Assembly (NCBI RefSeq): GCF_002906165.1
Contig: NZ_PPCN01000001.1
Span: forward strand, 1,178,001 to 1,242,000
Direction of reading: 5' to 3'
Length of the DNA stretch: 64,000 bases
DNA from: Roseibium marinum
Lineage (GTDB): Bacteria > Pseudomonadota > Alphaproteobacteria > Rhizobiales > Stappiaceae
The notes under the pieces are model-generated. The model was given only the letters and a program-made list of their open reading frames with translations. It was not told where the DNA came from and ran no database searches. Made by a program: the position numbers and the translations under genes. Below are positions 1-64,000 of the stretch, one piece after another (position 1 is the first letter of the stretch; each line of letters begins with the position of its first letter).

Positions 1-170
1 TGCTCACCTTCTATGCCGTCTGTTCGGTCGGCGTGCTGGCGAATGTGGGCGTCGCCAACCTGATCTATGCCGACCCGGCCTACTGGTGGTTCGCCGGCAC
101 GGCCGGTGCCATCATGGGGGCCGTCTGGAATTACGCCGCCAGCTCCGCCCTGACCTGGCGGAAGGCGTAA
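1..170 (+). CDS. C-terminal end of a GtrA-domain protein (5' end outside window)
   Basis: Only the last 55 codons are present, open from the window edge and ending in TAA at 168-170. The translation is a hydrophobic helical tail finishing with a segment like AVWNYAASSALTWRK. The N-Y pair followed by aromatic and basic residues is the usual end of GtrA-type four-helix membrane domains, which flip or present lipid-linked sugars. In alphaproteobacteria this domain is often fused behind a family 2 glycosyltransferase, but that part is not visible here. The GT39-type glycosyltransferase starts 10 bp later, so the two are probably co-transcribed. The family call rests on a short segment. Confidence 0.6.
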   Translation, partial: LTFYAVCSVGVLANVGVANLIYADPAYWWFAGTAGAIMGAVWNYAASSALTWRKA

Positions 171-179
171 AAAAGAATC

Positions 180-1679
180 GTGAGCGCTTTGGCAAAGACG
201 CAAGACCTGCCACCGATGCTGCGGCCGGCCGGCCTGATCCTGATCGTAGGCATGCTGACCGCCCTGAAAATCTTCGCGGCCGGCAATGCCCATTTCGTCG
301 AGGACGAAGCCTATTACCGGCTCTGGGGGCTTTATCCGGCACTCAGCTATTACGATCATCCGCCGATGATCGGCTGGTGGATCACGGCCGGACAGGCGGT
401 TTTCGGCGATACGCTGTTCGCGGTGCGGGCGCTGGTGATCGTCTCCGGTGTGATCGGTTCGCTGGCGCTCTGGCGCACCGCTTCCATCCTGTTCGATCCA
501 AGGGTCGCCGGCTGGGCGGTGCTGTTTCTCAACGCCAGTCTTCTGGTCGGCATCGGCGGAATTCTGGCGACCCCGGACGCGCCGTCCGTCTTCTTCTGGG
601 GTCTCAGCCTGTGGGCGCTTGCCGAACTTTCCGTCTCCAGAAACGCCAACTGGTGGCTGGTGGCCGGTCTCATGGCGGGTTGCGGCCTTTTGGCCAAATA
701 TTCCGTTCTGTTCCTCGGTGCGGGGATCGTGCTGTGGCTGTGCTGGGTGCCGGAGACGCGGCGCTGGTGGCGCGCCTGGCAGCTCTGGGCCGGTGGCCTG
801 ATCGCGCTTTTGTGCTTCTCGCCGGTGCTCTACTGGAACCACGCCCATGATTGGGCGAGCTTTTACAAGCAGTTCGGCCGGGCGGGCAATGGCGGCTACA
901 CGGCGAAATACATCTTCGAGTTTCTCGGTGCCCTGATCGGCCTGATCAATCCGCTGATCGCGATCCCGGCAATATTCGGCGCGGTAGGGCTGGTCGGATC
1001 CCTGCGCAAAAGACAGAGCGCTGCCTCTCTGGTCCTGCTCACCACGCTGCCCTTCTTCCTCTATCTGCTTTATCACGCGCTGCATGCCCGCGTTCAGGCC
1101 AACTGGCCGGCGCCACTGTTTCCGGCCTTCGCGATGATGGCGGCGGTATTCGTGGCGAGGCTCCCGCCGGGCAGGCTCTTCTGGCGCGGGATCGCGAGCG
1201 GCGGTGTGGTCCTGGGCCTGCTGCTGGCGGTTCTGGTGCAGATCCACGCTGTCTGGCCGCTCACCGGGCAGCTCGCCCGCAAGGATCCGACATTCCAGCT
1301 GCGCGGCTGGCCGGAAATCGGCCGGCAACTCGGCGACATCGCCTCGCGGGAAAACGCGGCCTTTGTCGCGACGACCAGCTACGGGCTGAACGGCCAGCTC
1401 GACTTCCTCTTCAAGGACGGACCGCCGGTGATCCAGCTCACCGAACGCATCCGCTATCTGATGCAGCCCGAACCCGACGAGACCTTGTTCGACAGGCCCG
1501 GGATCTATGTGGCCGAGACGCGGCGCGACAGGGCGGGCGAGCTTGAGAAATCATTCGCGGTCGTGGAGAAGATTGCCGAGCTGGAGCGGAGCGTGAAAGG
1601 TGTCCGTCTGGAAGACCTTGTGGTTTACAGGCTGGAGGACCGGACCGGGCCGGTCTTCGAGCCGGTCGGGCACAGATAA
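180..1679 (+). CDS. ArnT-like glycosyltransferase, GT39/GT83 (PMT) family, integral membrane
   Basis: A 499-residue polytopic protein with about ten hydrophobic segments. The acidic pair after the first membrane segment (E41-D42-E43 followed by YY) and the YYDHPP motif at 57-62 are hallmarks of the PMT/ArnT superfamily, which transfers a sugar from a polyprenyl phosphate donor to a lipid or protein acceptor on the periplasmic side. Start is GTG, 10 bp after the GtrA-type gene, with only a weak A-rich ribosome site. Together with the preceding membrane protein and the following deacetylase-like gene it suggests an envelope-lipid or polysaccharide decoration cluster. The sugar and acceptor cannot be read from sequence. 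Confidence 0.85.
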   Translation: MSALAKTQDLPPMLRPAGLILIVGMLTALKIFAAGNAHFVEDEAYYRLWGLYPALSYYDHPPMIGWWITAGQAVFGDTLFAVRALVIVSGVIGSLALWRTASILFDPRVAGWAVLFLNASLLVGIGGILATPDAPSVFFWGLSLWALAELSVSRNANWWLVAGLMAGCGLLAKYSVLFLGAGIVLWLCWVPETRRWWRAWQLWAGGLIALLCFSPVLYWNHAHDWASFYKQFGRAGNGGYTAKYIFEFLGALIGLINPLIAIPAIFGAVGLVGSLRKRQSAASLVLLTTLPFFLYLLYHALHARVQANWPAPLFPAFAMMAAVFVARLPPGRLFWRGIASGGVVLGLLLAVLVQIHAVWPLTGQLARKDPTFQLRGWPEIGRQLGDIASRENAAFVATTSYGLNGQLDFLFKDGPPVIQLTERIRYLMQPEPDETLFDRPGIYVAETRRDRAGELEKSFAVVEKIAELERSVKGVRLEDLVVYRLEDRTGPVFEPVGHR

Positions 1680-1788
1680 GCTGGCAAAAGACGTAACATC
1701 TTCCTGAGAAGAGACTTGCAAACCCGCAGCGAATGCCGCAGGGAAGATATCGCATTGTCAGATCTCTCCGACTCGCCTGCGGAAATTC

Positions 1789-2586
1789 ATGAAGCGGATT
1801 ACACTTGGAGCTTTGGACTACGGCCTTGCGTTCGGTGTCGATCGCGCGCTGCGCGAGCTGGTCGAGATGGGCCGCCTGAGCGCTGTCGGTGCGATCGTCG
1901 CAGGCGAACTCTGGCCGCGGGAGTTCCGTCCGCTTCAGGAAACGGCGGACAAGGTCGGCAAGAAAGTGCTGTTCGGCGTGACGCTGGCCTTCAGCGGCGA
2001 CCGGGTGTTTCCGGTCAGTGCGCGCATGCAGGACGCCTATGGCGAGCGCATGTTCAGCCGGGCAAAACTCCAGCGCCGCGCGCTCCTGAGGTTGCTGCCG
2101 GACGAGGTCCTGTTCGAGGAAGCCCATGCGCAGCTGGTGCGCTACAGCATCCTGATGGCGCGCCCGCCTGATTTCGTCGCGGTGCGTGAGGGCCTTCTGG
2201 CCAGAACCGCCCTGGCGCGCATCGTCTTCAAGGCCATCGACCACGCGGATTTCGAAGTGCCGCCGCTGGTGGTTTCTCCGGTACGCTCCGGTCTGAAGAC
2301 CTTGCGGCTCAATCACCTTGCCAGATCCTGCAATCTTCAGATGCTGCCCAAGGCCGTTCCCCTGCCGGAAACCAGCGACACCGAAGAACTGCAGCGGCTG
2401 CTGCACAATCACTTCGACGGGATGACGGACCGCAGTTTTGTCGCCGCGATTCCCGGACGGCCCGATGATCGCCTGAGGCGGGACGAGCCGCGCAGGAAGA
2501 TCGCCATACGCGAATGCCAGTACGAGGTTCTGTCCAGCGACCGTTTCTTTCAAACGCTGGACAAGAAGGATGTCTTTTTGCGTTGA
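1789..2586 (+). CDS. Degenerate ChbG/HpnK (YdjC-like) family protein, probably not a metal-dependent deacetylase
   Basis: A 265-residue protein that follows the YdjC/ChbG fold from end to end: an N-terminal beta strand with ALDYG (residues 8-12), the GV-L segment near 63-68, a central PPDFVAVRE segment (126-134) and a C-terminal R-EC-YE-LSS stretch. Family members deacetylate N-acetylated sugars using a metal held by an Asp in ADDFG, a His in GVHL and a His cluster in a H-D-H-x-H segment. Here the first Asp is Leu, the GVHL His is Thr, and the His cluster reads D-F-V-A-V-R-E with no His. The scaffold is kept and the ligands are gone, so it may be a pseudoenzyme or may bind something else. It lies 109 bp after the GT39 gene on the same strand and ends at a strong terminator. 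Confidence 0.7.
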   Translation: MKRITLGALDYGLAFGVDRALRELVEMGRLSAVGAIVAGELWPREFRPLQETADKVGKKVLFGVTLAFSGDRVFPVSARMQDAYGERMFSRAKLQRRALLRLLPDEVLFEEAHAQLVRYSILMARPPDFVAVREGLLARTALARIVFKAIDHADFEVPPLVVSPVRSGLKTLRLNHLARSCNLQMLPKAVPLPETSDTEELQRLLHNHFDGMTDRSFVAAIPGRPDDRLRRDEPRRKIAIRECQYEVLSSDRFFQTLDKKDVFLR

Positions 2587-2634
2587 GGCCTGGCTACAGT
2601 CTGGGACAAGGTGCTGAAATCATGATCGGAAACG

Positions 2635-2668
2635 AAAAAACGGCTCTGCGGGGAACAGAGCCGTTTTT
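2635..2668. terminator. Bidirectional rho-independent terminator
   Basis: Perfect 8-bp stem CGGCTCTG / CAGAGCCG around a 7-nt loop, preceded by six A and followed by five T. It closes the glycosylation operon and insulates the Crp-family gene downstream. Confidence 0.9.
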
Positions 2669-2742
2669 CGTGGAGGTCTGAAAGGGGGAGGGGCAACCCC
2701 GCTTCCATGACTAACTATATAGGCATATTTTGCTTGATTGCA

Positions 2743-2758
2743 CGTGATGGACATCACA
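2743..2758. promoter_or_regulatory. CRP-type palindrome upstream of the Crp-family gene
   Basis: CGTGATGGACATCACA contains GTGA-N6-TCAC, a perfect dyad matching the TGTGA-N6-TCACA consensus of CRP-like proteins. It lies about 220 bp before the start of a regulator whose recognition helix carries the R-E-x3-R set that reads GTGA half-sites. Autoregulation is the simple inference. The rest of 2669-2979 holds no convincing gene. Confidence 0.5.
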
Positions 2759-2979
2759 GGATCGCGGTAAGTGCATTTGACGATGGATTTGGATTATTCG
2801 ACCTTGGCCGGTCCGGTGTTGGCCGGCACGGTGGGCAGTCTGCCGCATGCGGTTTTCCCGCAGGCAGGAGCCGGCACGTTCTGCGGGCAAGAGAGACGGG
2901 GTCAGGTGACAGGTACCTGTCGCTATTGTGTTAATATCCGAAAGTTCGGAACGGCAGCGCTCGCTGGCAGGGGGAATGC

Positions 2980-3669
2980 GTGACGGAAATCAAGGATTTT
3001 TTGAAAAACAGCTTTTCGCTGGAGGGGCTCGATCCGGAACTGGCGGTCGGCCTTTCGCGTCTCGCCAGAGCGATGAAAATGCCCTCGGGCACGATCCTGT
3101 TCGAAAACGGCGACCCTGGAAACGGCTGCTACGCCGTGCTCGAAGGCTCGCTGAAGGTCTCCCTGCTGTCCGTTGACGGCGACGAGCAGCTTCTGGCCGT
3201 CCTTGGCCCGGGCGATCTCGTCGGTGAACTGGCGCTGCTCGACGGCCGACCGCGCTCGGCGACGGTTATTGCCTTGAAAGAAGCGCATGTCGCCTTCATC
3301 GACAAGGCCGCTTTCCAGAGATTTTCCGATGAGAATCCCGCAGTCTACCGGCACATGCTGTCGATTGTGGGCAAACGCCTGCGCCATGCCAACGACGTGC
3401 TGGCGGCGCGCTCCTTCCTGCCATTGCCGGGCCGCGTCGCGCAGGCCCTGCTGCAGCTTTCGGAAACTTTCGGCAAGCCTCTCGAGAATGGCCGGGTGCT
3501 GATCCACTACAAGCTCAGCCAGGCCGATATCGCCAATATGGCGGGGGCGGCGCGCGAAAATGTCAGCCGCGTGCTGAACGACTGGAAACGCTCCGGCACG
3601 ATCAGCCGGATTTCCGGTTATTACTGCCTGGAGCAGGTGGAATTCCTGCAGCAGGCGTCAACGCTTTAG
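2980..3669 (+). CDS. Crp/Fnr family transcriptional regulator, CRP-like
   Basis: 229 residues with an N-terminal cyclic-nucleotide-binding beta roll (about 15-125), a dimer helix (about 125-150) and a winged HTH (about 175-215). The effector pocket keeps GEL (82-84) and RSA (92-94), the residues that in CRP contact the cyclic nucleotide phosphate. There is no N-terminal Cys cluster, so it is not an oxygen-sensing FNR. The recognition helix has RENVSR (192-197), equivalent to the GTGA-reading helix of CRP. Start is GTG behind GGGGA. A secreted-protein gene starts 8 bp after the stop and is probably co-transcribed. Confidence 0.85.
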   Translation: MTEIKDFLKNSFSLEGLDPELAVGLSRLARAMKMPSGTILFENGDPGNGCYAVLEGSLKVSLLSVDGDEQLLAVLGPGDLVGELALLDGRPRSATVIALKEAHVAFIDKAAFQRFSDENPAVYRHMLSIVGKRLRHANDVLAARSFLPLPGRVAQALLQLSETFGKPLENGRVLIHYKLSQADIANMAGAARENVSRVLNDWKRSGTISRISGYYCLEQVEFLQQASTL

Positions 3670-3677
3670 GAGTTACA

Positions 3678-4547
3678 GTGCGAGGAGTTATCCTCTCCGG
3701 TCTTGAGACGGCACGCCGGTGGCTTCGCGGCCAGAAAAGTCCATGCAAACTGGGAATATTCCTTTCCTTGATGCTCCTGTCCTGTCTGTCTTCCCCGGTG
3801 CTTGCTCAGCCGGCGGCCTGTAACGAGATTGAAGGTGCACAGTCTTATCAGGAAATTTTGGATTCCGACGACACACCTGAAGAGACGAAAAAGAAACTCA
3901 GCGATCTGGACCCGTTCGGCAAGGAGGTTGCCAACTATCTGGACTTTCTTTCCGGACTTGAAAACGCTTCAGGCGAGGCGGAAGAGGCAAGCGAATTTCT
4001 TCGGGATTTCAGGCCGCAGGGCGTAATAAATCTGAACAGGCTTGAACTCGCCCTTTTAGTGGCGGAAAGGAAATCTGCTTCGGATCGACAACTTTTTCTG
4101 AGCCGCTACATAACGCTTCGCAACCTCCTCACGCTTTTTTGCAATGAGGACGACCCGGACATCCAGTTTCTTTCTCTATCATTGACGTTCCAGGAATTGC
4201 AGCAACCACGATCGGAAACTCCGTCCAGGGAGTATGTGCGTGCGGCAAGAGAGCTTGCGCAGACGGGTGCGCTTTCAAACGGTCTTGAACCTTATTCGAG
4301 TCTGCTGAGCGAAACGTTTCCATCCGTTCGCGAGGATGAATTTGAATGGATGTATGAGATCACCCGAAACGAGGCGTGCCGGGATCGCCAGCATTCCGAT
4401 TGTCTGAGTGCGTTTGAAGACACGATATCAGTAGACCAAAACAGCTCGACTGAAGCGCTTCTGGAAATTGGTCTTTGTGTCTTGAAACTGGTCAAGGGTG
4501 GAAAGACGTTGTCGGTGAATGTCTGCGAATTGCAGCTTTCGCGATAA
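3678..4547 (+). CDS. Secreted protein of unknown function
   Basis: 289 residues with a long basic N-terminus, a hydrophobic core (about 25-40) and a likely signal peptidase site after VLAQ (near 44). The mature part is acidic, mostly helical and Cys-containing; I recognise no domain. The start is GTG at 3678 with AGGAG overlapping the end of the upstream regulator gene, so translation is probably coupled. Base composition is lower in GC than its neighbours. It ends just before the convergent nsrR-like gene. Function unknown. Confidence 0.7.
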   Translation: MRGVILSGLETARRWLRGQKSPCKLGIFLSLMLLSCLSSPVLAQPAACNEIEGAQSYQEILDSDDTPEETKKKLSDLDPFGKEVANYLDFLSGLENASGEAEEASEFLRDFRPQGVINLNRLELALLVAERKSASDRQLFLSRYITLRNLLTLFCNEDDPDIQFLSLSLTFQELQQPRSETPSREYVRAARELAQTGALSNGLEPYSSLLSETFPSVREDEFEWMYEITRNEACRDRQHSDCLSAFEDTISVDQNSSTEALLEIGLCVLKLVKGGKTLSVNVCELQLSR

Positions 4548-4555
4548 TTTCGGCT

Positions 4556-4999
4556 TTAATTTCTCATCTCCGGCATTGAAGCTATCTGCGTTCCTACCAG
4601 GATGGTTTCCAGCGTCTGCGTGTTGAGACTGTCGACAAACGCCTCCGCGGCCCGCGCCATGGCGCCTTTCAAGGCGCAGCGGGGCAGGAAGGCGCAGGTT
4701 GCCGGTTCAGGCTTCAGGCAGGCCACCACGCCGAGATCCGGTTCCATCAGCCGGACGACATCGCCAATGCGGATCGCGGCCGGATCTTGCGCAAGCCTTA
4801 TGCCGCCGCCACGGCCACGGGTGGTCTCCAGATAGCCGCCCTTCGCCAGATGGGCGACGATTTTCATCACATGGGAATGGGCAAGGCCCAGCCGTTCGGT
4901 CAGTCCACCCACCGTTTGCGGACCGTCGCACTGGCCGGTCGCCATCAGGATTCTCAAGGCGAAGTCGCTGGCCTGGCTGAGGCGCATGTCGGGGTCCAT
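4556..4999 (-). CDS. nsrR: Rrf2 family regulator, NsrR-like nitric oxide sensor
   Basis: 147 residues: N-terminal winged HTH beginning MRLSQASDFALRIL, a linker, and three cysteines spaced C-x7-C-x5-C (residues 90, 98 and 104 counted from the MRLS methionine), in the position of the NsrR Fe-S ligands. NsrR represses nitrosative-stress genes until NO damages its cluster. It is divergent from a group III truncated globin gene, and an NsrR-type operator lies between them, which supports the assignment. The start may instead be the internal ATG at 4987; neither start has a good ribosome site. IscR is less likely because its Cys spacing differs. Confidence 0.8.
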   Translation of the reverse strand: MDPDMRLSQASDFALRILMATGQCDGPQTVGGLTERLGLAHSHVMKIVAHLAKGGYLETTRGRGGGIRLAQDPAAIRIGDVVRLMEPDLGVVACLKPEPATCAFLPRCALKGAMARAAEAFVDSLNTQTLETILVGTQIASMPEMRN

Positions 5000-5048
5000 T
5001 GAATATTCATCTGATATGTTGATTTTAGCGCGGTGATGTGAGATTTAA

Positions 5049-5071
5049 AAGATGCATTTAATATGAATGTT
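5049..5071. promoter_or_regulatory. Putative NsrR operator in the nsrR-globin intergenic region
   Basis: The left half AAGATGCATTT is an exact NsrR half-site; the right half ATATGAATGTT is a near-inverted copy one base away. It ends 11 bp before the globin ATG. A weaker match on the other strand (AGATGAATATT-like, around 5001-5012) sits next to the nsrR start, which suggests dual control and autoregulation. Confidence 0.65.
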
Positions 5072-5082
5072 TGGAGGCGATC

Positions 5083-5598
5083 ATGAATCCGCGCAATTAC
5101 GGTCCGAAATCCGATCAGGCTCCCGTCGCCCGCCGGCACCGGGCTGCGGACGACGGCGGAGATCGGCTGCTGCGCTATGAAAGCGTGAGCGAAGGCTCCA
5201 TTCGCGTCATGGTGCAAACGTTTTACGGCTGTATCCGGGAGCATCCGCGCCTCGGAGAGATCTTCTCGCGCCGCCTGGAAGGCCGGTGGGACGAGCACCT
5301 CTTGAAAATGGAGAGTTTCTGGCAATCCGTTCTTCTGAAGAACGGAGCCTACAAGGGAAAGCCCGTCCCGGCCCATATGAAGCAGAAGGAACTGGTCAGC
5401 TCCGATTACGGCGAATGGCTGACAGTGTTCCGTCCGGTCGTGCGCGAGCTTTATGTCCCGGACCTTGCCGACGAAATCATCATGGTTGCCGAACGCATCG
5501 CTCAGAGCCTCTGGCTGGCGACCTTCGGTTTTGCGGCGGCCACCCCGCCGCCCGAGCTTTCCATGACGACCAGCGAATGGAGCGGATCAAGCCGGTAG
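5083..5598 (+). CDS. Group III truncated hemoglobin
   Basis: 171 residues; the 2/2 globin fold runs from about residue 38 to 160 after a disordered N-terminus. The helix B segment TFY (46-48), a proximal His in PAHMK (H98) and the conserved Trp in YGEWL (W112) match class III trHbs such as Campylobacter Ctb. These cytoplasmic heme proteins bind O2 and NO and contribute to NO or peroxide detoxification. The start chosen is ATG 5083 behind GGAGG; an upstream in-frame TTG is unlikely. Adjacency to an NsrR-like gene and operator argues for NO-induced expression. Confidence 0.85.
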   Translation: MNPRNYGPKSDQAPVARRHRAADDGGDRLLRYESVSEGSIRVMVQTFYGCIREHPRLGEIFSRRLEGRWDEHLLKMESFWQSVLLKNGAYKGKPVPAHMKQKELVSSDYGEWLTVFRPVVRELYVPDLADEIIMVAERIAQSLWLATFGFAAATPPPELSMTTSEWSGSSR

Positions 5599-5760
5599 CC
5601 GCCATGCTTTGGCGGAAGTTCCTGTCGGCGTCTGGTCAACGGCGCTCTTCCCGCTGTGGATCATGGCGCTTCTGCTGCACCGAATGACCTGACAAGCCTT
5701 GTGATCTTCTCACCTGCCGTTAGTCTTCGCCGAGCATTTGAAAAAACGGGGAGTTCAGGC

Positions 5761-6147
5761 GTGAGCGACGACAAGCCGACCGGCGAACTGACACTGCGCA
5801 CCATGGCCATGCCATCCGACACCAATGCCTCCGGCGACATTTTCGGCGGCTGGGTGCTGTCGCAGATGGATCTGGCGGGCGGCATTGCCGCGGGACAAAG
5901 AGCCCAGGGGCGCGTGGTGACCATCGCGGTCGACAAGATGAAATTCATCCGCCCCGTCCAGGTCGGTGACGTATTGTGTGTCTACGCCGAAGTGATCCGC
6001 GTCGGCAACTCGTCCATGGAAATCAAGCTGGTATGCTGGGCCCTGCGCCACCGCTACGGTCATCGGGAAAAGGTCACCGAGGCGGTTTTCACAATGGTCG
6101 CCGTCGACGACACAGGCAAGCCGCGCCCGGTGCCGAAAGAGCTCTGA
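5761..6147 (+). CDS. YciA-like acyl-CoA thioesterase (hotdog fold)
   Basis: 128 residues covering one hotdog domain. The segment MPSDTNASGDIFGGWVLSQM with the following D-x-A-G-G is the diagnostic N-terminal block of YciA/Acot-type thioesterases, with the catalytic Asp in SD-N-GDIFGG. The enzyme hydrolyses acyl-CoA thioesters in the cytoplasm. Start is GTG at 5761 behind GGGGAG; longer in-frame extensions lack a ribosome site. It stands alone between the globin gene and a convergent small gene. Confidence 0.85.
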   Translation: MSDDKPTGELTLRTMAMPSDTNASGDIFGGWVLSQMDLAGGIAAGQRAQGRVVTIAVDKMKFIRPVQVGDVLCVYAEVIRVGNSSMEIKLVCWALRHRYGHREKVTEAVFTMVAVDDTGKPRPVPKEL

Positions 6148-6161
6148 ACGGGACTAAACAC

Positions 6162-6458
6162 CTAGCGCCGCTGCCGGTTGACGATGTCGGCAACAAGATC
6201 CTCGTCCACCGCGCAGGTGCAGCCGTTCGCCCAGAGCCGCAGCAGGTCCTTCAGACGCTGGATCCGTTCCTCCGGCCCAAGCGGGGCCTTGTGATGCGGA
6301 AGCCTTCCGATGAGACGCATGGACTTGATACGCGCCAGAACGCAATCTTCCGCCGCCTGTTCCCATATTTCGGCACTGGCGATTTCGTGCGGTGGATGTC
6401 CGGCGATCAGATCCGCCGCGCGTCCGGCAAAAGGCTGTTGAGACAAAAAATCCTCCAT
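6162..6458 (-). CDS. Small hypothetical protein
   Basis: 98 residues with a plausible soluble composition: helical, with a basic C-terminus (VADIVNRQRR) and a Cys pair C-x-C near residue 80. It converges on the thioesterase gene with 14 bp between stops. There is no clear ribosome site before the ATG. I do not recognise the family. It could be real because codon usage resembles the neighbourhood and nothing competes on the other strand. Confidence 0.45.
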   Translation of the reverse strand: MEDFLSQQPFAGRAADLIAGHPPHEIASAEIWEQAAEDCVLARIKSMRLIGRLPHHKAPLGPEERIQRLKDLLRLWANGCTCAVDEDLVADIVNRQRR

Positions 6459-6765
6459 CGGTTGCCCGAGGAGGACTGGCGCATGAAAGTAAACCGCTTA
6501 GTTGCCGGTCAGCCTCTCTTGAGGGTCAGTCCGGCCGCATCCCTGTTGCGGAAACCACCTTGCCCGGTCAGGCAGGTTGGCGAGGGCGCCAGCCCTTCTC
6601 TTGATGAGGACGCGTTTATGTCATGACTTCCTTCGCCTGACAAGGGGCTCTTGGCAAGCACGGGAAGACATGGCACTTCTTGCGAAGGGAACCGCGGCAG
6701 ACGGGAACCCCTACAGACTGGCACGTAGTCCGCAAGCCGGATTGAAACGAAGGAAAAGATCACCT
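6459..6765. other. 307-bp intergenic region
   Basis: No convincing gene. Open frames on both strands lack ribosome sites and protein-like composition. It presumably holds the promoters for the divergent small gene and the YoaK gene. Confidence 0.4.
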
Positions 6766-7521
6766 GTGTCGGACAATTCGGACTCGCAGCGCAGCCACTC
6801 TCTCGTGCCGGTCCTGCTCGCTTTTTGTGCCTGCTTTGTCGATGTGGTCTGCATTATCGGCCTTTTCCACACCTTCACCGCCTTCATTTCCGGTACGCTG
6901 GTCGTGCTTTGCGTGGAAGTGTTTCATCATGCCGAGAACGCGCTCCTGAAGGTGTTCGTGCTGGTGATGTTCCTTGCCGCCACCCTTCTCTGGTATGTTG
7001 TGGTGACGCGGCTGATCCGGCACAAAAAGGTCGCGGTCGGGCACCTGTTCGCGCTCGAAGCCGGCATCGTGGCGGCTTTCATGCTGGTCGCCGGACTTGG
7101 CGATCCGACCGGATCCGGGCCGCTTTCGCCGGTCACCCTCGTCGCCGTCGGGCTCTCCACAATCGCGATGTCGCTTCAGAATGTGATCATGCTGACCATT
7201 TTGAACCATCACGTGCCGACCACCATGATGACGGGCAATTCGCTGAAGCTCGTCCTGGGCCTCGCCGATTATTTCGCCCATCCGGAAAGCCGCACCGGCA
7301 GCCGGGCCATCGTCATTCACCAGATGCTGGTCATATCCGCCTTCGCCGTGGGCGGGCTGCTGGCCAGTTTCCTGTTCACCTATCTGGGTTTCTGGGTCCT
7401 GGCCGTGCCGGTCGCGGTACTTCTTGTGCTTGCGGTACAGCAATCTGCTTTCGAAGGCGTCGACCATATGGAAAGCGCCGGGGAAGACAGCGCCGTTGGA
7501 GCCCCGGTCTCCACGGAATAG
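6766..7521 (+). CDS. YoaK family (DUF1275) membrane protein
   Basis: 251 residues with six hydrophobic segments. The features DVVCIIGLFHTFTAFISG, SLQNVIM, and TMMTGN followed by a basic/Asn segment are the DUF1275 pattern (D-x2-C/S ... F-A/T-x-M/I-T/S-G-N). These are predicted inner-membrane transporters of unknown substrate. Start is GTG 6766 with GAAGGA about 11 nt upstream; the long upstream extension of the frame is low-complexity and unlikely to be translated. Confidence 0.8.
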   Translation: MSDNSDSQRSHSLVPVLLAFCACFVDVVCIIGLFHTFTAFISGTLVVLCVEVFHHAENALLKVFVLVMFLAATLLWYVVVTRLIRHKKVAVGHLFALEAGIVAAFMLVAGLGDPTGSGPLSPVTLVAVGLSTIAMSLQNVIMLTILNHHVPTTMMTGNSLKLVLGLADYFAHPESRTGSRAIVIHQMLVISAFAVGGLLASFLFTYLGFWVLAVPVAVLLVLAVQQSAFEGVDHMESAGEDSAVGAPVSTE

Positions 7522-7592
7522 GGTCTTCTCCCGTATCCAGCAGACGTTGACGCAACCTGTCTCCGCTTGCCCGGATACACGAGTTTGAGACC

Positions 7593-8321
7593 TCAGGCCT
7601 GTTGCCGGTCCCAGTCGATCCGGCCGTCCACCAGGTGAATGCGCCGTTCCATACGGGCCGCGAGCTCCAGGTCATGGGTCACCGCCACCACGGTGGTTTT
7701 CTGCCTGTCGACGATCTTGCGCAGGCTGTCGAAGACCTGTTCCGTCGCCACGGAATCGAGGCTGCCCGTCGGTTCGTCCGCCAGGATCAGGTCGGGCGAA
7801 TTGGCCAGCGCCCGGGCCACCGCGACACGCTGGCGCTGGCCACCGGAAAGCTGGGCCGGCCGCCGGTGCAGGAAGTCTTCCAGACCGAGATCCGCAAGCA
7901 GCGTCGTTGCATGGTCCAACTGATTCCTGGCCGACAGTTTGCCGAGCTTCTGCATAGGGATCATCACGTTTTCCAGCGTGGTGAATTCGGGCAGCAGGAA
8001 ATGGAACTGGAAGACGAAGCCGAGTTTCTCAAGGCGCATATGCGCCATCTCCGCCGGGGACAGGTCGTCGGTCCGCGCCCCGCCGATAAAAACCTTGCCC
8101 GATGTCGGCCGGTCGAGCAGGCCGAGCAGATAGAGAAGAGAGGATTTGCCGGACCCGGACGGCCCGGTGATCGCCACAAATTCCGACCTGCCGATCTTGA
8201 AGCTGACATCCTTGACGAGGGTTACCGGCACCACCGCCGGAAGGATGCGCGTCAGATCCCTGGCTTCCAGAAGCACGGGCGTCGCGGCCGCCTCGACTGG
8301 AACCTCGGCGGGAAGGCTCAT
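7593..8321 (-). CDS. ABC transporter ATP-binding protein, LolD/MacB type
   Basis: 242 residues. Walker A GPSGSGKS (53-60), Q-loop in FVFQF, signature LSGGQRQR, Walker B LILADEP and the switch His in VTHDLE are all present, so it should hydrolyse ATP. It belongs to the MacB/LolD/DevA group that powers FtsX-type permeases which do not translocate through a classical channel. It is the last gene of a three-gene operon; its ATG overlaps the stop of the permease gene by 4 bp. Confidence 0.9.
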   Translation of the reverse strand: MSLPAEVPVEAAATPVLLEARDLTRILPAVVPVTLVKDVSFKIGRSEFVAITGPSGSGKSSLLYLLGLLDRPTSGKVFIGGARTDDLSPAEMAHMRLEKLGFVFQFHFLLPEFTTLENVMIPMQKLGKLSARNQLDHATTLLADLGLEDFLHRRPAQLSGGQRQRVAVARALANSPDLILADEPTGSLDSVATEQVFDSLRKIVDRQKTTVVAVTHDLELAARMERRIHLVDGRIDWDRQQA

Positions 8322-9556
8322 GTCGCCCCCCTGATGATGTCGACCGGATTGAGCCGTGCGGCCTTGCGCGCCGGGATATAGCCGGCGATGCCGGAGGAGA
8401 AGAGGGCGAGAAGGCAGGCGATGATGTAGTGCGTCCCCGAAAAAAAGATCGGCAGATGCGTCATTTCCACGTCCTGGGTGAACTCGAAGCGGATGGTCGC
8501 CATATAGCTGGAAAGCCCGAAACCGAGCGCGGACCCGGCCAGCGCCCCCAGGATGCCGATGACGAGCCCTTCAAGCACAAAGATCTGCTGGATATCGGCT
8601 TCGGGAAATCCCAGCGACTTGAGGATGGCGATATCGCGGGCCTTTTCGTGGACGATCGTCGAGACGATGTTGAAGATGCCGAAGCCGGCCACCACAAGAA
8701 TTGCGCCGACCACGGTGTACATGATGACGTTTCGGACGAAAAACGCCTCCATCAGGCCTTCGTTGGCTTCCTCCCAGGAGATGGCCTTGTAACCGAGCTG
8801 CCGCTCCGCGCGGGCGGCGACATCGTTGGCTTGGCTGATGTTATTGAGCCGTATGGCGATGCTGTTGATGATGTCGGGCTTTTCCAGAAGGATCTGCACC
8901 GCCTTGAGGGGGGCGTAGGCGAGCCCTTCATCGCTTGTGGTGATGCCGGTATGAAACAGCCCGACGATCTTGAACCGTTTCGCGACCCCGCTCGCCGACG
9001 TCAGCGTCACGGTGTCGCCGACATCCGCACCCAGCCGTTCGGCCGCCTTGTCGCCGATGACAAGCCCGTTCGCCGTGGTTCCCAGGTCCTCGAAAGAGCC
9101 CTTGCGCATGTCGTCCCGGATATTCGATACGCTGAGTTCGCGCTTCGGATCGACACCCGTCAGCGTCATGCCGATGTCCTGGCCGCTGTAGCGCAGCACC
9201 GCCTGTCCGCTCAGCCGCTGAGCCAGCTTGCCGTCGACCCAGTCCCGCAGCGCGGCCAGCGCTTCCGTCGGGTTGCGGATGCCGCGCAGATCCTCTTTCG
9301 GCCGCAACCCGTAATAAGCGACGGCGTCGTAGACCGTGCTGGCCGGCTGCTCGGCGGGCGCGCGCTGTTCGTCGACAATCTCCACATGCGGTATGGCGTC
9401 GATCAGCGTTGCCGTGAAATCGCGCTGCGAGCCTTCCATGAGACTGGCCATGGCAACCGAAAACCCGACGCCGAGCGCCACCCCGAGAACCGAGACCACC
9501 GTCTGCCGCATCCGGGTCCTGATATGGGTCGCCGCGATCCGCAACAGCAGCATCAT
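8318..9556 (-). CDS. ABC transporter permease, FtsX/MacB family
   Basis: 412 residues with one N-terminal membrane helix, a large periplasmic MacB-like domain (about 45-270) and three C-terminal helices. The end, IPARKAARLNPVDIIRG, is the standard coupling tail of MacB/LolCE permeases. It overlaps both neighbours by 4 bp (ATPase downstream, HlyD-type adaptor upstream). With no outer-membrane factor nearby, the exporter probably borrows a TolC-like protein. Substrate unknown; candidates are a lipid, peptide or envelope component. Confidence 0.88.
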   Translation of the reverse strand: MMLLLRIAATHIRTRMRQTVVSVLGVALGVGFSVAMASLMEGSQRDFTATLIDAIPHVEIVDEQRAPAEQPASTVYDAVAYYGLRPKEDLRGIRNPTEALAALRDWVDGKLAQRLSGQAVLRYSGQDIGMTLTGVDPKRELSVSNIRDDMRKGSFEDLGTTANGLVIGDKAAERLGADVGDTVTLTSASGVAKRFKIVGLFHTGITTSDEGLAYAPLKAVQILLEKPDIINSIAIRLNNISQANDVAARAERQLGYKAISWEEANEGLMEAFFVRNVIMYTVVGAILVVAGFGIFNIVSTIVHEKARDIAILKSLGFPEADIQQIFVLEGLVIGILGALAGSALGFGLSSYMATIRFEFTQDVEMTHLPIFFSGTHYIIACLLALFSSGIAGYIPARKAARLNPVDIIRGAT

Positions 9557-10566
9557 CGCTCGTCTCCGGCCTCCGGCACGACTTTCTGCCCCTCTGTCAG
9601 ATCGGCCCGGTAGGGAAAGACCACGCGGCTTTCCTCCGCGAGACCGTCAAGCACCTCGATGGCCCGCGTTCCCCGGATGCCGGTCTTTACATCGATGGAT
9701 GCGACCCGGTTTTCCGCGTTCACCGTCTGCACTATGGTGCCGTTGAAGGCAGCGGGCGGCAGCAGCAGACTATCGTCGTTCTCGCGCGTGACGATGTTGA
9801 TTTCCGCGGTCATGCCGATGCGCAGGGGCGTATCGTCCGGCAGGTCGAGATAGACCCGGTAGTTCTTCAGGACGGGATCGCCCTTGGGCGTGATCCGCCC
9901 GACCGTGGCGCTCAGCTCCTCGTCCGGAAAGGCATCGGCCAGGATCAGCGCCTTCTGGCCTTCCGTCACCTTGGGAATGTCCTCCTCATTGACCTCGGCG
10001 ACCAGTTGCAGCGGTTTCGGCTGGCCGATCCAGAACAGGATCTCTCCGGGCTCCGCCACTTCCCCGACCGACCCGTCCTGCCTGAGGACCACCCCGTCCA
10101 TCGGCGCGACGATGCTGTAATCGAGCAGGCGTTCCTTCTGGGCCGCGATGATGGCGTTGATGCGGATCAGTTCGCTCTGCGCCCTGTCATAGATCTGCTG
10201 GCTGACCACCCGCCGCTCCAGAAGCTGCAGGGCGCGGTCGCGTTCGGACAGGGCCAGATCCTGCCGTGCTTCCAGCTCGGCGAGCGTCGCCCGGGCATCG
10301 CCGCTGTCGAGTTCCGCCAGCCCGTCGCCCTTCGTCACCTTCATTCCCTCGCAGCCGCACAGGGAAACGATCCGCTCCCGCACGATGCTGGTGACCTTCG
10401 CCCATCGGACCGGTTCGACGACGGCGGTCGCGTAGACGACTTCGGCGGCCCGGCCCTTGTAAGGATGAGCCACATTCACCTCCGGAGGGCGCACCGACCA
10501 CCAGTAGCCGCCGGCAATTGCCGCGGCGAGGGCGCAAAGCAGAAACAGATAACGTAACAATCGCAT
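9553..10566 (-). CDS. HlyD-family periplasmic adaptor (efflux)
   Basis: 337 residues: an N-terminal membrane anchor (about 5-25), biotinyl-lipoyl halves (about 40-95 and 155-185) around a short helical hairpin (about 95-150), then a beta barrel. Typical adaptor signatures are DYSIVAPMDGVVL and GDPVLKNYRVYLDL. First gene of the exporter operon, overlapping the permease by 4 bp. The short hairpin resembles DevB/MacA-type adaptors more than long type I secretion adaptors. Confidence 0.88.
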   Translation of the reverse strand: MRLLRYLFLLCALAAAIAGGYWWSVRPPEVNVAHPYKGRAAEVVYATAVVEPVRWAKVTSIVRERIVSLCGCEGMKVTKGDGLAELDSGDARATLAELEARQDLALSERDRALQLLERRVVSQQIYDRAQSELIRINAIIAAQKERLLDYSIVAPMDGVVLRQDGSVGEVAEPGEILFWIGQPKPLQLVAEVNEEDIPKVTEGQKALILADAFPDEELSATVGRITPKGDPVLKNYRVYLDLPDDTPLRIGMTAEINIVTRENDDSLLLPPAAFNGTIVQTVNAENRVASIDVKTGIRGTRAIEVLDGLAEESRVVFPYRADLTEGQKVVPEAGDER

Positions 10567-10770
10567 GAAGCACCTGTGCTGGATCCGGGCACAGACTACC
10601 GCGTCCCGGCCGCAATGCCATGCCCTGTGTCAAAACACCGGTCTGCGGTAAGGGGAAGCATTTGTTGGGCCTGAGGTTTGGCGGATTGCTCGCGCAATAC
10701 GTGGCGGGGGCCGTCATCGGGGAGGAACGCCAAGCAGGGCTGCCCGTCCGCTATTCGTCCGATCCCGGGG

Positions 10771-11511
10771 TCAGATGCGATCCTGGCAGCTTTTGCCTTT
10801 CTGTGCCTTGCCGGACACCCCGAACCTTTCCAGGGTCTCATTCAGGTCTTCAAGGTCGAGCACCTCCGCGATCTGGTCGCGGTGTCTCCGGTAAGCCACG
10901 GAGGTTCTGTCGAGGAAGCGCAGAACGACATAGCACTCGACGATCTCGGCCTGTTGCTCGTAGCGGTAGGACAGAAAGCTCTTTCCTGGGCGCAGGCGAT
11001 AGTCGTAAGGATCCTTGTAGGCAAGGTGTTCCGAGGCGACTTTGAGCAGGGAATAGCCCGTCTGCTTCCTGTTCTGGTGTTGCCATACGTGCATCAGTTC
11101 ATGTGCAAGCAGCGCAAGATCGTTGACCATTATCTCCCGCGGATAGCCTTGCGCGAAGTCGGCGGCATATCTGTCCCGGGTGAAATAGATCGTGTTCCCA
11201 AGGGTGACCGCAGCTGGTTTGGTCAGTAGCGCAGATCGTGCGCTTTCAACAAATTCGGCTTGCGTTCGAAAGGCCTTGTCATATGTCCCGCCTTGCGCGA
11301 TTTCGCTTTTCAGGCTCCGGTCCACCCGGTCTGCAAGCTTGTCGCGATTTGCCGAAAGGGAGACGATCCTGACCCAAATGCGGTTCATTGTGCCTTCGTA
11401 CAAAATGTCGGTGAAGGCATATTCATTCACGGTCAGGGTTCTGCAGGAGGCGAGCAGAAGGACGGATGAGACCAGAAGCAGCAGGCGGCAGCGTTTCGTC
11501 AAAAGCGTCAT
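10771..11511 (-). CDS. Putative zinc metallopeptidase lipoprotein (HELMHVWQH)
   Basis: 246 residues with a lipoprotein signal (hydrophobic core then L-A-S-C near residue 23). The motif HELMHVWQHQ (about 137-146) fits the HExxH zincin pattern with the H-x-W-Q extension seen in eCIS-core/DUF4157-like proteins. A later YRYEQQAEIVE segment offers a glutamate that could be the third ligand. It is probably anchored in the outer membrane. Its start overlaps the stop of the upstream secreted-protein gene by 4 bp, so the two are co-translated. Proteolytic activity is inferred from the motif only. Confidence 0.65.
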   Translation of the reverse strand: MTLLTKRCRLLLLVSSVLLLASCRTLTVNEYAFTDILYEGTMNRIWVRIVSLSANRDKLADRVDRSLKSEIAQGGTYDKAFRTQAEFVESARSALLTKPAAVTLGNTIYFTRDRYAADFAQGYPREIMVNDLALLAHELMHVWQHQNRKQTGYSLLKVASEHLAYKDPYDYRLRPGKSFLSYRYEQQAEIVECYVVLRFLDRTSVAYRRHRDQIAEVLDLEDLNETLERFGVSGKAQKGKSCQDRI

Positions 11512-12155
11512 TGGGAAGCCGTTCCCGTGATCGCGAACCTGCCGGTTATCAATTCACTGGCCGGACAGGTGCCCAGGGCGAGCATGGAGATCGTCTTGCC
11601 CTTGCCGATGAAGGACGAGGAGGGCGCAAAGAATTGCGGTTGCCCGGCAGGTGTATCCACAGTCTTGCCATCGACGGTAAGTGTCAGTTTGGGGTCGCCG
11701 CAGCCGCTGCCTTTGGACTCGAAGGAAAAGACGAATTCGGTCGGCTCCTGAAAATGGCCGAGCAGGAGCTGCTTCTGGACAGGCGCGCTCCAGGTAAATT
11801 GTTCGAAGGGAACGGTTTGCGTGTTCCGGATCTCCCAGGTGCAGGATTTCGGCTGGCCGGGTCTGGATTGCGTCAGGGAGATCTGCCGCGCGCTGACAAA
11901 GGCACTGGTTCCCTCGCCGATCTTTGCGATCACGGAATTCTGGTCGGTCGTGACGGCGAATTCGGCATACTGGCCATCGACGATTTCGGTGCAGCTCAGC
12001 ATGAAGAGCCTGGGTTCGTCGAAGGGCGGATCATTCAGATAGATCCGCTCCCCCTGTCCGGCGAGATGCCAGTAGCCGGAAAACACGGTATCGGCGAGCG
12101 CGGACTGAGCGGCTGAAAAACACAGCACCAAGGATAACAGGACTTTGTACGTCAA
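11508..12155 (-). CDS. Secreted protein of unknown function, partner of the peptidase gene
   Basis: 215 residues from a TTG start at 12155, chosen because GGGAGG lies 7 nt upstream and the product then opens with a clean signal peptide (MTYKVLLSL... ALA). The frame continues upstream but that part is not protein-like. The mature part is beta-rich with several cysteines, suggesting a disulfide-stabilised periplasmic or extracellular domain. It overlaps the downstream metallopeptidase gene by 4 bp. No family recognised. Confidence 0.65.
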   Translation of the reverse strand: MTYKVLLSLVLCFSAAQSALADTVFSGYWHLAGQGERIYLNDPPFDEPRLFMLSCTEIVDGQYAEFAVTTDQNSVIAKIGEGTSAFVSARQISLTQSRPGQPKSCTWEIRNTQTVPFEQFTWSAPVQKQLLLGHFQEPTEFVFSFESKGSGCGDPKLTLTVDGKTVDTPAGQPQFFAPSSSFIGKGKTISMLALGTCPASELITGRFAITGTASQ

Positions 12156-12519
12156 ATAATTGCCTCCCAAATACTCGTCATAATTACCTACGCGCAAATG
12201 GCCGGGCAAGCAATCGGAAACGGGAGGCCGAGGCTGGCCGGATGGTCTCATGCCGAGGAGGGGCAAAGGTCCGTCTCGAAGTATGAACGGCCCATCCTTC
12301 GAGACAGCGCATCGCGCTTCCTCACGATGAGGATCGGGCTGAAGAAGTGCTGTCCGAGATCAGACACCTGGTTCTGCGGATGCAACAACGGCTCCCGGTT
12401 TCGTCTCGTACGGTTAGGCTGACAAGCGGGCAAAGGCACGCCCTTCTGTCTTTGTCGATTTTCTTAAATCCGGACGCAGGTGGGGTGAAACGCACAGGCC
12501 CCCGGCAGGTCAGGGCTGG
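12156..12519. other. 364-bp intergenic region
   Basis: No convincing gene. It contains the RIME-like palindromic repeat at 12293-12332 and otherwise nothing I can identify. Confidence 0.4.
12293..12332. repeat. RIME-like palindromic intergenic repeat
   Basis: The block opens CATCCTTCGAGACAGCGC, continues with a GCGC-rich middle and ends CTCACGATGAGG. This resembles the widespread rhizobial intergenic palindromes of the form CATCCTTCGAG...CTCAGGATGAGG. It lies in a gene-free gap. Recognition is by pattern; no second copy is present in this window. Confidence 0.5.
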
Positions 12520-12732
12520 TCAGTAATGCGGCGGTTTTTCGCCCTGGTGACCGGGCAGGACATTTTCCATGAGTTCATCCACCTGCTCGGTCATGTTGCC
12601 CACAAGCCGCGTCAGCCTGTCGATCTGCTTGCCCTGGCCGACGACCACCTGGTTGAGCTCATCGATCGTGTGCGTTGCATGGGCGAGCGAGATTTCGAGC
12701 TGTTCCAGCCTTTGTTCATGGTCATTCGCCAT
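12520..12732 (-). CDS. slyX: SlyX family protein
   Basis: 70 residues, predicted to be almost entirely one coiled coil: RLEQLEISLAHATHTIDEL followed by heptads to about residue 55, then a Pro-rich tail ending PPHY. This is the SlyX pattern. Function is unclear in the family. Start is ATG at 12732 with AGGAGG upstream; the longer frame is not supported. Confidence 0.85.
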   Translation of the reverse strand: MANDHEQRLEQLEISLAHATHTIDELNQVVVGQGKQIDRLTRLVGNMTEQVDELMENVLPGHQGEKPPHY

Positions 12733-12990
12733 GGGCACCTCCTGATGGTTGGGTCGCGAAACACGATAAGATCGATCTGCTTTTCCGCGTCCGGTTGAAA
12801 GCGGCCCGGTCCGGGAAGGCAAATCCCCGGCGACCTTATATGGCGTCCGCGGCGAGACAACAATTTCAATCATCGGATTTTGCCGATAGTTTGAAACAGC
12901 GTCCGGGACGCCCTGTCCGGTGAGCTGGATCCTGGCGCGTGCCGCCAGAAAGAGACGACTGCCTGAAGAAACGATTTACCGAGGAATTTC

Positions 12991-13695
12991 ATGCCCGACC
13001 TGTCCGAATTTCCGATCACGCGCAAATGGCCGCCCAGACATCCCGACCGGATCCAGCTTTATTCCCTGCCGACGCCGAACGGCATCAAGGTGTCTGCGAT
13101 GCTGGAGGAAACCGGCCTGCCTTACGAAGCGCACAAGGTGGATTTCGCCACAGGAGACCAGAGGAGCCCGGAGTTCCTTTCGCTCAACCCCAACAACAAG
13201 ATCCCGGCGATGATCGACCCTGACGGGCCCGACGGAAAGCCGCTGCCGCTGTGGGAATCGGGCGCCATGCTGATCTATCTGGGCGAAAAATCCGGCAGGC
13301 TGCTGCCGGCGGACCCGGCCCGGAAGGCGGAAACCATCCAGTGGCTGATGTGGCAGATGGGCGGTCTCGGGCCGATGGCCGGCCAACTGGGCTTCTTTCA
13401 CAAGTTCGCCGGCCGCGACTACGAGGACCGCCGCCCGTTCGAGCGCTACCGCGACGAGGTCAAGCGGCTGCTCGGCGTCCTGGACCGGCACCTGGACGGC
13501 CGCGACTTCATCATCGGTGCCGATTACACCATCGCCGACATCGCCACCTGGCCCTGGATCCGCAACCTTGGTGGTTTCTACGAGGCGGGAGAAGTTCTCG
13601 GCCTCGCGGATTTCAAGAACGTGATGCGCTGGCTGGATATATGCATGCGCCGCCCGGCGAGTGAAAAGGCGGTCGACATTCCACCGAGGGAGTGA
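12991..13695 (+). CDS. Glutathione S-transferase family protein, Ure2p/YfcG-like
   Basis: 234 residues: N-terminal thioredoxin-like domain (about 20-105) and helical C-terminal domain (about 110-220). The opening LYSLPTPNGIKVSAMLEE has the T/S-P-N-G-x-K pattern of Ure2p-type GSTs such as YfcG and YghU, which use glutathione for disulfide-bond reduction rather than classical conjugation. NPNNKIPAM and WESGAMLIYL (cis-Pro loop and glutathione-gamma-Glu site) are intact. Stands alone on the plus strand. Confidence 0.88.
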   Translation: MPDLSEFPITRKWPPRHPDRIQLYSLPTPNGIKVSAMLEETGLPYEAHKVDFATGDQRSPEFLSLNPNNKIPAMIDPDGPDGKPLPLWESGAMLIYLGEKSGRLLPADPARKAETIQWLMWQMGGLGPMAGQLGFFHKFAGRDYEDRRPFERYRDEVKRLLGVLDRHLDGRDFIIGADYTIADIATWPWIRNLGGFYEAGEVLGLADFKNVMRWLDICMRRPASEKAVDIPPRE

Positions 13696-14125
13696 TGCTC
13701 AAGACGGCCTCTCATTCTCCAGGCAGATAGGGGGCGCGGCGCGGCGGCAGGCATGATCGAATGGTCCGCCCGGTCATCGGGAGAACGGTCGCCGGCTATG
13801 TCTGCACCGGCACGCCGCGGCGGTCCGCGAAACGGTGGCATTTTTCTGCACATTAAATCGTTGAGGTTCGAAACTGACCTAGCGTCATATTTCTGATGCG
13901 CAACTAGAGACGGAAAAGTGCAGGCTTCCATTTGGTAAAATCGATGGAGAATCCATATCGCAAAAGCACAATTTACAATTTATTTGATATTCCGGCGATT
14001 ATTTCGCCGATTTCAAGAAATTTTCTTCGCGGCGGTATCGACTTGGCCGGTATTTTTCTTACAATCGATTTTGTGTTGCACCGCACACCTCCCATGCGGG
14101 GCCACGTTGAACAGGACCAGAACAC
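13696..14125. other. 430-bp region without a convincing gene
   Basis: GC-rich near 13720-13830, then increasingly AT-rich. Long open frames on both strands overlap each other and do not look like proteins. The AT-rich part probably holds the promoter of the small gene at 14126. Confidence 0.4.
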
Positions 14126-14347
14126 ATGCTGTACACTGCCTATGTGGCCGTGTGCCTTGCATCTACACCGGTTCAGGACTGCAACAGGGACAGCGCGCTC
14201 AACTGGATGGTTGCGCCGGGTATGTACCACCTGTCCTATTGCATGGTCCGCGGACAGCAATTCGCCGCCACTTCCGGCATCGTGAAGGACGGCGATATTG
14301 TGAAGGTCTACTGCAAGGCACCCGACCAGTTCAGGAAAGCCGGCTGA
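14126..14347 (+). CDS. Small Cys-containing conserved hypothetical protein
   Basis: 73 residues. MLYTAYVAVCLAS suggests a short hydrophobic leader, followed by a compact domain with further Cys residues (CNRDSAL, SYCMV, VYCKAP), aromatic residues and a GQQFAATS segment. I recall similar small rhizobial proteins of unknown role, with paired Cys and the same A-V-x-P-x-Y-H region. It ends at a likely terminator (14378-14414). Confidence 0.55.
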   Translation: MLYTAYVAVCLASTPVQDCNRDSALNWMVAPGMYHLSYCMVRGQQFAATSGIVKDGDIVKVYCKAPDQFRKAG

Positions 14348-14377
14348 CAGGCTCCCTCCCATCTGAACGCCACCTTG

Positions 14378-14414
14378 AAATCCGGACGCTCCGAAAGGAT
14401 CGCCCGGATTTTTC
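14378..14414 (+). terminator. Likely rho-independent terminator
   Basis: AAATCCGG (14378-14385) pairs with CCGGATTT (14404-14411) across an 18-nt loop and runs into TTTCTTTTC. It closes the small gene at 14126-14347. The following stretch to 14668 is gene-free. Confidence 0.6.
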
Positions 14415-14668
14415 TTTTCAAGGGTTTGGGCGGGGGAAGGGAAAATGGGTGCTATGGGAGGGGAGTGGTCATTCACTGCAAGGTGCATCAATGGCCGCTT
14501 TGGGTCGAGAACGACGTCTCAAGTCTATATCGCCTACACCAGAAGTAGGCCTATCTTCGGCACCATAACCCTAACCTGATCGGACGGCGAATATAACGGT
14601 ATTGGCTCCCATCCCATTCAGGAGTGGGCTCTTCCGGCAAACCGGCCATACCGCTAGCCGAAGGCGGT

Positions 14669-14824
14669 TCAGTTTTGTTTGAACTCATTCTCTACCAACC
14701 GCTGTTTAAGCTTTTCAGCAACAGCTTCGGAATTTGGCCAAAGCTTGACCAAAATTTTGTGTTCAACGCAACTTTGCCGGGCTACGGTTCCGCCGATTGG
14801 GTTTGACCCAGTCCCATACAACAA
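14669..14824 (-). pseudogene. Probable C-terminal gene fragment or very small gene
   Basis: A 51-codon reading frame on the minus strand with protein-like composition. It contains an amphipathic run (EHKILVKLWPNSEAVAEKL) and ends EFKQN-stop. It can begin only at TTG codons near 14824 and has no ribosome site. The opening YGTGSNPIGGTVARQSC looks like the inside of a domain. It directly follows the secreted-protein gene at 14853-15191 on the same strand, so it may be the tail of a decayed gene in this AT-rich patch. Confidence 0.3.
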
Positions 14825-14852
14825 ACGAAAAGAATAATTGTATTTCTATGCT

Positions 14853-15191
14853 TCAAAACTTTTCAAGAACTTCCTTGAACAATCCATCTGCGATATATTC
14901 GCCTTCCGGAAGAAAATCTTGATGCGAACTTATGATGAGTAGTTCTCTAGATTCGGCGCAATAACGACGAATAAAGTCAATTCGATCTTGTTTAGTATCG
15001 AGTGATTGAGATGCTCCACTCTTTTCGATCAAAAATTCCCCCTCCCGAAGACATACGCCATACTCAAGCGCTGCATCAAAACTTTCTGGAAAGGTTTCGT
15101 TCATAGATTGAGAGAAAACAGGTGTAGTAATCACCAATACAGGAAATAATAACGCCAGAGACTTCTTCACGGCGTAGTGGCATATATTCAT
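14853..15191 (-). CDS. Small secreted protein of unknown function
   Basis: 112 residues from ATG 15191: a signal peptide (MNICHYAVKKSLALLFPVL... VFSQ) followed by an acidic domain of about 85 residues with two Cys (YGVCL, RRYCAES). The AT-rich codon usage matches the neighbouring accessory genes and differs from the core genes. An ATG 42 bp further upstream is possible but adds residues ahead of the signal peptide. No family recognised. Confidence 0.55.
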   Translation of the reverse strand: MNICHYAVKKSLALLFPVLVITTPVFSQSMNETFPESFDAALEYGVCLREGEFLIEKSGASQSLDTKQDRIDFIRRYCAESRELLIISSHQDFLPEGEYIADGLFKEVLEKF

Positions 15192-15229
15192 AGCATACCC
15201 ATTAAAGTGAAAATTCCACCAGCAGAGCT

Positions 15230-15400
15230 TCATCTACCCGACAGCCACGAGGTTATTGGGTGCGTGCCGCGCGCTCCTTCTTGTAGTTTTTGACCTATTG
15301 CACGCATTCGGTCATCGACTGCATCATCCGGTATTCGGGATACATGCTCCATCCCTTGCACTCGCCTTAAAGTAAGCGCTTCTGCCGGATATCGTACCTG
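15230..15400 (-). pseudogene. Decayed paralogue of the adjacent 221-residue protein gene
   Basis: The minus-strand frame reads PAEALTLRRVQGMEHVSRI followed by PDDAVDDR, closely matching TTEAQRFIQEVMEHLSQI followed by PDDAIADG near the N-terminus of the intact gene just upstream (15406-16071). The similarity stops after the PDDA segment and the frame ends at 15230. The DNA is also recognisably similar (a gactgcatcatccggtatt type block against gattgcatcatctggtatt). This points to a tandem duplicate that has been truncated. Confidence 0.5.
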
Positions 15401-15405
15401 GCGCG

Positions 15406-16071
15406 TTATGAACGCAAAAGCCTCTTGGTTGAGCCGACAGCGGCCGCGATCCGAGAATAATGTACTTTCCGTTTTTTTGAGTCTCCGACAGACCGCAGCA
15501 GTCTGGTGACCGTTTCATCGATCGCAGTCACTGTTTCCTGGTTCGCTCTGGCCAAATTGGTTTTGAAAACAGCGCGATATGGGTGCTTTTTCTCAGTGAC
15601 ATCTGGGGCATTTGGATCCGCGTATTTGGACACAATACCATTAAGCTTGCGGGAAAGCTTCCTGAGTTCCTCTCCCGCTTCCCAATAATTGGGCCACTGT
15701 TCCATAGTGGAGCTCGCGCGCGCAAAAACGGACACCATGCAGTCGATCCGGTATTCCGGGAGCAAACCGCTCAGACACTCATTGCTGTCATTCATAATTA
15801 GCCAAACAACGTCGCGTGTGTCGCTGTAGTCATCGGCACCGGTCAGCTTTGGGTCCCGCTCGTCTTCGCCATCCGTACCGGAAAAAGTTTCTGAAGGACC
15901 GTCAGCGATTGCATCATCTGGTATTTGAGAAAGGTGCTCCATAACTTCTTGAATAAATCTTTGGGCCTCTGTGGTCGTAACTGAAGAATCATCTCCACCC
16001 CTTGCGCCCGCTTCAAACGAAGGTAGGAGAAGAAAAACAATAAAAGTGGCTACGCATTTTCCTATTTTCAC
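15406..16071 (-). CDS. Secreted protein of unknown function (accessory patch)
   Basis: 221 residues with a signal peptide (MKIGKCVATFIVFLLLPSF, cleavage near AGA), an acidic low-complexity stretch (about 50-80, rich in D/E/G) and a basic helical C-terminus. Two Cys (ECLSG, DCMVS) could form a disulfide. No recognised domain. Its start overlaps the stop of the upstream secreted hydrolase gene by 4 bp, so the two are translationally coupled. Codon usage is AT-richer than the core genome. A degraded paralogue follows directly downstream. Confidence 0.6.
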   Translation of the reverse strand: MKIGKCVATFIVFLLLPSFEAGARGGDDSSVTTTEAQRFIQEVMEHLSQIPDDAIADGPSETFSGTDGEDERDPKLTGADDYSDTRDVVWLIMNDSNECLSGLLPEYRIDCMVSVFARASSTMEQWPNYWEAGEELRKLSRKLNGIVSKYADPNAPDVTEKKHPYRAVFKTNLARANQETVTAIDETVTRLLRSVGDSKKRKVHYSRIAAAVGSTKRLLRS

Positions 16072-16919
16072 GGCGAACTCGCCTTGGCAATAAGCCGAAT
16101 AGTTTCTGTTCTACGCATCAACTGATTGTGTTTCGCGTCAAGCTCGAGAAGTTGAACGTTTCGACCGATTTTTTCCAAAGCCTTAGCCTGCAACTTGGCC
16201 AATTCTGATGGTGTCGAAGTGTCCTGTAGCCCGGCAACAATGTAGAAGGCTTGCTCGGTACTGGTGCCTTCAATGAAATTGTGTGGTGATAGCGATTTCG
16301 GCCACGAAGAATTTTTCCGGTAGGTTCTGCGCCAAAACTGAATATTCCATGGGGTTCCAACGAGGACGAACGAGTCTGCGATGGAGGGAGCACGGCCAGC
16401 AATCACGCCTGCAATAGCAGCTCCTCCTGAGTGGCCGACGATGGTGACCTTCGCATTCGAAAAGCGTTCTCGCTGTTCAGCGAGAAACGCCTGCTCCTGA
16501 TCCACAACTGGTTTTCTGTAGCCATCTCGTTTAAGGCGCTTCCCGCTTGACCGGTTACCGTTGCCATCGCCATATCCCCGACGGATGGGGACAACAAAAA
16601 CATAGTTCTTTATGCCGGCAGCATCGAACCGGTCTGCATAATCCATCGCGAGCTGAAACATGTAGTCTCCCTCACCGTCACTGCGCGACATGTCCCCATG
16701 CAGCATGATGATGGCACGTTTCACATCGGCGTCGGAAAGATCGGAACTGCTCTTGATTTCCTTGTAAGCGGTACATCCAGCCGGTGACGTGTAGGCTTGG
16801 GCTGTTTCAATCTCGCATTTTGATGATGAGGCAGCCAGCGCAACTTTAAAGTGCCCAATATTAAGCGCGCTAAAAACAACCAGCATTACAAGCCAAAATA
16901 TTCGTCGCAATTTGAGCAC
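16068..16919 (-). CDS. Secreted alpha/beta hydrolase
   Basis: 283 residues: signal peptide (about 1-30), then an alpha/beta hydrolase fold. Visible features are the oxyanion region IIMLHGDMSRS, the nucleophile elbow GHSGGAAIAG (Ser near 165), the acid in AGLQDTSTP and the His in DAKHNQL. The family covers esterases, lipases and peptidases; the substrate cannot be deduced. It is first of a coupled pair with the 221-residue secreted protein (4-bp overlap), which could be a partner or an inhibitor. Confidence 0.75.
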   Translation of the reverse strand: MLKLRRIFWLVMLVVFSALNIGHFKVALAASSSKCEIETAQAYTSPAGCTAYKEIKSSSDLSDADVKRAIIMLHGDMSRSDGEGDYMFQLAMDYADRFDAAGIKNYVFVVPIRRGYGDGNGNRSSGKRLKRDGYRKPVVDQEQAFLAEQRERFSNAKVTIVGHSGGAAIAGVIAGRAPSIADSFVLVGTPWNIQFWRRTYRKNSSWPKSLSPHNFIEGTSTEQAFYIVAGLQDTSTPSELAKLQAKALEKIGRNVQLLELDAKHNQLMRRTETIRLIAKASSP

Positions 16920-17279
16920 TGACTACCCTCTACAATTGAATACGTTTTCAGCGTGAGACCGCGTGAGTTCCACTTAACTCAATGAGTTGATTTTCGATAT
17001 TAAATGGCTTCGATGAACCCAAGGAGTTTAACAACAGCGACTTCGATTATGTCAAGGCGATAGGCATTCAAGCTAAGCCAAGATTGGAAAGAGCATCCAA
17101 ATCAATGTATCCATGCTCTATTATATATGAGGGGCGCGTTGACAGCCTCGTAGCGTGTTTAAAATTCGTTAGCGTCATATGCTCGCAATTAAGACTTGCA
17201 GAGTTTGTAGCTTAAATGACATGTTGATAGCGTAATTATTTGCTATTAACGGGGAGCTCTTTCATAGAGGAACTTTTTC
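16920..17279. other. AT-rich 360-bp intergenic region
   Basis: No gene seen. It separates divergent genes (the hydrolase pair leftward, a small secreted protein rightward) and is much richer in A+T than the core, as expected for promoters in acquired DNA. I found no tRNA or attachment repeat in it. Confidence 0.45.
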
Positions 17280-17636
17280 ATGAAATATTTGTTTTGCGTT
17301 TTTTCGATAGTCTTGATCATGACAGTTAACATTCAGGGGGCGTTTTCTAAGGATTTCCGCTATCATAAATCAGTTTCGCTGAACGTTGGCCAGTCGTTAG
17401 TTCTGAAGGGCGTGCGCAGCCGTGATTGCGATGATAAAGCACCAAGCTGGTCTCACATAAAAAAGAGATTGCCTAGCTCAAGCACAGGCAAATTTTCGGA
17501 CGGGGGCGCAGGGACGGTGAAGAGTTCCAGTTGTGGTGGGCGTGTTGGCGCGCGCGGCATTCTTTTCACGGCAGAAAAACTCGGTAAAGAACAACTCAGC
17601 ATTTTCGGTGATGATGTTCGAATATCGGTGAGATAG
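17280..17636 (+). CDS. Small secreted protein of unknown function
   Basis: 118 residues: a signal peptide (MKYLFCVFSIVLIMTVNIQG... AFS) and a roughly 95-residue basic mature domain with Cys in RDCDDKA and SSCGGR, and beta-strand-like ends (LSIFGDDVRISVR). GAGG lies about 14 nt before the ATG. Composition matches the accessory patch. No family recognised. Confidence 0.6.
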   Translation: MKYLFCVFSIVLIMTVNIQGAFSKDFRYHKSVSLNVGQSLVLKGVRSRDCDDKAPSWSHIKKRLPSSSTGKFSDGGAGTVKSSSCGGRVGARGILFTAEKLGKEQLSIFGDDVRISVR

Positions 17637-18055
17637 CAGAAAGGACTGCCGGGATTCCGCCGGAGGCCTCCCTTACTCTCATGGCTAGCTCCCCTGTGTG
17701 CCGGTAGTTGATCCAGTCAAGTCGTGGTTTCGTGGCGGCGTTCGCGCTGCTCCTCGTGCATGTCATGCAGGGGCCGCTCAACCGGCAGCGTCTTGCGAAA
17801 TGGAGCAAGATGATCGGTCATCTGGAGAGACACCTTGTTTGCGACCAGGCGGAGTTCGGGTGGGTATCTGCGACCGTGTCAGTCACCTACTCCGGTTTCA
17901 GAATGAAGCCCTCAATGATAGGCAGGATTTTAGGAGCGTTGATTATTAGCAAGAGCAGTTTGGGCGGCGAGCGGACTTTCGCAGCAAGGCGTACACAAAG
18001 GTTCGCTTAAGACCGATTGCACCCTATCACCCCAATGCCTTCCGGATTACCCACC
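17637..18055. other. 419-bp region without a convincing gene
   Basis: GC content returns to the genome norm. Short open frames on both strands, such as a minus-strand one reading MTDHLAPFRKTLPVERPLHD, have no ribosome sites or recognisable family and look like decayed coding DNA. This is probably the right edge of the accessory patch. Confidence 0.35.
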
Positions 18056-18137
18056 GCACGCAAAAAGGGCGGCCTTTCGACCGCCCTTTCCGTAAGACTT
18101 GTGAGCTTGGGGCTTCCTGGAAGCCCGTGCCGCTCCC
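18056..18137 (-). repeat. Decayed tandem duplicate of the groEL 3' end and terminator
   Basis: This stretch repeats the terminator hairpin plus the last codons of groEL found at 18175-18255, offset by 118-119 bp. The hairpin stems are identical. The coding part has drifted: the groEL TAA has become CAG, and the GGMGGMGF tail reads GTGSGTGF. It is therefore a remnant, not a second gene. Confidence 0.8.
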
Positions 18138-18176
18138 CGTGCCGCAAAGCGGCACAAATCGGAAATGATGGGCGGC

Positions 18177-18210
18177 ACGCAAAAAGGGCGGCCTTTCGAC
18201 CGCCCTTTCC
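18177..18210 (-). terminator. groEL terminator
   Basis: On the minus strand AAAGGGCGGTCGAAAGGCCG continues into CCCTTTTTG: a long GC stem with a GAAA-type loop and a T-run, 25 bp past the groEL stop. An identical hairpin recurs at 18058-18091 in the duplicated segment. Confidence 0.9.
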
Positions 18211-18234
18211 GGATAGCTTTGAGCTTGGGGCTTC

Positions 18235-19887
<1,653 letters not shown>

Positions 19888-19934
19888 TCACTTGTTTGTG
19901 GAATTTGGTTGAGATCAGAAGCGGTTCGCTGGAT

Positions 19935-20222
19935 TTAAGCGATCACGCCCATGATGTCGGATTCCTTCATGATCAGGAGGTCTTCACCATCGATCTTGAC
20001 TTCGGTGCCGGACCATTTGCCGAACAGGACGCGGTCGCCTGCCTTGACGTCGAGCGGGATCAGCTCGCCGCTGTCCTTGCGGGCGCCGGTGCCGACGGCG
20101 ATGATTTCACCTTCCTGCGGCTTTTCTTTCGCGGTGTCCGGAATGATGATTCCGCCTGCGGTCTTCGCTTCGGAGTCTACGCGGCGAACAACGACACGGT
20201 CGTGCAGTGGACGAAATGCCAT
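19935..20222 (-). CDS. groES: Co-chaperonin GroES (10 kDa)
   Basis: 95 residues from ATG 20222: [18 protein letters not shown], the mobile loop [13 protein letters not shown] (about 17-31) and the end [10 protein letters not shown], all canonical. An in-frame start 18 bp upstream is possible but the [10 protein letters not shown] start is the family norm. First gene of the operon, 104 bp downstream of CIRCE. Confidence 0.97.
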
Positions 20223-20325
20223 AAGACTGTTTCCTCTCATGAGCGCGCCCCACGCATTTAGGCAGCGCGCGAGACATGATAATTAGGTTGAACTGCACGG
20301 GAGCAGGTTTGTCTCCCGTCGCCAA

Positions 20326-20352
20326 TTAGCACTCCCTTGAGGCGAGTGCTAA
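20326..20352. promoter_or_regulatory. CIRCE element (HrcA operator) of groESL
   Basis: Perfect TTAGCACTC-N9-GAGTGCTAA inverted repeat 104 bp upstream of groES. CIRCE is bound by the heat-shock repressor HrcA, so the operon should be induced on heat stress or protein misfolding. Confidence 0.97.
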
Positions 20353-20515
20353 CAGCGCCTTGGATTTATGCATCCGCGCGCCTGTTGTCAATGCTTTGTG
20401 AGGAGAATTCATGCACCGATTGCCGCCGCGGCCGGCGAAATTGCCGATGGGACGTCGATCCGGCCACATTGCCTTCAAATGATGGCGGCAATGTGCGTGC
20501 TCCGGTTCGGCCGGG

Positions 20516-21091
20516 TCAGTTTGCCGCGGTGACGGAAAAGGGCAGGGTAAAGCCGGCCTGTTTGCCGCCGACGGTGTCGGTGAAGTTGGCTTCCAGCTTG
20601 TAGTCGCCTGCGGGCAGGCCGCTGAACTGGAAATTGAGTGAAGCGGAGAGTTCCCGCTTTTTCGAGCGGCCGCTGCCGGAGAAGGTCGCGAAATTGCCCT
20701 GTTCGGCCAGAACCTGACCCGAAAGGTTCAGGAGCTTGTAGCTCGCGGTCAACTCGTAGGCATAGCCGTCACCGGTCTCCCGAAAGCCGTAACCCACCGG
20801 TTCGGCATAAACGGAGAGGGTTTCGCCATCGGCATAGGCCGAACTGGCGCGCGGGGTGTATTGCCCGTAGCCCTGGCTGCTGCCGTCGGTGAGCGTCACC
20901 GTCTCGAACGCAAGGCCGGACGTTTCCCAGGCGGTGTCATAAGCGGCGCGGGCCTGAAGGAATGTTGGTGACGGGGCTGAGCCGGTTTCCGACTGGGCCT
21001 GCACGGACAGTATACCTGTCAGTGTTGCGATCACAAAGAGAACGGCGGATGCGATCCACCGTGGTGCAAATCTTCCAGCCAACAATGTCAT
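20516..21091 (-). CDS. Secreted beta-rich protein of unknown function
   Basis: 191 residues from ATG 21091, behind GGGGA: a signal peptide (hydrophobic core about 15-30, cleavage near VQAQ) and a mature domain with alternating strands. The domain ends in GLPAGDYKLEANFTDTVGGK, like Ig-like or C2-like extracellular modules. The repeated G-x-Y pattern mid-protein (GYGQYTP) also suggests beta structure. Isolated between groESL and a sigma-54 activator. Family not recognised. Confidence 0.6.
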   Translation of the reverse strand: MTLLAGRFAPRWIASAVLFVIATLTGILSVQAQSETGSAPSPTFLQARAAYDTAWETSGLAFETVTLTDGSSQGYGQYTPRASSAYADGETLSVYAEPVGYGFRETGDGYAYELTASYKLLNLSGQVLAEQGNFATFSGSGRSKKRELSASLNFQFSGLPAGDYKLEANFTDTVGGKQAGFTLPFSVTAAN

Positions 21092-21266
21092 CGTTCCCCG
21101 CACGCCCTTAAGTCTTATCTTTTCTTAGCGATTTTGCCGATATAGACAGAATTCGCACATATGACAAGGAAATGCGTGCGATGCGGTAAACGCCGTCGCG
21201 TCCGGCTGGCTGAAATTTATCCGTGAAAGCATTACGCCGGTGTTCCTGGTGGCGTCGATGAAAGTG

Positions 21267-22772
21267 TCAGGACATCAGCGGCAGCAGGCTGCGTTCCGTC
21301 CAGGACTGCCGCTTGCGGTAGATGGTGGACGGGCTGATCTCCAGCGCGGCGGCGGCCATGGCGATATTGCCGTCGAACGCGTCCAGCGCATCCTCGATGA
21401 TCCGCCGTTCCTGGGCCCAGAGCGGTTCAATCGAACCGAAGGGCCGGCTCGGCGCCGCGGTGCGCGAGCGTTCGCGGGACAGATCGATGATGGCGTTCGG
21501 ACGGCTGCTCTGGTCGCGGATGACCATCGGCAGCATGTCGAAGGTTATGGCGGCGCCGTCATTCATGACCACCATCTGCCGGATGGTGTTTTCAAGCTGG
21601 CGGACATTGCCCGGCCAGCCATAGGAAACGATCCGCGCCTCCGCATCGGCATCAAAGCCCTTGAAGCCGCGCCGTTCTTCCTTTGAATAGCGCTCCAGAA
21701 AGGTTTCCGCCAGGGGCAGAATGTCGTCGCGGCGTTCCCGCAGCGGTGGCAGGTGGATCGGCAGCACATGAAGCCGGTAGTAGAGATCCTCCCGGAACCG
21801 GCCGGCCGATATTTCGGCCACCGGATTGCGGTTGGTCGCACAGATGATGCGCGCATCCACTTTGCGTGACTGGGTATCGCCAAGGCGCTGGAACGTGCCG
21901 GTCTGCAGGAAACGCAGCAGCTTGCTCTGCAGCAGAAGGTCCATCTCGCCGATTTCATCCAGAAACAGCGTTCCGCCGTCCGCCTGCTCCGCGGCGCCGG
22001 CCCGGTTGTCCACCGCGCCGGTAAAGGCGCCCCGGACATAGCCGAAGATTTCGCTTTCAATCAGATCCCGGGGAATGGCGGCGCAATTCAGCGTCACGAA
22101 GCGGCTCGGGCGGCGCTCGGACAGGTCGTGAACCGCTTTTGCGCACAGTTCCTTGCCCGTACCGGATTCACCGGTGATGAAAACCGGCGCCTGTGACGGC
22201 GCCATGCGCCTGATCTGGTCGTGAATGTCGCGCATTTGCGCCGAGTGACCGACTAGACGGTTCATTCCCTCCGGCGCCGGGTCCACCGGATTGCTCGCTG
22301 GGAGCGGATCGGAAATTACGGAAGCCGACCGGAAATCCTGTGGCTCGGAGCGGGCAGGCGCCGCGGGGGCCGGAACGGGGCGGCGCTGTTCGAGCTGGAA
22401 GGTTATTTTCGAGGCAAGCGCGTCCAGTGAAAACGGCTTGGTCAGGAAATCATGCGCTCCGGCCCGCATGGCGCTGACGGCGCGCGAAACGGACCCCCTT
22501 GAAGAGACCGCCAGGATAACCGCCTTCGGGCACCTGACGGCGTAGGCTTCCAGAGCCTCGTCACCGCCTATGGTTTCCAGATCGATCACGAGTATGTCGG
22601 TCGATTTGTCTGCAAGATCCTGCAGACAGGAGGCTGATTCCGTATAGAGGATTGGGTCCGTGCAGGAGTGAGACAGTTTCGCACACACAGCGGATGTGCG
22701 GGCGGCTTCGGAAGCCGATGCATCCAATACGCGTACAATCACTGGCAAGGCATTGCCTTCATTACTCCCCAT
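21267..22772 (-). CDS. Sigma-54-dependent response regulator (NtrC family)
   Basis: 501 residues: receiver domain (about 10-130, Asp in VIDLE and Lys in TKPF), a Pro/Ala linker, AAA+ domain (about 170-405) and a Fis-type HTH (about 455-495). The AAA+ domain has Walker A GESGTGKE, an intact sigma-54 contact loop GAFTGA, Walker B GGTLFLDEIGEM and an arginine finger region. The layout resembles LuxO-like activators. It should remodel RNA polymerase-sigma54 after phosphorylation; no partner kinase is adjacent. Start is ATG 22772 behind GGGAG. Confidence 0.9.
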   Translation of the reverse strand: MGSNEGNALPVIVRVLDASASEAARTSAVCAKLSHSCTDPILYTESASCLQDLADKSTDILVIDLETIGGDEALEAYAVRCPKAVILAVSSRGSVSRAVSAMRAGAHDFLTKPFSLDALASKITFQLEQRRPVPAPAAPARSEPQDFRSASVISDPLPASNPVDPAPEGMNRLVGHSAQMRDIHDQIRRMAPSQAPVFITGESGTGKELCAKAVHDLSERRPSRFVTLNCAAIPRDLIESEIFGYVRGAFTGAVDNRAGAAEQADGGTLFLDEIGEMDLLLQSKLLRFLQTGTFQRLGDTQSRKVDARIICATNRNPVAEISAGRFREDLYYRLHVLPIHLPPLRERRDDILPLAETFLERYSKEERRGFKGFDADAEARIVSYGWPGNVRQLENTIRQMVVMNDGAAITFDMLPMVIRDQSSRPNAIIDLSRERSRTAAPSRPFGSIEPLWAQERRIIEDALDAFDGNIAMAAAALEISPSTIYRKRQSWTERSLLPLMS

Positions 22773-23462
22773 TGCTGGGTAACTCCCATCGCTCGACCGG
22801 TCATTCGGAAATCGAAAGATTCGTCAATCTGATAATTCTCCGAACAGGGTAAACAAAGCGTTGTCAGTTCGCGCATTTTGCATTTAGCCCAAAGAGAAAG
22901 CGCTGAACCGGCGAATTATAGCCCTGAATGTTGATATCGAACCTGCCAGGTAGCCGGTCAGCAGGCAGACAGCCGCGAAAGCCGCCAAGGCAGCCGCCAT
23001 GACAGGCAGGGAAAGGCTCTGCGTCAGCGCGGCGTCCACAGTGCCGGCTCCCCCGGGGCGGGAACGGGAAATCGCAAGGGCAGGCGGTTCTTCGCATGGC
23101 GTGATGAAGGTTTGCGGTCGCCCGGCGCTTTGTGCCGGCCGGCATTCTTCATACCGGTCCCCCTTTATATTTCGATGCCCGCGACCTTATATTCCCTTAC
23201 GGAAGATTATCGAAGCCTATGTCGAATGCAAAGCTGAAGAGGCAGCGGTGCAACCAGACAAGAACTCTATACGCAGGGGGATTTGAGCCATCGCGACCGG
23301 CCGCGACGGCATTTGAATTACCGTAAATGCGGATCTGACCGAGCATAGTAGGGGACAAGTCACGGATTCTACACTGCAAACTGGTTGCGGATTCGGAGGC
23401 CGCCGTTTCTTAAGGCATGATTAAACGGTAATTTTTGATTCGAGTTGGAACAGTCACGCTCC
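22773..23462. other. 690-bp region without a confident gene
   Basis: It lies between the divergent sigma-54 activator and the EAL protein. Most open frames are not protein-like. One minus-strand frame of 38 codons (22884-23000, beginning MAAALAAFAAVCLLTGYLAG) would encode a single membrane helix but lacks a ribosome site, so it is not called. The stretch 22860-23100 may be decayed coding DNA. Confidence 0.4.
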
Positions 23463-25106
23463 ATGGGCCGCACAGGGACCATATTCGTAGCAATCTGCAT
23501 GGGCGTTATCGCGCTGTCATCGGCAACGGTTCTGGTGTTCCAGTTTGGCCGTCCTTTCGGCGAGTCCATGTCCCTGTCGCTCGCCCTCATGTGCACCATG
23601 ATCCTCGTACATCTCCTGATCGGCCGGGCACGCGACCGCAGCGCCGTCGGCGAGGCGGTTGACCGTCTGGAAGACAGAATGGCCGACCTCGATGAGGATG
23701 TCGGCAACCTGGAAGGCCGGCTGACCGGCATGGAACACGCGGTTCCCCGCCGCACCCGGGCGGAAATCGATCCCCTGTTCGCCGAAGTGGAGGTTCTGGG
23801 CACCCTGGTGAAACAGATGGCCGAAGCCATGGCCGATCTGGAAACCAAGGTGGAAGACCAGCAGGCCCTGACGCCGCCGCCCCGGATGCAGAGCCTGCCG
23901 CGCTATCCCCAGGGGCAGCAGCCCCAAGGATACCAGCCCCAAGGACACCAGCCCCAAGGACACCAGCCCCAGGTGCATCAGCCTGTGCAGGGTTATCCTG
24001 GCGAGTCTCAACCGGCTCATCAGCCCGGGTATCCGGCAGGACCCTATCCGGCGCCGGACCACATGGTGGAGCCGCAGCAGGGCTACGGACAGTTTCCGCC
24101 ATCCGGTGACGGGCATGGCGGGCCGGCAGAGGCTTACTCGGGTAGCCGGGCGACGGGGCACAGCGACATGGCTGAACTGGACCGCCGCTACGGGGTCCAT
24201 GCGCCCAGACACCCTGAGGACGCGATGCGCGCGCCGGATGTCTACGCCGCCGACCCGAAAGAACCGGGCAGGCTGTCCGGGGAGCGGGCCGTGACGCAGC
24301 CGAACCGGCCGGGACCGGATATGGCGATGCGGGAACTGGTTGCCTCGGCCCTGAACGCAAATCGCGTCGAACTGCATCTGCAGCCGATCGTCTCCCTGCC
24401 GCAGCGCCAGGTGAAATACTACGAGGCTTACACGCGTCTGCGCGATTCCGCCGGAAATCTTATCGAGGCCTCCAGGTTCCTGCCGGAAGCCGTTCAGTCA
24501 GGCCAGATTGCCCGCATCGACAATCTTTTGCTGTTCCGTTCGATCCAGGTTATCCGCAGGCTGACATCGCGCAATCGCAACGCGGTCCTGTTCTGCAATA
24601 TCTCCGCGCTGTCGCTGGTCGACGAGACCTTCTTCCCGGGCTTCCTGGAATTCGTCAAGTCAAACCGGATTTTTGCCGACGCACTCGTTTTTGAGTTCTC
24701 CCAGTCCGATGTCGCCGATATGGGGCCGATGGAACTGGAAAGCCTCAGCGCGCTTTACGAAGCCGGTTTCCGCTTCTCCATCGACCAGATTTCCGACATG
24801 AAGATGGATTTCAACTCGCTGGCGGGACGCGGCTTCAAATACGGCAAGCTTCACGCGGACTATCTGATCGGCCGGCGGGAAGCCAAGCACGGCCATATCC
24901 ATCCCTCCGATTTCGGCGATCTTCTGCACCGCTACGGCATGGAACTGATCACGGATCACGTGGAAACCGAGTCCCAGGTCCTGGAACTGCTCGACTATGA
25001 CGTGAAGCTGGCTCAGGGAAACCTTTTCTCGCCGCCCCGGCCGGTCAAGGCGGAGGTCCTCCAGGGCACTCCCGCGCCGGGCCCGAGAAAATCAGCGGCG
25101 GGCTGA
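23463..25106 (+). CDS. TipF-like membrane protein with degenerate EAL domain
   Basis: About 547 residues: two N-terminal membrane helices (about 5-20 and 35-55), a coiled coil (about 60-130), a Pro/Gln-rich linker with short repeats of the GHQPQ type (about 145-175) and a C-terminal EAL-fold domain (about 290-535). The EAL motif is EAY, DDFG is replaced by IDQIS, and the loop region is shortened. Scattered residues remain: N in CNIS, E in FEFS, K in YGKL and AQGNLF. This architecture matches Caulobacter TipF, a c-di-GMP-binding, non-hydrolytic positioner of the flagellar motor. An alternative TTG start lies 18 bp upstream. Confidence 0.7.
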   Translation: MGRTGTIFVAICMGVIALSSATVLVFQFGRPFGESMSLSLALMCTMILVHLLIGRARDRSAVGEAVDRLEDRMADLDEDVGNLEGRLTGMEHAVPRRTRAEIDPLFAEVEVLGTLVKQMAEAMADLETKVEDQQALTPPPRMQSLPRYPQGQQPQGYQPQGHQPQGHQPQVHQPVQGYPGESQPAHQPGYPAGPYPAPDHMVEPQQGYGQFPPSGDGHGGPAEAYSGSRATGHSDMAELDRRYGVHAPRHPEDAMRAPDVYAADPKEPGRLSGERAVTQPNRPGPDMAMRELVASALNANRVELHLQPIVSLPQRQVKYYEAYTRLRDSAGNLIEASRFLPEAVQSGQIARIDNLLLFRSIQVIRRLTSRNRNAVLFCNISALSLVDETFFPGFLEFVKSNRIFADALVFEFSQSDVADMGPMELESLSALYEAGFRFSIDQISDMKMDFNSLAGRGFKYGKLHADYLIGRREAKHGHIHPSDFGDLLHRYGMELITDHVETESQVLELLDYDVKLAQGNLFSPPRPVKAEVLQGTPAPGPRKSAAG

Positions 25107-25375
25107 ACAGCGGTTCGGCATGCCGGACGGCATGCCTCAATCCCTGTTGAAAATATAACCTCACGCTGAGAAAGGCTGAAGACCTCTCTCCAGGCATGGC
25201 ACTTGCGCAGCAGCATGCGGCCCGACAAAGCAGGCGTCCGTCAGACACAAACCCTGAAAGGCCGGGCCGGTTTGGCCCAAAGCCTGCGGGCTTTGCCTCG
25301 ACCGTGCGTAGGAATGAAATTGGAAGAGAGGCGGGCGGCGGGAAGAGCCCGCCGCTTCTGTCTTTCGAGCCGTTC

Positions 25376-26716
25376 TCAGCCCTGCTTCGGGCCGACCATC
25401 ACGATTGTCGGTTTCTTTTCCGCGAGCAGCCGCTTTGCGACGCGTTTGACGTCGTCCAGCGTGACTGCCTCGATTTCGCTGTTGCGGCGGTCGAAATAGT
25501 CGATGCCGAGATCCGAATTCTGCAGGGCGACGAGCTGGCGGGCAATCTTGCCGGAACTGTCGAAGCGCAACGGATAGGATCCGGTGATGAACTGTTTCGC
25601 GGAGTTGAGCTCTTCCGCGCTCGGACCATCGGTGGCCATGCGCCGGAACTGGTCCAGCATCACTTCGACGGTCTCGCCGGCGCGGTCGGCCTTCGTGGCC
25701 GCCGAACCGATCAGCAGGCCCGCATGCCGGTAGGGTGAGAGCGATGTGCTGGCGCCGTAGGAAAGGCCGCGTTTTTCCCTCACTTCCTCATACATCCATG
25801 AGGTGAAGGTGCCGGCGCCGAGAATGTGGTTCATCACATAGGCGGCCTGATAGTCCGGATCGTCCCGCTTGAGGCCCGGCAGTCCCAGCAGAATCGTGGT
25901 CTGGGGAACCGGCAGCTCCTGGTAAACCTCCTTGCCGAACTCCGGCTCAAGGTCGGACACCGCGACGAGTTCGCCCGTTTCGGCAAGCGGTGCGAAAACA
26001 TCGTCGAGAAGGGATTTCAGCGTCTGCGCATCGATCGCGCCGACAACACCGATAGTAAGACCGCTTCGGGCGACGATTTTGGCGTGCTGGACGGACAGGT
26101 CTCGGGCGCTGAGACCGTTGATCGTCTCGTCCGTGCCGAGGGTCGGCCGGGCATAAGGGTGGCTGGCGAACATCGACTCGGCTAGCGAGCGGCCGGCAAT
26201 CGCATCCGGGTCGCTTTCGTTCCGTCTGGCCTGGGCCGAGAGCTGGGTTTTCATCCGCTCGACCGCGTCGGCATCGAACCGCGGCTCATTGACCGCCATC
26301 GCCAGCAACCGCGCGGCTTCAGTCAGGGTCGGGGTGAGCGTCCGCAGACTGCCGTAGAACCTGTCCTTGCCGGTGCTGAAACTAATGCTGACCGCCAGTT
26401 CCTCCATCCGTGCCTGGAAAGCCTCGGAGTCCAGGTCGCCTGCGCCTTCGTCCATCGTCGCGGCGAGCAGCCGTGTCAGGCCTTCCTTGCCTTCGGGGTC
26501 CTGGGCCGATCCGCCTTCGAAGGAAAAGTTCAGCGCAATGATGGGCACCGTGTGGTCTTCCACCAGCCAGGCTTCGATCCCCTTTTCGCTGGTGACCTTC
26601 TGGATCTCCACTGCACCCGCGAACCCGGTCAGCCCAAACGTGACAAACAGGACCATGACCAGGGGAAAAAAGACCAGGCTCGAGAAAAATTGCGGGAATA
26701 TGGTTGTCTTGGTCAT
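25376..26716 (-). CDS. M16 family peptidase-like protein lacking the zinc motif (partner subunit)
   Basis: 446 residues with an N-terminal signal/anchor (about 10-35) and two M16 domains. The inverted zinc motif HxxEH is missing; the equivalent segment reads LTRLLAATMDEG. The C-terminal R/Y substrate-binding region (EVREKRGLSYGAS) is intact. This is the usual division of labour in bacterial M16B pairs, where one subunit carries zinc and the other the R/Y pair. It starts 3 bp after the stop of the catalytic subunit gene. Periplasmic peptide degradation is likely. Confidence 0.85.
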   Translation of the reverse strand: MTKTTIFPQFFSSLVFFPLVMVLFVTFGLTGFAGAVEIQKVTSEKGIEAWLVEDHTVPIIALNFSFEGGSAQDPEGKEGLTRLLAATMDEGAGDLDSEAFQARMEELAVSISFSTGKDRFYGSLRTLTPTLTEAARLLAMAVNEPRFDADAVERMKTQLSAQARRNESDPDAIAGRSLAESMFASHPYARPTLGTDETINGLSARDLSVQHAKIVARSGLTIGVVGAIDAQTLKSLLDDVFAPLAETGELVAVSDLEPEFGKEVYQELPVPQTTILLGLPGLKRDDPDYQAAYVMNHILGAGTFTSWMYEEVREKRGLSYGASTSLSPYRHAGLLIGSAATKADRAGETVEVMLDQFRRMATDGPSAEELNSAKQFITGSYPLRFDSSGKIARQLVALQNSDLGIDYFDRRNSEIEAVTLDDVKRVAKRLLAEKKPTIVMVGPKQG

Positions 26717-26719
26717 GGA

Positions 26720-28189
26720 TCAGGACTTGCCTTTGAGGGGAGTGGTTTCGGTCAGGGCGGCGGCCGGTTCTTCCGGTGCCATCCGCAATTCCCCGACAAC
26801 CGGCAGCGCCGTCAGATAGGCGCGTGCGGCATCGAGCACATCCTGCGGCGTCACGGCCTTGACCTGCGACGGCCAGCTTTGAACGTCCTCGATCGTCTGG
26901 CCTGTCGCCAGCGCTCCACCGAAAAGACGGGCCAGCCCGGACTGGCTGTCCTGGGCATAGATCGCGCTCGCGATCATGCTGTTTTTGGCGCGCTCGACCT
27001 CCGCTTCGCTCACACCCGTTTCCAGAAGCTGCTGAAGCTCCGCCGAAATGAGCTGCTCCAGCTCTTCCAGCGTGTGGCCCGGACGGGGGGTGGCGTAAAC
27101 CCCGAACCGGCCGTCGTCCAGCGCGCTGCCCTGGTAGTATGCGCCGGCGCTGATGGCTGCTTCCAGGTCAAGGACCAGAGATTGGTGCAAGCGGCTCGAG
27201 GGGCCTTCACCCAGGATGTAGGCAAGGACGTCGAGAGCTTCCGGCGTATGCCCGGCGCCGGTGCTGCTGCTCGGGACGACCCAGTTTTCCGACAGGGACT
27301 CCTGCCGCACCCTTGCATCGGAAACCGCGATGCGCCGTTCGCCGGCTAGCGGCGGTTCGGCGGGCCGGACACGCTCGCCGGGTTCCGCCCGCCTGGTAAC
27401 CTTGCCGTAGGTGTCGGCCGCCAGCCTGCGCACGTCGTCGATGCCGACATCTCCGGCAATGACCACCACGGCATTGTTGGGAGTGTAGAACCGGTCGTAG
27501 AACGCGATCGCCGCGTCCTTGTTCAGCGCTTCTATCTCGCTTTGCCAGCCGATGACCGGGGAACCGTAAGGGTGGTTGACGAAGGTGATGGCGTTCAGCG
27601 CCTCGCGCAGCCGGGAGCCGGGATTGCTGTCGACCCGCATGCGCCGCTCCTCGAGGACCACATCGCGTTCGGGAGAAACGACCGCGTCGCTCAGCACCAG
27701 ATTCTCCATCCGGTCGGCTTCCAGTTCCATCATCAGTGGCAGGTGCTGTTTCGCGACCCGCTGGAAATAGGCCGTGTAGTCCGTGCTGGTGAAGGCGTTT
27801 TCCTGACCGCCGCGCTCGGAGACGATTTTCGAAAATTCACCGTTCGGATGTTTATCCGTGCCCTTGAACATCAGGTGTTCCAGGAAATGCGCGACGCCGG
27901 ACTGGCCCTCCGGTTCGTCGGCCGACCCGGCCTTGTACCAGATCATATGGGTCACCACCGGCGCACGCCTGTCCGGAATGACAACGACCTGAAGCCCGTT
28001 GTCCAGCGTGAAGCTCTCCAGATTGGGGGCAATCGCCATGTCGCCGGCCGAAACGATTTCGGCGCGCGCCGTGTCCGCGGGCAGCAAGGATGCGGCCCCG
28101 AACACCAGCGCCGGCAGCAACAACAGACCGGCGGATTGTTTCAGCCGCGAGCGAAGGGATGGGCGACACTTCTTGATGGGCAGGTTCAC
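26720..28189 (-). CDS. M16 family zinc metallopeptidase (catalytic subunit)
   Basis: 489 residues from a GTG start at 28189 (GGGAG 5-10 nt upstream); the frame extends further but without a ribosome site. Signal sequence (about 18-44, TARA-E), then M16 domains. The zinc motif HFLEH is at 101-105 with the third ligand expected in the downstream EERRM region (about 180). It resembles insulinase/pitrilysin-type processing peptidases secreted to the periplasm. It directly precedes the non-catalytic M16 gene; the two probably assemble as a heterodimer. Confidence 0.9.
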   Translation of the reverse strand: MNLPIKKCRPSLRSRLKQSAGLLLLPALVFGAASLLPADTARAEIVSAGDMAIAPNLESFTLDNGLQVVVIPDRRAPVVTHMIWYKAGSADEPEGQSGVAHFLEHLMFKGTDKHPNGEFSKIVSERGGQENAFTSTDYTAYFQRVAKQHLPLMMELEADRMENLVLSDAVVSPERDVVLEERRMRVDSNPGSRLREALNAITFVNHPYGSPVIGWQSEIEALNKDAAIAFYDRFYTPNNAVVVIAGDVGIDDVRRLAADTYGKVTRRAEPGERVRPAEPPLAGERRIAVSDARVRQESLSENWVVPSSSTGAGHTPEALDVLAYILGEGPSSRLHQSLVLDLEAAISAGAYYQGSALDDGRFGVYATPRPGHTLEELEQLISAELQQLLETGVSEAEVERAKNSMIASAIYAQDSQSGLARLFGGALATGQTIEDVQSWPSQVKAVTPQDVLDAARAYLTALPVVGELRMAPEEPAAALTETTPLKGKS

Positions 28190-28296
28190 GTGCAACTCCC
28201 GTTTTGGGTCTTTATGTGAGTATTTTCTCGTCCGCGAAGCCGGTTGATCCGAATTTCCTGTCTGCACGCGAAAGCTGGCCCAAGAGGTCCAAATGC

Positions 28297-28343
28297 AAAA
28301 AACCTCCGGGCATTCTCTTCCATATAGGAAGCGACGCCCGAAG
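28297..28343 (-). terminator. Terminator of the ileS-lspA-lipoprotein transcript
   Basis: Read on the minus strand, CCTTCGGGC pairs with GCCCGGAGG (one G-T pair) and is followed by TTTTTT. It lies 36 bp past the lipoprotein gene, which implies the M16 genes downstream have their own promoter. Confidence 0.7.
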
Positions 28344-28378
28344 GTCTCATTACAAATTCGTCATGGATGGCCGGAGCG

Positions 28379-29089
28379 TCAGTTGCAGTATTCGGTCTCG
28401 CCTTCCAGGCAACGCGGATGGAGCGGTTTGGAATCGTAGATATCACGATTGCCCGCACGCTTGCTTTTCTTCACCACCTCGGGCATCGGTGCATCCGGCG
28501 AGGGGGTGCTGTAGTCCGTCGGCGGCTCGGTCAGGAATTTGCGGGAGGCAATGCCATTCTGGTCAATCCCGGCCTGTTGCGCTTTCAGCTTCTGCAGGCG
28601 CTCCCATTCCGCGCTCTGTTCGGCGCGCGTCAGTTTGCTGCCTTCGGTGATGTCGCCGTCGCGGCGGTCAGCCAACACATCGCGCGGCTGACCGGTTACG
28701 CCGGTGATCTTGAAACCGCGCATCTGCTCGGGCGTCAGGGGCTCGCTGTTCATGCTGCCCGACTTGCCCGAACTGGCAAAGACTTCCTGGATCTCGGTGA
28801 GCTGCGGGTTTTCCCGCTGCTTCGGCCATTCGGCGGAATTGACGCCAGCGACATTTGTCTCCGGCGAGGGAAGTGTGGCCATCTCGGAGGGCATCGCCAA
28901 GGGCGCGCGTGGCTTGTAGTCGATCGGTTTTTCTTTCGGATCGACCGCGCCGAGCCCCTTCATCACCGAATTGACCAGGGCAATATCAGGTGCCTGGCTT
29001 GTTCCGTCCGCGGCCTGACAGGCGGCCAGTCCGGCGAGTATCGCCAGCACCGCAGATTTCTTCACCAAAGCAACACTCGTCCGCAGCAC
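28379..29089 (-). CDS. Lipoprotein next to lspA, possibly DUF3035/BamF-like
   Basis: 236 residues with a lipobox (GLAACQ, Cys near 24) after a hydrophobic core. The mature chain is low in predicted structure, with the PIDYKPRAPLAMPSE segment (about 54-70) recalling the APLVIPP element of DUF3035 proteins, the BamF lipoproteins of alphaproteobacterial outer-membrane assembly. Those genes also sit beside lspA. The match is short, so the family call is tentative. The C-terminus has two Cys (HPRCLEGETEYC). Confidence 0.6.
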   Translation of the reverse strand: MLRTSVALVKKSAVLAILAGLAACQAADGTSQAPDIALVNSVMKGLGAVDPKEKPIDYKPRAPLAMPSEMATLPSPETNVAGVNSAEWPKQRENPQLTEIQEVFASSGKSGSMNSEPLTPEQMRGFKITGVTGQPRDVLADRRDGDITEGSKLTRAEQSAEWERLQKLKAQQAGIDQNGIASRKFLTEPPTDYSTPSPDAPMPEVVKKSKRAGNRDIYDSKPLHPRCLEGETEYCN

Positions 29090-29178
29090 GGCAGACTCCC
29101 CGATTTCTCGATCACATACCGGCAGCGTCCTGCCCGCAATCCTTTAATCCTGCCATAAACCGCTATTTTGCGGCTGAA

Positions 29179-29700
29179 TTAGGACCGGTTTCGGAAACTG
29201 TCATACAGGAGAGCGGCGACGCCCGCAACGATCCACACATCGGCGAGGTTGAAGACATACCAGGAAAAGCCGCCGGCGTGGAAATACACGAAGTCGACGA
29301 CCGCGCCAAAAGCCAGCCGGTCGATCCCGTTGCCGAGGGCTCCGCCGATGATAAGTGCCAGGGCCAGGGCCACCAGTCTGGTTTGGCAGCGGGTGGACCA
29401 GATCCAAAGCCCCACCGTGACGATCACGGTCAGACCGGCGAGCAGCCAGCGCCCCAGATCGCTGTGTTGCTGAAACAGTCCGTAGGAAATCCCGCGGTTC
29501 CACACCAGAACGATGTCGAGGACGGGCAGGAGCTGAACCGGACCGGCTTCCGCGAGCCCGAACCCGTGCACGAGCCACAGCTTGGTTGCCTGGTCCAGAA
29601 CAAGCCCGGCCAGTGCGACCAGTAAAACGAGCCCACTGAAACGGCCCCACAGGAGGGGCCGTTTCGGCTGTTTTTCAGATGTCTCTTGAGGATCGCTCAT
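29179..29700 (-). CDS. lspA: Lipoprotein signal peptidase (signal peptidase II)
   Basis: 173 residues with four membrane helices. The two catalytic Asp are visible in GNGIDRL and FNLADVWI, flanked by the conserved [10 protein letters not shown] region. It cleaves prolipoproteins after diacylglyceryl modification. Start ATG at 29700, 22 bp after the ileS stop, in the common ileS-lspA order. The N-terminus carries about 20 extra polar residues before the first helix. Confidence 0.95.
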
Positions 29701-29722
29701 GTCGGGTCGCTGGTCCGCCGCA

Positions 29723-32683
29723 TCACGCGGCGGCATGTGCGGCGTCCCATTCCCGCAGCGCTTCCGCATCGCGCAGGGTGACGTCCGGATAGTCGGGATT
29801 CGATCCGACCTCCGGCAGGATCTTCCACGACCGGGCGCATTTGCGTCCCTCCGCCAGAGACGGAACGACGGCAACATCCTTGGTGTCGTCCAGCGTGAAC
29901 GCGTCTTCGGGAGCGGGGTCGGCGGAAAGCGTCAACTGGCTGGTGATGGCGATATCCGCCATGTCCCTGCCTTCCAGAGCGGCCATCAGCTCCGGATCGG
30001 TGACATGCACGACCGGGTGCGCTTCCAACGACGAGCCGATGCGCTTTTCCCGGCGTTCGATTTCCAGTGCTCCGGTGATCACCCGGCGCACGGTCTTGAT
30101 CTTTGCCCATTTGGCCGCGAGCGCATCGTCTCTCCACTCTCCCGGCACGACCGGGAACTGTTCCAGATGGACGCAGCTTTCTTCCCCATACCGGGAGGTC
30201 CAGGTCTCATCCATGGTGAACGGCAGCATCGGTGCGAGCCAAGTGACCAGGCAGTCGAATATCTTGCCGATCACGAATAGCGACGCCTTCCTGCGCATGG
30301 AAGACGCCGGGTCACAGTAAAGCGCGTCCTTGCGGATATCGAAATAGAATGCCGACAGTTCCAGCGTCATGAAGCTGAAGAGCTGATGGAAGATTTTCTT
30401 GTAGTCGAATTCCCGATAGGCTTCGCGGACCATCGCGTCGAGCTCCACCAGCCGGTGCAGCATCAGCCGTTCCAGTTCCGGCATGTCGGCGTAGGCAACC
30501 TCTTCGCCGGACGCATGGGCCAGGGAGCCGAGCATCCAGCGCAGCGTGTTGCGCAGCTTGCGATAGCTGTCGACATTGGTCTTGATGATCTCCTGACCGA
30601 GGCGCTGGTCTTCCCAGTAATCGGTCGAAGCCACCCACAGGCGCAGGATATCGGCGCCGTATTGCTTGATGATGTCCTGCGGAAACACCTGGTTGCCGAG
30701 CGACTTGGACATCTTGCGCCCGTCTTCGGCCATGGTGAAGCCATGGGTCAGCACAGCGTCGTAGGGCGCATGGCCTCTGGTGGCGCAGCTTTCCAGCAGC
30801 GACGAATGGAACCAGCCGCGGTGCTGGTCGGATCCTTCCAGGTAAAGCACGTAGTCGTTGCCGCCCGCGGGTTTGCGCTTCGGGTTCAGGTCTGCGCGCT
30901 GTTCCAGCACAAAGGCATGGGTCGAGCCGGAATCGAACCACACATCCAGGATGTCGGTGACCATGTCCCAGTCTTCGCTCGAATAGTCGTTGCCGAGGAA
31001 ACGCTCTTTCGCCCCCTCATCGAACCAGGCATCGGCCCCTTCGCTTGCGATCGCATCGTGAACGCGGGCGTTCACCTTTTCATCCTTGAGGATCTCGCCG
31101 TTTTCCTTGTGGATGAAGACGGTGATCGGCACACCCCAGGCGCGCTGGCGCGACAGCACCCAGTCCGGACGGTTCTCGATCATCGACCGCAGGCGGTTCT
31201 GTCCGCTGCCCGGCACGAAGCGCGTCTCGTCGATGGCTGTCAGGGCACGGGTCCGCAAGGTGTCGCCTTCTGCGCTCAGTGCCTTGTCCATATGGACGAA
31301 CCATTGCGGCGTGTTGCGGAAGATCACCGGTTTTTTCGAGCGCCAGGAATGCGGATAGGAATGGCTGAGGCGGCCGAGGCCGATCAGGTTGCCGCTTTCC
31401 TTCAGCTTCTCGATCACCGCTTTGTTGGCCTTGCCCTTTTCACCCTTGTGGGTGATGACTTCATAACCCTCGAAACCCGGCGCGTCCTTTGTATAGAACC
31501 CGTCATCGGCGACCGTGAACGGGATGGCGGTGTCGATGCCGCGCGCTTCCAGCGCGGCGCGGTTGTCCATCCAGATTTCAAAGTCGTCCGTGCCGTGACC
31601 CGGCGCCGTGTGCACGAAGCCCGTGCCTGCGTCGTCCGTGACGTGATCGCCGTTCAACAGCGGAATGTCGAATTCGTAGCCGCCAAGGTCCATGCCCGCG
31701 AAAGGATGAGCGCAGGTCAGCGCCGCCAGTTCATCCGCGGTGACGGCGCGCAGACGGTTGAAATCGGTGATCCGGGCATTCTCGAAGACATCGTCGGCAA
31801 GCGCGTCGGCCAGGATCAGCTTGTCGCCCTGCTGAACCCAGTTGTCGTCCGGCAGGCCTTCCTGCGTCACCTCGTAGAGACTGTAGGCGATGCGCGCGGA
31901 ATAGCTGATTGCCCGGTTGCCGGGGATGGTCCAGGGCGTGGTCGTCCAGATGACGACGGCGGCCTCCAGAAGCTGTTCAACGGCGGCGTCGTCGCTGCCG
32001 CCCGCCGTCACCACCGGGAACTTCACCCAGATCGTGTCGGACTTGTAGTCCTGGTACTCGATTTCCGCTTCCGCGAGGGCGGTCTTTTCGACGACCGACC
32101 ACATGACCGGCTTGGAGCCCCGGTAAAGCTGGCCGGACATGGCGAACTTCATCAGTTCGCGCGCGATGACGGCTTCGCTCTCGAAGCGCATGGTGAGGTA
32201 GGGATTGTCCCAGTCGCCCTCGATGCCGAGCCGCTTGAATTCCTCGCGCTGGACCTCGACCCAGTGCTCGGCGAATTCACGGCATTCCTTGCGGAATTCG
32301 TTGATCGGCACCTCGTCCTTGTTCTTGCCCTTGGCGCGGTACTGTTCCTCGATCTTCCATTCGATCGGCAGGCCATGGCAATCCCAGCCCGGAACATAGT
32401 TGCTCTCGTAGCCCATCATCTGCATGGACCGCGTCACGATGTCCTTCAGCGTCTTGTTGAGGGCATGGCCGATATGGATGTTGCCGTTGGCATAGGGAGG
32501 GCCGTCATGCAGGATGAACTTGTCGCGGCCCTTTCCCTGTTCGCGCAGCTTTTTGTAGATTTCCTGCTTTTCCCAGCGGGCCAGGATCTCCGGCTCTTTC
32601 TTGGGAAGGCCCGCCCGCATGGGAAACTCCGTCTGCGGCAGGTTGAGCGTTTGTGAATAGTCGCGTTTGCTTGTTTCGGTCAT
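29723..32683 (-). CDS. ileS: Isoleucyl-tRNA synthetase
   Basis: 986 residues. HIGH appears as HIGHALN (about 70) and KMSKS as KMSKSLGN (about 640), with the editing domain between them (TTPWTIPGN) and the anticodon-binding region after. The C-terminal segment [15 protein letters not shown] keeps one Cys where zinc-binding enzymes have several, so the terminal zinc finger appears lost, as I recall for other alphaproteobacterial IleRS. ATG 32683 is used; a TTG two codons upstream is less likely. Confidence 0.96.
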
Positions 32684-32979
32684 CGTCAATTCGATCCGGT
32701 CGTCCGGGCGGAGCGCCCGTGAACTGTCTGCGGATGGGTGCCGGCCTGAAATCAGGTGGCATCGTGAAACTGGAGGGTCCCGGTCCCTGGCGCCGCGCAG
32801 GCCGCGTCAGCCGAAGGCCGGGCAGGTAATTCGCGAGATCGCGGTCACCGGTATGCCGATGACTATGAGAGCTTTTTTCTGCATGGCATGGGACATAGCA
32901 GCACTTCGTCCGCGAATAAAGATCTTACCGGGGCGCAAAACGGCTTTGTCTGCCGGATAGGGCCGGCTCGGGGCCGGCT

Positions 32980-33906
32980 TCAGACCGTCGCGGCGGATTT
33001 CAGTCTCCGCTCCCTGTAGGTGATATAAAGTCCGCTGCCGACGATGAGGGCGATGCCCAGCCATGTCGGCCCATCCGGAAAATCGGAAAAGACCAGGTAT
33101 CCGAGCAGCGTTGCTCCGACGATTTCGACATATTGCAGGGGTGCGAGCAGACTGGCATTGCCGCGCTGAAACGCGGCGACGACCAGGCCGTGTCCGGCGA
33201 ATGAAATCAGGCCGATCAGCATCAGAAGAGCGGATTGCGACGCGCTGGGCGGGACGAATTCAAGGCCTTCGCTGCCGCTGAAAAAGCCGAACAGCAGGAC
33301 GGCGCCCAGAAACAGCGACCCGGACACGCCGGCGCTGAACTGGATCGTCAGCAGGCTGTCCGTCACCGGATAGAGCCGGTTGATCAGCAGATAGAAGGAA
33401 AACAGAAAAGCCGTACATACGGGAAGCAGGCTGACCAGACCGATTTCGGCAAGATTGGGCCTCAGGATGATCACCGCTCCCAGCAGGCCGACGAGGACCG
33501 CGCTGATCCGCCGCGGACCGACCTGTTCCTTCAGGAACAGCGCGGCAAGGACCGTCAGCACCATCGGTTCGATAAAGAAGATCGAAATCGCGGTTGCGAC
33601 GGACATGTATTTCAAGGCCGTGAAAAAGCACAGCGAAGCGGAGGCAAGCAGGAGCCCGCGCACGTAGTTCACGACCGGCTGTTTGCTTTTCAGGCGCATG
33701 ATGCGGCCCGTGAACAACGCCAGAAAAACGCAGATCAGAAGCTGGCAGGCAAACCGGCCAAAGGTGATTTCAACCGTGGGAAGGTCGGACGACAGGTATT
33801 TGGCGATCGTGTCCATGACCGGCAGCAGCAGCATCGACACGGTCATCAGGATAATCGCCAGAAACGGATTCTGGTCCACGGAACTCTGCCCGGCGGCCCG
33901 TGTCAC
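32980..33906 (-). CDS. EamA/DMT family transporter
   Basis: 308 residues with ten predicted membrane helices in two EamA repeats (about 10-145 and 155-300). Typical elements are TIAKYLSSDLPTVEITFGR at the front of repeat 1 and LQYVEIVGATLLGYLVFSD in repeat 2. Drug/metabolite transporters export or import small metabolites; no substrate can be assigned. The start overlaps the ribF stop by 4 bp, so the genes are coupled. Confidence 0.88.
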   Translation of the reverse strand: MTRAAGQSSVDQNPFLAIILMTVSMLLLPVMDTIAKYLSSDLPTVEITFGRFACQLLICVFLALFTGRIMRLKSKQPVVNYVRGLLLASASLCFFTALKYMSVATAISIFFIEPMVLTVLAALFLKEQVGPRRISAVLVGLLGAVIILRPNLAEIGLVSLLPVCTAFLFSFYLLINRLYPVTDSLLTIQFSAGVSGSLFLGAVLLFGFFSGSEGLEFVPPSASQSALLMLIGLISFAGHGLVVAAFQRGNASLLAPLQYVEIVGATLLGYLVFSDFPDGPTWLGIALIVGSGLYITYRERRLKSAATV

Positions 33907-34901
33907 GCGGAGAAGTCCAGAAGTATGAAATCGGTTTCCGAGATCGGACGCAAAGACCCCAGCGCGGCTCTGGCTTCTTCGCTGTCCTTGTCCATCTGGC
34001 TGATAAGAGCTTCGGCGGATTTGAATTTTTCTTCGCCGCGCAGATAGGAAATCAGGTGAACCCTCAGGGTCTGCCCGTAAAGATCGCCGTCAAAGCCGAA
34101 CAGATGAACCTCGAACAGCACCGCGCCATTGTCGAAGGTCGGCCGGCGGCCGTAACTGGCAACGCCGTCAAACCATCCTTCCGACGTTTTCACCTTGACC
34201 GCATAGATCCCCTGAAGCAGCGGGCAGTCTTCCGCCAGCTGCAGGTTCGCCGTCGGATATCCCAGATCCCTGCCGCGCTTGTCGCCATGGCGGACATCCG
34301 CCTCGAAGAACCAGCGGTAGCCCAGCAGACCGTTGGCGTGCACGATTTCGCCCCGGTTCATGTCCTCGCGGATTCGGGTCGACGAAATGACTTCGGCACC
34401 CTCATCTTCCTCACGCTGGACAATGGTGACGCCGAAACCGCGATTGGAACCGGCCGTGCGCAGGAAGTCCGGCGTGCCCTGCCGCGCGCGGCCGAAATGA
34501 AAGTCGTATCCCGTGACGGCATGGGAAATGGCCAGTGTATCGATCAGGATGTCCTGGACAAACGCATTCGCCTCGATCCCGGCGAATTCCTTCGTGAAGG
34601 GCAGGATCAGGACGCCGTCCAGACCGCACAGGCGCAGCAATTCTATCTTTAGGTCACGCGGTGTCAGGCGGAAAACCGGCTTTGACGGATTGAATACGGT
34701 CCGCGGATGCGGCTCGAAACTCATGGCGTAGACCGGATGGTGCGTGCCGTGACCGAGACCGAGGGCCGCATCCAGCACGGCCCGGTGCCCCCGGTGCACA
34801 CCGTCGAAATTGCCGATCGCGACAATGCCGCCTTTCAGTTCCTCCGGAAAGCTGCCCAGATTGTCGACAACCAGGAATTTGGAGGAATCGGACTGGCTCA
34901 T
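33903..34901 (-). CDS. ribF: Bifunctional riboflavin kinase / FAD synthetase
   Basis: 332 residues: N-terminal FMN adenylyltransferase domain (about 15-190) with GNFDGVHRGH and ISSTRIRE, and C-terminal flavokinase domain (about 195-325) with GYPTANL and the N-G-A-V-x-F-E-V-H-L core. It converts riboflavin to FMN and FAD. No FMN riboswitch was seen upstream. It heads a two-gene unit with the EamA transporter. Confidence 0.95.
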   Translation of the reverse strand: MSQSDSSKFLVVDNLGSFPEELKGGIVAIGNFDGVHRGHRAVLDAALGLGHGTHHPVYAMSFEPHPRTVFNPSKPVFRLTPRDLKIELLRLCGLDGVLILPFTKEFAGIEANAFVQDILIDTLAISHAVTGYDFHFGRARQGTPDFLRTAGSNRGFGVTIVQREEDEGAEVISSTRIREDMNRGEIVHANGLLGYRWFFEADVRHGDKRGRDLGYPTANLQLAEDCPLLQGIYAVKVKTSEGWFDGVASYGRRPTFDNGAVLFEVHLFGFDGDLYGQTLRVHLISYLRGEEKFKSAEALISQMDKDSEEARAALGSLRPISETDFILLDFSA

Positions 34902-35076
34902 GCAGCAAACCTTCGCGCAAGTTGCCCGGCGAAAGCCGGGCGGGATCAGCAGGGCGAACGCGTCCGAAAGGGTGACGCGCTCGCGCTGGCGTGGAACCTG
35001 CCGTCAAGAAAAGCAAAGGTCAAGTTCAGGTATGCCGCGCCGCCTTCGCAATCAGGGCCGGACCGATCCCTGTCAA

Positions 35077-35526
35077 CTACAGTTGGCTTGACGGATCCGC
35101 GCCGCGGCTGGGAACCTTAACGAGCGCTTCTCCTTCCAGAACCACTGTGTCACCGACGCTGCAAACGCAGGAAAGTCTGGCACGGTTTCCCCGTTCCGTC
35201 AGTTCCTCCACCGTCACGACGACCTTCACGTCGTCGCCGATCTTCACCGGAGCTTTGAAATTCAGCGTCTGGGACAGGTAGATCGCGCCCGGTCCTGGAA
35301 GGCGGGTGCCGAGCACGGCCGATATCAGGCTGGCGGTATAGAGCCCGTGCGCGATCCGGGTCTTGAAGGGTGTTCTGGCCGCAAAATGTTCCGAAAGGTG
35401 TATTGGATTGCGGTCGCCCGATACTTCCGCGAAGCCGACGACATCAGAAGAACTGACATGTTTGACCAGTTCCTCGCTCATCCCGGTTTTCAGATCTTCG
35501 AAACAGAGTTTTTGTAGTTCCAGCAT
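35077..35526 (-). CDS. MaoC family (R)-specific enoyl-CoA hydratase-like protein
   Basis: 149 residues forming one hotdog domain with the hydratase motif FAEVSGDRNPIHLSEHFAA (catalytic Asp and His in D-x4-H). Size and motif match PhaJ-type hydratases that turn enoyl-CoA into (R)-3-hydroxyacyl-CoA for polyhydroxyalkanoate synthesis. Whether this one feeds PHA is not shown by its neighbours. ATG start at 35526. Confidence 0.88.
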   Translation of the reverse strand: MLELQKLCFEDLKTGMSEELVKHVSSSDVVGFAEVSGDRNPIHLSEHFAARTPFKTRIAHGLYTASLISAVLGTRLPGPGAIYLSQTLNFKAPVKIGDDVKVVVTVEELTERGNRARLSCVCSVGDTVVLEGEALVKVPSRGADPSSQL

Positions 35527-35569
35527 CGTGATTTCCGTCCTGATCTGTCATTTTCAAGCAATGCGAACG

Positions 35570-35839
35570 CTAGGGTGTGAACTCATAAAATTATGCTTTC
35601 AGGTCGTTCAGAAAATGATTGGCGCCAAGGCGCAAGATCGCAGGAAACCTTTTTGGTTTTCAAGATTTTGCAACGTCGGAGACAGTCGCTTTCTGAACGA
35701 TCCGAAGGACACCAATCCGGTGGCGAAGAGCCGCGCCAAAGCTCTTGCGCCATGCACCAGCATGGCTCTTCAGGCTTTTCCTTGCTCTTCTTTGCCGGCT
35801 TGATGCCTGAAAGTACAATTTTATGGGTCCGTACCCTAG
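35570..35839. mobile_element. MITE-like element with IS5-type ends
   Basis: A 262-bp segment (35574-35835) is bounded by inverted repeats of about 30 bp: GGTGTGAACTCATAAAATTA at the left and, inverted, GGTACGGACCCATAAAATTG at the right. They match at 24 of 30 positions and all differences are transitions. CTAG flanks both ends (35570-35573, 35836-35839), which fits the YTAR 4-bp target duplications of IS5-family elements. No transposase fits inside; long frames there are not protein-like. It lies between the MaoC and cheY genes. Confidence 0.7.
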
Positions 35840-36044
35840 GCATCGTAAGGTTTTCTGACAATTGTGCTTTGGGTGAAGAAAAAAATGCTTGTTATTAACG
35901 GTCTTTTCAGGGGCTGCCGTTACATTGCGTTGAGTGTGGGGAGGTGAGGACACAAATAAACGTGTCTCTCTCCTTCAATAGTCATAACGCGTTTCCACCG
36001 GCCCACGGCCAGGGGCCACGCCAATTGACATTATGGAGTAGACA

Positions 36045-36428
36045 ATGGCCCTTGATCTTCAGATGCCGGTCCTCGTGGTCGATGACTACAAAACGATGAT
36101 TCGCATCATTCGAAACCTTTTGAAGCAGCTTGGTTTCGAGGACATCGACGATGCTGCGGACGGCACCGAAGCTTTGGAAAAAATGAAACAGCGCCGTTAC
36201 GGCCTGGTTATTTCCGACTGGAACATGGAACCCATGACCGGTTACGAGCTGCTCAAGCAGGTTCGTTCCGACAGCGGTCTCAGCAAAACGCCATTCATCA
36301 TGGTGACTGCCGAATCCAAAACGGAAAATGTCATCGCCGCCAAAAAGGCCGGCGTTAACAACTACATCGTGAAGCCCTTCAATGCGCAGACTTTGAAAGG
36401 CAAGATCGAGGCCGTCTTCTCTGATTAA
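36045..36428 (+). CDS. cheY: CheY-type single-domain response regulator
   Basis: 127 residues, a stand-alone receiver: acidic pocket VVDDYK (Asp13-14), phosphoacceptor D58 in VISDWNM, Thr88 in MVTAE and Lys110 in IVKPF. These are the residues of chemotaxis CheY, which when phosphorylated binds the flagellar switch. It is followed 171 bp later by a CheZ-type phosphatase gene, so it probably controls motor reversal. Confidence 0.92.
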   Translation: MALDLQMPVLVVDDYKTMIRIIRNLLKQLGFEDIDDAADGTEALEKMKQRRYGLVISDWNMEPMTGYELLKQVRSDSGLSKTPFIMVTAESKTENVIAAKKAGVNNYIVKPFNAQTLKGKIEAVFSD

Positions 36429-36599
36429 TTTCTTGCGCTCAGCGGAGAAAGGCCCTTGGCCGCATCTCCGCTAGCGCGGGACGGATGTTCCAGATCAGCG
36501 CGGTTCTGCCGGGCAGGCGGGTCGGGTGAGTTTTGGTGTTTCCGAAAGGTAATAGCGAGGCTGACCTTCAGTTCCGCGTGTCAGGAGGATACATTCAAA

Positions 36600-37292
36600 A
36601 TGGAAAGGCTGGACCTCATGGCCAACATGAAACAGGAAAACGTCGCGCGCATTATCGATTTCTTGCAGGAAAACAAGAATCGAGAAGGCGAAGTTTCCCT
36701 GACCGACGTAATGCATCTCGCTGAGGTGATGTCGGGGTCAATGGCCGACTTTCTGTCGACCGTGCAGCCTGCCGTTACGGAAGAGCTGACGGCGATTGCC
36801 AAGCAGATCACACGCATGAAGGTGGAGATTTCCCAACTGCGTGCGAACGACATGACAACCAACAAGATCCCCGACGCGGGCCGCGAGTTGGATGCCATTG
36901 TCGAGGCGACGGAAACCGCCACCAATACGATCATGGAAACGGCCGAAGAAATCATGGGCGCCGACACCAGCGATCCCGAGGCCTATCAGGAGCTGGTCAG
37001 CAACAAGATGATCAGTATTTTCGAGGCCTGCACGTTCCAGGACATTACCGGTCAGCGAATCTCGAAGGTTATCGAGACATTTCGCTTCATCGACGAACGG
37101 GTGTCGTCCTTCATCTCGCATCTGCGCATCCCGGAAGACCTGGAAGCTGCAATCGAGGAAAGCGACGAGGAGCGCCGCAAGCGCGAACTGATTCTGCACG
37201 GACCGCAGCACGGTGGCGAAGGGGTCTCCCAGGACGATATCGATGCCCTGCTCGGAGACGCGCAGTCCGACATCGACAAGCTGTTCGACTGA
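36600..37292 (+). CDS. cheZ: CheZ family protein phosphatase
   Basis: 230 residues from ATG 36600 (AGGAGG about 11 nt upstream), mostly long helices. The catalytic block TFQDITGQRISKVI is present, with the second Gln (Q152) as the CheZ dephosphorylation residue. The C-terminus SQDDIDALLGDAQSDIDKLFD holds acidic-hydrophobic repeats like the CheY-binding peptide of CheZ. It should remove phosphate from the CheY encoded upstream. A second possible start lies 18 bp in. A strong terminator follows. Confidence 0.9.
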   Translation: MERLDLMANMKQENVARIIDFLQENKNREGEVSLTDVMHLAEVMSGSMADFLSTVQPAVTEELTAIAKQITRMKVEISQLRANDMTTNKIPDAGRELDAIVEATETATNTIMETAEEIMGADTSDPEAYQELVSNKMISIFEACTFQDITGQRISKVIETFRFIDERVSSFISHLRIPEDLEAAIEESDEERRKRELILHGPQHGGEGVSQDDIDALLGDAQSDIDKLFD

Positions 37293-37313
37293 GCCCCTGT
37301 CACGTCAATTTTG

Positions 37314-37341
37314 AAAGGCTGCCCTCTCGGCAGCCTTTTTT
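37314..37341. terminator. Terminator after cheZ
   Basis: AAAGGCTGCC / GGCAGCCTTT perfect 10-bp stem, 5-nt loop, then a T-run. It lies between the converging cheZ and HAD genes and may serve both. Confidence 0.9.
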
Positions 37342-37349
37342 ATTTGCGG

Positions 37350-38225
37350 TCACCACCACAGCCGCGGCAGGGCGGCGCGCGCACGCAGTCCTTCTTCCGT
37401 CAGACGGCGGCGGATCAATTGCTCGTCCGGAGCGTCGCTCGGGCCGAAGTCCGAAGCGTGGATGCCTGCGGTGATGAACAGGACATCGATATCCTGGGAC
37501 ACCGCTCCGCGGATATCCGTCGGCAGGCCGTCGCCGATCGCCAGCACATCCTTCTTGCCGATCTTTTCGCCGCCAAGGGTCTCGAAACGCTTCATGGCTG
37601 CCTGATAGATCGGAGCATGCGGCTTGCCTAAAATGGTGACATCGCCGCCCAGGTCCTCATAAAGCCGTGCCAGGGCGCCCGCGCACCAGACCAGCCGGTC
37701 ACCGCGTTCCACGACAATGTCCGGATTGGCGCAGATCATGGGCAGATTTCGGTCGGCCAGTTTCTGCAGGCGTTCGCGGTAGTCGTCGGGTGTTTCTGTC
37801 TCGTCGTCGGCAAGGCCTGTACAACTGATCGCCTCAGCCTCCTCGTCGTTGGAGGTGAAGGTCGCCTCGAGATCCCAGTAAAGCGGCTGGTCCCGGTTCG
37901 GACCGATATGCAGCAGGGTCTTGCCGCCCTGTGCCATCAGAACATCCCTGGTAACGTCGCCGGAGGTGACGATGCTGTCATAGGCCTGCGCCGGGACGCC
38001 CAGAGAGGCAAGCATTTCTCCCACCTGCTTGGCCGGCCGCGGCGCATTGGTGATCAGAACGACCTTGCCTCCGGTTTCCTCGCGGTAGGTCGCCAGCGCC
38101 TTGTGCGCCTCCTCGAATGCCGCCACCCCATTGTGCAGAACGCCCCAGACATCACATAAGATGCCCTTGTAGGAGGGCGCGAGGGTGCGGAGCCCATCGG
38201 TCAGAAGCGGTGCAGAAGCGGTCAT
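37350..38225 (-). CDS. HAD-superfamily phosphatase, TIGR01459 type
   Basis: 291 residues. Motif I is in [11 protein letters not shown] (nucleophile Asp25), motif II in VLITNAPRP and motif IV in [13 protein letters not shown]. The C2-type cap between them matches the 4-nitrophenylphosphatase-like/NagD group called TIGR01459, common in alphaproteobacteria. Likely a cytoplasmic phosphatase for a small phosphorylated metabolite, substrate unknown. Divergent from mutL. Confidence 0.88.
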
Positions 38226-38338
38226 GGAGGGTCACCCGGATCACGAAAGGTCTGATAAGCTTCACAAAGAATCGAAGCAAACTCGGCGCGGACCATATAG
38301 GAACATGCCGCAGTGCGAAACCGAGTAGAGAGAGTTTC

Positions 38339-40225
38339 ATGCAGGTCAGGCAACTTGGCGAACAGGTGATCAACCAGATCGCCGCCGGCGAGGTGATCGA
38401 GCGCCCCGCCAGCGTGATCAAGGAACTGGTCGAGAACGCTGTGGATGCCGGTGCATCGAACATCGAAATCGTCACTGCCGCCGGGGGCAAGACCCTGATG
38501 CGGGTGTCGGATGATGGCGAAGGCATGCGCCAGGACGACCTGAAGCTGGCGATCCGCCGTCATTGCACCTCGAAAATCTCCGACGACGACCTGTTCGACA
38601 TCCGCTCGCTCGGCTTTCGCGGCGAGGCCTTGCCCTCCATAGGATCGGTCGCCCGCCTGGCTATCCAGAGCCGTCACCGGGAAGAAGAGCACGCCTGGGC
38701 GATTGCCGTTGAAGGCGGCAGGGAACAGCCGATCATCCCGGCCGCGCGCACCAGGGGGACACAGGTTGAAGTCCGGGACCTGTTCTTTTCCACACCCGCC
38801 AGATTGAAATTTCTGAAATCCGACCGGGCGGAAGCCTCCGCGATCACGGAAATCGTCAAGCGTATCGCCCTTGCTTATCCGCAAATAGGTTTCTCGCTTT
38901 CCGGCGCCGACCGCCAGGCGCTAAGCTGGCCGGCGGCCCGCGGGGGCGAGCCGCATCTGGCACGGATCGCGCAGATCCTCGGGCAGGATTTTGTCGACAA
39001 CGCCATGGACATCGATGCGGAGCGCGAGGGCGTCCGCCTGACCGGATTCGCGGGCCTGCCGACCCATCATCGCGGTAATGCCCAGAACCAGTTCTTCTAC
39101 GTGAACGGCCGTCCTGTGAAGGACAAGCTGCTGCTGTCCGGCCTGCGCGGTGCCTATGCCGATGTTCTGGCGCGGGACCGCCATCCGGTTGTCGTCCTGT
39201 TCCTGGATCTCGATCCGGTGCAGGTGGATGTGAACGTGCATCCCGCCAAGGCGGATGTCCGGTTCAGGGACTCCCAACTGGTGCGCGGACTGCTCGTGGG
39301 ATCCATCAAACACGCCCTTGTTCAGGCAGGGCACCGCTCGTCCACCTCAAATGCCTCCGTCGCGCTCGACGCGCTGCGGGTACATGCGCCGGGCTATCGC
39401 TCACCGTCTTCTCCGGGAGGCGCCCCATACGGGCCTGGAAACGGCTCAGGAGCCCTATACGGTCAGTCGGCCTCGCGCTGGGAGCCGGAGGTTTTTCGGC
39501 CGCTGGACGCGGCGGCTGCATCGGCAGCAGGATTTTCCGAACAGCCCCAGGCCCCGTTTGCCGGCCCGACCGGTTTCGACGCCTTTGGCGTGCCGTCGGC
39601 GGATGCCCGCGCGCATGAGGTTCCGGTCGAAAGCGAAAAAACCCGGCTGCCGCTTGGCGCGGCGCGCGCCCAGGTGCACGAGACGTATATCATCGCCCAG
39701 ACCGGCGACGGCGTTGTCATCGTCGACCAGCACGCGGCGCATGAACGGCTCGTCTACGAGCGCCTGAAGGAAGCGCTGGCGAAGAAGGAGGTCGCCCGGC
39801 AGATCCTTCTGATTCCCGAAATCGTCGAGCTGCCGGAAGAAGACGCCGCCCGGCTGGCGGAGCGGGCGGAGGACCTTGAAAAGGTCGGGCTCAGCCTGGA
39901 AGCCTTCGGCCCCGGTGCGATCGCTGTCAGGGAAACGCCCGCGATACTGGGCGACATGGATATCCAGGGGATGGTCCGAAACCTGGCCGATGAGCTTGCC
40001 GAATGGGATACCGCCGATGGCCTGAAGGAAAAGCTCGACCATGTTGCCGCCACCATGGCCTGCCACGGTTCGGTGCGCGCCGGCCGCCGCATGCGTCCGG
40101 AGGAAATGGACGCGCTGCTGCGCGACATGGAGGCGACGCCGCTCTCCGGTCAGTGCAATCACGGCCGTCCCACCTGGGTGGAGCTGAAACTGACGGACAT
40201 CGAGAAGCTCTTTGGACGAAAATGA
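38339..40225 (+). CDS. mutL: DNA mismatch repair protein MutL
   Basis: 628 residues from ATG 38339 ([19 protein letters not shown]). The N-terminal GHKL ATPase has [14 protein letters not shown] and [14 protein letters not shown] Pro/Ser/Gly linker spans about 330-440. The C-terminal endonuclease domain carries [14 protein letters not shown] (about 463, the DQHA-x2-E-x4-E metal motif) and a late [11 protein letters not shown] segment. The protein should therefore nick DNA itself, as expected for bacteria lacking MutH. The downstream hydrolase frame touches its stop. Confidence 0.97.
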
Positions 40226-40287
40226 ACCGGCAGAGTGATCGGCTGGAGATTTTGCGCCGTAAGATTGCCGGGCCAGAGGAGACCGGA

Positions 40288-41157
40288 ATGCCGACAAGCG
40301 CACACGTTCAGCCTGACCGGAATGGGGACAGCCGCCGAGGAAAGCGGACCAGAGTGTGGCGGCGGCTCGCCGGGTTCGCCATCATTGTGGCAATCGCCTA
40401 CGGCATGGCGGCGGGTTTCATGTATCTCAACCAGCGCAGCTTTGTCTTCGTGCCGACGGGGGAACTTTCCGATCCTGCCGCAAAGGGTCTGGAAAACGTT
40501 ACCGTGGACACCGTGGAAATGGCGGATGGGACCAAAGTTACCGTCTGGAGTGCGGCCCCTGCCCGGGAAGGCGCGCCCACCGTGCTGTATTTTCACGGAA
40601 ATTCCGGCAATGTTTCAAGCAGGTGGGAACGGTTCGGTCAGATCCTCGAAAGCGGTTTCGGATTTTACGCTCCAAGCTACCGGGGCTATGCCGGCAGCGG
40701 CGGAAGTCCCTCGGAGGAAGCCTTCATAGCCGACGGGCTGGAACATTTTGACCGGCTGGCAGCCACTGGAACGCCAATCATCGTGCATGGCGAAAGCCTG
40801 GGCACCGGCGTTGCGACGGCGGTCGCCGCGCGCCGTCCGCAAGCCGGTCTTCTTGTGTTGGAAGCGCCTTACACGGCGCTCGTCGACATGGCGTATGAGG
40901 CGTATCCATGGCTGCCCGTCAGCCTCCTGATGAAGGACCCGATGCCGACCCGCGACCGCATCGCCAATGTCACCGCGCCGGTGCTGATCGTTCACGGTAC
41001 GGACGACAGGCTCATTTCCCTGAAGCATGGCAAGCTGCTGTTTGACAGGGCCGTCGACCCCAAGCGCATCGTCGTCGTCGAAGGTGCCGGGCATGGTGAC
41101 TTGTGGGCCAACGGCTTGTGGCCCGCCGTCCTTGAAACGTGGCGGGATGCGCGGTGA
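40288..41157 (+). CDS. Membrane-anchored alpha/beta hydrolase (Bem46/ABHD17-like)
   Basis: 289 residues from ATG 40288 (GAGGAG 9 nt upstream). An alternative ATG at 40222 overlaps the mutL stop but has no ribosome site. One membrane helix (about 30-50) precedes the hydrolase domain. Features: YFHGNSGNVSSR oxyanion turn, nucleophile elbow GESLGTGVA, Asp in HGTDDRLIS and His in GAGHGDL. The family is broad; candidate activities are esterase or thioesterase on the periplasmic face. Ends at a strong bidirectional terminator. Confidence 0.85.
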   Translation: MPTSAHVQPDRNGDSRRGKRTRVWRRLAGFAIIVAIAYGMAAGFMYLNQRSFVFVPTGELSDPAAKGLENVTVDTVEMADGTKVTVWSAAPAREGAPTVLYFHGNSGNVSSRWERFGQILESGFGFYAPSYRGYAGSGGSPSEEAFIADGLEHFDRLAATGTPIIVHGESLGTGVATAVAARRPQAGLLVLEAPYTALVDMAYEAYPWLPVSLLMKDPMPTRDRIANVTAPVLIVHGTDDRLISLKHGKLLFDRAVDPKRIVVVEGAGHGDLWANGLWPAVLETWRDAR

Positions 41158-41187
41158 TGTCTGTCGTCTGATGAACCTGTCTGGAAT

Positions 41188-41225
41188 CGAAAGAGCCCCG
41201 GACCGTCCGGGCCGGGGCTCTTTCG
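41188..41225. terminator. Bidirectional terminator between hydrolase and porin genes
   Basis: CGAAAGAGCCCCGG (41188-41201) pairs perfectly with CCGGGGCTCTTTCG (41212-41225). It lies between convergent genes and serves both. Confidence 0.92.
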
Positions 41226-41245
41226 TGTTCAGGTCCTTGAACGGT

Positions 41246-42433
41246 TCAGAACGTCCGCTGGACGCGGAACGTCCCGTAGAGTTCGTAGGTGTCGTCGAGG
41301 CCGGAAGACCGGCTGAAGTCCAGATCGCGATACTGAAGTTCCGGACCCATGACGAAGCCGGAAACCGGCTCCCAGACGACGTTGGCTGTGGCGTCCCACT
41401 GCGTGAAATCATAGGCGCCGGTCCCGCCTTCCACGTTGTGATAGCCGCCTTCGAGATTGGCTTCGATGGTATTGGTCAGGCCCAGGTTGATCCCGCCGAA
41501 GACGTTCCATGTCTTGGTGGTGTCGGTTCCCGTTCCGGTGAAGACGGCGTCGGTGATCCGACTGTTCCAGCCGGTTGAGCCGTAGCCGCTGGCGCCGTCC
41601 GTGTAGACACCCTGCACGGCGATGCTGCCACCGTTGGCAAGGCCGCTGAACTTGTATTCGACACCGCCGCCAAGGGCCCAGCCGAGCTCATCTCCACCGC
41701 CGCCGGTGACGCCATTATAGGTCGAATCCGGGTAGACCTGATGCAGGGCGCCCATAATCTGGGCTTCGCCCCAACCCTGCTTGAGCCCGATCGCAGCGAC
41801 AAAGTCCGGCAACCGGGTGCCGCCGTAATCTTCGGTGCCGCCGTTCAGACCGATGCTGGTTTCGCGCGAAGAGCGGTCTTCGATTGCGATCGTTGCGTTG
41901 AAACCGTTGCCGTAGGCGAAGGTATAGGCGGCCTGATTGATCTTCTGGTCGCTATAGCTCTCGATCTGGGCGTTAAAGGCATAGCCGGTGAAGAAGTCGA
42001 AGTTCGAGCCATTGCGGCCGGCCAGCAGACCGCCCCACTGGATGTAGGCCTTGTCCACCGTGAAGGACGAAGCGTCGTCGTTGGTGGCGGTTCCGTACAT
42101 CTCGATAAAGGTACGCAACGTGCCGAATTCGGTCGCGGTGCGGGAGTCGAGATAGAGATAACCGCGCGAGCGGAGCTGAATGGCGTCGGAATTGCGGTTA
42201 CCCCAGGAATTTTCAGCTTCGCCGAAGTTTCTGAAACGGGTGTCGAAGCGGACGCGGCCTCCCACGCGCAGGCAGGTTTCGGTGCCCGGGATATAGTAGA
42301 AACGCGCGCCGTAGGCATCGCAGATGCGGACATAATCGACAGGTTCTGGAGCTACTGGCAGATCAGCAGCCTGAGCCGGGTTGGCCACCGCCACGAAACT
42401 GGCGAATGCCCCAAGAACAGCAATACGTGTCAT
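41246..42433 (-). CDS. Outer-membrane porin, alphaproteobacterial Omp2b-type family
   Basis: 395 residues from ATG 42433 (GGAG upstream): signal peptide (about 1-23, AQAAD), then the family opening VDYVRICDAYGARFYYIPGTETCLRVGGRVR with its conserved Cys pair. It is followed by amphipathic beta strands ending in aromatic Phe (RVQRTF). This is the 16-stranded rhizobial/Brucella porin family for passive uptake of small solutes. Very abundant proteins of this type usually have strong promoters; the AT-rich stretch 42434-42657 is the likely site. Confidence 0.93.
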   Translation of the reverse strand: MTRIAVLGAFASFVAVANPAQAADLPVAPEPVDYVRICDAYGARFYYIPGTETCLRVGGRVRFDTRFRNFGEAENSWGNRNSDAIQLRSRGYLYLDSRTATEFGTLRTFIEMYGTATNDDASSFTVDKAYIQWGGLLAGRNGSNFDFFTGYAFNAQIESYSDQKINQAAYTFAYGNGFNATIAIEDRSSRETSIGLNGGTEDYGGTRLPDFVAAIGLKQGWGEAQIMGALHQVYPDSTYNGVTGGGGDELGWALGGGVEYKFSGLANGGSIAVQGVYTDGASGYGSTGWNSRITDAVFTGTGTDTTKTWNVFGGINLGLTNTIEANLEGGYHNVEGGTGAYDFTQWDATANVVWEPVSGFVMGPELQYRDLDFSRSSGLDDTYELYGTFRVQRTF

Positions 42434-42657
42434 GTGATACTCCGAAACGAATTTGGTTTTTACCAACCCGGCAGACAGCTTTAAGGATTGGTACTACCCC
42501 CGCCAGGAATATGGTGGCCGCAAATGACAGTTTGGATAGCGCACCGGTCACAAATGTCGTCTGACAAGGCGTTTGGTCGGGTGTGTTGCATTTGCGCTAC
42601 TAAACAACTTTGCGCTGCATATTGCGTTTATGCAAGTCCACCTGAAAGCCCGCTGGA

Positions 42658-43125
42658 TTATCGCTTTGCCTGGAAGAATGTTTTCAGCAAAGCGACGGCA
42701 CGGGTTTCGCCGATCCCGGAATAGACGTCCGGCGCGTGATGACAGGTCGGCTGACGGAAAAATCTGGTGCCGTGGTCGACAGCACCGCCCTTTTCATCGC
42801 CGGCGCCATAATAAAGACGCCGGATGCGCGCGAAGGAAATCGCGCCCGCGCACATCGCGCAAGGTTCGAGCGTCACGTAGAGATCGCAGTCCGGCAGGCG
42901 CTGCGATCCAAGTTCGGCGCAGGCCGCGCGCAGAACAAGAACCTCCGCATGGGCGGTCGGATCGTTCAGCTCAAGCGTCCGGTTGCCGTTGCGGGCAAGG
43001 ACCCGGTCCCCCAGGACGACCACCGCGCCGACGGGCACTTCACCCCTGGAGGCGGCCTTTTCCGCCTCTTCCAGGGCCAGATCCATGAAGGATCTCTGGC
43101 GCTCGCCGGTTTCCGGGCCGCTCAT
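42658..43125 (-). CDS. tadA: tRNA-specific adenosine deaminase
   Basis: 155 residues with the cytidine-deaminase fold: HAE (in DPTAHAEVLVLRAA) and PCAMC (in TLEPCAMCAGA) bind the catalytic zinc. The GAGDEKGGAVDHG segment after it is typical of TadA, which converts A34 of tRNA-Arg to inosine. It is divergent from the pseudouridine synthase gene, an arrangement common in alphaproteobacteria. Confidence 0.95.
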   Translation of the reverse strand: MSGPETGERQRSFMDLALEEAEKAASRGEVPVGAVVVLGDRVLARNGNRTLELNDPTAHAEVLVLRAACAELGSQRLPDCDLYVTLEPCAMCAGAISFARIRRLYYGAGDEKGGAVDHGTRFFRQPTCHHAPDVYSGIGETRAVALLKTFFQAKR

Positions 43126-43318
43126 CGGCTCTCGGTTCTAAAGGGGTGAATTGGGTTCATATGGATTTGTTTAGTCGGAATCGCGCATGCCGTCAGCCCC
43201 GGCCGGAAAATTCCGCCCGGGATAACAGGGAGATTTGGCGTTCTGAAAAGGTCCGCAATTCGGACATTGCTGAAAACAAGCGATTCCCGAAAGGCCCAAG
43301 CTCTGCTATGACGCGCGC

Positions 43319-44854
43319 ATGACGACAAGAAAAACACCTCCCCGGCGCCCGGCCGCCGCAAAAGACCAGGGGCGCGACAAACGCACATCGGAAAAACGCC
43401 GCCCGGCACCGAAAGATGCGGTGAAGGCGGCACCGAAAGCCGTTATCCGTGGCTCTGACGCTGCCGTGGACAGCGGTGAGCGGAGCGCCAAAAGAAAAAC
43501 GTCTCCCGGGCGCCCGGCCTTCACGAAAGATCAGGGGCGTAACAAACGCGCATCGGAAAAACGCCGCGCGGCACCGAAAGATATACCGAAAGCGATACCG
43601 GTTGTCGCTCCCGGTGGCTCAGAAGACGCAGCGGGCCGCGGCGAGCGGATCGCCAAGGTCATGGCGCGCGCCGGCCTGTGTTCCCGCCGCGAGGCGGAAA
43701 CCTGGATCGAAAACGGCAGGGTCGAGCTCAACGGCCAGAAGCTGACCACGCCCGCGATCACGGTCACGCCGAACGACAAGGTGGTCGTGGACGGAAAGCT
43801 GTTGCCGACGCGCGAGCGCACCCGCCTCTGGCTCTATCACAAGCCGCGCGGCCTGGTGACGACCAACAAGGACCCGGAAGGCCGGCCTACTGTTTTCGAA
43901 CGGCTTCCGGCGGAACTGCCGCGGGTGCTGACCGTCGGCCGCCTCGACATCAACACCGAGGGCCTGCTGCTCCTGACTAATGACGGCGGGCTGGCGCGCG
44001 TGCTGGAACTGCCGGCAACCGGCTGGCTGCGGCGCTACCGGGTGCGCGCCTTCGGCAAGGTGACACAGGCCGATCTGGACGGATTGAAGGATGGCATCGC
44101 CATTGAGGGGGCTCTCTACGGTGCAATTGAAGCGACCCTGGACAAGGAGCAGGGCGGCAACAGCTGGATGACCGTGGGACTGCGCGAAGGCAAGAACCGG
44201 GAAGTCAAACGGGTGCTGGAGCATCTCGGCCTGACGGTGAACCGCCTGATCCGTCTGTCCTACGGACCGTTCCAGCTGATGGATCTGCCGGAAGGCGATG
44301 TCCGCGAGATCCGCGGACGTGTCCTGCGGGATCAGCTCGGCGACACCCTGGCGGAAGAAGCGGGAGCGGATTTCGATGCGCCCCTGTTCCACGCCCCCAA
44401 ACCGGAAGCGGAAAAGAAGCCTTCCGGCACGCGGCAGAAGGCCGGCCGTGCCGGCGAAGGACAGCCCGGCGAACGCCGTGAAGCCGGCGGGCAGGGCAAA
44501 TGGATGACCGCCCGTGAGGGCAAGACCGTGACCGACCGCCACAAGGCGGCCAAGTCCCGGCGCTCGGACGCTGCGCGCCCCGACGGGGAAAAGGACCGCA
44601 AGCCCGGCAAGCGCAAGCCGGCCGGACCGAAAAAGGAAAAGGTCTCGCCGCGCTCCCGTTTCCGCATGACCACCGATGCCAAGCCTCGCAGGGACGCCGG
44701 TGAGCAACGCTTCAGCGCGCCGCCACGCAAGATCTGGGGCGACGAGGGACTGGTGGAAGACAAGCATCAGGAAAGCCGGAGCGAAGCCGAGAAGCGCGCC
44801 CGCAGCGGTCCGCCGAAAGGCGGCAGGGGACCGCGGGGTGGGGGCCGTTCGTGA
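43319..44854 (+). CDS. rRNA pseudouridine synthase (RluB-type) with long basic tails
   Basis: 511 residues. The core (about 105-345) has an S4 RNA-binding domain (IAKVMARAGLCSRREAE) and the RsuA/RluB catalytic domain with GRLDINTEGLLLLTNDG (catalytic Asp). The N-terminus holds a 55-residue tandem repeat: KDQGRDKRTSEKRR and KDQGRNKRASEKRR recur exactly 165 bp apart. The C-terminal tail of about 165 residues is Lys/Arg/Gly-rich and probably disordered, for rRNA binding. It modifies 23S rRNA. The rsmD start overlaps its end by 4 bp. Confidence 0.9.
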   Translation: MTTRKTPPRRPAAAKDQGRDKRTSEKRRPAPKDAVKAAPKAVIRGSDAAVDSGERSAKRKTSPGRPAFTKDQGRNKRASEKRRAAPKDIPKAIPVVAPGGSEDAAGRGERIAKVMARAGLCSRREAETWIENGRVELNGQKLTTPAITVTPNDKVVVDGKLLPTRERTRLWLYHKPRGLVTTNKDPEGRPTVFERLPAELPRVLTVGRLDINTEGLLLLTNDGGLARVLELPATGWLRRYRVRAFGKVTQADLDGLKDGIAIEGALYGAIEATLDKEQGGNSWMTVGLREGKNREVKRVLEHLGLTVNRLIRLSYGPFQLMDLPEGDVREIRGRVLRDQLGDTLAEEAGADFDAPLFHAPKPEAEKKPSGTRQKAGRAGEGQPGERREAGGQGKWMTAREGKTVTDRHKAAKSRRSDAARPDGEKDRKPGKRKPAGPKKEKVSPRSRFRMTTDAKPRRDAGEQRFSAPPRKIWGDEGLVEDKHQESRSEAEKRARSGPPKGGRGPRGGGRS

Positions 44855-45414
44855 GAATTGTTGCCGGACGTTTCAGGGGCGCGGCGCTTGCCGCGCCGAA
44901 GTCGCAGGCGACCCGGCCGACAAGCGACCGGTTGCGCGAGACGATCTTCAACATTCTCACCCACGGTCTTGAGGTCGATCTGGACGGCATCCGGGTTCTG
45001 GATCTGTTCGCCGGCACCGGCGCGCTTGGCTTCGAAGCCATCAGCCGGGGCGCGCGCCATTGCACCTTTATCGAGGAAGGCACGCAGGCACGCGGCGTGA
45101 TCCGCCGGAACATGGAAGATCTCGGCCTGAACGGTGCCGCGAAGATTTTCCGCCGAGACGCGGCCCGCCTCGGCAGCGCCGGTAACATCGAACCGTTCGA
45201 TCTGCTGTTCGCCGATCCGCCCTATGACAAGGGGCTCGGTGAAAAGGCGCTTGCCTCGGCCGCGGCCGGAGGCTGGCTGAAGCCGGGCACCATATGCGTA
45301 CTGGAAGAACGGGCGTCCGCGGATATCGACATCCCTGAAGGTTTCACCGAATGTGACCGGCGGCAGGCGGGCGACAGCCAGGTGGTTTTTCTGAGCTACA
45401 GCCTGGGAACGTAA
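44851..45414 (+). CDS. rsmD: 16S rRNA (guanine966-N2)-methyltransferase
   Basis: 187 residues with the SAM-binding LDLFAGTGALGFEAISRG (motif I), the N6/N2-methyltransferase motif LFADPPYD (motif IV), and the N-terminal MRIVAGRFRGAALAAP typical of RsmD. GTG start overlapping the pseudouridine synthase stop by 4 bp, so two rRNA-modification enzymes are co-translated. Confidence 0.95.
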   Translation: MRIVAGRFRGAALAAPKSQATRPTSDRLRETIFNILTHGLEVDLDGIRVLDLFAGTGALGFEAISRGARHCTFIEEGTQARGVIRRNMEDLGLNGAAKIFRRDAARLGSAGNIEPFDLLFADPPYDKGLGEKALASAAAGGWLKPGTICVLEERASADIDIPEGFTECDRRQAGDSQVVFLSYSLGT

Positions 45415-45424
45415 CCGATACGAC

Positions 45425-46285
45425 TCAGGCCCCACCGGGCATCATGATATAGACTGTCTTGCGCATGGGCAGACCGGCGCGGGTGACGATCAGCTTCGGA
45501 GTGTCGGCTTGGATGATCTCGTATCCGGCTTCCGTTGCCCTCCCCACGAAGCTCTGCAGGGCGCCGGAGAAATGAAAATGCATCGGGATCACCATGGCCG
45601 GTCCAATGCTTTCAAGGACGTGCATCAGGCTCTCCAGGCGTAGCGTCGAGGAATTGTCGATTGCGGCAAAGACAATGTCGATCTGTCCAAGCCGTGTCAG
45701 GTCCTCCCGGGTCAGCCTGTGGTGCAGATGCCCCAGATGGGCAATGCACAGATCCGCCACCTCGAAAATGAAGATCGAATTGCCCAGCCGCCGGCTCTCT
45801 CCGTCCCAGCCGCGAATATTGGTCTGGATATTGCGGATGCGGACATCCTGGACGGTCAGGTCATGGTCTATGGGGCCGCCCTGTGGATTCCAGCCATACA
45901 GGAGATGTTCAATGCCGGGGTCGGGACTGACCGCGTAATGCGTGCTGTGGGCACCGTTCATGGTCGCGACGGTCGGCGGCAGGAAAGGCCGGATACTGTC
46001 GTTGTAATCGGTTGCGATCCGCACACCCTGCGGCGTTTCCAGTTCGAAAGTGGAGTGGCCGATATAACGGATCTGCACCTCGCCGGCCCCGAGTGCGGCG
46101 TGCCACACGCGGGCTTCTCCCGGCGCCGGGCTCCTATAAGGCGCATCGGCGATCAACTGGCAGACGGCGTAAGCCGGTCCCGCCAATGCCAGAGCGGCAA
46201 CCATCGCGAACAGGAGGGCCGCCAACTGCGTCAGACGCCGCAGAGACGGGTAAGGTCCAATACGTTCGGAAACGGCTGAAGCCAT
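45425..46285 (-). CDS. Membrane-anchored MBL-fold hydrolase (UlaG-like), atypical metal motif
   Basis: 286 residues with an N-terminal hydrophobic anchor or signal (about 15-40). The front matches UlaG/Lactamase_B_3 proteins (RYIGHSTFELETPQGVRIATD). The usual H-x-H-x-D-H motif reads HSTHYAV, without the following DH pair. Later metal-type residues appear in HLGHLHH and IPMHFHF. A metal site may still form, but not the standard one. It converges with rsmD, 10 bp between stops. Substrate unknown. Confidence 0.75.
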   Translation of the reverse strand: MASAVSERIGPYPSLRRLTQLAALLFAMVAALALAGPAYAVCQLIADAPYRSPAPGEARVWHAALGAGEVQIRYIGHSTFELETPQGVRIATDYNDSIRPFLPPTVATMNGAHSTHYAVSPDPGIEHLLYGWNPQGGPIDHDLTVQDVRIRNIQTNIRGWDGESRRLGNSIFIFEVADLCIAHLGHLHHRLTREDLTRLGQIDIVFAAIDNSSTLRLESLMHVLESIGPAMVIPMHFHFSGALQSFVGRATEAGYEIIQADTPKLIVTRAGLPMRKTVYIMMPGGA

Positions 46286-46423
46286 GGTTCACCCCTCCAG
46301 ATGTCAGTGCGTCCTTTTAAGTGTAGAGGGCGGATCTCCAAGGGCAAGTAACTTTGATGGCGGAACGGCACAAGTTTCAGGCATCGGGCCGTTGGGGGAC
46401 GGGCTGCCTTGGAGTGACCTGGA

Positions 46424-46474
46424 GAAAGAAAAAGGCAACCGGCTTGCACAAGGGAGGCTGTGAAGGCGGTTGCC
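46424..46474 (-). terminator. Terminator of the small minus-strand gene
   Basis: On the minus strand GGCAACCG pairs with CGGTTGCC across a roughly 25-nt loop and runs into TTTTTCTTTC. It lies 50 bp past the stop at 46524. The rest of 46286-46423 holds nothing recognisable. Confidence 0.65.
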
Positions 46475-46523
46475 TGAGTTGGGGGCGGGTGGGAGGAAGA
46501 ACCAGCCCCTGATCGGATGTCTT

Positions 46524-46865
46524 TTATACGCTGCGGAGGCTGACCTGGGCCTTGCCTCCTCTAGAGACGCCGCTGAAGCGGCTTTCTGTTTCTGTACCGG
46601 TGGCAGCCGACTGCAAATGGATCATCTCGCCGGCGTGTCCGGCTTCCATCAAAAGGGATTGCCGGCTGCACAGCTTGGCGAGCGAAAGCCCCAGTTTACG
46701 GAAATGAGCGCGCCGGTAACAATATACGGCCAATGCCGCGCGCTGGCCGTCCGGTAACTGGTTACCGACATCCGTCACCGCATTGAAGGTGGCGTCCAGT
46801 AACCGTTTCAGTAAATCGTCCGATACCGGACAGTTATCCAAATCCGTTGATCCCGTTGGCTGCAT
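46524..46865 (-). CDS. Small conserved hypothetical protein (rhizobial type)
   Basis: 113 residues with the core RAALAVYCYRRAHFRKLGLSLA (about 43-64), then an Ala/Gly-rich helix and an S-R-polar tail. I recall the pattern A-x-F/Y-C/L-Y-x-R-x-H-x-R/H-x-L/I-G-L in uncharacterised rhizobial proteins, so it is probably real and conserved. A terminator follows. No function known to me. Confidence 0.6.
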   Translation of the reverse strand: MQPTGSTDLDNCPVSDDLLKRLLDATFNAVTDVGNQLPDGQRAALAVYCYRRAHFRKLGLSLAKLCSRQSLLMEAGHAGEMIHLQSAATGTETESRFSGVSRGGKAQVSLRSV

Positions 46866-46979
46866 AGCCTTCTCCTAATAGAATAGGAAAAGTATTTATT
46901 GGTTGTATTAATGCTTTGTTAAATGGGGCGCGGGATCCAATAAAAAGGATTTATCTCGTGGATTGTACGGGTGTTGCCT

Positions 46980-47882
46980 CTAGGTAACTAGGGTAGGTTC
47001 TTTTAGCAGTCTCTCGAGTTTTTCTTTCGTCGTGTCTTTCAAGGACTCCGCCGAATCCAGAATGCGCTCTGCTTTCATGAAATCGAGAACACGAACCGTG
47101 TCGTGAGGTGGCCGGATCAGGATATCCGGTTGATCTATCTTGAGTTTTTGGGTTGTAATGGTTTGCATCAGGATTTGTGAGGCACCGAAAAGCGAATCCA
47201 GCATGCTGATTTCGTTCTTGTCGGTGCGCGGAACCGGGGCGCCGACCACATCGACAGCAATGACGATGTCACAATTCGTGCGCAACCCGTCAAACGGCAG
47301 TGGATTAACCACGCCGCCATCGATCAGGATTCGGCCGTTCAGCGTGACCGGCCGGAAAATTGCGGGAATCGCGATGGACGCGGCGAGGGCAGGCAGCAGC
47401 GGACCCGATTCGAAATCGACTTCCTGACAGCCATAAAAGTCGGTCGCAAGCAGGCGAAGCGGGATTTTGAGGTCCTCGAACCGGTCCGGCAGATACGCCG
47501 CTATGAAAACCTCGAGCACGCGTTGCGGATCGAACTGTACGGGGCCGGGGCGGAACATATCGACGAACCGCCGGGGCCTGAGCTGCCAGAGCCGTGACAG
47601 CACACTGTTGCGGTCAGCGAAGATTTCCAGCGTCATCTTGCGGATGTCATTGCCGCTGAGGCCCCCGGCATAGGCCGCGCCCATGATGGCGCCTATGGAG
47701 GTGCCCGCGATCTGGGCAGGCTTCAGGCCAAGCTCGTCGAGCGCTTCAAGCACCGGTATGTGGGCAAGTCCCCGGGCACCGCCGCCGCCGAGGGCGAGGC
47801 CGATCCGGGGTGAGGAGGGAAGATGGGACATCTCGTCAGCTTCCGGCTGCTGTTGTTCGGAGCGTTCAGATCGAGACTCCAT
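46980..47882 (-). CDS. Patatin-like phospholipase (RssA/YchK type)
   Basis: 300 residues. The oxyanion GGGGARG (about 31-37), nucleophile GTSIG (Ser near 60) and catalytic Asp in LIDGGVVNP (DGG) are all intact. This type hydrolyses acyl esters of lipids, probably at the membrane; no secretion signal is present. It is read in the same direction as the GGDEF-EAL gene upstream, 74 bp apart. Confidence 0.92.
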   Translation of the reverse strand: MESRSERSEQQQPEADEMSHLPSSPRIGLALGGGGARGLAHIPVLEALDELGLKPAQIAGTSIGAIMGAAYAGGLSGNDIRKMTLEIFADRNSVLSRLWQLRPRRFVDMFRPGPVQFDPQRVLEVFIAAYLPDRFEDLKIPLRLLATDFYGCQEVDFESGPLLPALAASIAIPAIFRPVTLNGRILIDGGVVNPLPFDGLRTNCDIVIAVDVVGAPVPRTDKNEISMLDSLFGASQILMQTITTQKLKIDQPDILIRPPHDTVRVLDFMKAERILDSAESLKDTTKEKLERLLKEPTLVT

Positions 47883-47956
47883 GAGTCCGGATCCGGTCTC
47901 TTATCGCCGCTACACGGACCGGGCGTCAAACAGAACGCGCCGAAGGTCCGGACCCG

Positions 47957-50900
47957 TCAGATGACGTAGTAAAGGTCGTCCGCGGATTCTGTCATCCAGT
48001 CCGTCATGCGGTCGAATGTCATCGGTCTGGCGATCAGATATCCCTGGATCGAAAAATCGCCCATCATCCGCAGGCGGTCATACTGCGCTTCCGTTTCCAC
48101 CCCTTCGCAAACGATGCCGATATTCAGGGACCGCGCGAGATGGATGAGCTGGTTGACAACAGCTTCCTTTTTCGGGTCCTGGAGCATCTGGTTGGTGAAT
48201 GATTTGTCGATCTTCAGTCCGTTTATCGGCAGGTCGGCAACATGGGTCAAAGAGGCGTAACCGGTCCCGAAATCGTCCAGTTCGATATGAACACCGAGAT
48301 CGTAAAGCTCCTCGAGTGCCTCCAGGTGCCCGGACCGGTTGTCGCTCAGGAAGACGGATTCCAGCACTTCCGCGGTGATCCGCTCAGGTCCGATATTGTA
48401 TTTCACCATCGCTTCCTTGAAGTGCTCCGCGAGCAGGCCGGAAGCCAGATGGGAGGGGGAAATATTGATGGACACCCGACCGAAGTCGAGACGCGAATCC
48501 AGCCAGTGCCTTGCCGCGGCCAGCGCGGTGTCGATGACGATCCTGCCCAGAACGGGTGCGAGGCTGGTCTTTTCGACAATCGGGAGAAACTCGGCGGGAG
48601 ACAGCAGTCCGCGTTCGGGATGCTCCCATCGGACCAGCGCCTCAACACCCGTGATTGACTGGGACCTGAGATTCACCTGGGGCTGGAAGACCAGAATGAA
48701 CTGATCGTTCTTGACTGCGTCATGAAGTTCCAGCTCGACCTTTGCCTCGGCCTCGCTGTCGGTTTTCATGTCTGTCCTGAAGAAGGTGTAACGATCCTTG
48801 CCTTTTTCCTTCGACTGGTAGAGCGCCAGGTCCGCATTCACCAGCAGGGTGTCGAAATCGTTTCCATCCTCCGGACACAGGGCGATACCCATGCTGACCG
48901 TCGGCCAGAACCTTGTGCCGCTGAATTCCATTGGGGCGCGCATGAGCCGGCGTGCGCGTTCGCACAGTTCATTTGGATCCGACGTGCTGCTGTTCGCCAG
49001 AATGACGAATTCATCGCCGCCCCAGCGATAAGCCGTACCGAGCCCGCGGCAGACCTGCCGTAACCTGCGGCCGGTTTCCTCCAGGCAATGGTCGCCGGCA
49101 AGGTGCCCCAACGTATCGTTGACCCGTTTGAACCCGTCCATATCGACATGGGCCAGGAACGCGGGCCGGTCGGAACGGGAGAAGCGGTTTTTCGCATCCC
49201 GCTGGCACCCGGCACGGTTCGACAGCTTGGTCAGCGGGTCGAAATAGGCCAGACGTTCCGCGCGGACCTTTGCCTCACGGGTCTCGTTTTCCCTCTGCAC
49301 ACGTTCGGAAACGTCATTTGCAATGGCGATGAGCAGATCCCTGTCGTCGTTCCTCAAGAGCTGGACCCGCAGGTCGACGGGATATTCCGAACCGTCTTTG
49401 CGCTTGTGAAGACTTTCCACGGAGAGACTTTCCCTGGAGCCGGTCAAAAGAGGTGTCACGTCCCTGCGGATCGACTCCGCGTCATAGACCGGATTGATGT
49501 CCCAGATATGCCGGGACTTGATGTCCTTAAGCCGGTAGCCGAGGTTATTGAGCGCGCATTTGTTCGCGTATTCGATAAGGAAGGTCTGCGTGTTCAGAAT
49601 AAAGATCTCGTTCAGCGAGGACTCCAGAATATTCGCCAGCAGATTGTTCCGTCTCTCGGCGAGGCGGCGCTCGGTAATGTCGTGCAGCGTTCCGATAATC
49701 CTGGCCGCCTTGCCGTCCGCGCCAGCCAGGACGTATCCGCGCACATGCACGTAGCGGACGTCGCCGTGATCCTGGACAAGACTATGCTCGAAATCGAAGT
49801 CTCCGCACACCGCGATCGCCCTCTTGACATGGGCATGTGTCGCGATGAACTCCTTTTCCGGGATCTGCGCATGGACACTGGCCTGGATTTCCTCGGCAGG
49901 CAGGTCTCTGGGAATATTCATGATGCGGTAGAACTCGTCGGTTCCATGAAGTTCGTTTGTCGCGATGTCCCGTTCCCAGCTGCCGACGCCGGCAATACGC
50001 TGTGCTTCAGTCAGCTGAAAGGCACTGTGTTCCAGCTTCCTTGTATTTTCCCGCACTTCCGCCTCCAGGCGTGATGTCGTCCTTTGAACGGAAGATTGCA
50101 GCCTTGACAGCAGACGGTGAATGACGGTCCACGACAGGAGCGCCAGTCCGATGCCCGCCAAGAGCGAAAACAGGGTCTGCTGGGCGAAGACCCAGACATT
50201 GCGGGTGACGTCCTTGACCAGGACGAGTTTGACGGGACGGTCCGTTCCTGTCACGGGAACGGGCAGGTCGCGCAACACATAGATCCTGCGCTCGTGCAAC
50301 AGGACCTTGTTGATGCTGTCAAACCAGCTGAAGCCGGCGATGGAGGCGATATCGGGGCCGCCCGGCACCGGACCGCCGATGTTCTCGTAGTGGAAACTTT
50401 GGCCTTTGAGGCCGTAGCTTTCCCCCGCTTCCGCGACCTTGACGATCTGCGCATCCACCGCGGAGCTCGTAAAGGCCAGCGCGCTCTCGATATCGATTGC
50501 GAGCTTGAGGTAACCAAGCAGCTTGCCGTTGGAAGTCCATGGACGGAAAACACTGACGACGGCCTCTGCGTCCGGTCCGAGTTCAATTCCGCTGGTCCGG
50601 CGGGACAGGTTTGCACTCAGGTCGGACTGAAAGGAGATATCGCGGCTGCCCGGGTGGGGTCCGTGGCGGTCGCCGGCGGTGTCCGGTTCCACCGCACGGA
50701 ATATGAGCTTTTGATCCGCGCCGTAAATCGTGAATTCGGCAATGTGCAGCCCGTCCGGCTTCCGGGCGAAAACGCCGGCCGCGAGTTTTCTGATTTCGGT
50801 AGAATTCTTCTCCCCGATGGCCGTCTGCAGGGCGCTGTCCGTACTGATGGTGCTGACAGCCTGATCGAGCGTTTCGCTACCAAGCGCCTTTTGCCGGGTG

Positions 50901-51271
50901 AGCAGTCTTTCGACCGTCCGCACGAGCTGCTCCTGCGGTTCGCTCATGCTTCGGTAGGCGGAAACGATATTCTGAATGGTCAGGACGGCGACGGTCAGGG
51001 CAAAGATCGACAGAAAGATGTTCCTGAGCGGTTTTTCGAATTGAACATCCTCGCCGCAGCACCACAGCTCAAGAGCCCTGTCGAGGCGCGCGCTGACGCC
51101 CGGAAGCCGATGCTTTCTTCCCTGAGGGCCTTGTCTGTCAGCTGTTTCCTGTTTGCCCACTCGAAATACCCGTGCCCCTGAGCAGCGTATGCTGCGCACC
51201 TTTCGGCCAGATTGTCCGCTGCGTCGCGTTCCACCGGATCGCGGTAGAATGGCACAAACAGCCAATGCCAT
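47957..51271 (-). CDS. GGDEF-EAL c-di-GMP signalling protein with CHASE/CACHE-like sensor and PAS domains
   Basis: About 1104 residues. After a basic 75-residue N-terminus come a membrane helix (about 80-100), a periplasmic sensor (about 100-370), a second helix (about 370-395), two PAS-type domains (about 420-660), GGDEF and EAL. Both catalytic domains look active: RWGGDEFVI; EALVRWEH, DDFGTGYASL, KIDKSF and CEGVET. No RxxD inhibitory site precedes GGDEF. It probably switches between synthesis and hydrolysis in response to an external ligand. The true start may be later, as the first 75 residues look non-protein-like. Confidence 0.9.
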   Translation of the reverse strand: MALAVCAILPRSGGTRRSGQSGRKVRSIRCSGARVFRVGKQETADRQGPQGRKHRLPGVSARLDRALELWCCGEDVQFEKPLRNIFLSIFALTVAVLTIQNIVSAYRSMSEPQEQLVRTVERLLTRQKALGSETLDQAVSTISTDSALQTAIGEKNSTEIRKLAAGVFARKPDGLHIAEFTIYGADQKLIFRAVEPDTAGDRHGPHPGSRDISFQSDLSANLSRRTSGIELGPDAEAVVSVFRPWTSNGKLLGYLKLAIDIESALAFTSSAVDAQIVKVAEAGESYGLKGQSFHYENIGGPVPGGPDIASIAGFSWFDSINKVLLHERRIYVLRDLPVPVTGTDRPVKLVLVKDVTRNVWVFAQQTLFSLLAGIGLALLSWTVIHRLLSRLQSSVQRTTSRLEAEVRENTRKLEHSAFQLTEAQRIAGVGSWERDIATNELHGTDEFYRIMNIPRDLPAEEIQASVHAQIPEKEFIATHAHVKRAIAVCGDFDFEHSLVQDHGDVRYVHVRGYVLAGADGKAARIIGTLHDITERRLAERRNNLLANILESSLNEIFILNTQTFLIEYANKCALNNLGYRLKDIKSRHIWDINPVYDAESIRRDVTPLLTGSRESLSVESLHKRKDGSEYPVDLRVQLLRNDDRDLLIAIANDVSERVQRENETREAKVRAERLAYFDPLTKLSNRAGCQRDAKNRFSRSDRPAFLAHVDMDGFKRVNDTLGHLAGDHCLEETGRRLRQVCRGLGTAYRWGGDEFVILANSSTSDPNELCERARRLMRAPMEFSGTRFWPTVSMGIALCPEDGNDFDTLLVNADLALYQSKEKGKDRYTFFRTDMKTDSEAEAKVELELHDAVKNDQFILVFQPQVNLRSQSITGVEALVRWEHPERGLLSPAEFLPIVEKTSLAPVLGRIVIDTALAAARHWLDSRLDFGRVSINISPSHLASGLLAEHFKEAMVKYNIGPERITAEVLESVFLSDNRSGHLEALEELYDLGVHIELDDFGTGYASLTHVADLPINGLKIDKSFTNQMLQDPKKEAVVNQLIHLARSLNIGIVCEGVETEAQYDRLRMMGDFSIQGYLIARPMTFDRMTDWMTESADDLYYVI

Positions 51272-51436
51272 TTTTCTCAATAGTCGCGAATGGTTAAATT
51301 GTTTTGAACAAGTTTCTTAAAGAGAGTTAATTGGAAGCATTTCAATATTGAAAATTATCGAGAATATTCTCTAATTTCACGGAATTTCAAAGTTAATAAT
51401 AGGTATTAAATAGTATAACTTTAGGTCAGGAACTGA

Positions 51437-52342
51437 TCAGGTTGTAAAAAAATCCAGCAATGCTTGAGTCGTGTGCTCAGGAGATTCTTCAGGGAGAAAG
51501 TGTCCACAGGACAGAACCTCGCCTTTGGCCTGCGGACACCATATCCGCCACATTGCCAGGGGATCCTCCACGCTGCCTGCAATTCCCTTGTCACCCCAAA
51601 GAGCGAGCAGGGGCACGCGGATTCTGTTGCCGGCCTCCAGGTCCGTCCTGTCGTGCTGGTAGTCGACTGTCGCACCTGCCCGGTAGTCCTCGCAAGTGGC
51701 GGAAATCCGGTCCGGATCGCAGAACCAGTTGCGATTGTGGGCGAGCGCATCCTCTGAAAAGCAGGTCAGGGTCTTGTCGCCGGTCCAGCTCGCCAGAGTA
51801 TGTTCCAGGAACCGGATCGGAGACGCCGCGATGAGCTTTTCGGGGAAGGGGGCAGGCTGCGCCAGGAACATCCAGTGATATATCTTCAGCCCGAATTGCC
51901 GGTCCAGCCTGTCCCAGTAATCGGACGTCGGCAGGATGTCGAGGACCGCCAGTTTTTCGACCGCTTCCGGTTTGTCCAGTGCCAGACGGTAGGCTACCCG
52001 TCCGCCGCGGTCGTGCCCGGCGAGAAAGAAACGGCGGTGGCCGAGCACCTGCATCATCTCGGCGACGGCCTCGGCCATGGCACGCTTGGAATAGGCCGCG
52101 TGATCGTCGCTGAGGGGCGGAACGGAGGATCCGCCGTAGCCGGGAAGGTCGGGCAGGACAAGTGTGAAGCGATCCGCGAGGCGCGCTGCGATCTTGTGCC
52201 AGATGACGTGGGATTGCGGATAACCGTGCAAAAGCAGAAGCGGGGGACCGGAACCGCCGACGCGGCAAAACAGCCGGGCGCTCGCGGTCTCCACGGTGAT
52301 GCTTTCAAACCCCGGGAACATATCCGGCAAATTACTTTTCAA
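51437..52342 (-). CDS. Alpha/beta hydrolase, fluoroacetate dehalogenase-like
   Basis: 301 residues. Opening MFPGFESITVETASARLFCR, HGYPQSHVIWHK and the nucleophile elbow GHDRGGRVAY are the fluoroacetate/haloacetate dehalogenase pattern. Asp111 is the nucleophile, R112 and R115 would hold the carboxylate, and D135 and H281 complete the triad. H156, W157, W186 and Y220 match the halide pocket. Every one is offset by exactly one residue from the numbering I recall for the Rhodopseudomonas RPA1163 enzyme. It likely hydrolyses haloacetates to glycolate in the cytoplasm. The region 51272-51436 upstream of it is AT-rich and gene-free. Confidence 0.85.
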   Translation of the reverse strand: MKSNLPDMFPGFESITVETASARLFCRVGGSGPPLLLLHGYPQSHVIWHKIAARLADRFTLVLPDLPGYGGSSVPPLSDDHAAYSKRAMAEAVAEMMQVLGHRRFFLAGHDRGGRVAYRLALDKPEAVEKLAVLDILPTSDYWDRLDRQFGLKIYHWMFLAQPAPFPEKLIAASPIRFLEHTLASWTGDKTLTCFSEDALAHNRNWFCDPDRISATCEDYRAGATVDYQHDRTDLEAGNRIRVPLLALWGDKGIAGSVEDPLAMWRIWCPQAKGEVLSCGHFLPEESPEHTTQALLDFFTT

Positions 52343-52419
52343 GCCCTTCTCCCCGCCGCGAGTTCAAGGAAAAACTAGATCTTTTTCCGTGCCGATGAAA
52401 GCATCGCGCCGGAGGTGCG

Positions 52420-53697
52420 CTAGCTGTTGTTCTCGCGTTCGATCGCCCGCCAGCCGATATCGGACCGGCAAAAGCCGTCCGGCCAGTCGATCTTCGAGAT
52501 CGCTTCATAGGCGGCCTGCCGGGCCTCAAGGACGCTGGATCCGAGAGCGGTCACGTTCAGAACCCGGCCGCCATTGGCAAGCAGGCGTCCACCTTCCCGC
52601 TTCGTCCCGGCGTGAAAGACTTCAAGCCGGTCGGAGGAAAGCGGGTCCAGGCCACGGATTTCCGTTCCCTTGTCGTAGTTTCCCGGATAGCCATCGGCCG
52701 CCATGACGACGCAGATCGCGGCTTCGTCGCGCCATTGCGCGGAAGCAGTCGCGAGCCTTCCGTCGACGCTGGCAAGGATCAGCTCCAGCAGGTCGCTTTT
52801 CAGCCGCATCATCATCACCTGGCATTCCGGATCGCCGAAGCGGGTGTTGTATTCGATGAGTTTCGGACCGTCCTCGGTCATCATCAGGCCCGCGTAAAGC
52901 ACGCCCTTGAACGGCGTGCCGCGTCCGGCCAGCGTCTCGATTGTCGGTTCGATGATCGTCTTCATGACGTCCGCGATCAGCGGGCCGGTCAGGACGGGCG
53001 CGGGGGAATAGGCACCCATGCCGCCGGTGTTCGGGCCCTCGTCGCCGTCGAAGGCGCGTTTGTGATCCTGTGCGGTTGCCAGCGGCAGGGCGTGCGTGCC
53101 GTCCGACAGCACGAAAAAGCTGGCTTCCTCGCCCTGCAGGAACTCCTCGATGACGACTTCCGCCCCGGCGGCACCGAACGAGCCTTCAAAACAGGCCGTC
53201 ACCGCGTCCTCAGCTTCCTGCAAGGTCATGGCGACGACAACGCCTTTGCCGGCGGCAAGCCCGTCGGCCTTGACGACAATGGGGGCCCCTTTTTCCCGGA
53301 CATAGGCAAAGGCCGCGTCGCGCGTGTCGAAGCGGCCGTAGCCTGCTGTCGGAATGCCGGCTTCGTCACAGACGCCTTTGGTGAAGGCCTTGGAGCCTTC
53401 GAGCTGAGCAGCCGCCCTGCTCGGACCGAAAGCCTTCAGTCCGGCCGCTTCCAGATCGTCCACCAGTCCGGCCACCAGGGGGGCTTCCGGTCCGACCACC
53501 ACGAGGTCGATGCCCTTTGCCCGGCAGAAGTCGATCACTGCCTGATGGTTCGAGACATCCAGATCGCATAGCTCCGCCACCTGGGCGATGCCGGCATTGC
53601 CCGGCGCGGCATAAAGCTTGGTCAGCCGTGGAGATTTCGCCAGCGCCCAGGCCAGGGAGTGTTCGCGGCCACCGGATCCGATGAGGAGAAGTTTCAT
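52420..53697 (-). CDS. purD: Phosphoribosylamine-glycine ligase (GARS)
   Basis: 425 residues, full length: N-terminal [19 protein letters not shown], the ATP-grasp core ([28 protein letters not shown]) and the C-terminal MKSDLLELI region. It makes GAR in the second step of purine synthesis. ATG start at 53697. It stands alone, without other pur genes in this window. Confidence 0.96.
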
Positions 53698-53873
53698 GAG
53701 TGTCCAGTCTCAAAAGCAGATTGACGCCGCGCTGAGTTTTGCTGCCCGCGGCGACTTGTCGAATTCGATGCCGCGGGGTCTATCACGCGGACAGGTGAGC
53801 TGCAATTCGAGGAGCGGCAAACGGCCGGGATTTCCCGGATGCGACTCTCAGAACCGGAGATCTGCGGCGGCAA

Positions 53874-54641
53874 TCATCCGCCCACGGTCACGCGGCAGTA
53901 AAGGATATTGTCCATTTCCAGGTCCTGGCCCCAGATCAATCTGGCGCTGCCGTTCCAGGTGATCCGGTCATAGCCGCCCTTGGGGCTGACATCCCCGGCG
54001 CTGTGCACGGTGGCCGCCGGCCAGGAGCTGTCGTCAAAATCCGGGGCCATCCAGTTGGCCGGCGCCGGCGTTACGGTCTGCGCGCAACTGGCGCTGGAGA
54101 CATCCGGCTTGCGGTCGCTCTCACACGACCGGTCGGCCGGTGCCGACTGAACCGTCAGGCAGCGCCAGTCGGATCCTGTCGCGGCCAGAAACCTGCCTGA
54201 GGCGGCATCATGGAACTGGGCGATCGCGCCGCCGTCGCCCATCTGCTGACGGCGGGTGCCTATATATTCAAGGCCGGTATCGTTTTCCATGAAATCGCGG
54301 AACTCGAACGCGATTGTCATCGGCAAATCGGCGTTGAATTCGAACCGTTCGGCATTGAAGGAGCGCTCCGTACGGATGGAGACGCTGTCCTCCAGAAGCG
54401 GCGACCCGTTGATGTAAAGCTTGAACCAGTTGTCCACCCAGACCCCACCGAGGATCCTGTGCGCCCCAGCGGAACTGATCGTGCTTTCATTCAGGTCCTG
54501 TCCCTGGACACCGCGCGGAGGAGGGGCTTTGCCACCCGGTGGCGGCGGCGGCTTCTGTGCGAAGGCTGCAGCCGGGACGGCCGCCAGGGCGACGGCGACG
54601 GTGACAGCGAATTTTGAGGTAAGAATTGCGGAAAGCTTCAC
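53874..54641 (-). CDS. Secreted beta-sandwich protein of unknown function
   Basis: 255 residues from GTG 54641 (GGAG 8 nt upstream; an ATG 12 bp earlier is possible). Signal peptide (about 1-28, AFAQ), a Pro/Gly linker, then a beta-rich domain with WVDNWFKLYING, FEFRDFMENDTGLEY and a late NWMAPDFDDSSWPAA...IWGQDLEMDNILYCRVTV. The DFDDSSW and DN-x4-CR pieces recall galactose-binding-like sandwich proteins. Four to six Cys suggest disulfides. Family not identified. Confidence 0.6.
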   Translation of the reverse strand: MKLSAILTSKFAVTVAVALAAVPAAAFAQKPPPPPGGKAPPPRGVQGQDLNESTISSAGAHRILGGVWVDNWFKLYINGSPLLEDSVSIRTERSFNAERFEFNADLPMTIAFEFRDFMENDTGLEYIGTRRQQMGDGGAIAQFHDAASGRFLAATGSDWRCLTVQSAPADRSCESDRKPDVSSASCAQTVTPAPANWMAPDFDDSSWPAATVHSAGDVSPKGGYDRITWNGSARLIWGQDLEMDNILYCRVTVGG

Positions 54642-54773
54642 AACGTGCTCCATCTGTCGGCCACGATATGGTCACTATGACGCTTTGCGGAACGAAATTC
54701 ACCTCTGCTAGATGTTAAAGTGCCGATGAATACAAGCGGCGGCCGGAAGGGCCGCCGGATCTGCGAATCTCGG

Positions 54774-55730
54774 ATGGGCAGGAAGATGTTTTTTTCAACC
54801 AAGGACACAGGCCCGGTCGCCGATGCGGTGAAGCAGCATTGGGTCGACACGCGGCTTCCGGCGGCCCTGCGCCCCTACGCGCGGCTGGCCCGCTGGGAAC
54901 GGCCCATCGGCTGGTGGCTGCTGCTCTGGCCGTGCTGGTGGTCCGCCGCCCTTGCCGCGATTGCCGCCGGCAACGGCTGGCCGAACCTGTGGCATCTGGT
55001 TCTTTTCCTGGTAGGCGCCGTGGCGATGCGCGGGGCAGGCTGCACCTATAACGATCTTGTCGACGTGGATATAGATGCCAAGGTTGCGCGCACACGTTCC
55101 CGGCCGATTCCGGCCGGACAGGTGACGAAAAACCAGGCGAGGATCTTTCTTGTGCTGCAGGGACTGATCGGACTGGCCGTCCTGCTGCAGTTCAACAGCT
55201 TTACAATCGGTCTCGGCATTGCCTCGCTGATCCCCGTCGCCATCTACCCGTTCATGAAACGCGTCACCAACTGGCCGCAGCTTTTTCTTGGCTTCGCGTT
55301 TTCCTGGGGCGCGCTGATGGGCTGGGCGGCTGTGTTCGGATCGCTGGGCTGGGCGCCCGTCCTGCTGTATCTCGGCGGCATCTGCTGGACCATCGGCTAC
55401 GACACGATCTATGCCCATCAGGACAAGGAGGACGACGCGTTGGTCGGTGTCAGGTCGACGGCGCGGCTATTCGGCACGCGCACCAAACCGGCCCTGATCC
55501 TGCTCTACGCTGCCGCCACCGGACTGTTCATGCTGGCCGCCACCGCCGCCGACGCGGGCCCGGCCGCCTTTCTGGGTATTGTGGCGGGCGTCGTCCATCT
55601 CGGCTGGCAGGTCATCGTTCTGGACATCGACGACGGCGACCAGTGTCTCAGGCTGTTCCGCTCCAACGGCACCTATGGTTGGATCCTGTTCGCCGGGTTT
55701 TGCACCGACGCGCTGATCGGGTGGTTGTGA
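54774..55730 (+). CDS. ubiA: 4-hydroxybenzoate polyprenyltransferase
   Basis: About 318 residues with eight membrane helices. The first Asp-rich motif is NDLVDVDIDAKVARTRSRPI and the second is DTIYAHQDKEDD; they hold the Mg-diphosphate. It attaches the isoprenoid side chain to 4-hydroxybenzoate in ubiquinone synthesis. The start is uncertain: ATG 54774 is used, with alternatives at 54720, 54726 and 54786 and no good ribosome site at any. It normally neighbours the DUF6101 gene; here a toxin-antitoxin cassette intervenes. Confidence 0.93.
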   Translation: MGRKMFFSTKDTGPVADAVKQHWVDTRLPAALRPYARLARWERPIGWWLLLWPCWWSAALAAIAAGNGWPNLWHLVLFLVGAVAMRGAGCTYNDLVDVDIDAKVARTRSRPIPAGQVTKNQARIFLVLQGLIGLAVLLQFNSFTIGLGIASLIPVAIYPFMKRVTNWPQLFLGFAFSWGALMGWAAVFGSLGWAPVLLYLGGICWTIGYDTIYAHQDKEDDALVGVRSTARLFGTRTKPALILLYAAATGLFMLAATAADAGPAAFLGIVAGVVHLGWQVIVLDIDDGDQCLRLFRSNGTYGWILFAGFCTDALIGWL

Positions 55731-55808
55731 GGCAAGGGGAGGCAAAAAGAGGCCCCGCCGCGCGGAACCTTTCCATAATTTTGCTTCACAAAGAGGAATG
55801 GTTCACGC

Positions 55809-55908
55809 TCACGAGCGCGCGATGATTTCGCGTTCGTTTCGATGGACAGCCGTTGCCGTTGACGGACAGCCGGGCGCGCGTCTGTTGAGAAAGCGTGGAC
55901 GGCGGCCT
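55809..55908 (-). repeat. Distal copy of a 100-bp direct repeat (DUF6101 gene 3' end)
   Basis: It aligns without gaps to 56737-56836 with about 12 differences in 100 bp. It begins TCACGAGCGCGCGATGAT (the complement of the DUF6101 stop region) and ends GTGGACGGCGGCCT. It marks the outer boundary of the ParDE cassette. Confidence 0.85.
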
Positions 55909-55916
55909 ATGAGCAT
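55809..55916 (-). pseudogene. DUF6101 3'-end fragment
   Basis: The frame MLIGRRPRFLNRR continues to NEREIIARS-stop and matches the final roughly 33 residues of the DUF6101 protein encoded at 56737-57327 (GRRPRFLNRRLPGRP ... NEREIIARS). No coding body precedes it; a stop lies just upstream in frame. It is either the original gene tail displaced by the cassette or a duplicate. Confidence 0.7.
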
Positions 55917-56020
55917 GCGCAATTACCAGCGCTGGGCGTTGCAAACCTTGGAAAACCCTCGTCCAGAAAATCATGGGACTGCATGGCCAGAACAGCATAA
56001 TCGGAAATTTGCGTGGTCAT
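55907..56020 (-). CDS. Very small ORF downstream of the toxin gene
   Basis: 37 codons beginning MTTQISDYAVLAMQSHDFLD, with GTGGAG 3-8 nt before the ATG and 25 bp after the toxin stop. Its stop (TAG) lies at the edge of the distal repeat, so it may be truncated by the cassette boundary. The length and ribosome site make translation plausible; function unknown. Confidence 0.35.
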   Translation of the reverse strand: MTTQISDYAVLAMQSHDFLDEGFPRFATPSAGNCACS

Positions 56021-56045
56021 TCGCTCCACCCCGAGTATCCGGCAC

Positions 56046-56417
56046 TCATTCAGGCTTGCGTGCGGACTCAGCCAGAAGCCTCGTCAGCATTTTCCTGATG
56101 TGGTTCTGGGCGCCGAAAAAGACTGCGGCCACGAAGATCCTGTTTTGCTCGGGGTAGGCAACGAACCAGACCGCCGCCTGATCGCGGCGCACGAAGCGCA
56201 GACCCGGCAAGATATCGGGCCTGAGCGTGCCGATAAACGGCGTCGCCACGAGGTCGTCAATAGAGGTTTGGATTGCTCTGAGACGTTTCGCTGCGTGTTC
56301 GAAAGCGGACTCCCGGTCTTCTCCCAGGTCGACGTAAGTCAGGAACAGATGGTCGAAGATGAGCTCGAAATCGCGTTCCGCGGCAACCGAATAGTCAAGT
56401 GTCCACACGCAGGCCAC
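56046..56417 (-). CDS. parE: RelE/ParE superfamily toxin
   Basis: 123 residues. The pattern LDYSVAAERDFELIFDHL at the front, ESAFEHAAKRLRAIQTSI in the middle, LRPDILPGLRFVRRDQAAVWFV and a final IFVAAVFFGAQNHIRKML are typical of ParE-type toxins (two helices then a beta sheet). Such toxins poison gyrase; RelE-like mRNA cleavage is less likely because the usual catalytic basic and Tyr residues are not evident. It overlaps the antitoxin gene by 23 bp, antitoxin first. Confidence 0.85.
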   Translation of the reverse strand: MACVWTLDYSVAAERDFELIFDHLFLTYVDLGEDRESAFEHAAKRLRAIQTSIDDLVATPFIGTLRPDILPGLRFVRRDQAAVWFVAYPEQNRIFVAAVFFGAQNHIRKMLTRLLAESARKPE

Positions 56418-56670
56418 GACGTTTTCGCTCGATCATGGTCTCTGTCCGGCGTTCCATGTCCGCTGCCGGAACAGTCTGCCCATGCAGACGCTGTTCGAGG
56501 AGCTCGCGCAAGGCCCGGGCCTCGAGAGACTCCAGCTCGTTTTTTTGACGCAGCAGTTCCAGGCCCTGCTGCAGCACGGAACTGAGGCTTGAGAACTGGC
56601 CGGAGTCCACAAGGGACCGCGCGAAGGCGTCCTGTTGTTCTGTCAGCGAAATTGATGATTTGATGCTCAT
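56395..56670 (-). CDS. parD: ParD-type antitoxin (CopG/Arc-like)
   Basis: 91 residues: N-terminal ribbon-helix-helix (MSIKSSISLTEQQDAFARSL, then SGQFSSLSSVLQQGLELL) and a charged C-terminal helix that would wrap the toxin. The SSLSSVLQQGLELL block is the ParD signature. As in other modules it likely represses its own promoter with the toxin. Upstream lies the proximal repeat and the DUF6101 gene. Confidence 0.85.
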   Translation of the reverse strand: MSIKSSISLTEQQDAFARSLVDSGQFSSLSSVLQQGLELLRQKNELESLEARALRELLEQRLHGQTVPAADMERRTETMIERKRRGLRVDT

Positions 56671-56736
56671 CCGATGCTCCTGGACAACAAGGTGCTACCC
56701 AGTAGCATCGATGTCAAGCGCATGTTCCACAGATCT

Positions 56737-56836
56737 TCACGAGCGCGCGATGATCTCGCGTTCGTTTCCATGCACAGCCGTTGCCTCCGCCGGACGGCCT
56801 GGCAGGCGTCTGTTGAGAAAGCGTGGGCGGCGGCCT
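56737..56836 (-). repeat. Proximal copy of the 100-bp direct repeat (in-frame DUF6101 3' end)
   Basis: Forms the actual 3' end of the DUF6101 gene, including its stop codon. About 88% identical to the distal copy 928 bp away; most differences fall in the middle third and the coding frame is kept in both copies. Confidence 0.85.
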
Positions 56837-57327
56837 GTCAGGAGGCGAAGCTTGCGGCGCGGGGCCGGAGTTGCCGAAGGTCTGGCGCTGTAGGCATCAA
56901 TCGGTTTCACCTTGCCACCCAGGTCACAGACCAGCATCGGCAGGTTCAGGGTCTGCGCCCAGCGGCTCCACAGCGCGGCAAGTTCGTCCGAAGTTTCGGT
57001 TTCGGCGAGTGTGATCGACAATGCGCAGTCCGGATGTTTCAGGATCAGCGCCGCCACGATATCCCCGGGAGCAGCCCCCGGCACGATCCGCACCATGACG
57101 CCGTCAAACCCGTGTGCGGGAACGACGACGGTGACCGGAACTCCGGCAACCCGGCGCTTGATGATCACCCTGTCGCGATCAAGAATTATGTCTGCGGGAA
57201 GAGCAGCGGTTCCCGGCCTGGATTCCAGTCGTTGCTGGAAGTGGGCCGGCAGGCAACCGGGATGCGGCATCGCTTGCGCGCCACTCCCGGTTGCTGCCGT
57301 TTCCTGTGTTTCTGTTTGACGTCTCAA
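56737..57327 (-). CDS. DUF6101 family protein
   Basis: 196 residues from a TTG start at 57327 (GGAGAG about 6 nt upstream; product MRRQTETQETAATG). The frame extends upstream but that part is not protein-like. A central beta-rich domain (about 45-140) and a basic C-terminal tail ending NEREIIARS match the uncharacterised DUF6101 family found between ubiA and tldD/pmbA in rhizobia. The C-terminal roughly 33 codons lie in the direct repeat, so this end may have been supplied by the cassette. Function unknown. Confidence 0.7.
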   Translation of the reverse strand: MRRQTETQETAATGSGAQAMPHPGCLPAHFQQRLESRPGTAALPADIILDRDRVIIKRRVAGVPVTVVVPAHGFDGVMVRIVPGAAPGDIVAALILKHPDCALSITLAETETSDELAALWSRWAQTLNLPMLVCDLGGKVKPIDAYSARPSATPAPRRKLRLLTGRRPRFLNRRLPGRPAEATAVHGNEREIIARS

Positions 57328-57748
57328 ATGACTCTCCACCGGACCTTTTGGTCTCTGATGGCCTGAAGGTAGATCAGAAAGGTCGTGAAGCACTTAAGAG
57401 ACACGGTTAAAAAAGTCTGATTTTAAAGAGGGTTACCGGAATGTAAGCGAAGAGGTAATACCTGATTCAGGAGTGTGGCAGAACACGATGATTACAATCA
57501 ATGCGCGAATTACCGATAGAGGCGGATCGCTGACCGGCATGCAAGCCTCGGCACCGGATTTGCGCGGGTCGAATTGACCCGCGATCTGATTTGAAAGGAT
57601 CGGGTTGCGTTATCGTCCTATTTAAAGAGCGGCGGAATTCTCCCGGCCGGACTGAACCGGAATGGCACAGGCTGTTGGCAACCCGCTCCGGTGGTTGCAG
57701 GCAGCCGGTGCGAAGCGTAAACAACTGCCGGAGCAAAAGGCGGAACTC
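57328..57748. other. 421-bp divergent intergenic region
   Basis: It separates the DUF6101 gene (leftward) from the pmbA-like gene (rightward) and should hold both promoters. No gene, repeat or strong hairpin seen; an in-frame extension of pmbA to 57662 lacks a ribosome site. Confidence 0.45.
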
Positions 57749-59092
57749 ATGTCGGAACTGATTGATCAAAGCGAATTGCAGTCACGGGCTGCGCGTCTTG
57801 TGGAAGCGGCCCGCAAGGCCGGGGCCGATGCCTGTGACGCGGTGGCGGTCACGGGCGTGTCGCTGGGCGTGGACGTCAGGGAGGGCAAAGTCGAGGAAAC
57901 CGAGCGCGCGGAAGGCGACGACGTCACGCTGCGCGTCTTCGTCGGCAAACGCACCGCTGCGGTTTCGGCCAACCGTCTGGACGATCCGGCGGGCCTGGCC
58001 GAACGCGCCGTCGCCATGGCGAAGGTCGCCCCGGAAGACCCATATGCGGGACTTGCCGATCCGGAGCTGCTGGTGAAGGACTTTCCGGTACTGGATCTTC
58101 TCGACACGAAGGAAATGACCGCCGAGGACCTGAGCGAGATCGCGCTGGAAGCCGAAGCTGCCGGTCTTGCCGTCGAAGGGGTCAGCAAATCAGGGGGCGC
58201 GGGTGCCTCCTGGCGTCTGGGCGGCGTCGTTCTGGCCACCAGCCACGGGTTCCAGGGCTCCTACATCTCATCGCGCTACGGCATGTCCATGACGGCGGTT
58301 GCCGGCGACGGCACGGCCATGGAGCGCGATTACGACTTCGATAGCCGGACCTATTTCGAGGACCTGGAATCTCCGGCCGAAATCGGCCGCCGGGCGGGAG
58401 AGAGGGCCGTACGCCGTCTCAATCCGCAGAAGCTGTCCACCCGGACCACCAATGTCATTTATGAATCGCGGGCGGCCCGCAGCATTCTCGGTCACCTGGC
58501 GGGGGCGATCAACGGGGCCTCGATCGCGCGCAAGACCAGTTTTCTGAAGGACAGGATGGGCGAGCGGATTTTCGCGCCCGGTATCCAGGTGATCGACGAT
58601 CCGTTCAAGCGCCGCGGCGCGGCGACCCGCCCGTTCGACGGCGAAGGCACAAAGGCCGACGTCCTCGACGTGATCAGCGACGGCGTGTTGCGGCACTGGT
58701 TCCTGGATGGAGCAACCGCGCGCGAACTTGGCCTGAAACCCAATGGCCGTGCCCATCGCGGCGGCAGCGGAACATCGCCGGGCGCGACCAACATCACGCT
58801 GATGCCGGGTGACAAAAGCCTGGAAGAGCTTATGGCCGAAGCCGGTGAGGGGCTGCTGGTCACCGATCTCATCGGGCACGGCGTCAACGGTCTGACCGGC
58901 GACTACTCCCGCGGTGCCGCCGGGTTCTGGTTTGAACAGGGGAAAATCGTCAAGCCCGTCAGCGAGATCACCATCGCCGGAAATCTCAACGACATGTTCA
59001 GGCGGCTGGTGCCGGGCAGCGATCTGGACAACCGCTATTCGACCGCGGCGCCGTCGATCATGATCGAAGGAATGGCTCTTGCAGGAAACTGA
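57749..59092 (+). CDS. pmbA: TldD/PmbA family protein (PmbA/TldE-like subunit)
   Basis: 447 residues from ATG 57749. The N-terminal GVSLGVDVREGKVEETERAEGD, the central RAARSILGHLAGAINGASIARKTSFL and the end DLIGHGVNGLTGDYSRGAAGFWFE are the PmbA pattern. PmbA pairs with TldD in a heterodimeric peptidase in which TldD supplies the zinc site; no TldD gene lies in this window. It heads the downstream lipid A/Kdo block; the cysQ-like gene starts at its end. Confidence 0.92.
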   Translation: MSELIDQSELQSRAARLVEAARKAGADACDAVAVTGVSLGVDVREGKVEETERAEGDDVTLRVFVGKRTAAVSANRLDDPAGLAERAVAMAKVAPEDPYAGLADPELLVKDFPVLDLLDTKEMTAEDLSEIALEAEAAGLAVEGVSKSGGAGASWRLGGVVLATSHGFQGSYISSRYGMSMTAVAGDGTAMERDYDFDSRTYFEDLESPAEIGRRAGERAVRRLNPQKLSTRTTNVIYESRAARSILGHLAGAINGASIARKTSFLKDRMGERIFAPGIQVIDDPFKRRGAATRPFDGEGTKADVLDVISDGVLRHWFLDGATARELGLKPNGRAHRGGSGTSPGATNITLMPGDKSLEELMAEAGEGLLVTDLIGHGVNGLTGDYSRGAAGFWFEQGKIVKPVSEITIAGNLNDMFRRLVPGSDLDNRYSTAAPSIMIEGMALAGN

Positions 59093-59120
59093 CAAAGGCA
59101 ATCCAGGTCCGGAATCGGAG

Positions 59121-59897
59121 ATGGCAACAGATATGCGCCTGCTGGAAACGGCGGCGCGGCAGGCCGGGGAACTGGCGCTGAGCTATTTCGGCCGGGACCC
59201 GGAAACCTGGTTCAAGGGCAACAAGTCGCCCGTTTCGGAAGCAGACCTTGCCGTAGACAGGTTTCTGGCGGACGAACTGCGGGCAGCCCGTCCGGATTAC
59301 GGCTGGCTGTCGGAGGAAACCGCCGACGACCGGCAGCGCCTCGACCGCGAGCGGGTGTTCATCGTCGATCCGATCGACGGAACGCGCGCCTTCCTTGCCG
59401 GTGGCAACGAATGGACGGTGTCGATTGCCGTCGTCGAGAATGGCCGGCCGGTTGCCGGCGCCGTGTTCTGCCCGCTCCGCGAGGAAATGTTTCTGGCAAG
59501 CACCGGTGGCGGAGCCTGGCTCAACGGCCTGCGGATGTCGGTGTCCCGGCAGGGTAGTATCCAGGGGGCGAGCTTGAGCGGCCCGCATTCGATCATCGCC
59601 AATCAGGACGTCATCGCGGCCGGATTTGTCCGCGCGGATATTCTGCGCTCTCTCGCTTACCGCCTGGCAACCGTGGCGGCGGGACGGGTCGATGTGGGCG
59701 CGGCTCGTGGTGGACCGAGCGACTGGGACCTTGCGGCGGCCGATCTTTTGGTGCAGGAAGCAGGCGGCCATCTGACCGATCTGTCCGGACAGCACCTGAT
59801 TTATAATCGCGCGAAGACCGGTCATCCGGCTTTGGTCGCAGCCCCTCAAGCGCTGATCGGGCCAGTGTGCGACGCGCTCGGGAACTTGATCAAATGA
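59121..59897 (+). CDS. cysQ: 3'(2'),5'-bisphosphate nucleotidase / inositol monophosphatase family (CysQ-like)
   Basis: 258 residues from ATG 59121; a TTG start at 59079 overlapping pmbA is an alternative. The metal sites LSEETADD, FIVDPIDGTRAF and the late GPSDWDLAAADLL are the Li-sensitive phosphatase motifs. CysQ-type enzymes remove the 3'-phosphate from PAP made in sulfate activation. Co-directional with pmbA and the DUF4170 gene. Confidence 0.9.
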   Translation: MATDMRLLETAARQAGELALSYFGRDPETWFKGNKSPVSEADLAVDRFLADELRAARPDYGWLSEETADDRQRLDRERVFIVDPIDGTRAFLAGGNEWTVSIAVVENGRPVAGAVFCPLREEMFLASTGGGAWLNGLRMSVSRQGSIQGASLSGPHSIIANQDVIAAGFVRADILRSLAYRLATVAAGRVDVGAARGGPSDWDLAAADLLVQEAGGHLTDLSGQHLIYNRAKTGHPALVAAPQALIGPVCDALGNLIK

Positions 59898-59927
59898 GCG
59901 GCCGATTGACGAACAGCGAGGATATTC

Positions 59928-60167
59928 ATGAGTGACAACGACACCCCGAAGCAGCTTTTGCACCTCGTGTTTGGCGGTGAGCTGGACTCGCCGGACGGAC
60001 TGACCTTCCGCGATCTGGACGCACTGGATATCGTCGGCATCTATCCGAACTATGCCGAAGCCTACACGGCCTGGAAGTCGAAGGCACAGTCAACGGTCGA
60101 TAACGCGCATATGCGTTATTTCATTGTTCACATGCACCGCTTGCTCAATCCGGAAACGGAAGCCTGA
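59928..60167 (+). CDS. DUF4170 family protein
   Basis: 79 residues: QLLHLVFGGELDSPDGLTF, then IVGIYPNYAEAYTAWKSKAQ and YFIVHMHRLLNPE are the DUF4170 pattern. Small cytoplasmic protein of unknown role, constantly found next to the DUF374 acyltransferase and waaA in rhizobia. Confidence 0.88.
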   Translation: MSDNDTPKQLLHLVFGGELDSPDGLTFRDLDALDIVGIYPNYAEAYTAWKSKAQSTVDNAHMRYFIVHMHRLLNPETEA

Positions 60168-60195
60168 GCCGGCGCATCTTCGGGCGACAAGAAAA

Positions 60196-60903
60196 ATGAT
60201 CAAACGCCTCGGCCGCCATCCCTGGGTCCTGTCGGGTGTGGGCACCTTGCTCGCCGCCTATCTGAAGCTGGTCAACCGCACCAACCGCTTTGTCCTGGAC
60301 CCCGAAGGGATCTATGACGAGACCGAACCGCATCTTCCGGTTATCGTGGCGATGTGGCACGGCCAGCATTTCATGGTGCCCTTTGCCAAGCCCGCTCACT
60401 GGCCGGCGAAAGTCATGATCTCGCGGTCCGCCGACGGCGAGGTCAACGCCATCGCGGCCCGCAAGCTCGGACTCGGCCTGATCCGGGCTTCCGGTGGCAG
60501 AAACGCCCGCCAGATCAGGAAACGCGGTGGAATGCGTGGTTTCATCGAAGCGCTGAGAGCCCTGAAGGACGGGTATACGATCGCCATGACCGCCGATATT
60601 CCCAAAGGTCCGGCGCGCAAATCCGGCGTCGGCATCGTGCAACTGGCGAAACATTCCGGCCGTCCGATCCTGCCTGTCGCGGTGGCGACCAGCCGCAGCA
60701 TCGAACTCAACAGCTGGGACAAGGCGAGCGTGAATCTCCCCTTCGGGCGCGGCGGGATCGCCGTCGGCGAGCTGATCCGGGTTCCGGTCGAGGCCGGGGA
60801 CGATGAACTGGAAATCTTCCGTCAGCAGGTTGAGGACAGCCTCAATACGGTCACCACACGTGCCTATGAACTTGTCGGCAGGGCGGAGAAGTCCGTGACC
60901 TAG
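60196..60903 (+). CDS. Lysophospholipid acyltransferase-like protein (DUF374)
   Basis: 235 residues from ATG 60196. It has an N-terminal hydrophobic stretch, then IVAMWHGQHFMVPF (H-rich catalytic region like HX4D-type acyltransferases), MISRSADGEV, ASGGRNARQIRKRGG and TADIPKGPARKSG. The DUF374 group is a lipid A-acyltransferase-like family. In rhizobia it sits with waaA and lpxK, suggesting a role in lipid A acylation or a related lipid. The ribosome site is weak. Confidence 0.87.
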   Translation: MIKRLGRHPWVLSGVGTLLAAYLKLVNRTNRFVLDPEGIYDETEPHLPVIVAMWHGQHFMVPFAKPAHWPAKVMISRSADGEVNAIAARKLGLGLIRASGGRNARQIRKRGGMRGFIEALRALKDGYTIAMTADIPKGPARKSGVGIVQLAKHSGRPILPVAVATSRSIELNSWDKASVNLPFGRGGIAVGELIRVPVEAGDDELEIFRQQVEDSLNTVTTRAYELVGRAEKSVT

Positions 60904-61020
60904 GTCATTTTGGAAATAGATCGGCTTTTGGACGTTTATTCGGTTCAGATTGAACGTCCGCTGGTCTGGACCATCCCGCGTTCGCTCGAATTGAGGCGCT
61001 GGTGGTAAGGAGTGGGAGAT

Positions 61021-62343
61021 ATGCAGGCTGGGCGTCGCCCCTTGCTCATCAGCGCCTATCGGGGGCTTTCCCGGGCCCTGACGCCCCTGTTCCACCTTCT
61101 CTTCTGGTGGCGCTGCCGCTCCGGCAAGGAGATCGCGCAAAGGAAGGGCGAGCGTTTCGGCCGGCCGCAACAGGCGCGTCCCTCCGGGCACCTCATATGG
61201 GTCCACGCGGCAAGCGTCGGCGAGACCATGTCGGTGCTGCCGCTGATCGAGGCCTTGTGCGCTTCGGGCAACAAGGTGCTGCTGACGACGGTTACCGTTA
61301 CGGCGGCTGAAATTGCCGCGACGCGGCTTCCGCAAGGCGCGTTTCACCAGTTTGTTCCCTACGACGCGCCGGTTCCCCTGACCCGGTTTCTCGATCACTG
61401 GTCTCCCGACCTTGCGATGGTGGTCGAATCGGAGATCTGGCCGTGCCAGTTCGATGAATTGCGGAGCCGCAATGTGCCCTTCATATTGCTGAACGGCCGT
61501 CTTTCGGACACCTCCCACAGAAACTGGTCACGGCTTCCCGCAGCCTCCCGGTATGTCTTCGAATGCCTGGACCTGGTGCTGGCGCAAAGCGCCGCCGACG
61601 CGGGACGTTTCCGCCGCCTTGGCTGTAAAAGGGTGGAAACGCCGGGTAATCTGAAATTCGACGCCAGTGTGCCGGAGGCCGCGGAAACCGAGATAATGGA
61701 CCTTCGCAGCCAAATCGACGGCCGGCCCGTCTGGCTGGCCGCGCTGACCCATCCGGGTGAGGATGCGATTGCCCTGCGTGCCTTTGAAAAGCTTCTGAAG
61801 GAATTTCCCGACCTTCTGCTGATTCTGGTCCCGCGCCACCCGGCCCGCGCCGATGACATCGCGGAGCTGATCGGCGGATACGGCCTGACCTGCACCCGCC
61901 GGAGCACGGGTGAAAAAATAACACCGTCCACAAGGATCTATCTTGGGGATACACTTGGCGAGATGGGACTTTTCTACAGGCTGGCGCCGGTGACCTTTCT
62001 TGGCGGATCTTTCACTGACGTTGGCGGGCACAACCCGGTTGAAGCGGCTCTTGGCGGATCCGCGCTCGTGACCGGACCGCATGTGGCCAATGCACGTGCT
62101 GTCTACAAGGAGTTCTGGGCAGGCAAGGCGGCATTGCGGGCGTCACAGCCCGAAGACCTGACGGATCTGGTCGCCGGTCTGCTGCGCCGGCCGGAAGATG
62201 CCCGCGACCAGGCGAGCCGGGCAAGGGCTCTTGTAGAAGCCGGCAGGGGTGTCCAGGAGAAAATCCTGTTGTTGTTGCGGCCCTATCTGAAAGATCGCGC
62301 CGATGGGCGGGAACCGGAGGCGGAACGTGGGCAAAGCTCCTGA
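61021..62343 (+). CDS. waaA: 3-deoxy-D-manno-octulosonic acid (Kdo) transferase
   Basis: 440 residues from ATG 61021 (AGGAG 9 nt upstream). N-terminal membrane anchor, then WVHAASVGETMSVLPLIEAL (acceptor side), the VESEIWP motif and the C-terminal GT-B motif LGDTLGEMGLFYRLAPVTFLGGSFTDVGGHNPVE. It adds Kdo to lipid A precursor at the inner membrane. The lpxK gene starts 17 bp before its stop. Confidence 0.95.
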   Translation: MQAGRRPLLISAYRGLSRALTPLFHLLFWWRCRSGKEIAQRKGERFGRPQQARPSGHLIWVHAASVGETMSVLPLIEALCASGNKVLLTTVTVTAAEIAATRLPQGAFHQFVPYDAPVPLTRFLDHWSPDLAMVVESEIWPCQFDELRSRNVPFILLNGRLSDTSHRNWSRLPAASRYVFECLDLVLAQSAADAGRFRRLGCKRVETPGNLKFDASVPEAAETEIMDLRSQIDGRPVWLAALTHPGEDAIALRAFEKLLKEFPDLLLILVPRHPARADDIAELIGGYGLTCTRRSTGEKITPSTRIYLGDTLGEMGLFYRLAPVTFLGGSFTDVGGHNPVEAALGGSALVTGPHVANARAVYKEFWAGKAALRASQPEDLTDLVAGLLRRPEDARDQASRARALVEAGRGVQEKILLLLRPYLKDRADGREPEAERGQSS

Positions 62344-63355
62344 CTTCTGGTGGAAACCGGGACTTTCTCCGATGGCTCTGCTTCTGGCCCCCGCCGGCTG
62401 GATCTACGGTCTGGTCGCCGGACGCCGGATGCTCGCAAGACCGAAGGCGAAGAGCAGGCTGCCGGTCATCTGCATCGGCAATTTCGTGGTCGGAGGGGCC
62501 GGAAAAACTCCGTTCGCGATCGAACTGGCCTATCGGCTGCGGGAAGAAGGCTACCGGCCCGGGTTTCTCCTGCGCGGCTATGGCGGCAGCGAAAAAGGAC
62601 CGCTGCTCGTGGCCGCCGACGTCCAGGGAGCCGCCGATGTCGGTGACGAGGCCCTGCTTCTGGCCCGTTACGGGCCGACGGTGATTTCCCGCAACCGCCC
62701 GGCGGGCGCGGCGCTGGCGGAAGAACAGCCGGTCGATGTGCTGCTGATGGATGACGGGTTTCAGAATCCCGCCCTCGCCAAGGATCTCAGCCTCGTGCTG
62801 GTCGATTGTGCCGCCGGTTTCGGCAACGGGCTCTGTTTACCCGCCGGTCCGCTGCGCGCTCCGGCACACAAGCAGATCCTCAAGACCGACTGCCTTGTGC
62901 TGGTGGGCGAGGGCGATGCCGCGGAACAGGCGGCTCATCTTGCCGGGCGCAAGGCGCTGCCGATCCTGCATGCCCACCTGAGGCCGCAGCCGGACGGGGA
63001 ACTCGAGGGGCGCAAACTCTTCGCCTTCGCCGGGATCGGCCGGCCGCAGAAATTCTTCGGCTCGCTGAAAGAGCTGGGCTATCAGGTGAAACAGACTCGC
63101 GCTTTCGCCGACCACCATCCCTACACCGAGGCCGATGTCCGGGCCCTTTTGACGGAGGCGGAAGAGGCGGGGCTGCAGCTCGTCACAACGGCCAAGGATA
63201 TGGTGAGGCTGGAAACCTCGGACGGAGAACTCTTTCACTGGATCGCGTCCACAGCTCGGGTGCTCGAAGTGCGCATGGACATCGACGACGAGGACCGGCT
63301 GATGGGCCTGATCAGGGAAACGCTGCGCAATCGGAGTTTCCACCAGCAAGCTTAG
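62327..63355 (+). CDS. lpxK: Tetraacyldisaccharide 4'-kinase
   Basis: 342 residues from GTG 62327 (GGAGG upstream; product MGKAPDFWWKPGLSPMALLL). P-loop GGAGKTPF in CIGNFVVGGAGKTPF, and LLMDDGFQNPAL with the catalytic DDG region, are LpxK hallmarks. It phosphorylates the 4' position of the lipid A precursor. It overlaps waaA by 17 bp and converges with the DUF2093 gene (4-bp overlap). Confidence 0.95.
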   Translation: MGKAPDFWWKPGLSPMALLLAPAGWIYGLVAGRRMLARPKAKSRLPVICIGNFVVGGAGKTPFAIELAYRLREEGYRPGFLLRGYGGSEKGPLLVAADVQGAADVGDEALLLARYGPTVISRNRPAGAALAEEQPVDVLLMDDGFQNPALAKDLSLVLVDCAAGFGNGLCLPAGPLRAPAHKQILKTDCLVLVGEGDAAEQAAHLAGRKALPILHAHLRPQPDGELEGRKLFAFAGIGRPQKFFGSLKELGYQVKQTRAFADHHPYTEADVRALLTEAEEAGLQLVTTAKDMVRLETSDGELFHWIASTARVLEVRMDIDDEDRLMGLIRETLRNRSFHQQA

Positions 63356-63573
63356 GCAGGCTTGGTTTCCAGATACCGCTTCATGGAAGCCTTGGCATCG
63401 ACATAGGCTTCCTGGCGCTCGACGGACCAGTATTTCAGTTCATCGAGCGGAATTGCAGTGCCTGTCACGGCGCAGCGCACGAAGGTGCCCGGTGTTTCCA
63501 CCTGATAGTCGCCGTCCAGATACCGGACGCGGGCTTCGCTCGGAATGCGTGGGTTTTCGTAACGGTTCATCAT
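63352..63573 (-). CDS. DUF2093 family protein
   Basis: 73 residues: ARVRYLDGDYQVETPGTFVRCAVTGTAIPLDELKYWSVERQEAYVDA is the DUF2093 pattern, including the Cys in RCAVTG. Small protein of unknown function that follows lpxK in rhizobia. Stop overlaps the lpxK stop by 4 bp, convergently. Confidence 0.88.
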   Translation of the reverse strand: MMNRYENPRIPSEARVRYLDGDYQVETPGTFVRCAVTGTAIPLDELKYWSVERQEAYVDAKASMKRYLETKPA

Positions 63574-63706
63574 CTGATCGGTTCCAGGCGGTCTAACGAC
63601 AGCACCTTCTAAGCCAAAACACCATTTCAGGGCAAGCGGCGCGGTTCCTGACTGTGCTCCAGTGAGGCATTGCCGGTCTTTGGCCCACCGGTCTCCGGGA
63701 ACCGGA

Positions 63707-63934
63707 TCAGCGTGGCTTGGCGTCTTTTACGGAGGCGGCGGCGCGGCTTGTCATTTTGGCTCCGAACTGCGGCCGAACGATATTCGCGTCGGTCTGTTCG
63801 GACGGCGGCGGCGGACCGGAGACCGACCCGGACCGGGCAAGAACCTTCGCCAGCAACGGATGCAGCCCGTCGCCACGCGTGGCGGCAAGAGCATGAAAGG
63901 ACAGCATCTGGGGAAGGTCATCTGACGCGGACAT
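63707..63934 (-). CDS. Small hypothetical protein
   Basis: 75 residues: a helical front (MSASDDLPQMLSFHALAATRG) and a Pro/Ser-rich tail ending SVKDAKPR. No clear ribosome site, and the frame could be chance. The rest of 63574-63706 and 63935-64000 holds no visible gene. Confidence 0.35.
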   Translation of the reverse strand: MSASDDLPQMLSFHALAATRGDGLHPLLAKVLARSGSVSGPPPPSEQTDANIVRPQFGAKMTSRAAASVKDAKPR

Positions 63935-64000
63935 GGTCTTGCACCCTTTTGTATCCTCTTTCAGGCAAAGCGCCTTACGGGATGGTTTGCGGCAGGCCGA

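Follow-up and report, generated by a model that had tools for sequence, protein, structure and literature searches.

The window, by which we mean the whole 64,000-nucleotide stretch of Roseibium marinum DNA analyzed here, contains a gene for a predicted fluoroacetate/haloacetate dehalogenase located directly behind purD on the same strand (Table 1). The stop codon of purD lies 77 nt from the TTG start of the dehalogenase gene, and a simple consensus scan found no terminator-like site between the two. A gene for a PAS-GGDEF-EAL signaling protein follows downstream; its place is conserved across the genus, and we propose no part for it in the function of the enzyme. The neighborhood then includes UbiA, patatin, and metallo-hydrolase genes. 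Upstream of purD is a 259-amino-acid open reading frame (ORF), which is kept there in many, though not all, of the long-flank Roseibium loci. Elsewhere, the window contains a match to a SAM-I/IV riboswitch (60.3 bits versus a gathering score of 41.1) and a ParD-like antitoxin gene that overlaps a 123-amino-acid ORF, perhaps forming a toxin-antitoxin pair.

Table 1. Features of the window, with positions counted from its first nucleotide
Feature	Position	Strand	Remark
SAM-I/IV riboswitch match	6488..6612	-	
PAS-GGDEF-EAL signaling protein	47957..51280	-	downstream neighbor of the dehalogenase gene
Predicted fluoroacetate/haloacetate dehalogenase (RPA1163-type alpha/beta hydrolase)	51437..52342	-	301 amino acids plus stop, TTG start
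H281 codon	51500..51502	-	catalytic base (RPA1163 H280)
Y220 codon	51683..51685	-	halide pocket (RPA1163 Y219)
W186 codon	51785..51787	-	RPA1163 W185
H156 and W157 codons	51872..51877	-	halide pocket (RPA1163 H155, W156)
D135 codon	51938..51940	-	catalytic-triad acid (RPA1163 D134)
R119 codon	51986..51988	-	third arginine of DRXXRXXXR (motif as given in PMC7429986)
R115 codon	51998..52000	-	second carboxylate-binding arginine
D111 and R112 codons	52007..52012	-	nucleophile and carboxylate-binding arginine, start of DRXXRXXXR; position by arithmetic from the ORF start
purD (phosphoribosylamine-glycine ligase)	52420..53697	-	Pfam GARS_N/GARS_A/GARS_C; directly upstream of the dehalogenase gene
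259-amino-acid ORF	53874..54653	-	no Pfam match
123-amino-acid ORF	56046..56417	-	no match in Pfam at 1e-3; may form a toxin-antitoxin pair with the next feature (56046..56670)
ParD-like antitoxin	56395..56670	-	

For the dehalogenase gene, TTG is the likelier start codon, since the nearest ATG falls at codon 8, where most aligned relatives have Leu. A GGAG motif, noted by eye, lies 6 nt 5' of the TTG. When the protein is searched against its own genome, it finds itself (G000:C1:1229440-1230342), and the next best match reaches just 26% identity. Its Pfam class is the general Abhydrolase_1, and NCBIfam gives it no name because none of the curated models among the best 25 of 27 matches passes its cutoff. 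An earlier note on this DNA, made from the letters alone, had placed it in a probable marine alphaproteobacterium. This placement agrees with nine related genome loci from Roseibium, Labrenzia, and Stappia (NCBI order Hyphomicrobiales), whose proteins are 69 to 88% identical to the window protein and are already included in the genus orthologues counted below.

The best PDB match of the window protein is RPA1163 (PDB entry 3r3u), with an ungapped alignment of query residues 4 to 300 to chain residues 5 to 301 (E value of 6.4e-114, 383 bits; 164 identities in 297 columns, or 55% identity). All twelve top PDB matches are named fluoroacetate dehalogenase. Full-length homology at an E value of 6e-114 rules out a chance resemblance to RPA1163, and the segments flanking the active site are nearly identical in the two proteins (KIYHW and GHFLPEE, for example, occur in both). 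An AlphaFold2 model of the window protein, built from an 18-row alignment, has a mean pLDDT of 94 (range of 72 to 94 across five models) and superposes on crystal structures of RPA1163 with root mean square deviations of 0.7 to 1.0 Å and Z scores of 48.5 to 51.2.

The earlier note had listed D111, R112, R115, D135, H156, W157, W186, Y220, and H281 as a complete fluoroacetate dehalogenase active site, each residue one position above its counterpart in RPA1163. A letter-by-letter check found all nine, and R119 is also present, completing the DRXXRXXXR motif and a ten-residue site. In the alignment to RPA1163 these residues match, and both the sequence and structural alignments bear out the constant offset of +1, which is real because model residues 1 to 301 pair with chain residues 0 to 300 in both 3r3u and 5t4t. 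For RPA1163, PMC11022551 gives the positions D110, D134, H155, W156, Y219, and H280; the numbering of Trp185 is taken from PDB titles, and R111 and R114 would correspond to Arg105 and Arg108, described for FA1 in PMC11022551. The same source names Asp110-His280-Asp134 as the catalytic triad and His155, Trp156, and Tyr219 as the residues that stabilize the leaving fluoride. As expected of an RPA1163-type fluoroacetate dehalogenase (EC 3.8.1.3), the window protein combines a predicted alpha/beta-hydrolase fold and an Asp-His-Asp triad (D111, H281, and D135) with two carboxylate-holding arginines (R112 and R115) within DRXXRXXXR, whose third arginine is R119, and a His-Trp-Tyr halide pocket (H156, W157, and Y220). 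The pocket residues, on whose superposition the earlier claim had been made to depend, do superpose on those of RPA1163.

We consider it very improbable that the protein is instead an epoxide hydrolase or a generic esterase of the same fold. The general Pfam class would accommodate such an enzyme, and Pseudomonas aeruginosa chains titled "probable epoxide hydrolase," some of them crystallized with monofluoroacetate according to their PDB titles, score 264 to 267 bits against the window protein. Among the best 60 PDB matches listed, however, epoxide hydrolases other than these P. aeruginosa chains score about 120 bits or less, versus 383 bits for RPA1163. The nucleophile, D111, is an Asp rather than the Ser of esterases, and it is followed by R112 rather than by the aromatic residue expected after the catalytic Asp of an epoxide hydrolase. 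The window protein also has DRXXRXXXR, which, as described in PMC7429986, sets fluoroacetate dehalogenases apart from epoxide hydrolases, the latter being without it. An HGXP motif with an aromatic residue at X (HGYP in the window protein) does not decide the matter, because RPA1163 has one too (HGFP).

To gauge how telling the residue set is, we turned to a class-wide sample, in which 103 of 385 alphaproteobacterial genomes contain homologues at an E value of ≤1e-40. Apart from the window's own, 129 family places from the sample were listed (two of which end before Y220). All ten site residues are present in 90 of the 129, and all but position 186 match in 116; the His-Trp pair is retained in 119 and Trp157 in 126. 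The ten-residue set therefore marks a large family rather than one gene. Position 186 also varies among solved enzymes, as the fluoroacetate dehalogenase 9c9f has Arg there. The earlier note had held that complete conservation at a constant offset strongly suggests hydrolysis of carbon-fluorine bonds or other haloacetates. Given the RPA1163 alignment and the superposed pocket, this remains the best-supported reading of the protein, but the residue set by itself does not discriminate. Within the genus, the site is complete in all 41 other orthologues and in none of the five paralogues. These paralogues constitute a second, diverged family member (40 to 45% identity) found in 5 of 45 Roseibium genomes (L095, L096, L097, L098, and L099); four of them have an altered halide pocket, where the His-Trp pair has become Trp-Trp or Tyr-Phe.

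Orthology to RPA1163, as judged from a tree and from gene neighborhood, is a stronger argument than the residue set. In a maximum-likelihood tree of a selection of 99 proteins, with FA1 not included and the bootstrap not fully settled, the window protein falls in a 40-row clade with support of 100/99. The clade also holds 11 Roseibium orthologues, all 22 proteins of the 20 order loci, and RPA1163, together with four additional rows from the order and a single row from elsewhere. Quick and careful trees agree on this clade. RPA1163's group is the sister of the Roseibium group (support of 99/92), while DehH1, NOS0089, DAR3835, D4B (9c9f), and the Salmonella protein 4nvr all fall outside. Together with the purD neighborhood common to both groups, the clade makes the window gene very probably the Roseibium orthologue of RPA1163.

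On this evidence, we assign a probability of about 0.88 to the reading that the window gene encodes an Asp-nucleophile alpha/beta-hydrolase haloacetate (fluoroacetate) dehalogenase orthologous to RPA1163. The predicted fold, the residues, the orthology, and the conserved position come from the present analysis; activity on fluoroacetate and chloroacetate would be expected from the characterized orthologue. In the proposed mechanism, R112 and R115 would hold the carboxylate of a 2-haloacetate while D111 attacks the alpha carbon of the anchored substrate and displaces the halide, which would enter the pocket formed by H156, W157, and Y220. H281, paired with D135, would then activate water, and hydrolysis of the aspartyl ester would leave glycolate and halide as the products. 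Evidence from residues and orthology bears on what the enzyme can do, not on what it is for.

For the latter question, the position of the gene is more informative. A dehalogenase orthologue is present in 42 of 45 Roseibium genomes (three are without it), with 57 to 88% identity to the window protein when its own match is excepted. In all 41 other genomes with the gene, purD immediately precedes it on the same strand, and the GGDEF-EAL gene is downstream. Because these 41 orthologues have the same neighborhood, a recently acquired or mobile catabolic gene can be rejected for the genus. Matches to the protein occur in 346 plasmid records at an E value of ≤1e-30, every one below 60% identity, and in one phage record at 28.5% identity.

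The arrangement extends well beyond the genus. Order-wide, 197 of 397 genomes contain a match at an E value of ≤1e-60, and purD was located in the 132 best-scoring of the 190 such genomes from outside the genus. In 85 of the 132, it precedes the dehalogenase gene on the same strand by no more than 400 nt, and in 113 it lies within 6 kb. Among the 80 best-scoring genomes, the respective numbers are 59 (from 18 families) and 77; for the next 52, they are 26 and 36. As close linkage drops to 26 of 52 at lower scores, it is a trait of the orthologue group rather than of all homologues. In four of these 52 genomes, the two genes are more than 200 kb apart, and in 15 of the 132 (3 of the best 80 and 12 of the next 52) they are on different contigs, a split that does not prove a lack of linkage when assemblies are drafts. 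In the class-wide loci with short flanks (L025 to L053), purD adjoins the gene only in L025 and L026, both from the same order. Two order genomes have tandem dehalogenase copies (L223, positions 6619 to 8429, and L226, positions 4886 to 6827); those of L223 directly follow purD, and in one tandem copy W186 and Y220 are replaced by Gly and Phe.

In all eight loci nearest RPA1163, three of them encoding proteins 97 to 98% identical to it, purD is the upstream neighbor, and we infer the same gene order for R. palustris CGA009 itself. From its position, the dehalogenase gene is probably a vertically kept core gene and probably cotranscribed with purD. Among 20 order loci, the 16 with adjacent purD were inspected closely; in seven of them, a possible dehalogenase start lies 1 to 17 nt before the end of purD, although two of the seven have another possible start after it. 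Arguing against cotranscription, the 77-nt gap in the window exceeds that of many relatives, and nine of the best-scoring 80 order genomes, all from one family, have purD 2 to 6 kb away on the opposite strand. Cotranscription and an everyday role are accordingly less sure than the type of enzyme. A literature search for work joining purD with fluoroacetate or haloacetate dehalogenases, with most subscription journals outside its reach, returned nothing except an incidental match to an author name. The purD linkage is the new part of this work, and the enzymology is of a known kind.

Such linkage raises the tentative alternative that dehalogenation is not what the enzyme natively does and that the purD-linked clade uses an endogenous small carboxylate or ester, haloacetate cleavage being accidental. 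In keeping with this idea, the gene is widely conserved next to a housekeeping gene, apparently by vertical descent, possible starts lie within purD, and 197 of the 397 genomes from the order contain homologues, a number higher than known fluoroacetate sources would suggest. However, the site is specialized for a halide leaving group, with all 22 order proteins keeping the pocket His and Trp and 19 of them the full ten-residue set, and no candidate endogenous substrate was found for the clade. In a more specific and equally doubtful form, RPA1163-type dehalogenases may be ancient operon partners of purD across Hyphomicrobiales, their native substrate being an unrecognized central or purine-linked metabolite or by-product and carbon-fluorine cleavage a by-product of that activity.

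Using pUO1 as a positive control, we scanned 14 neighboring ORFs with Pfam (four had no match) and found no CrcB, thioesterase, or methyltransferase among them. The one CrcB gene in the genome is on another contig, and fluoride riboswitches were found neither in the window nor in the genome at an E value of ≤1e-3. A utilization or resistance cluster of the type known from pUO1 and Caballeronia S22, where CrcB, a fluoroacetyl-CoA thioesterase, and an aconitate methyltransferase adjoin the dehalogenase, was rejected, as none of these helper genes was found beside the window gene in that scan. The setting of the gene does not look like that of a dedicated fluoroacetate pathway, since almost every genome of the genus has it behind purD and no fluoride or fluoroacetate helpers were found nearby.

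That no fluoride-specific genes were found nearby also suits a further possibility, to which we give somewhat less than even odds: the enzyme may be a haloacid dehalogenase whose real substrates are marine bromo-, chloro-, and iodoacetate, with fluoroacetate cleavage surviving as a secondary ability of that pocket. Marine organohalogens would, however, leave the purD linkage unexplained, since it is common to RPA1163's own group, which we take not to be marine. The genome also encodes one HAD type II dehalogenase above the cutoff; enzymes of the HAD type, with which PMC12184663 deals, differ in fold from the window protein. PMC5843722 describes strong dehalogenation potential in a Labrenzia genome and suggests that marine organohalogens are the reason, and according to PMC11022551, characterized fluoroacetate dehalogenases also take chloroacetate and some take bromo- or iodoacetate. 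Against this, W157 is conserved in all 41 other genus orthologues, and its FA1 counterpart is required for C-F but not C-Cl cleavage (PMC11022551).

Returning to the predicted RPA1163-type dehalogenase, its place as a purD-linked, vertically kept core gene makes general haloacid clearance, or an unrecognized small-carboxylate substrate, a more likely everyday role than growth on fluoroacetate. Taken as such, the window gene merely adds to the known orthologues of RPA1163; the position behind purD matters more, as it points to a routine function rather than to a specialization in fluorinated poisons. The linkage also makes the purpose of the enzyme genetically testable in R. palustris or Roseibium. 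By the same token, the label "fluoroacetate dehalogenase" on many alphaproteobacterial genes should be read as a statement of capacity, not of lifestyle.

Among known systems, the P. aeruginosa "putative epoxide hydrolase" (4B9A/4B9E) shares the fold and 44% identity with the window protein. Its PDB titles include T131D and Q244E mutants and bound monofluoroacetate, whereas the triad acid of the window protein is D135; crystallization of these mutants and of the bound compound hints that not every relative turns over fluoroacetate. NOS0089 (Alr0039; 51% identity) and DAR3835 (Daro3835; 45%) have the same site residues, and PMC11022551 reports fluoroacetate/difluoroacetate activity for both, but they lie outside the purD-linked clade. 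FAc-DEX FA1 (1y37) superposes on the window model at 1.3 Å. DehH1 (H-1) of plasmid pUO1 belongs to the same superfamily and has the same ten site residues, but it is only about 39% identical and falls outside the RPA1163 clade. On pUO1, it is clustered with genes for a methyltransferase and a thioesterase as well as with crcB, and PMC11812338 describes the same combination for the dehalogenase of Caballeronia S22; the scan of the window gene's neighbors turned up none of the three. The closest comparison is RPA1163 of Rhodopseudomonas palustris CGA009 (3R3U). It differs in its host and in 45% of its residues, and activity of the Roseibium protein is a prediction. The two share 55% identity, all site residues, the predicted fold, and a clade, and loci encoding proteins nearly identical to RPA1163 have the gene in the same place behind purD.
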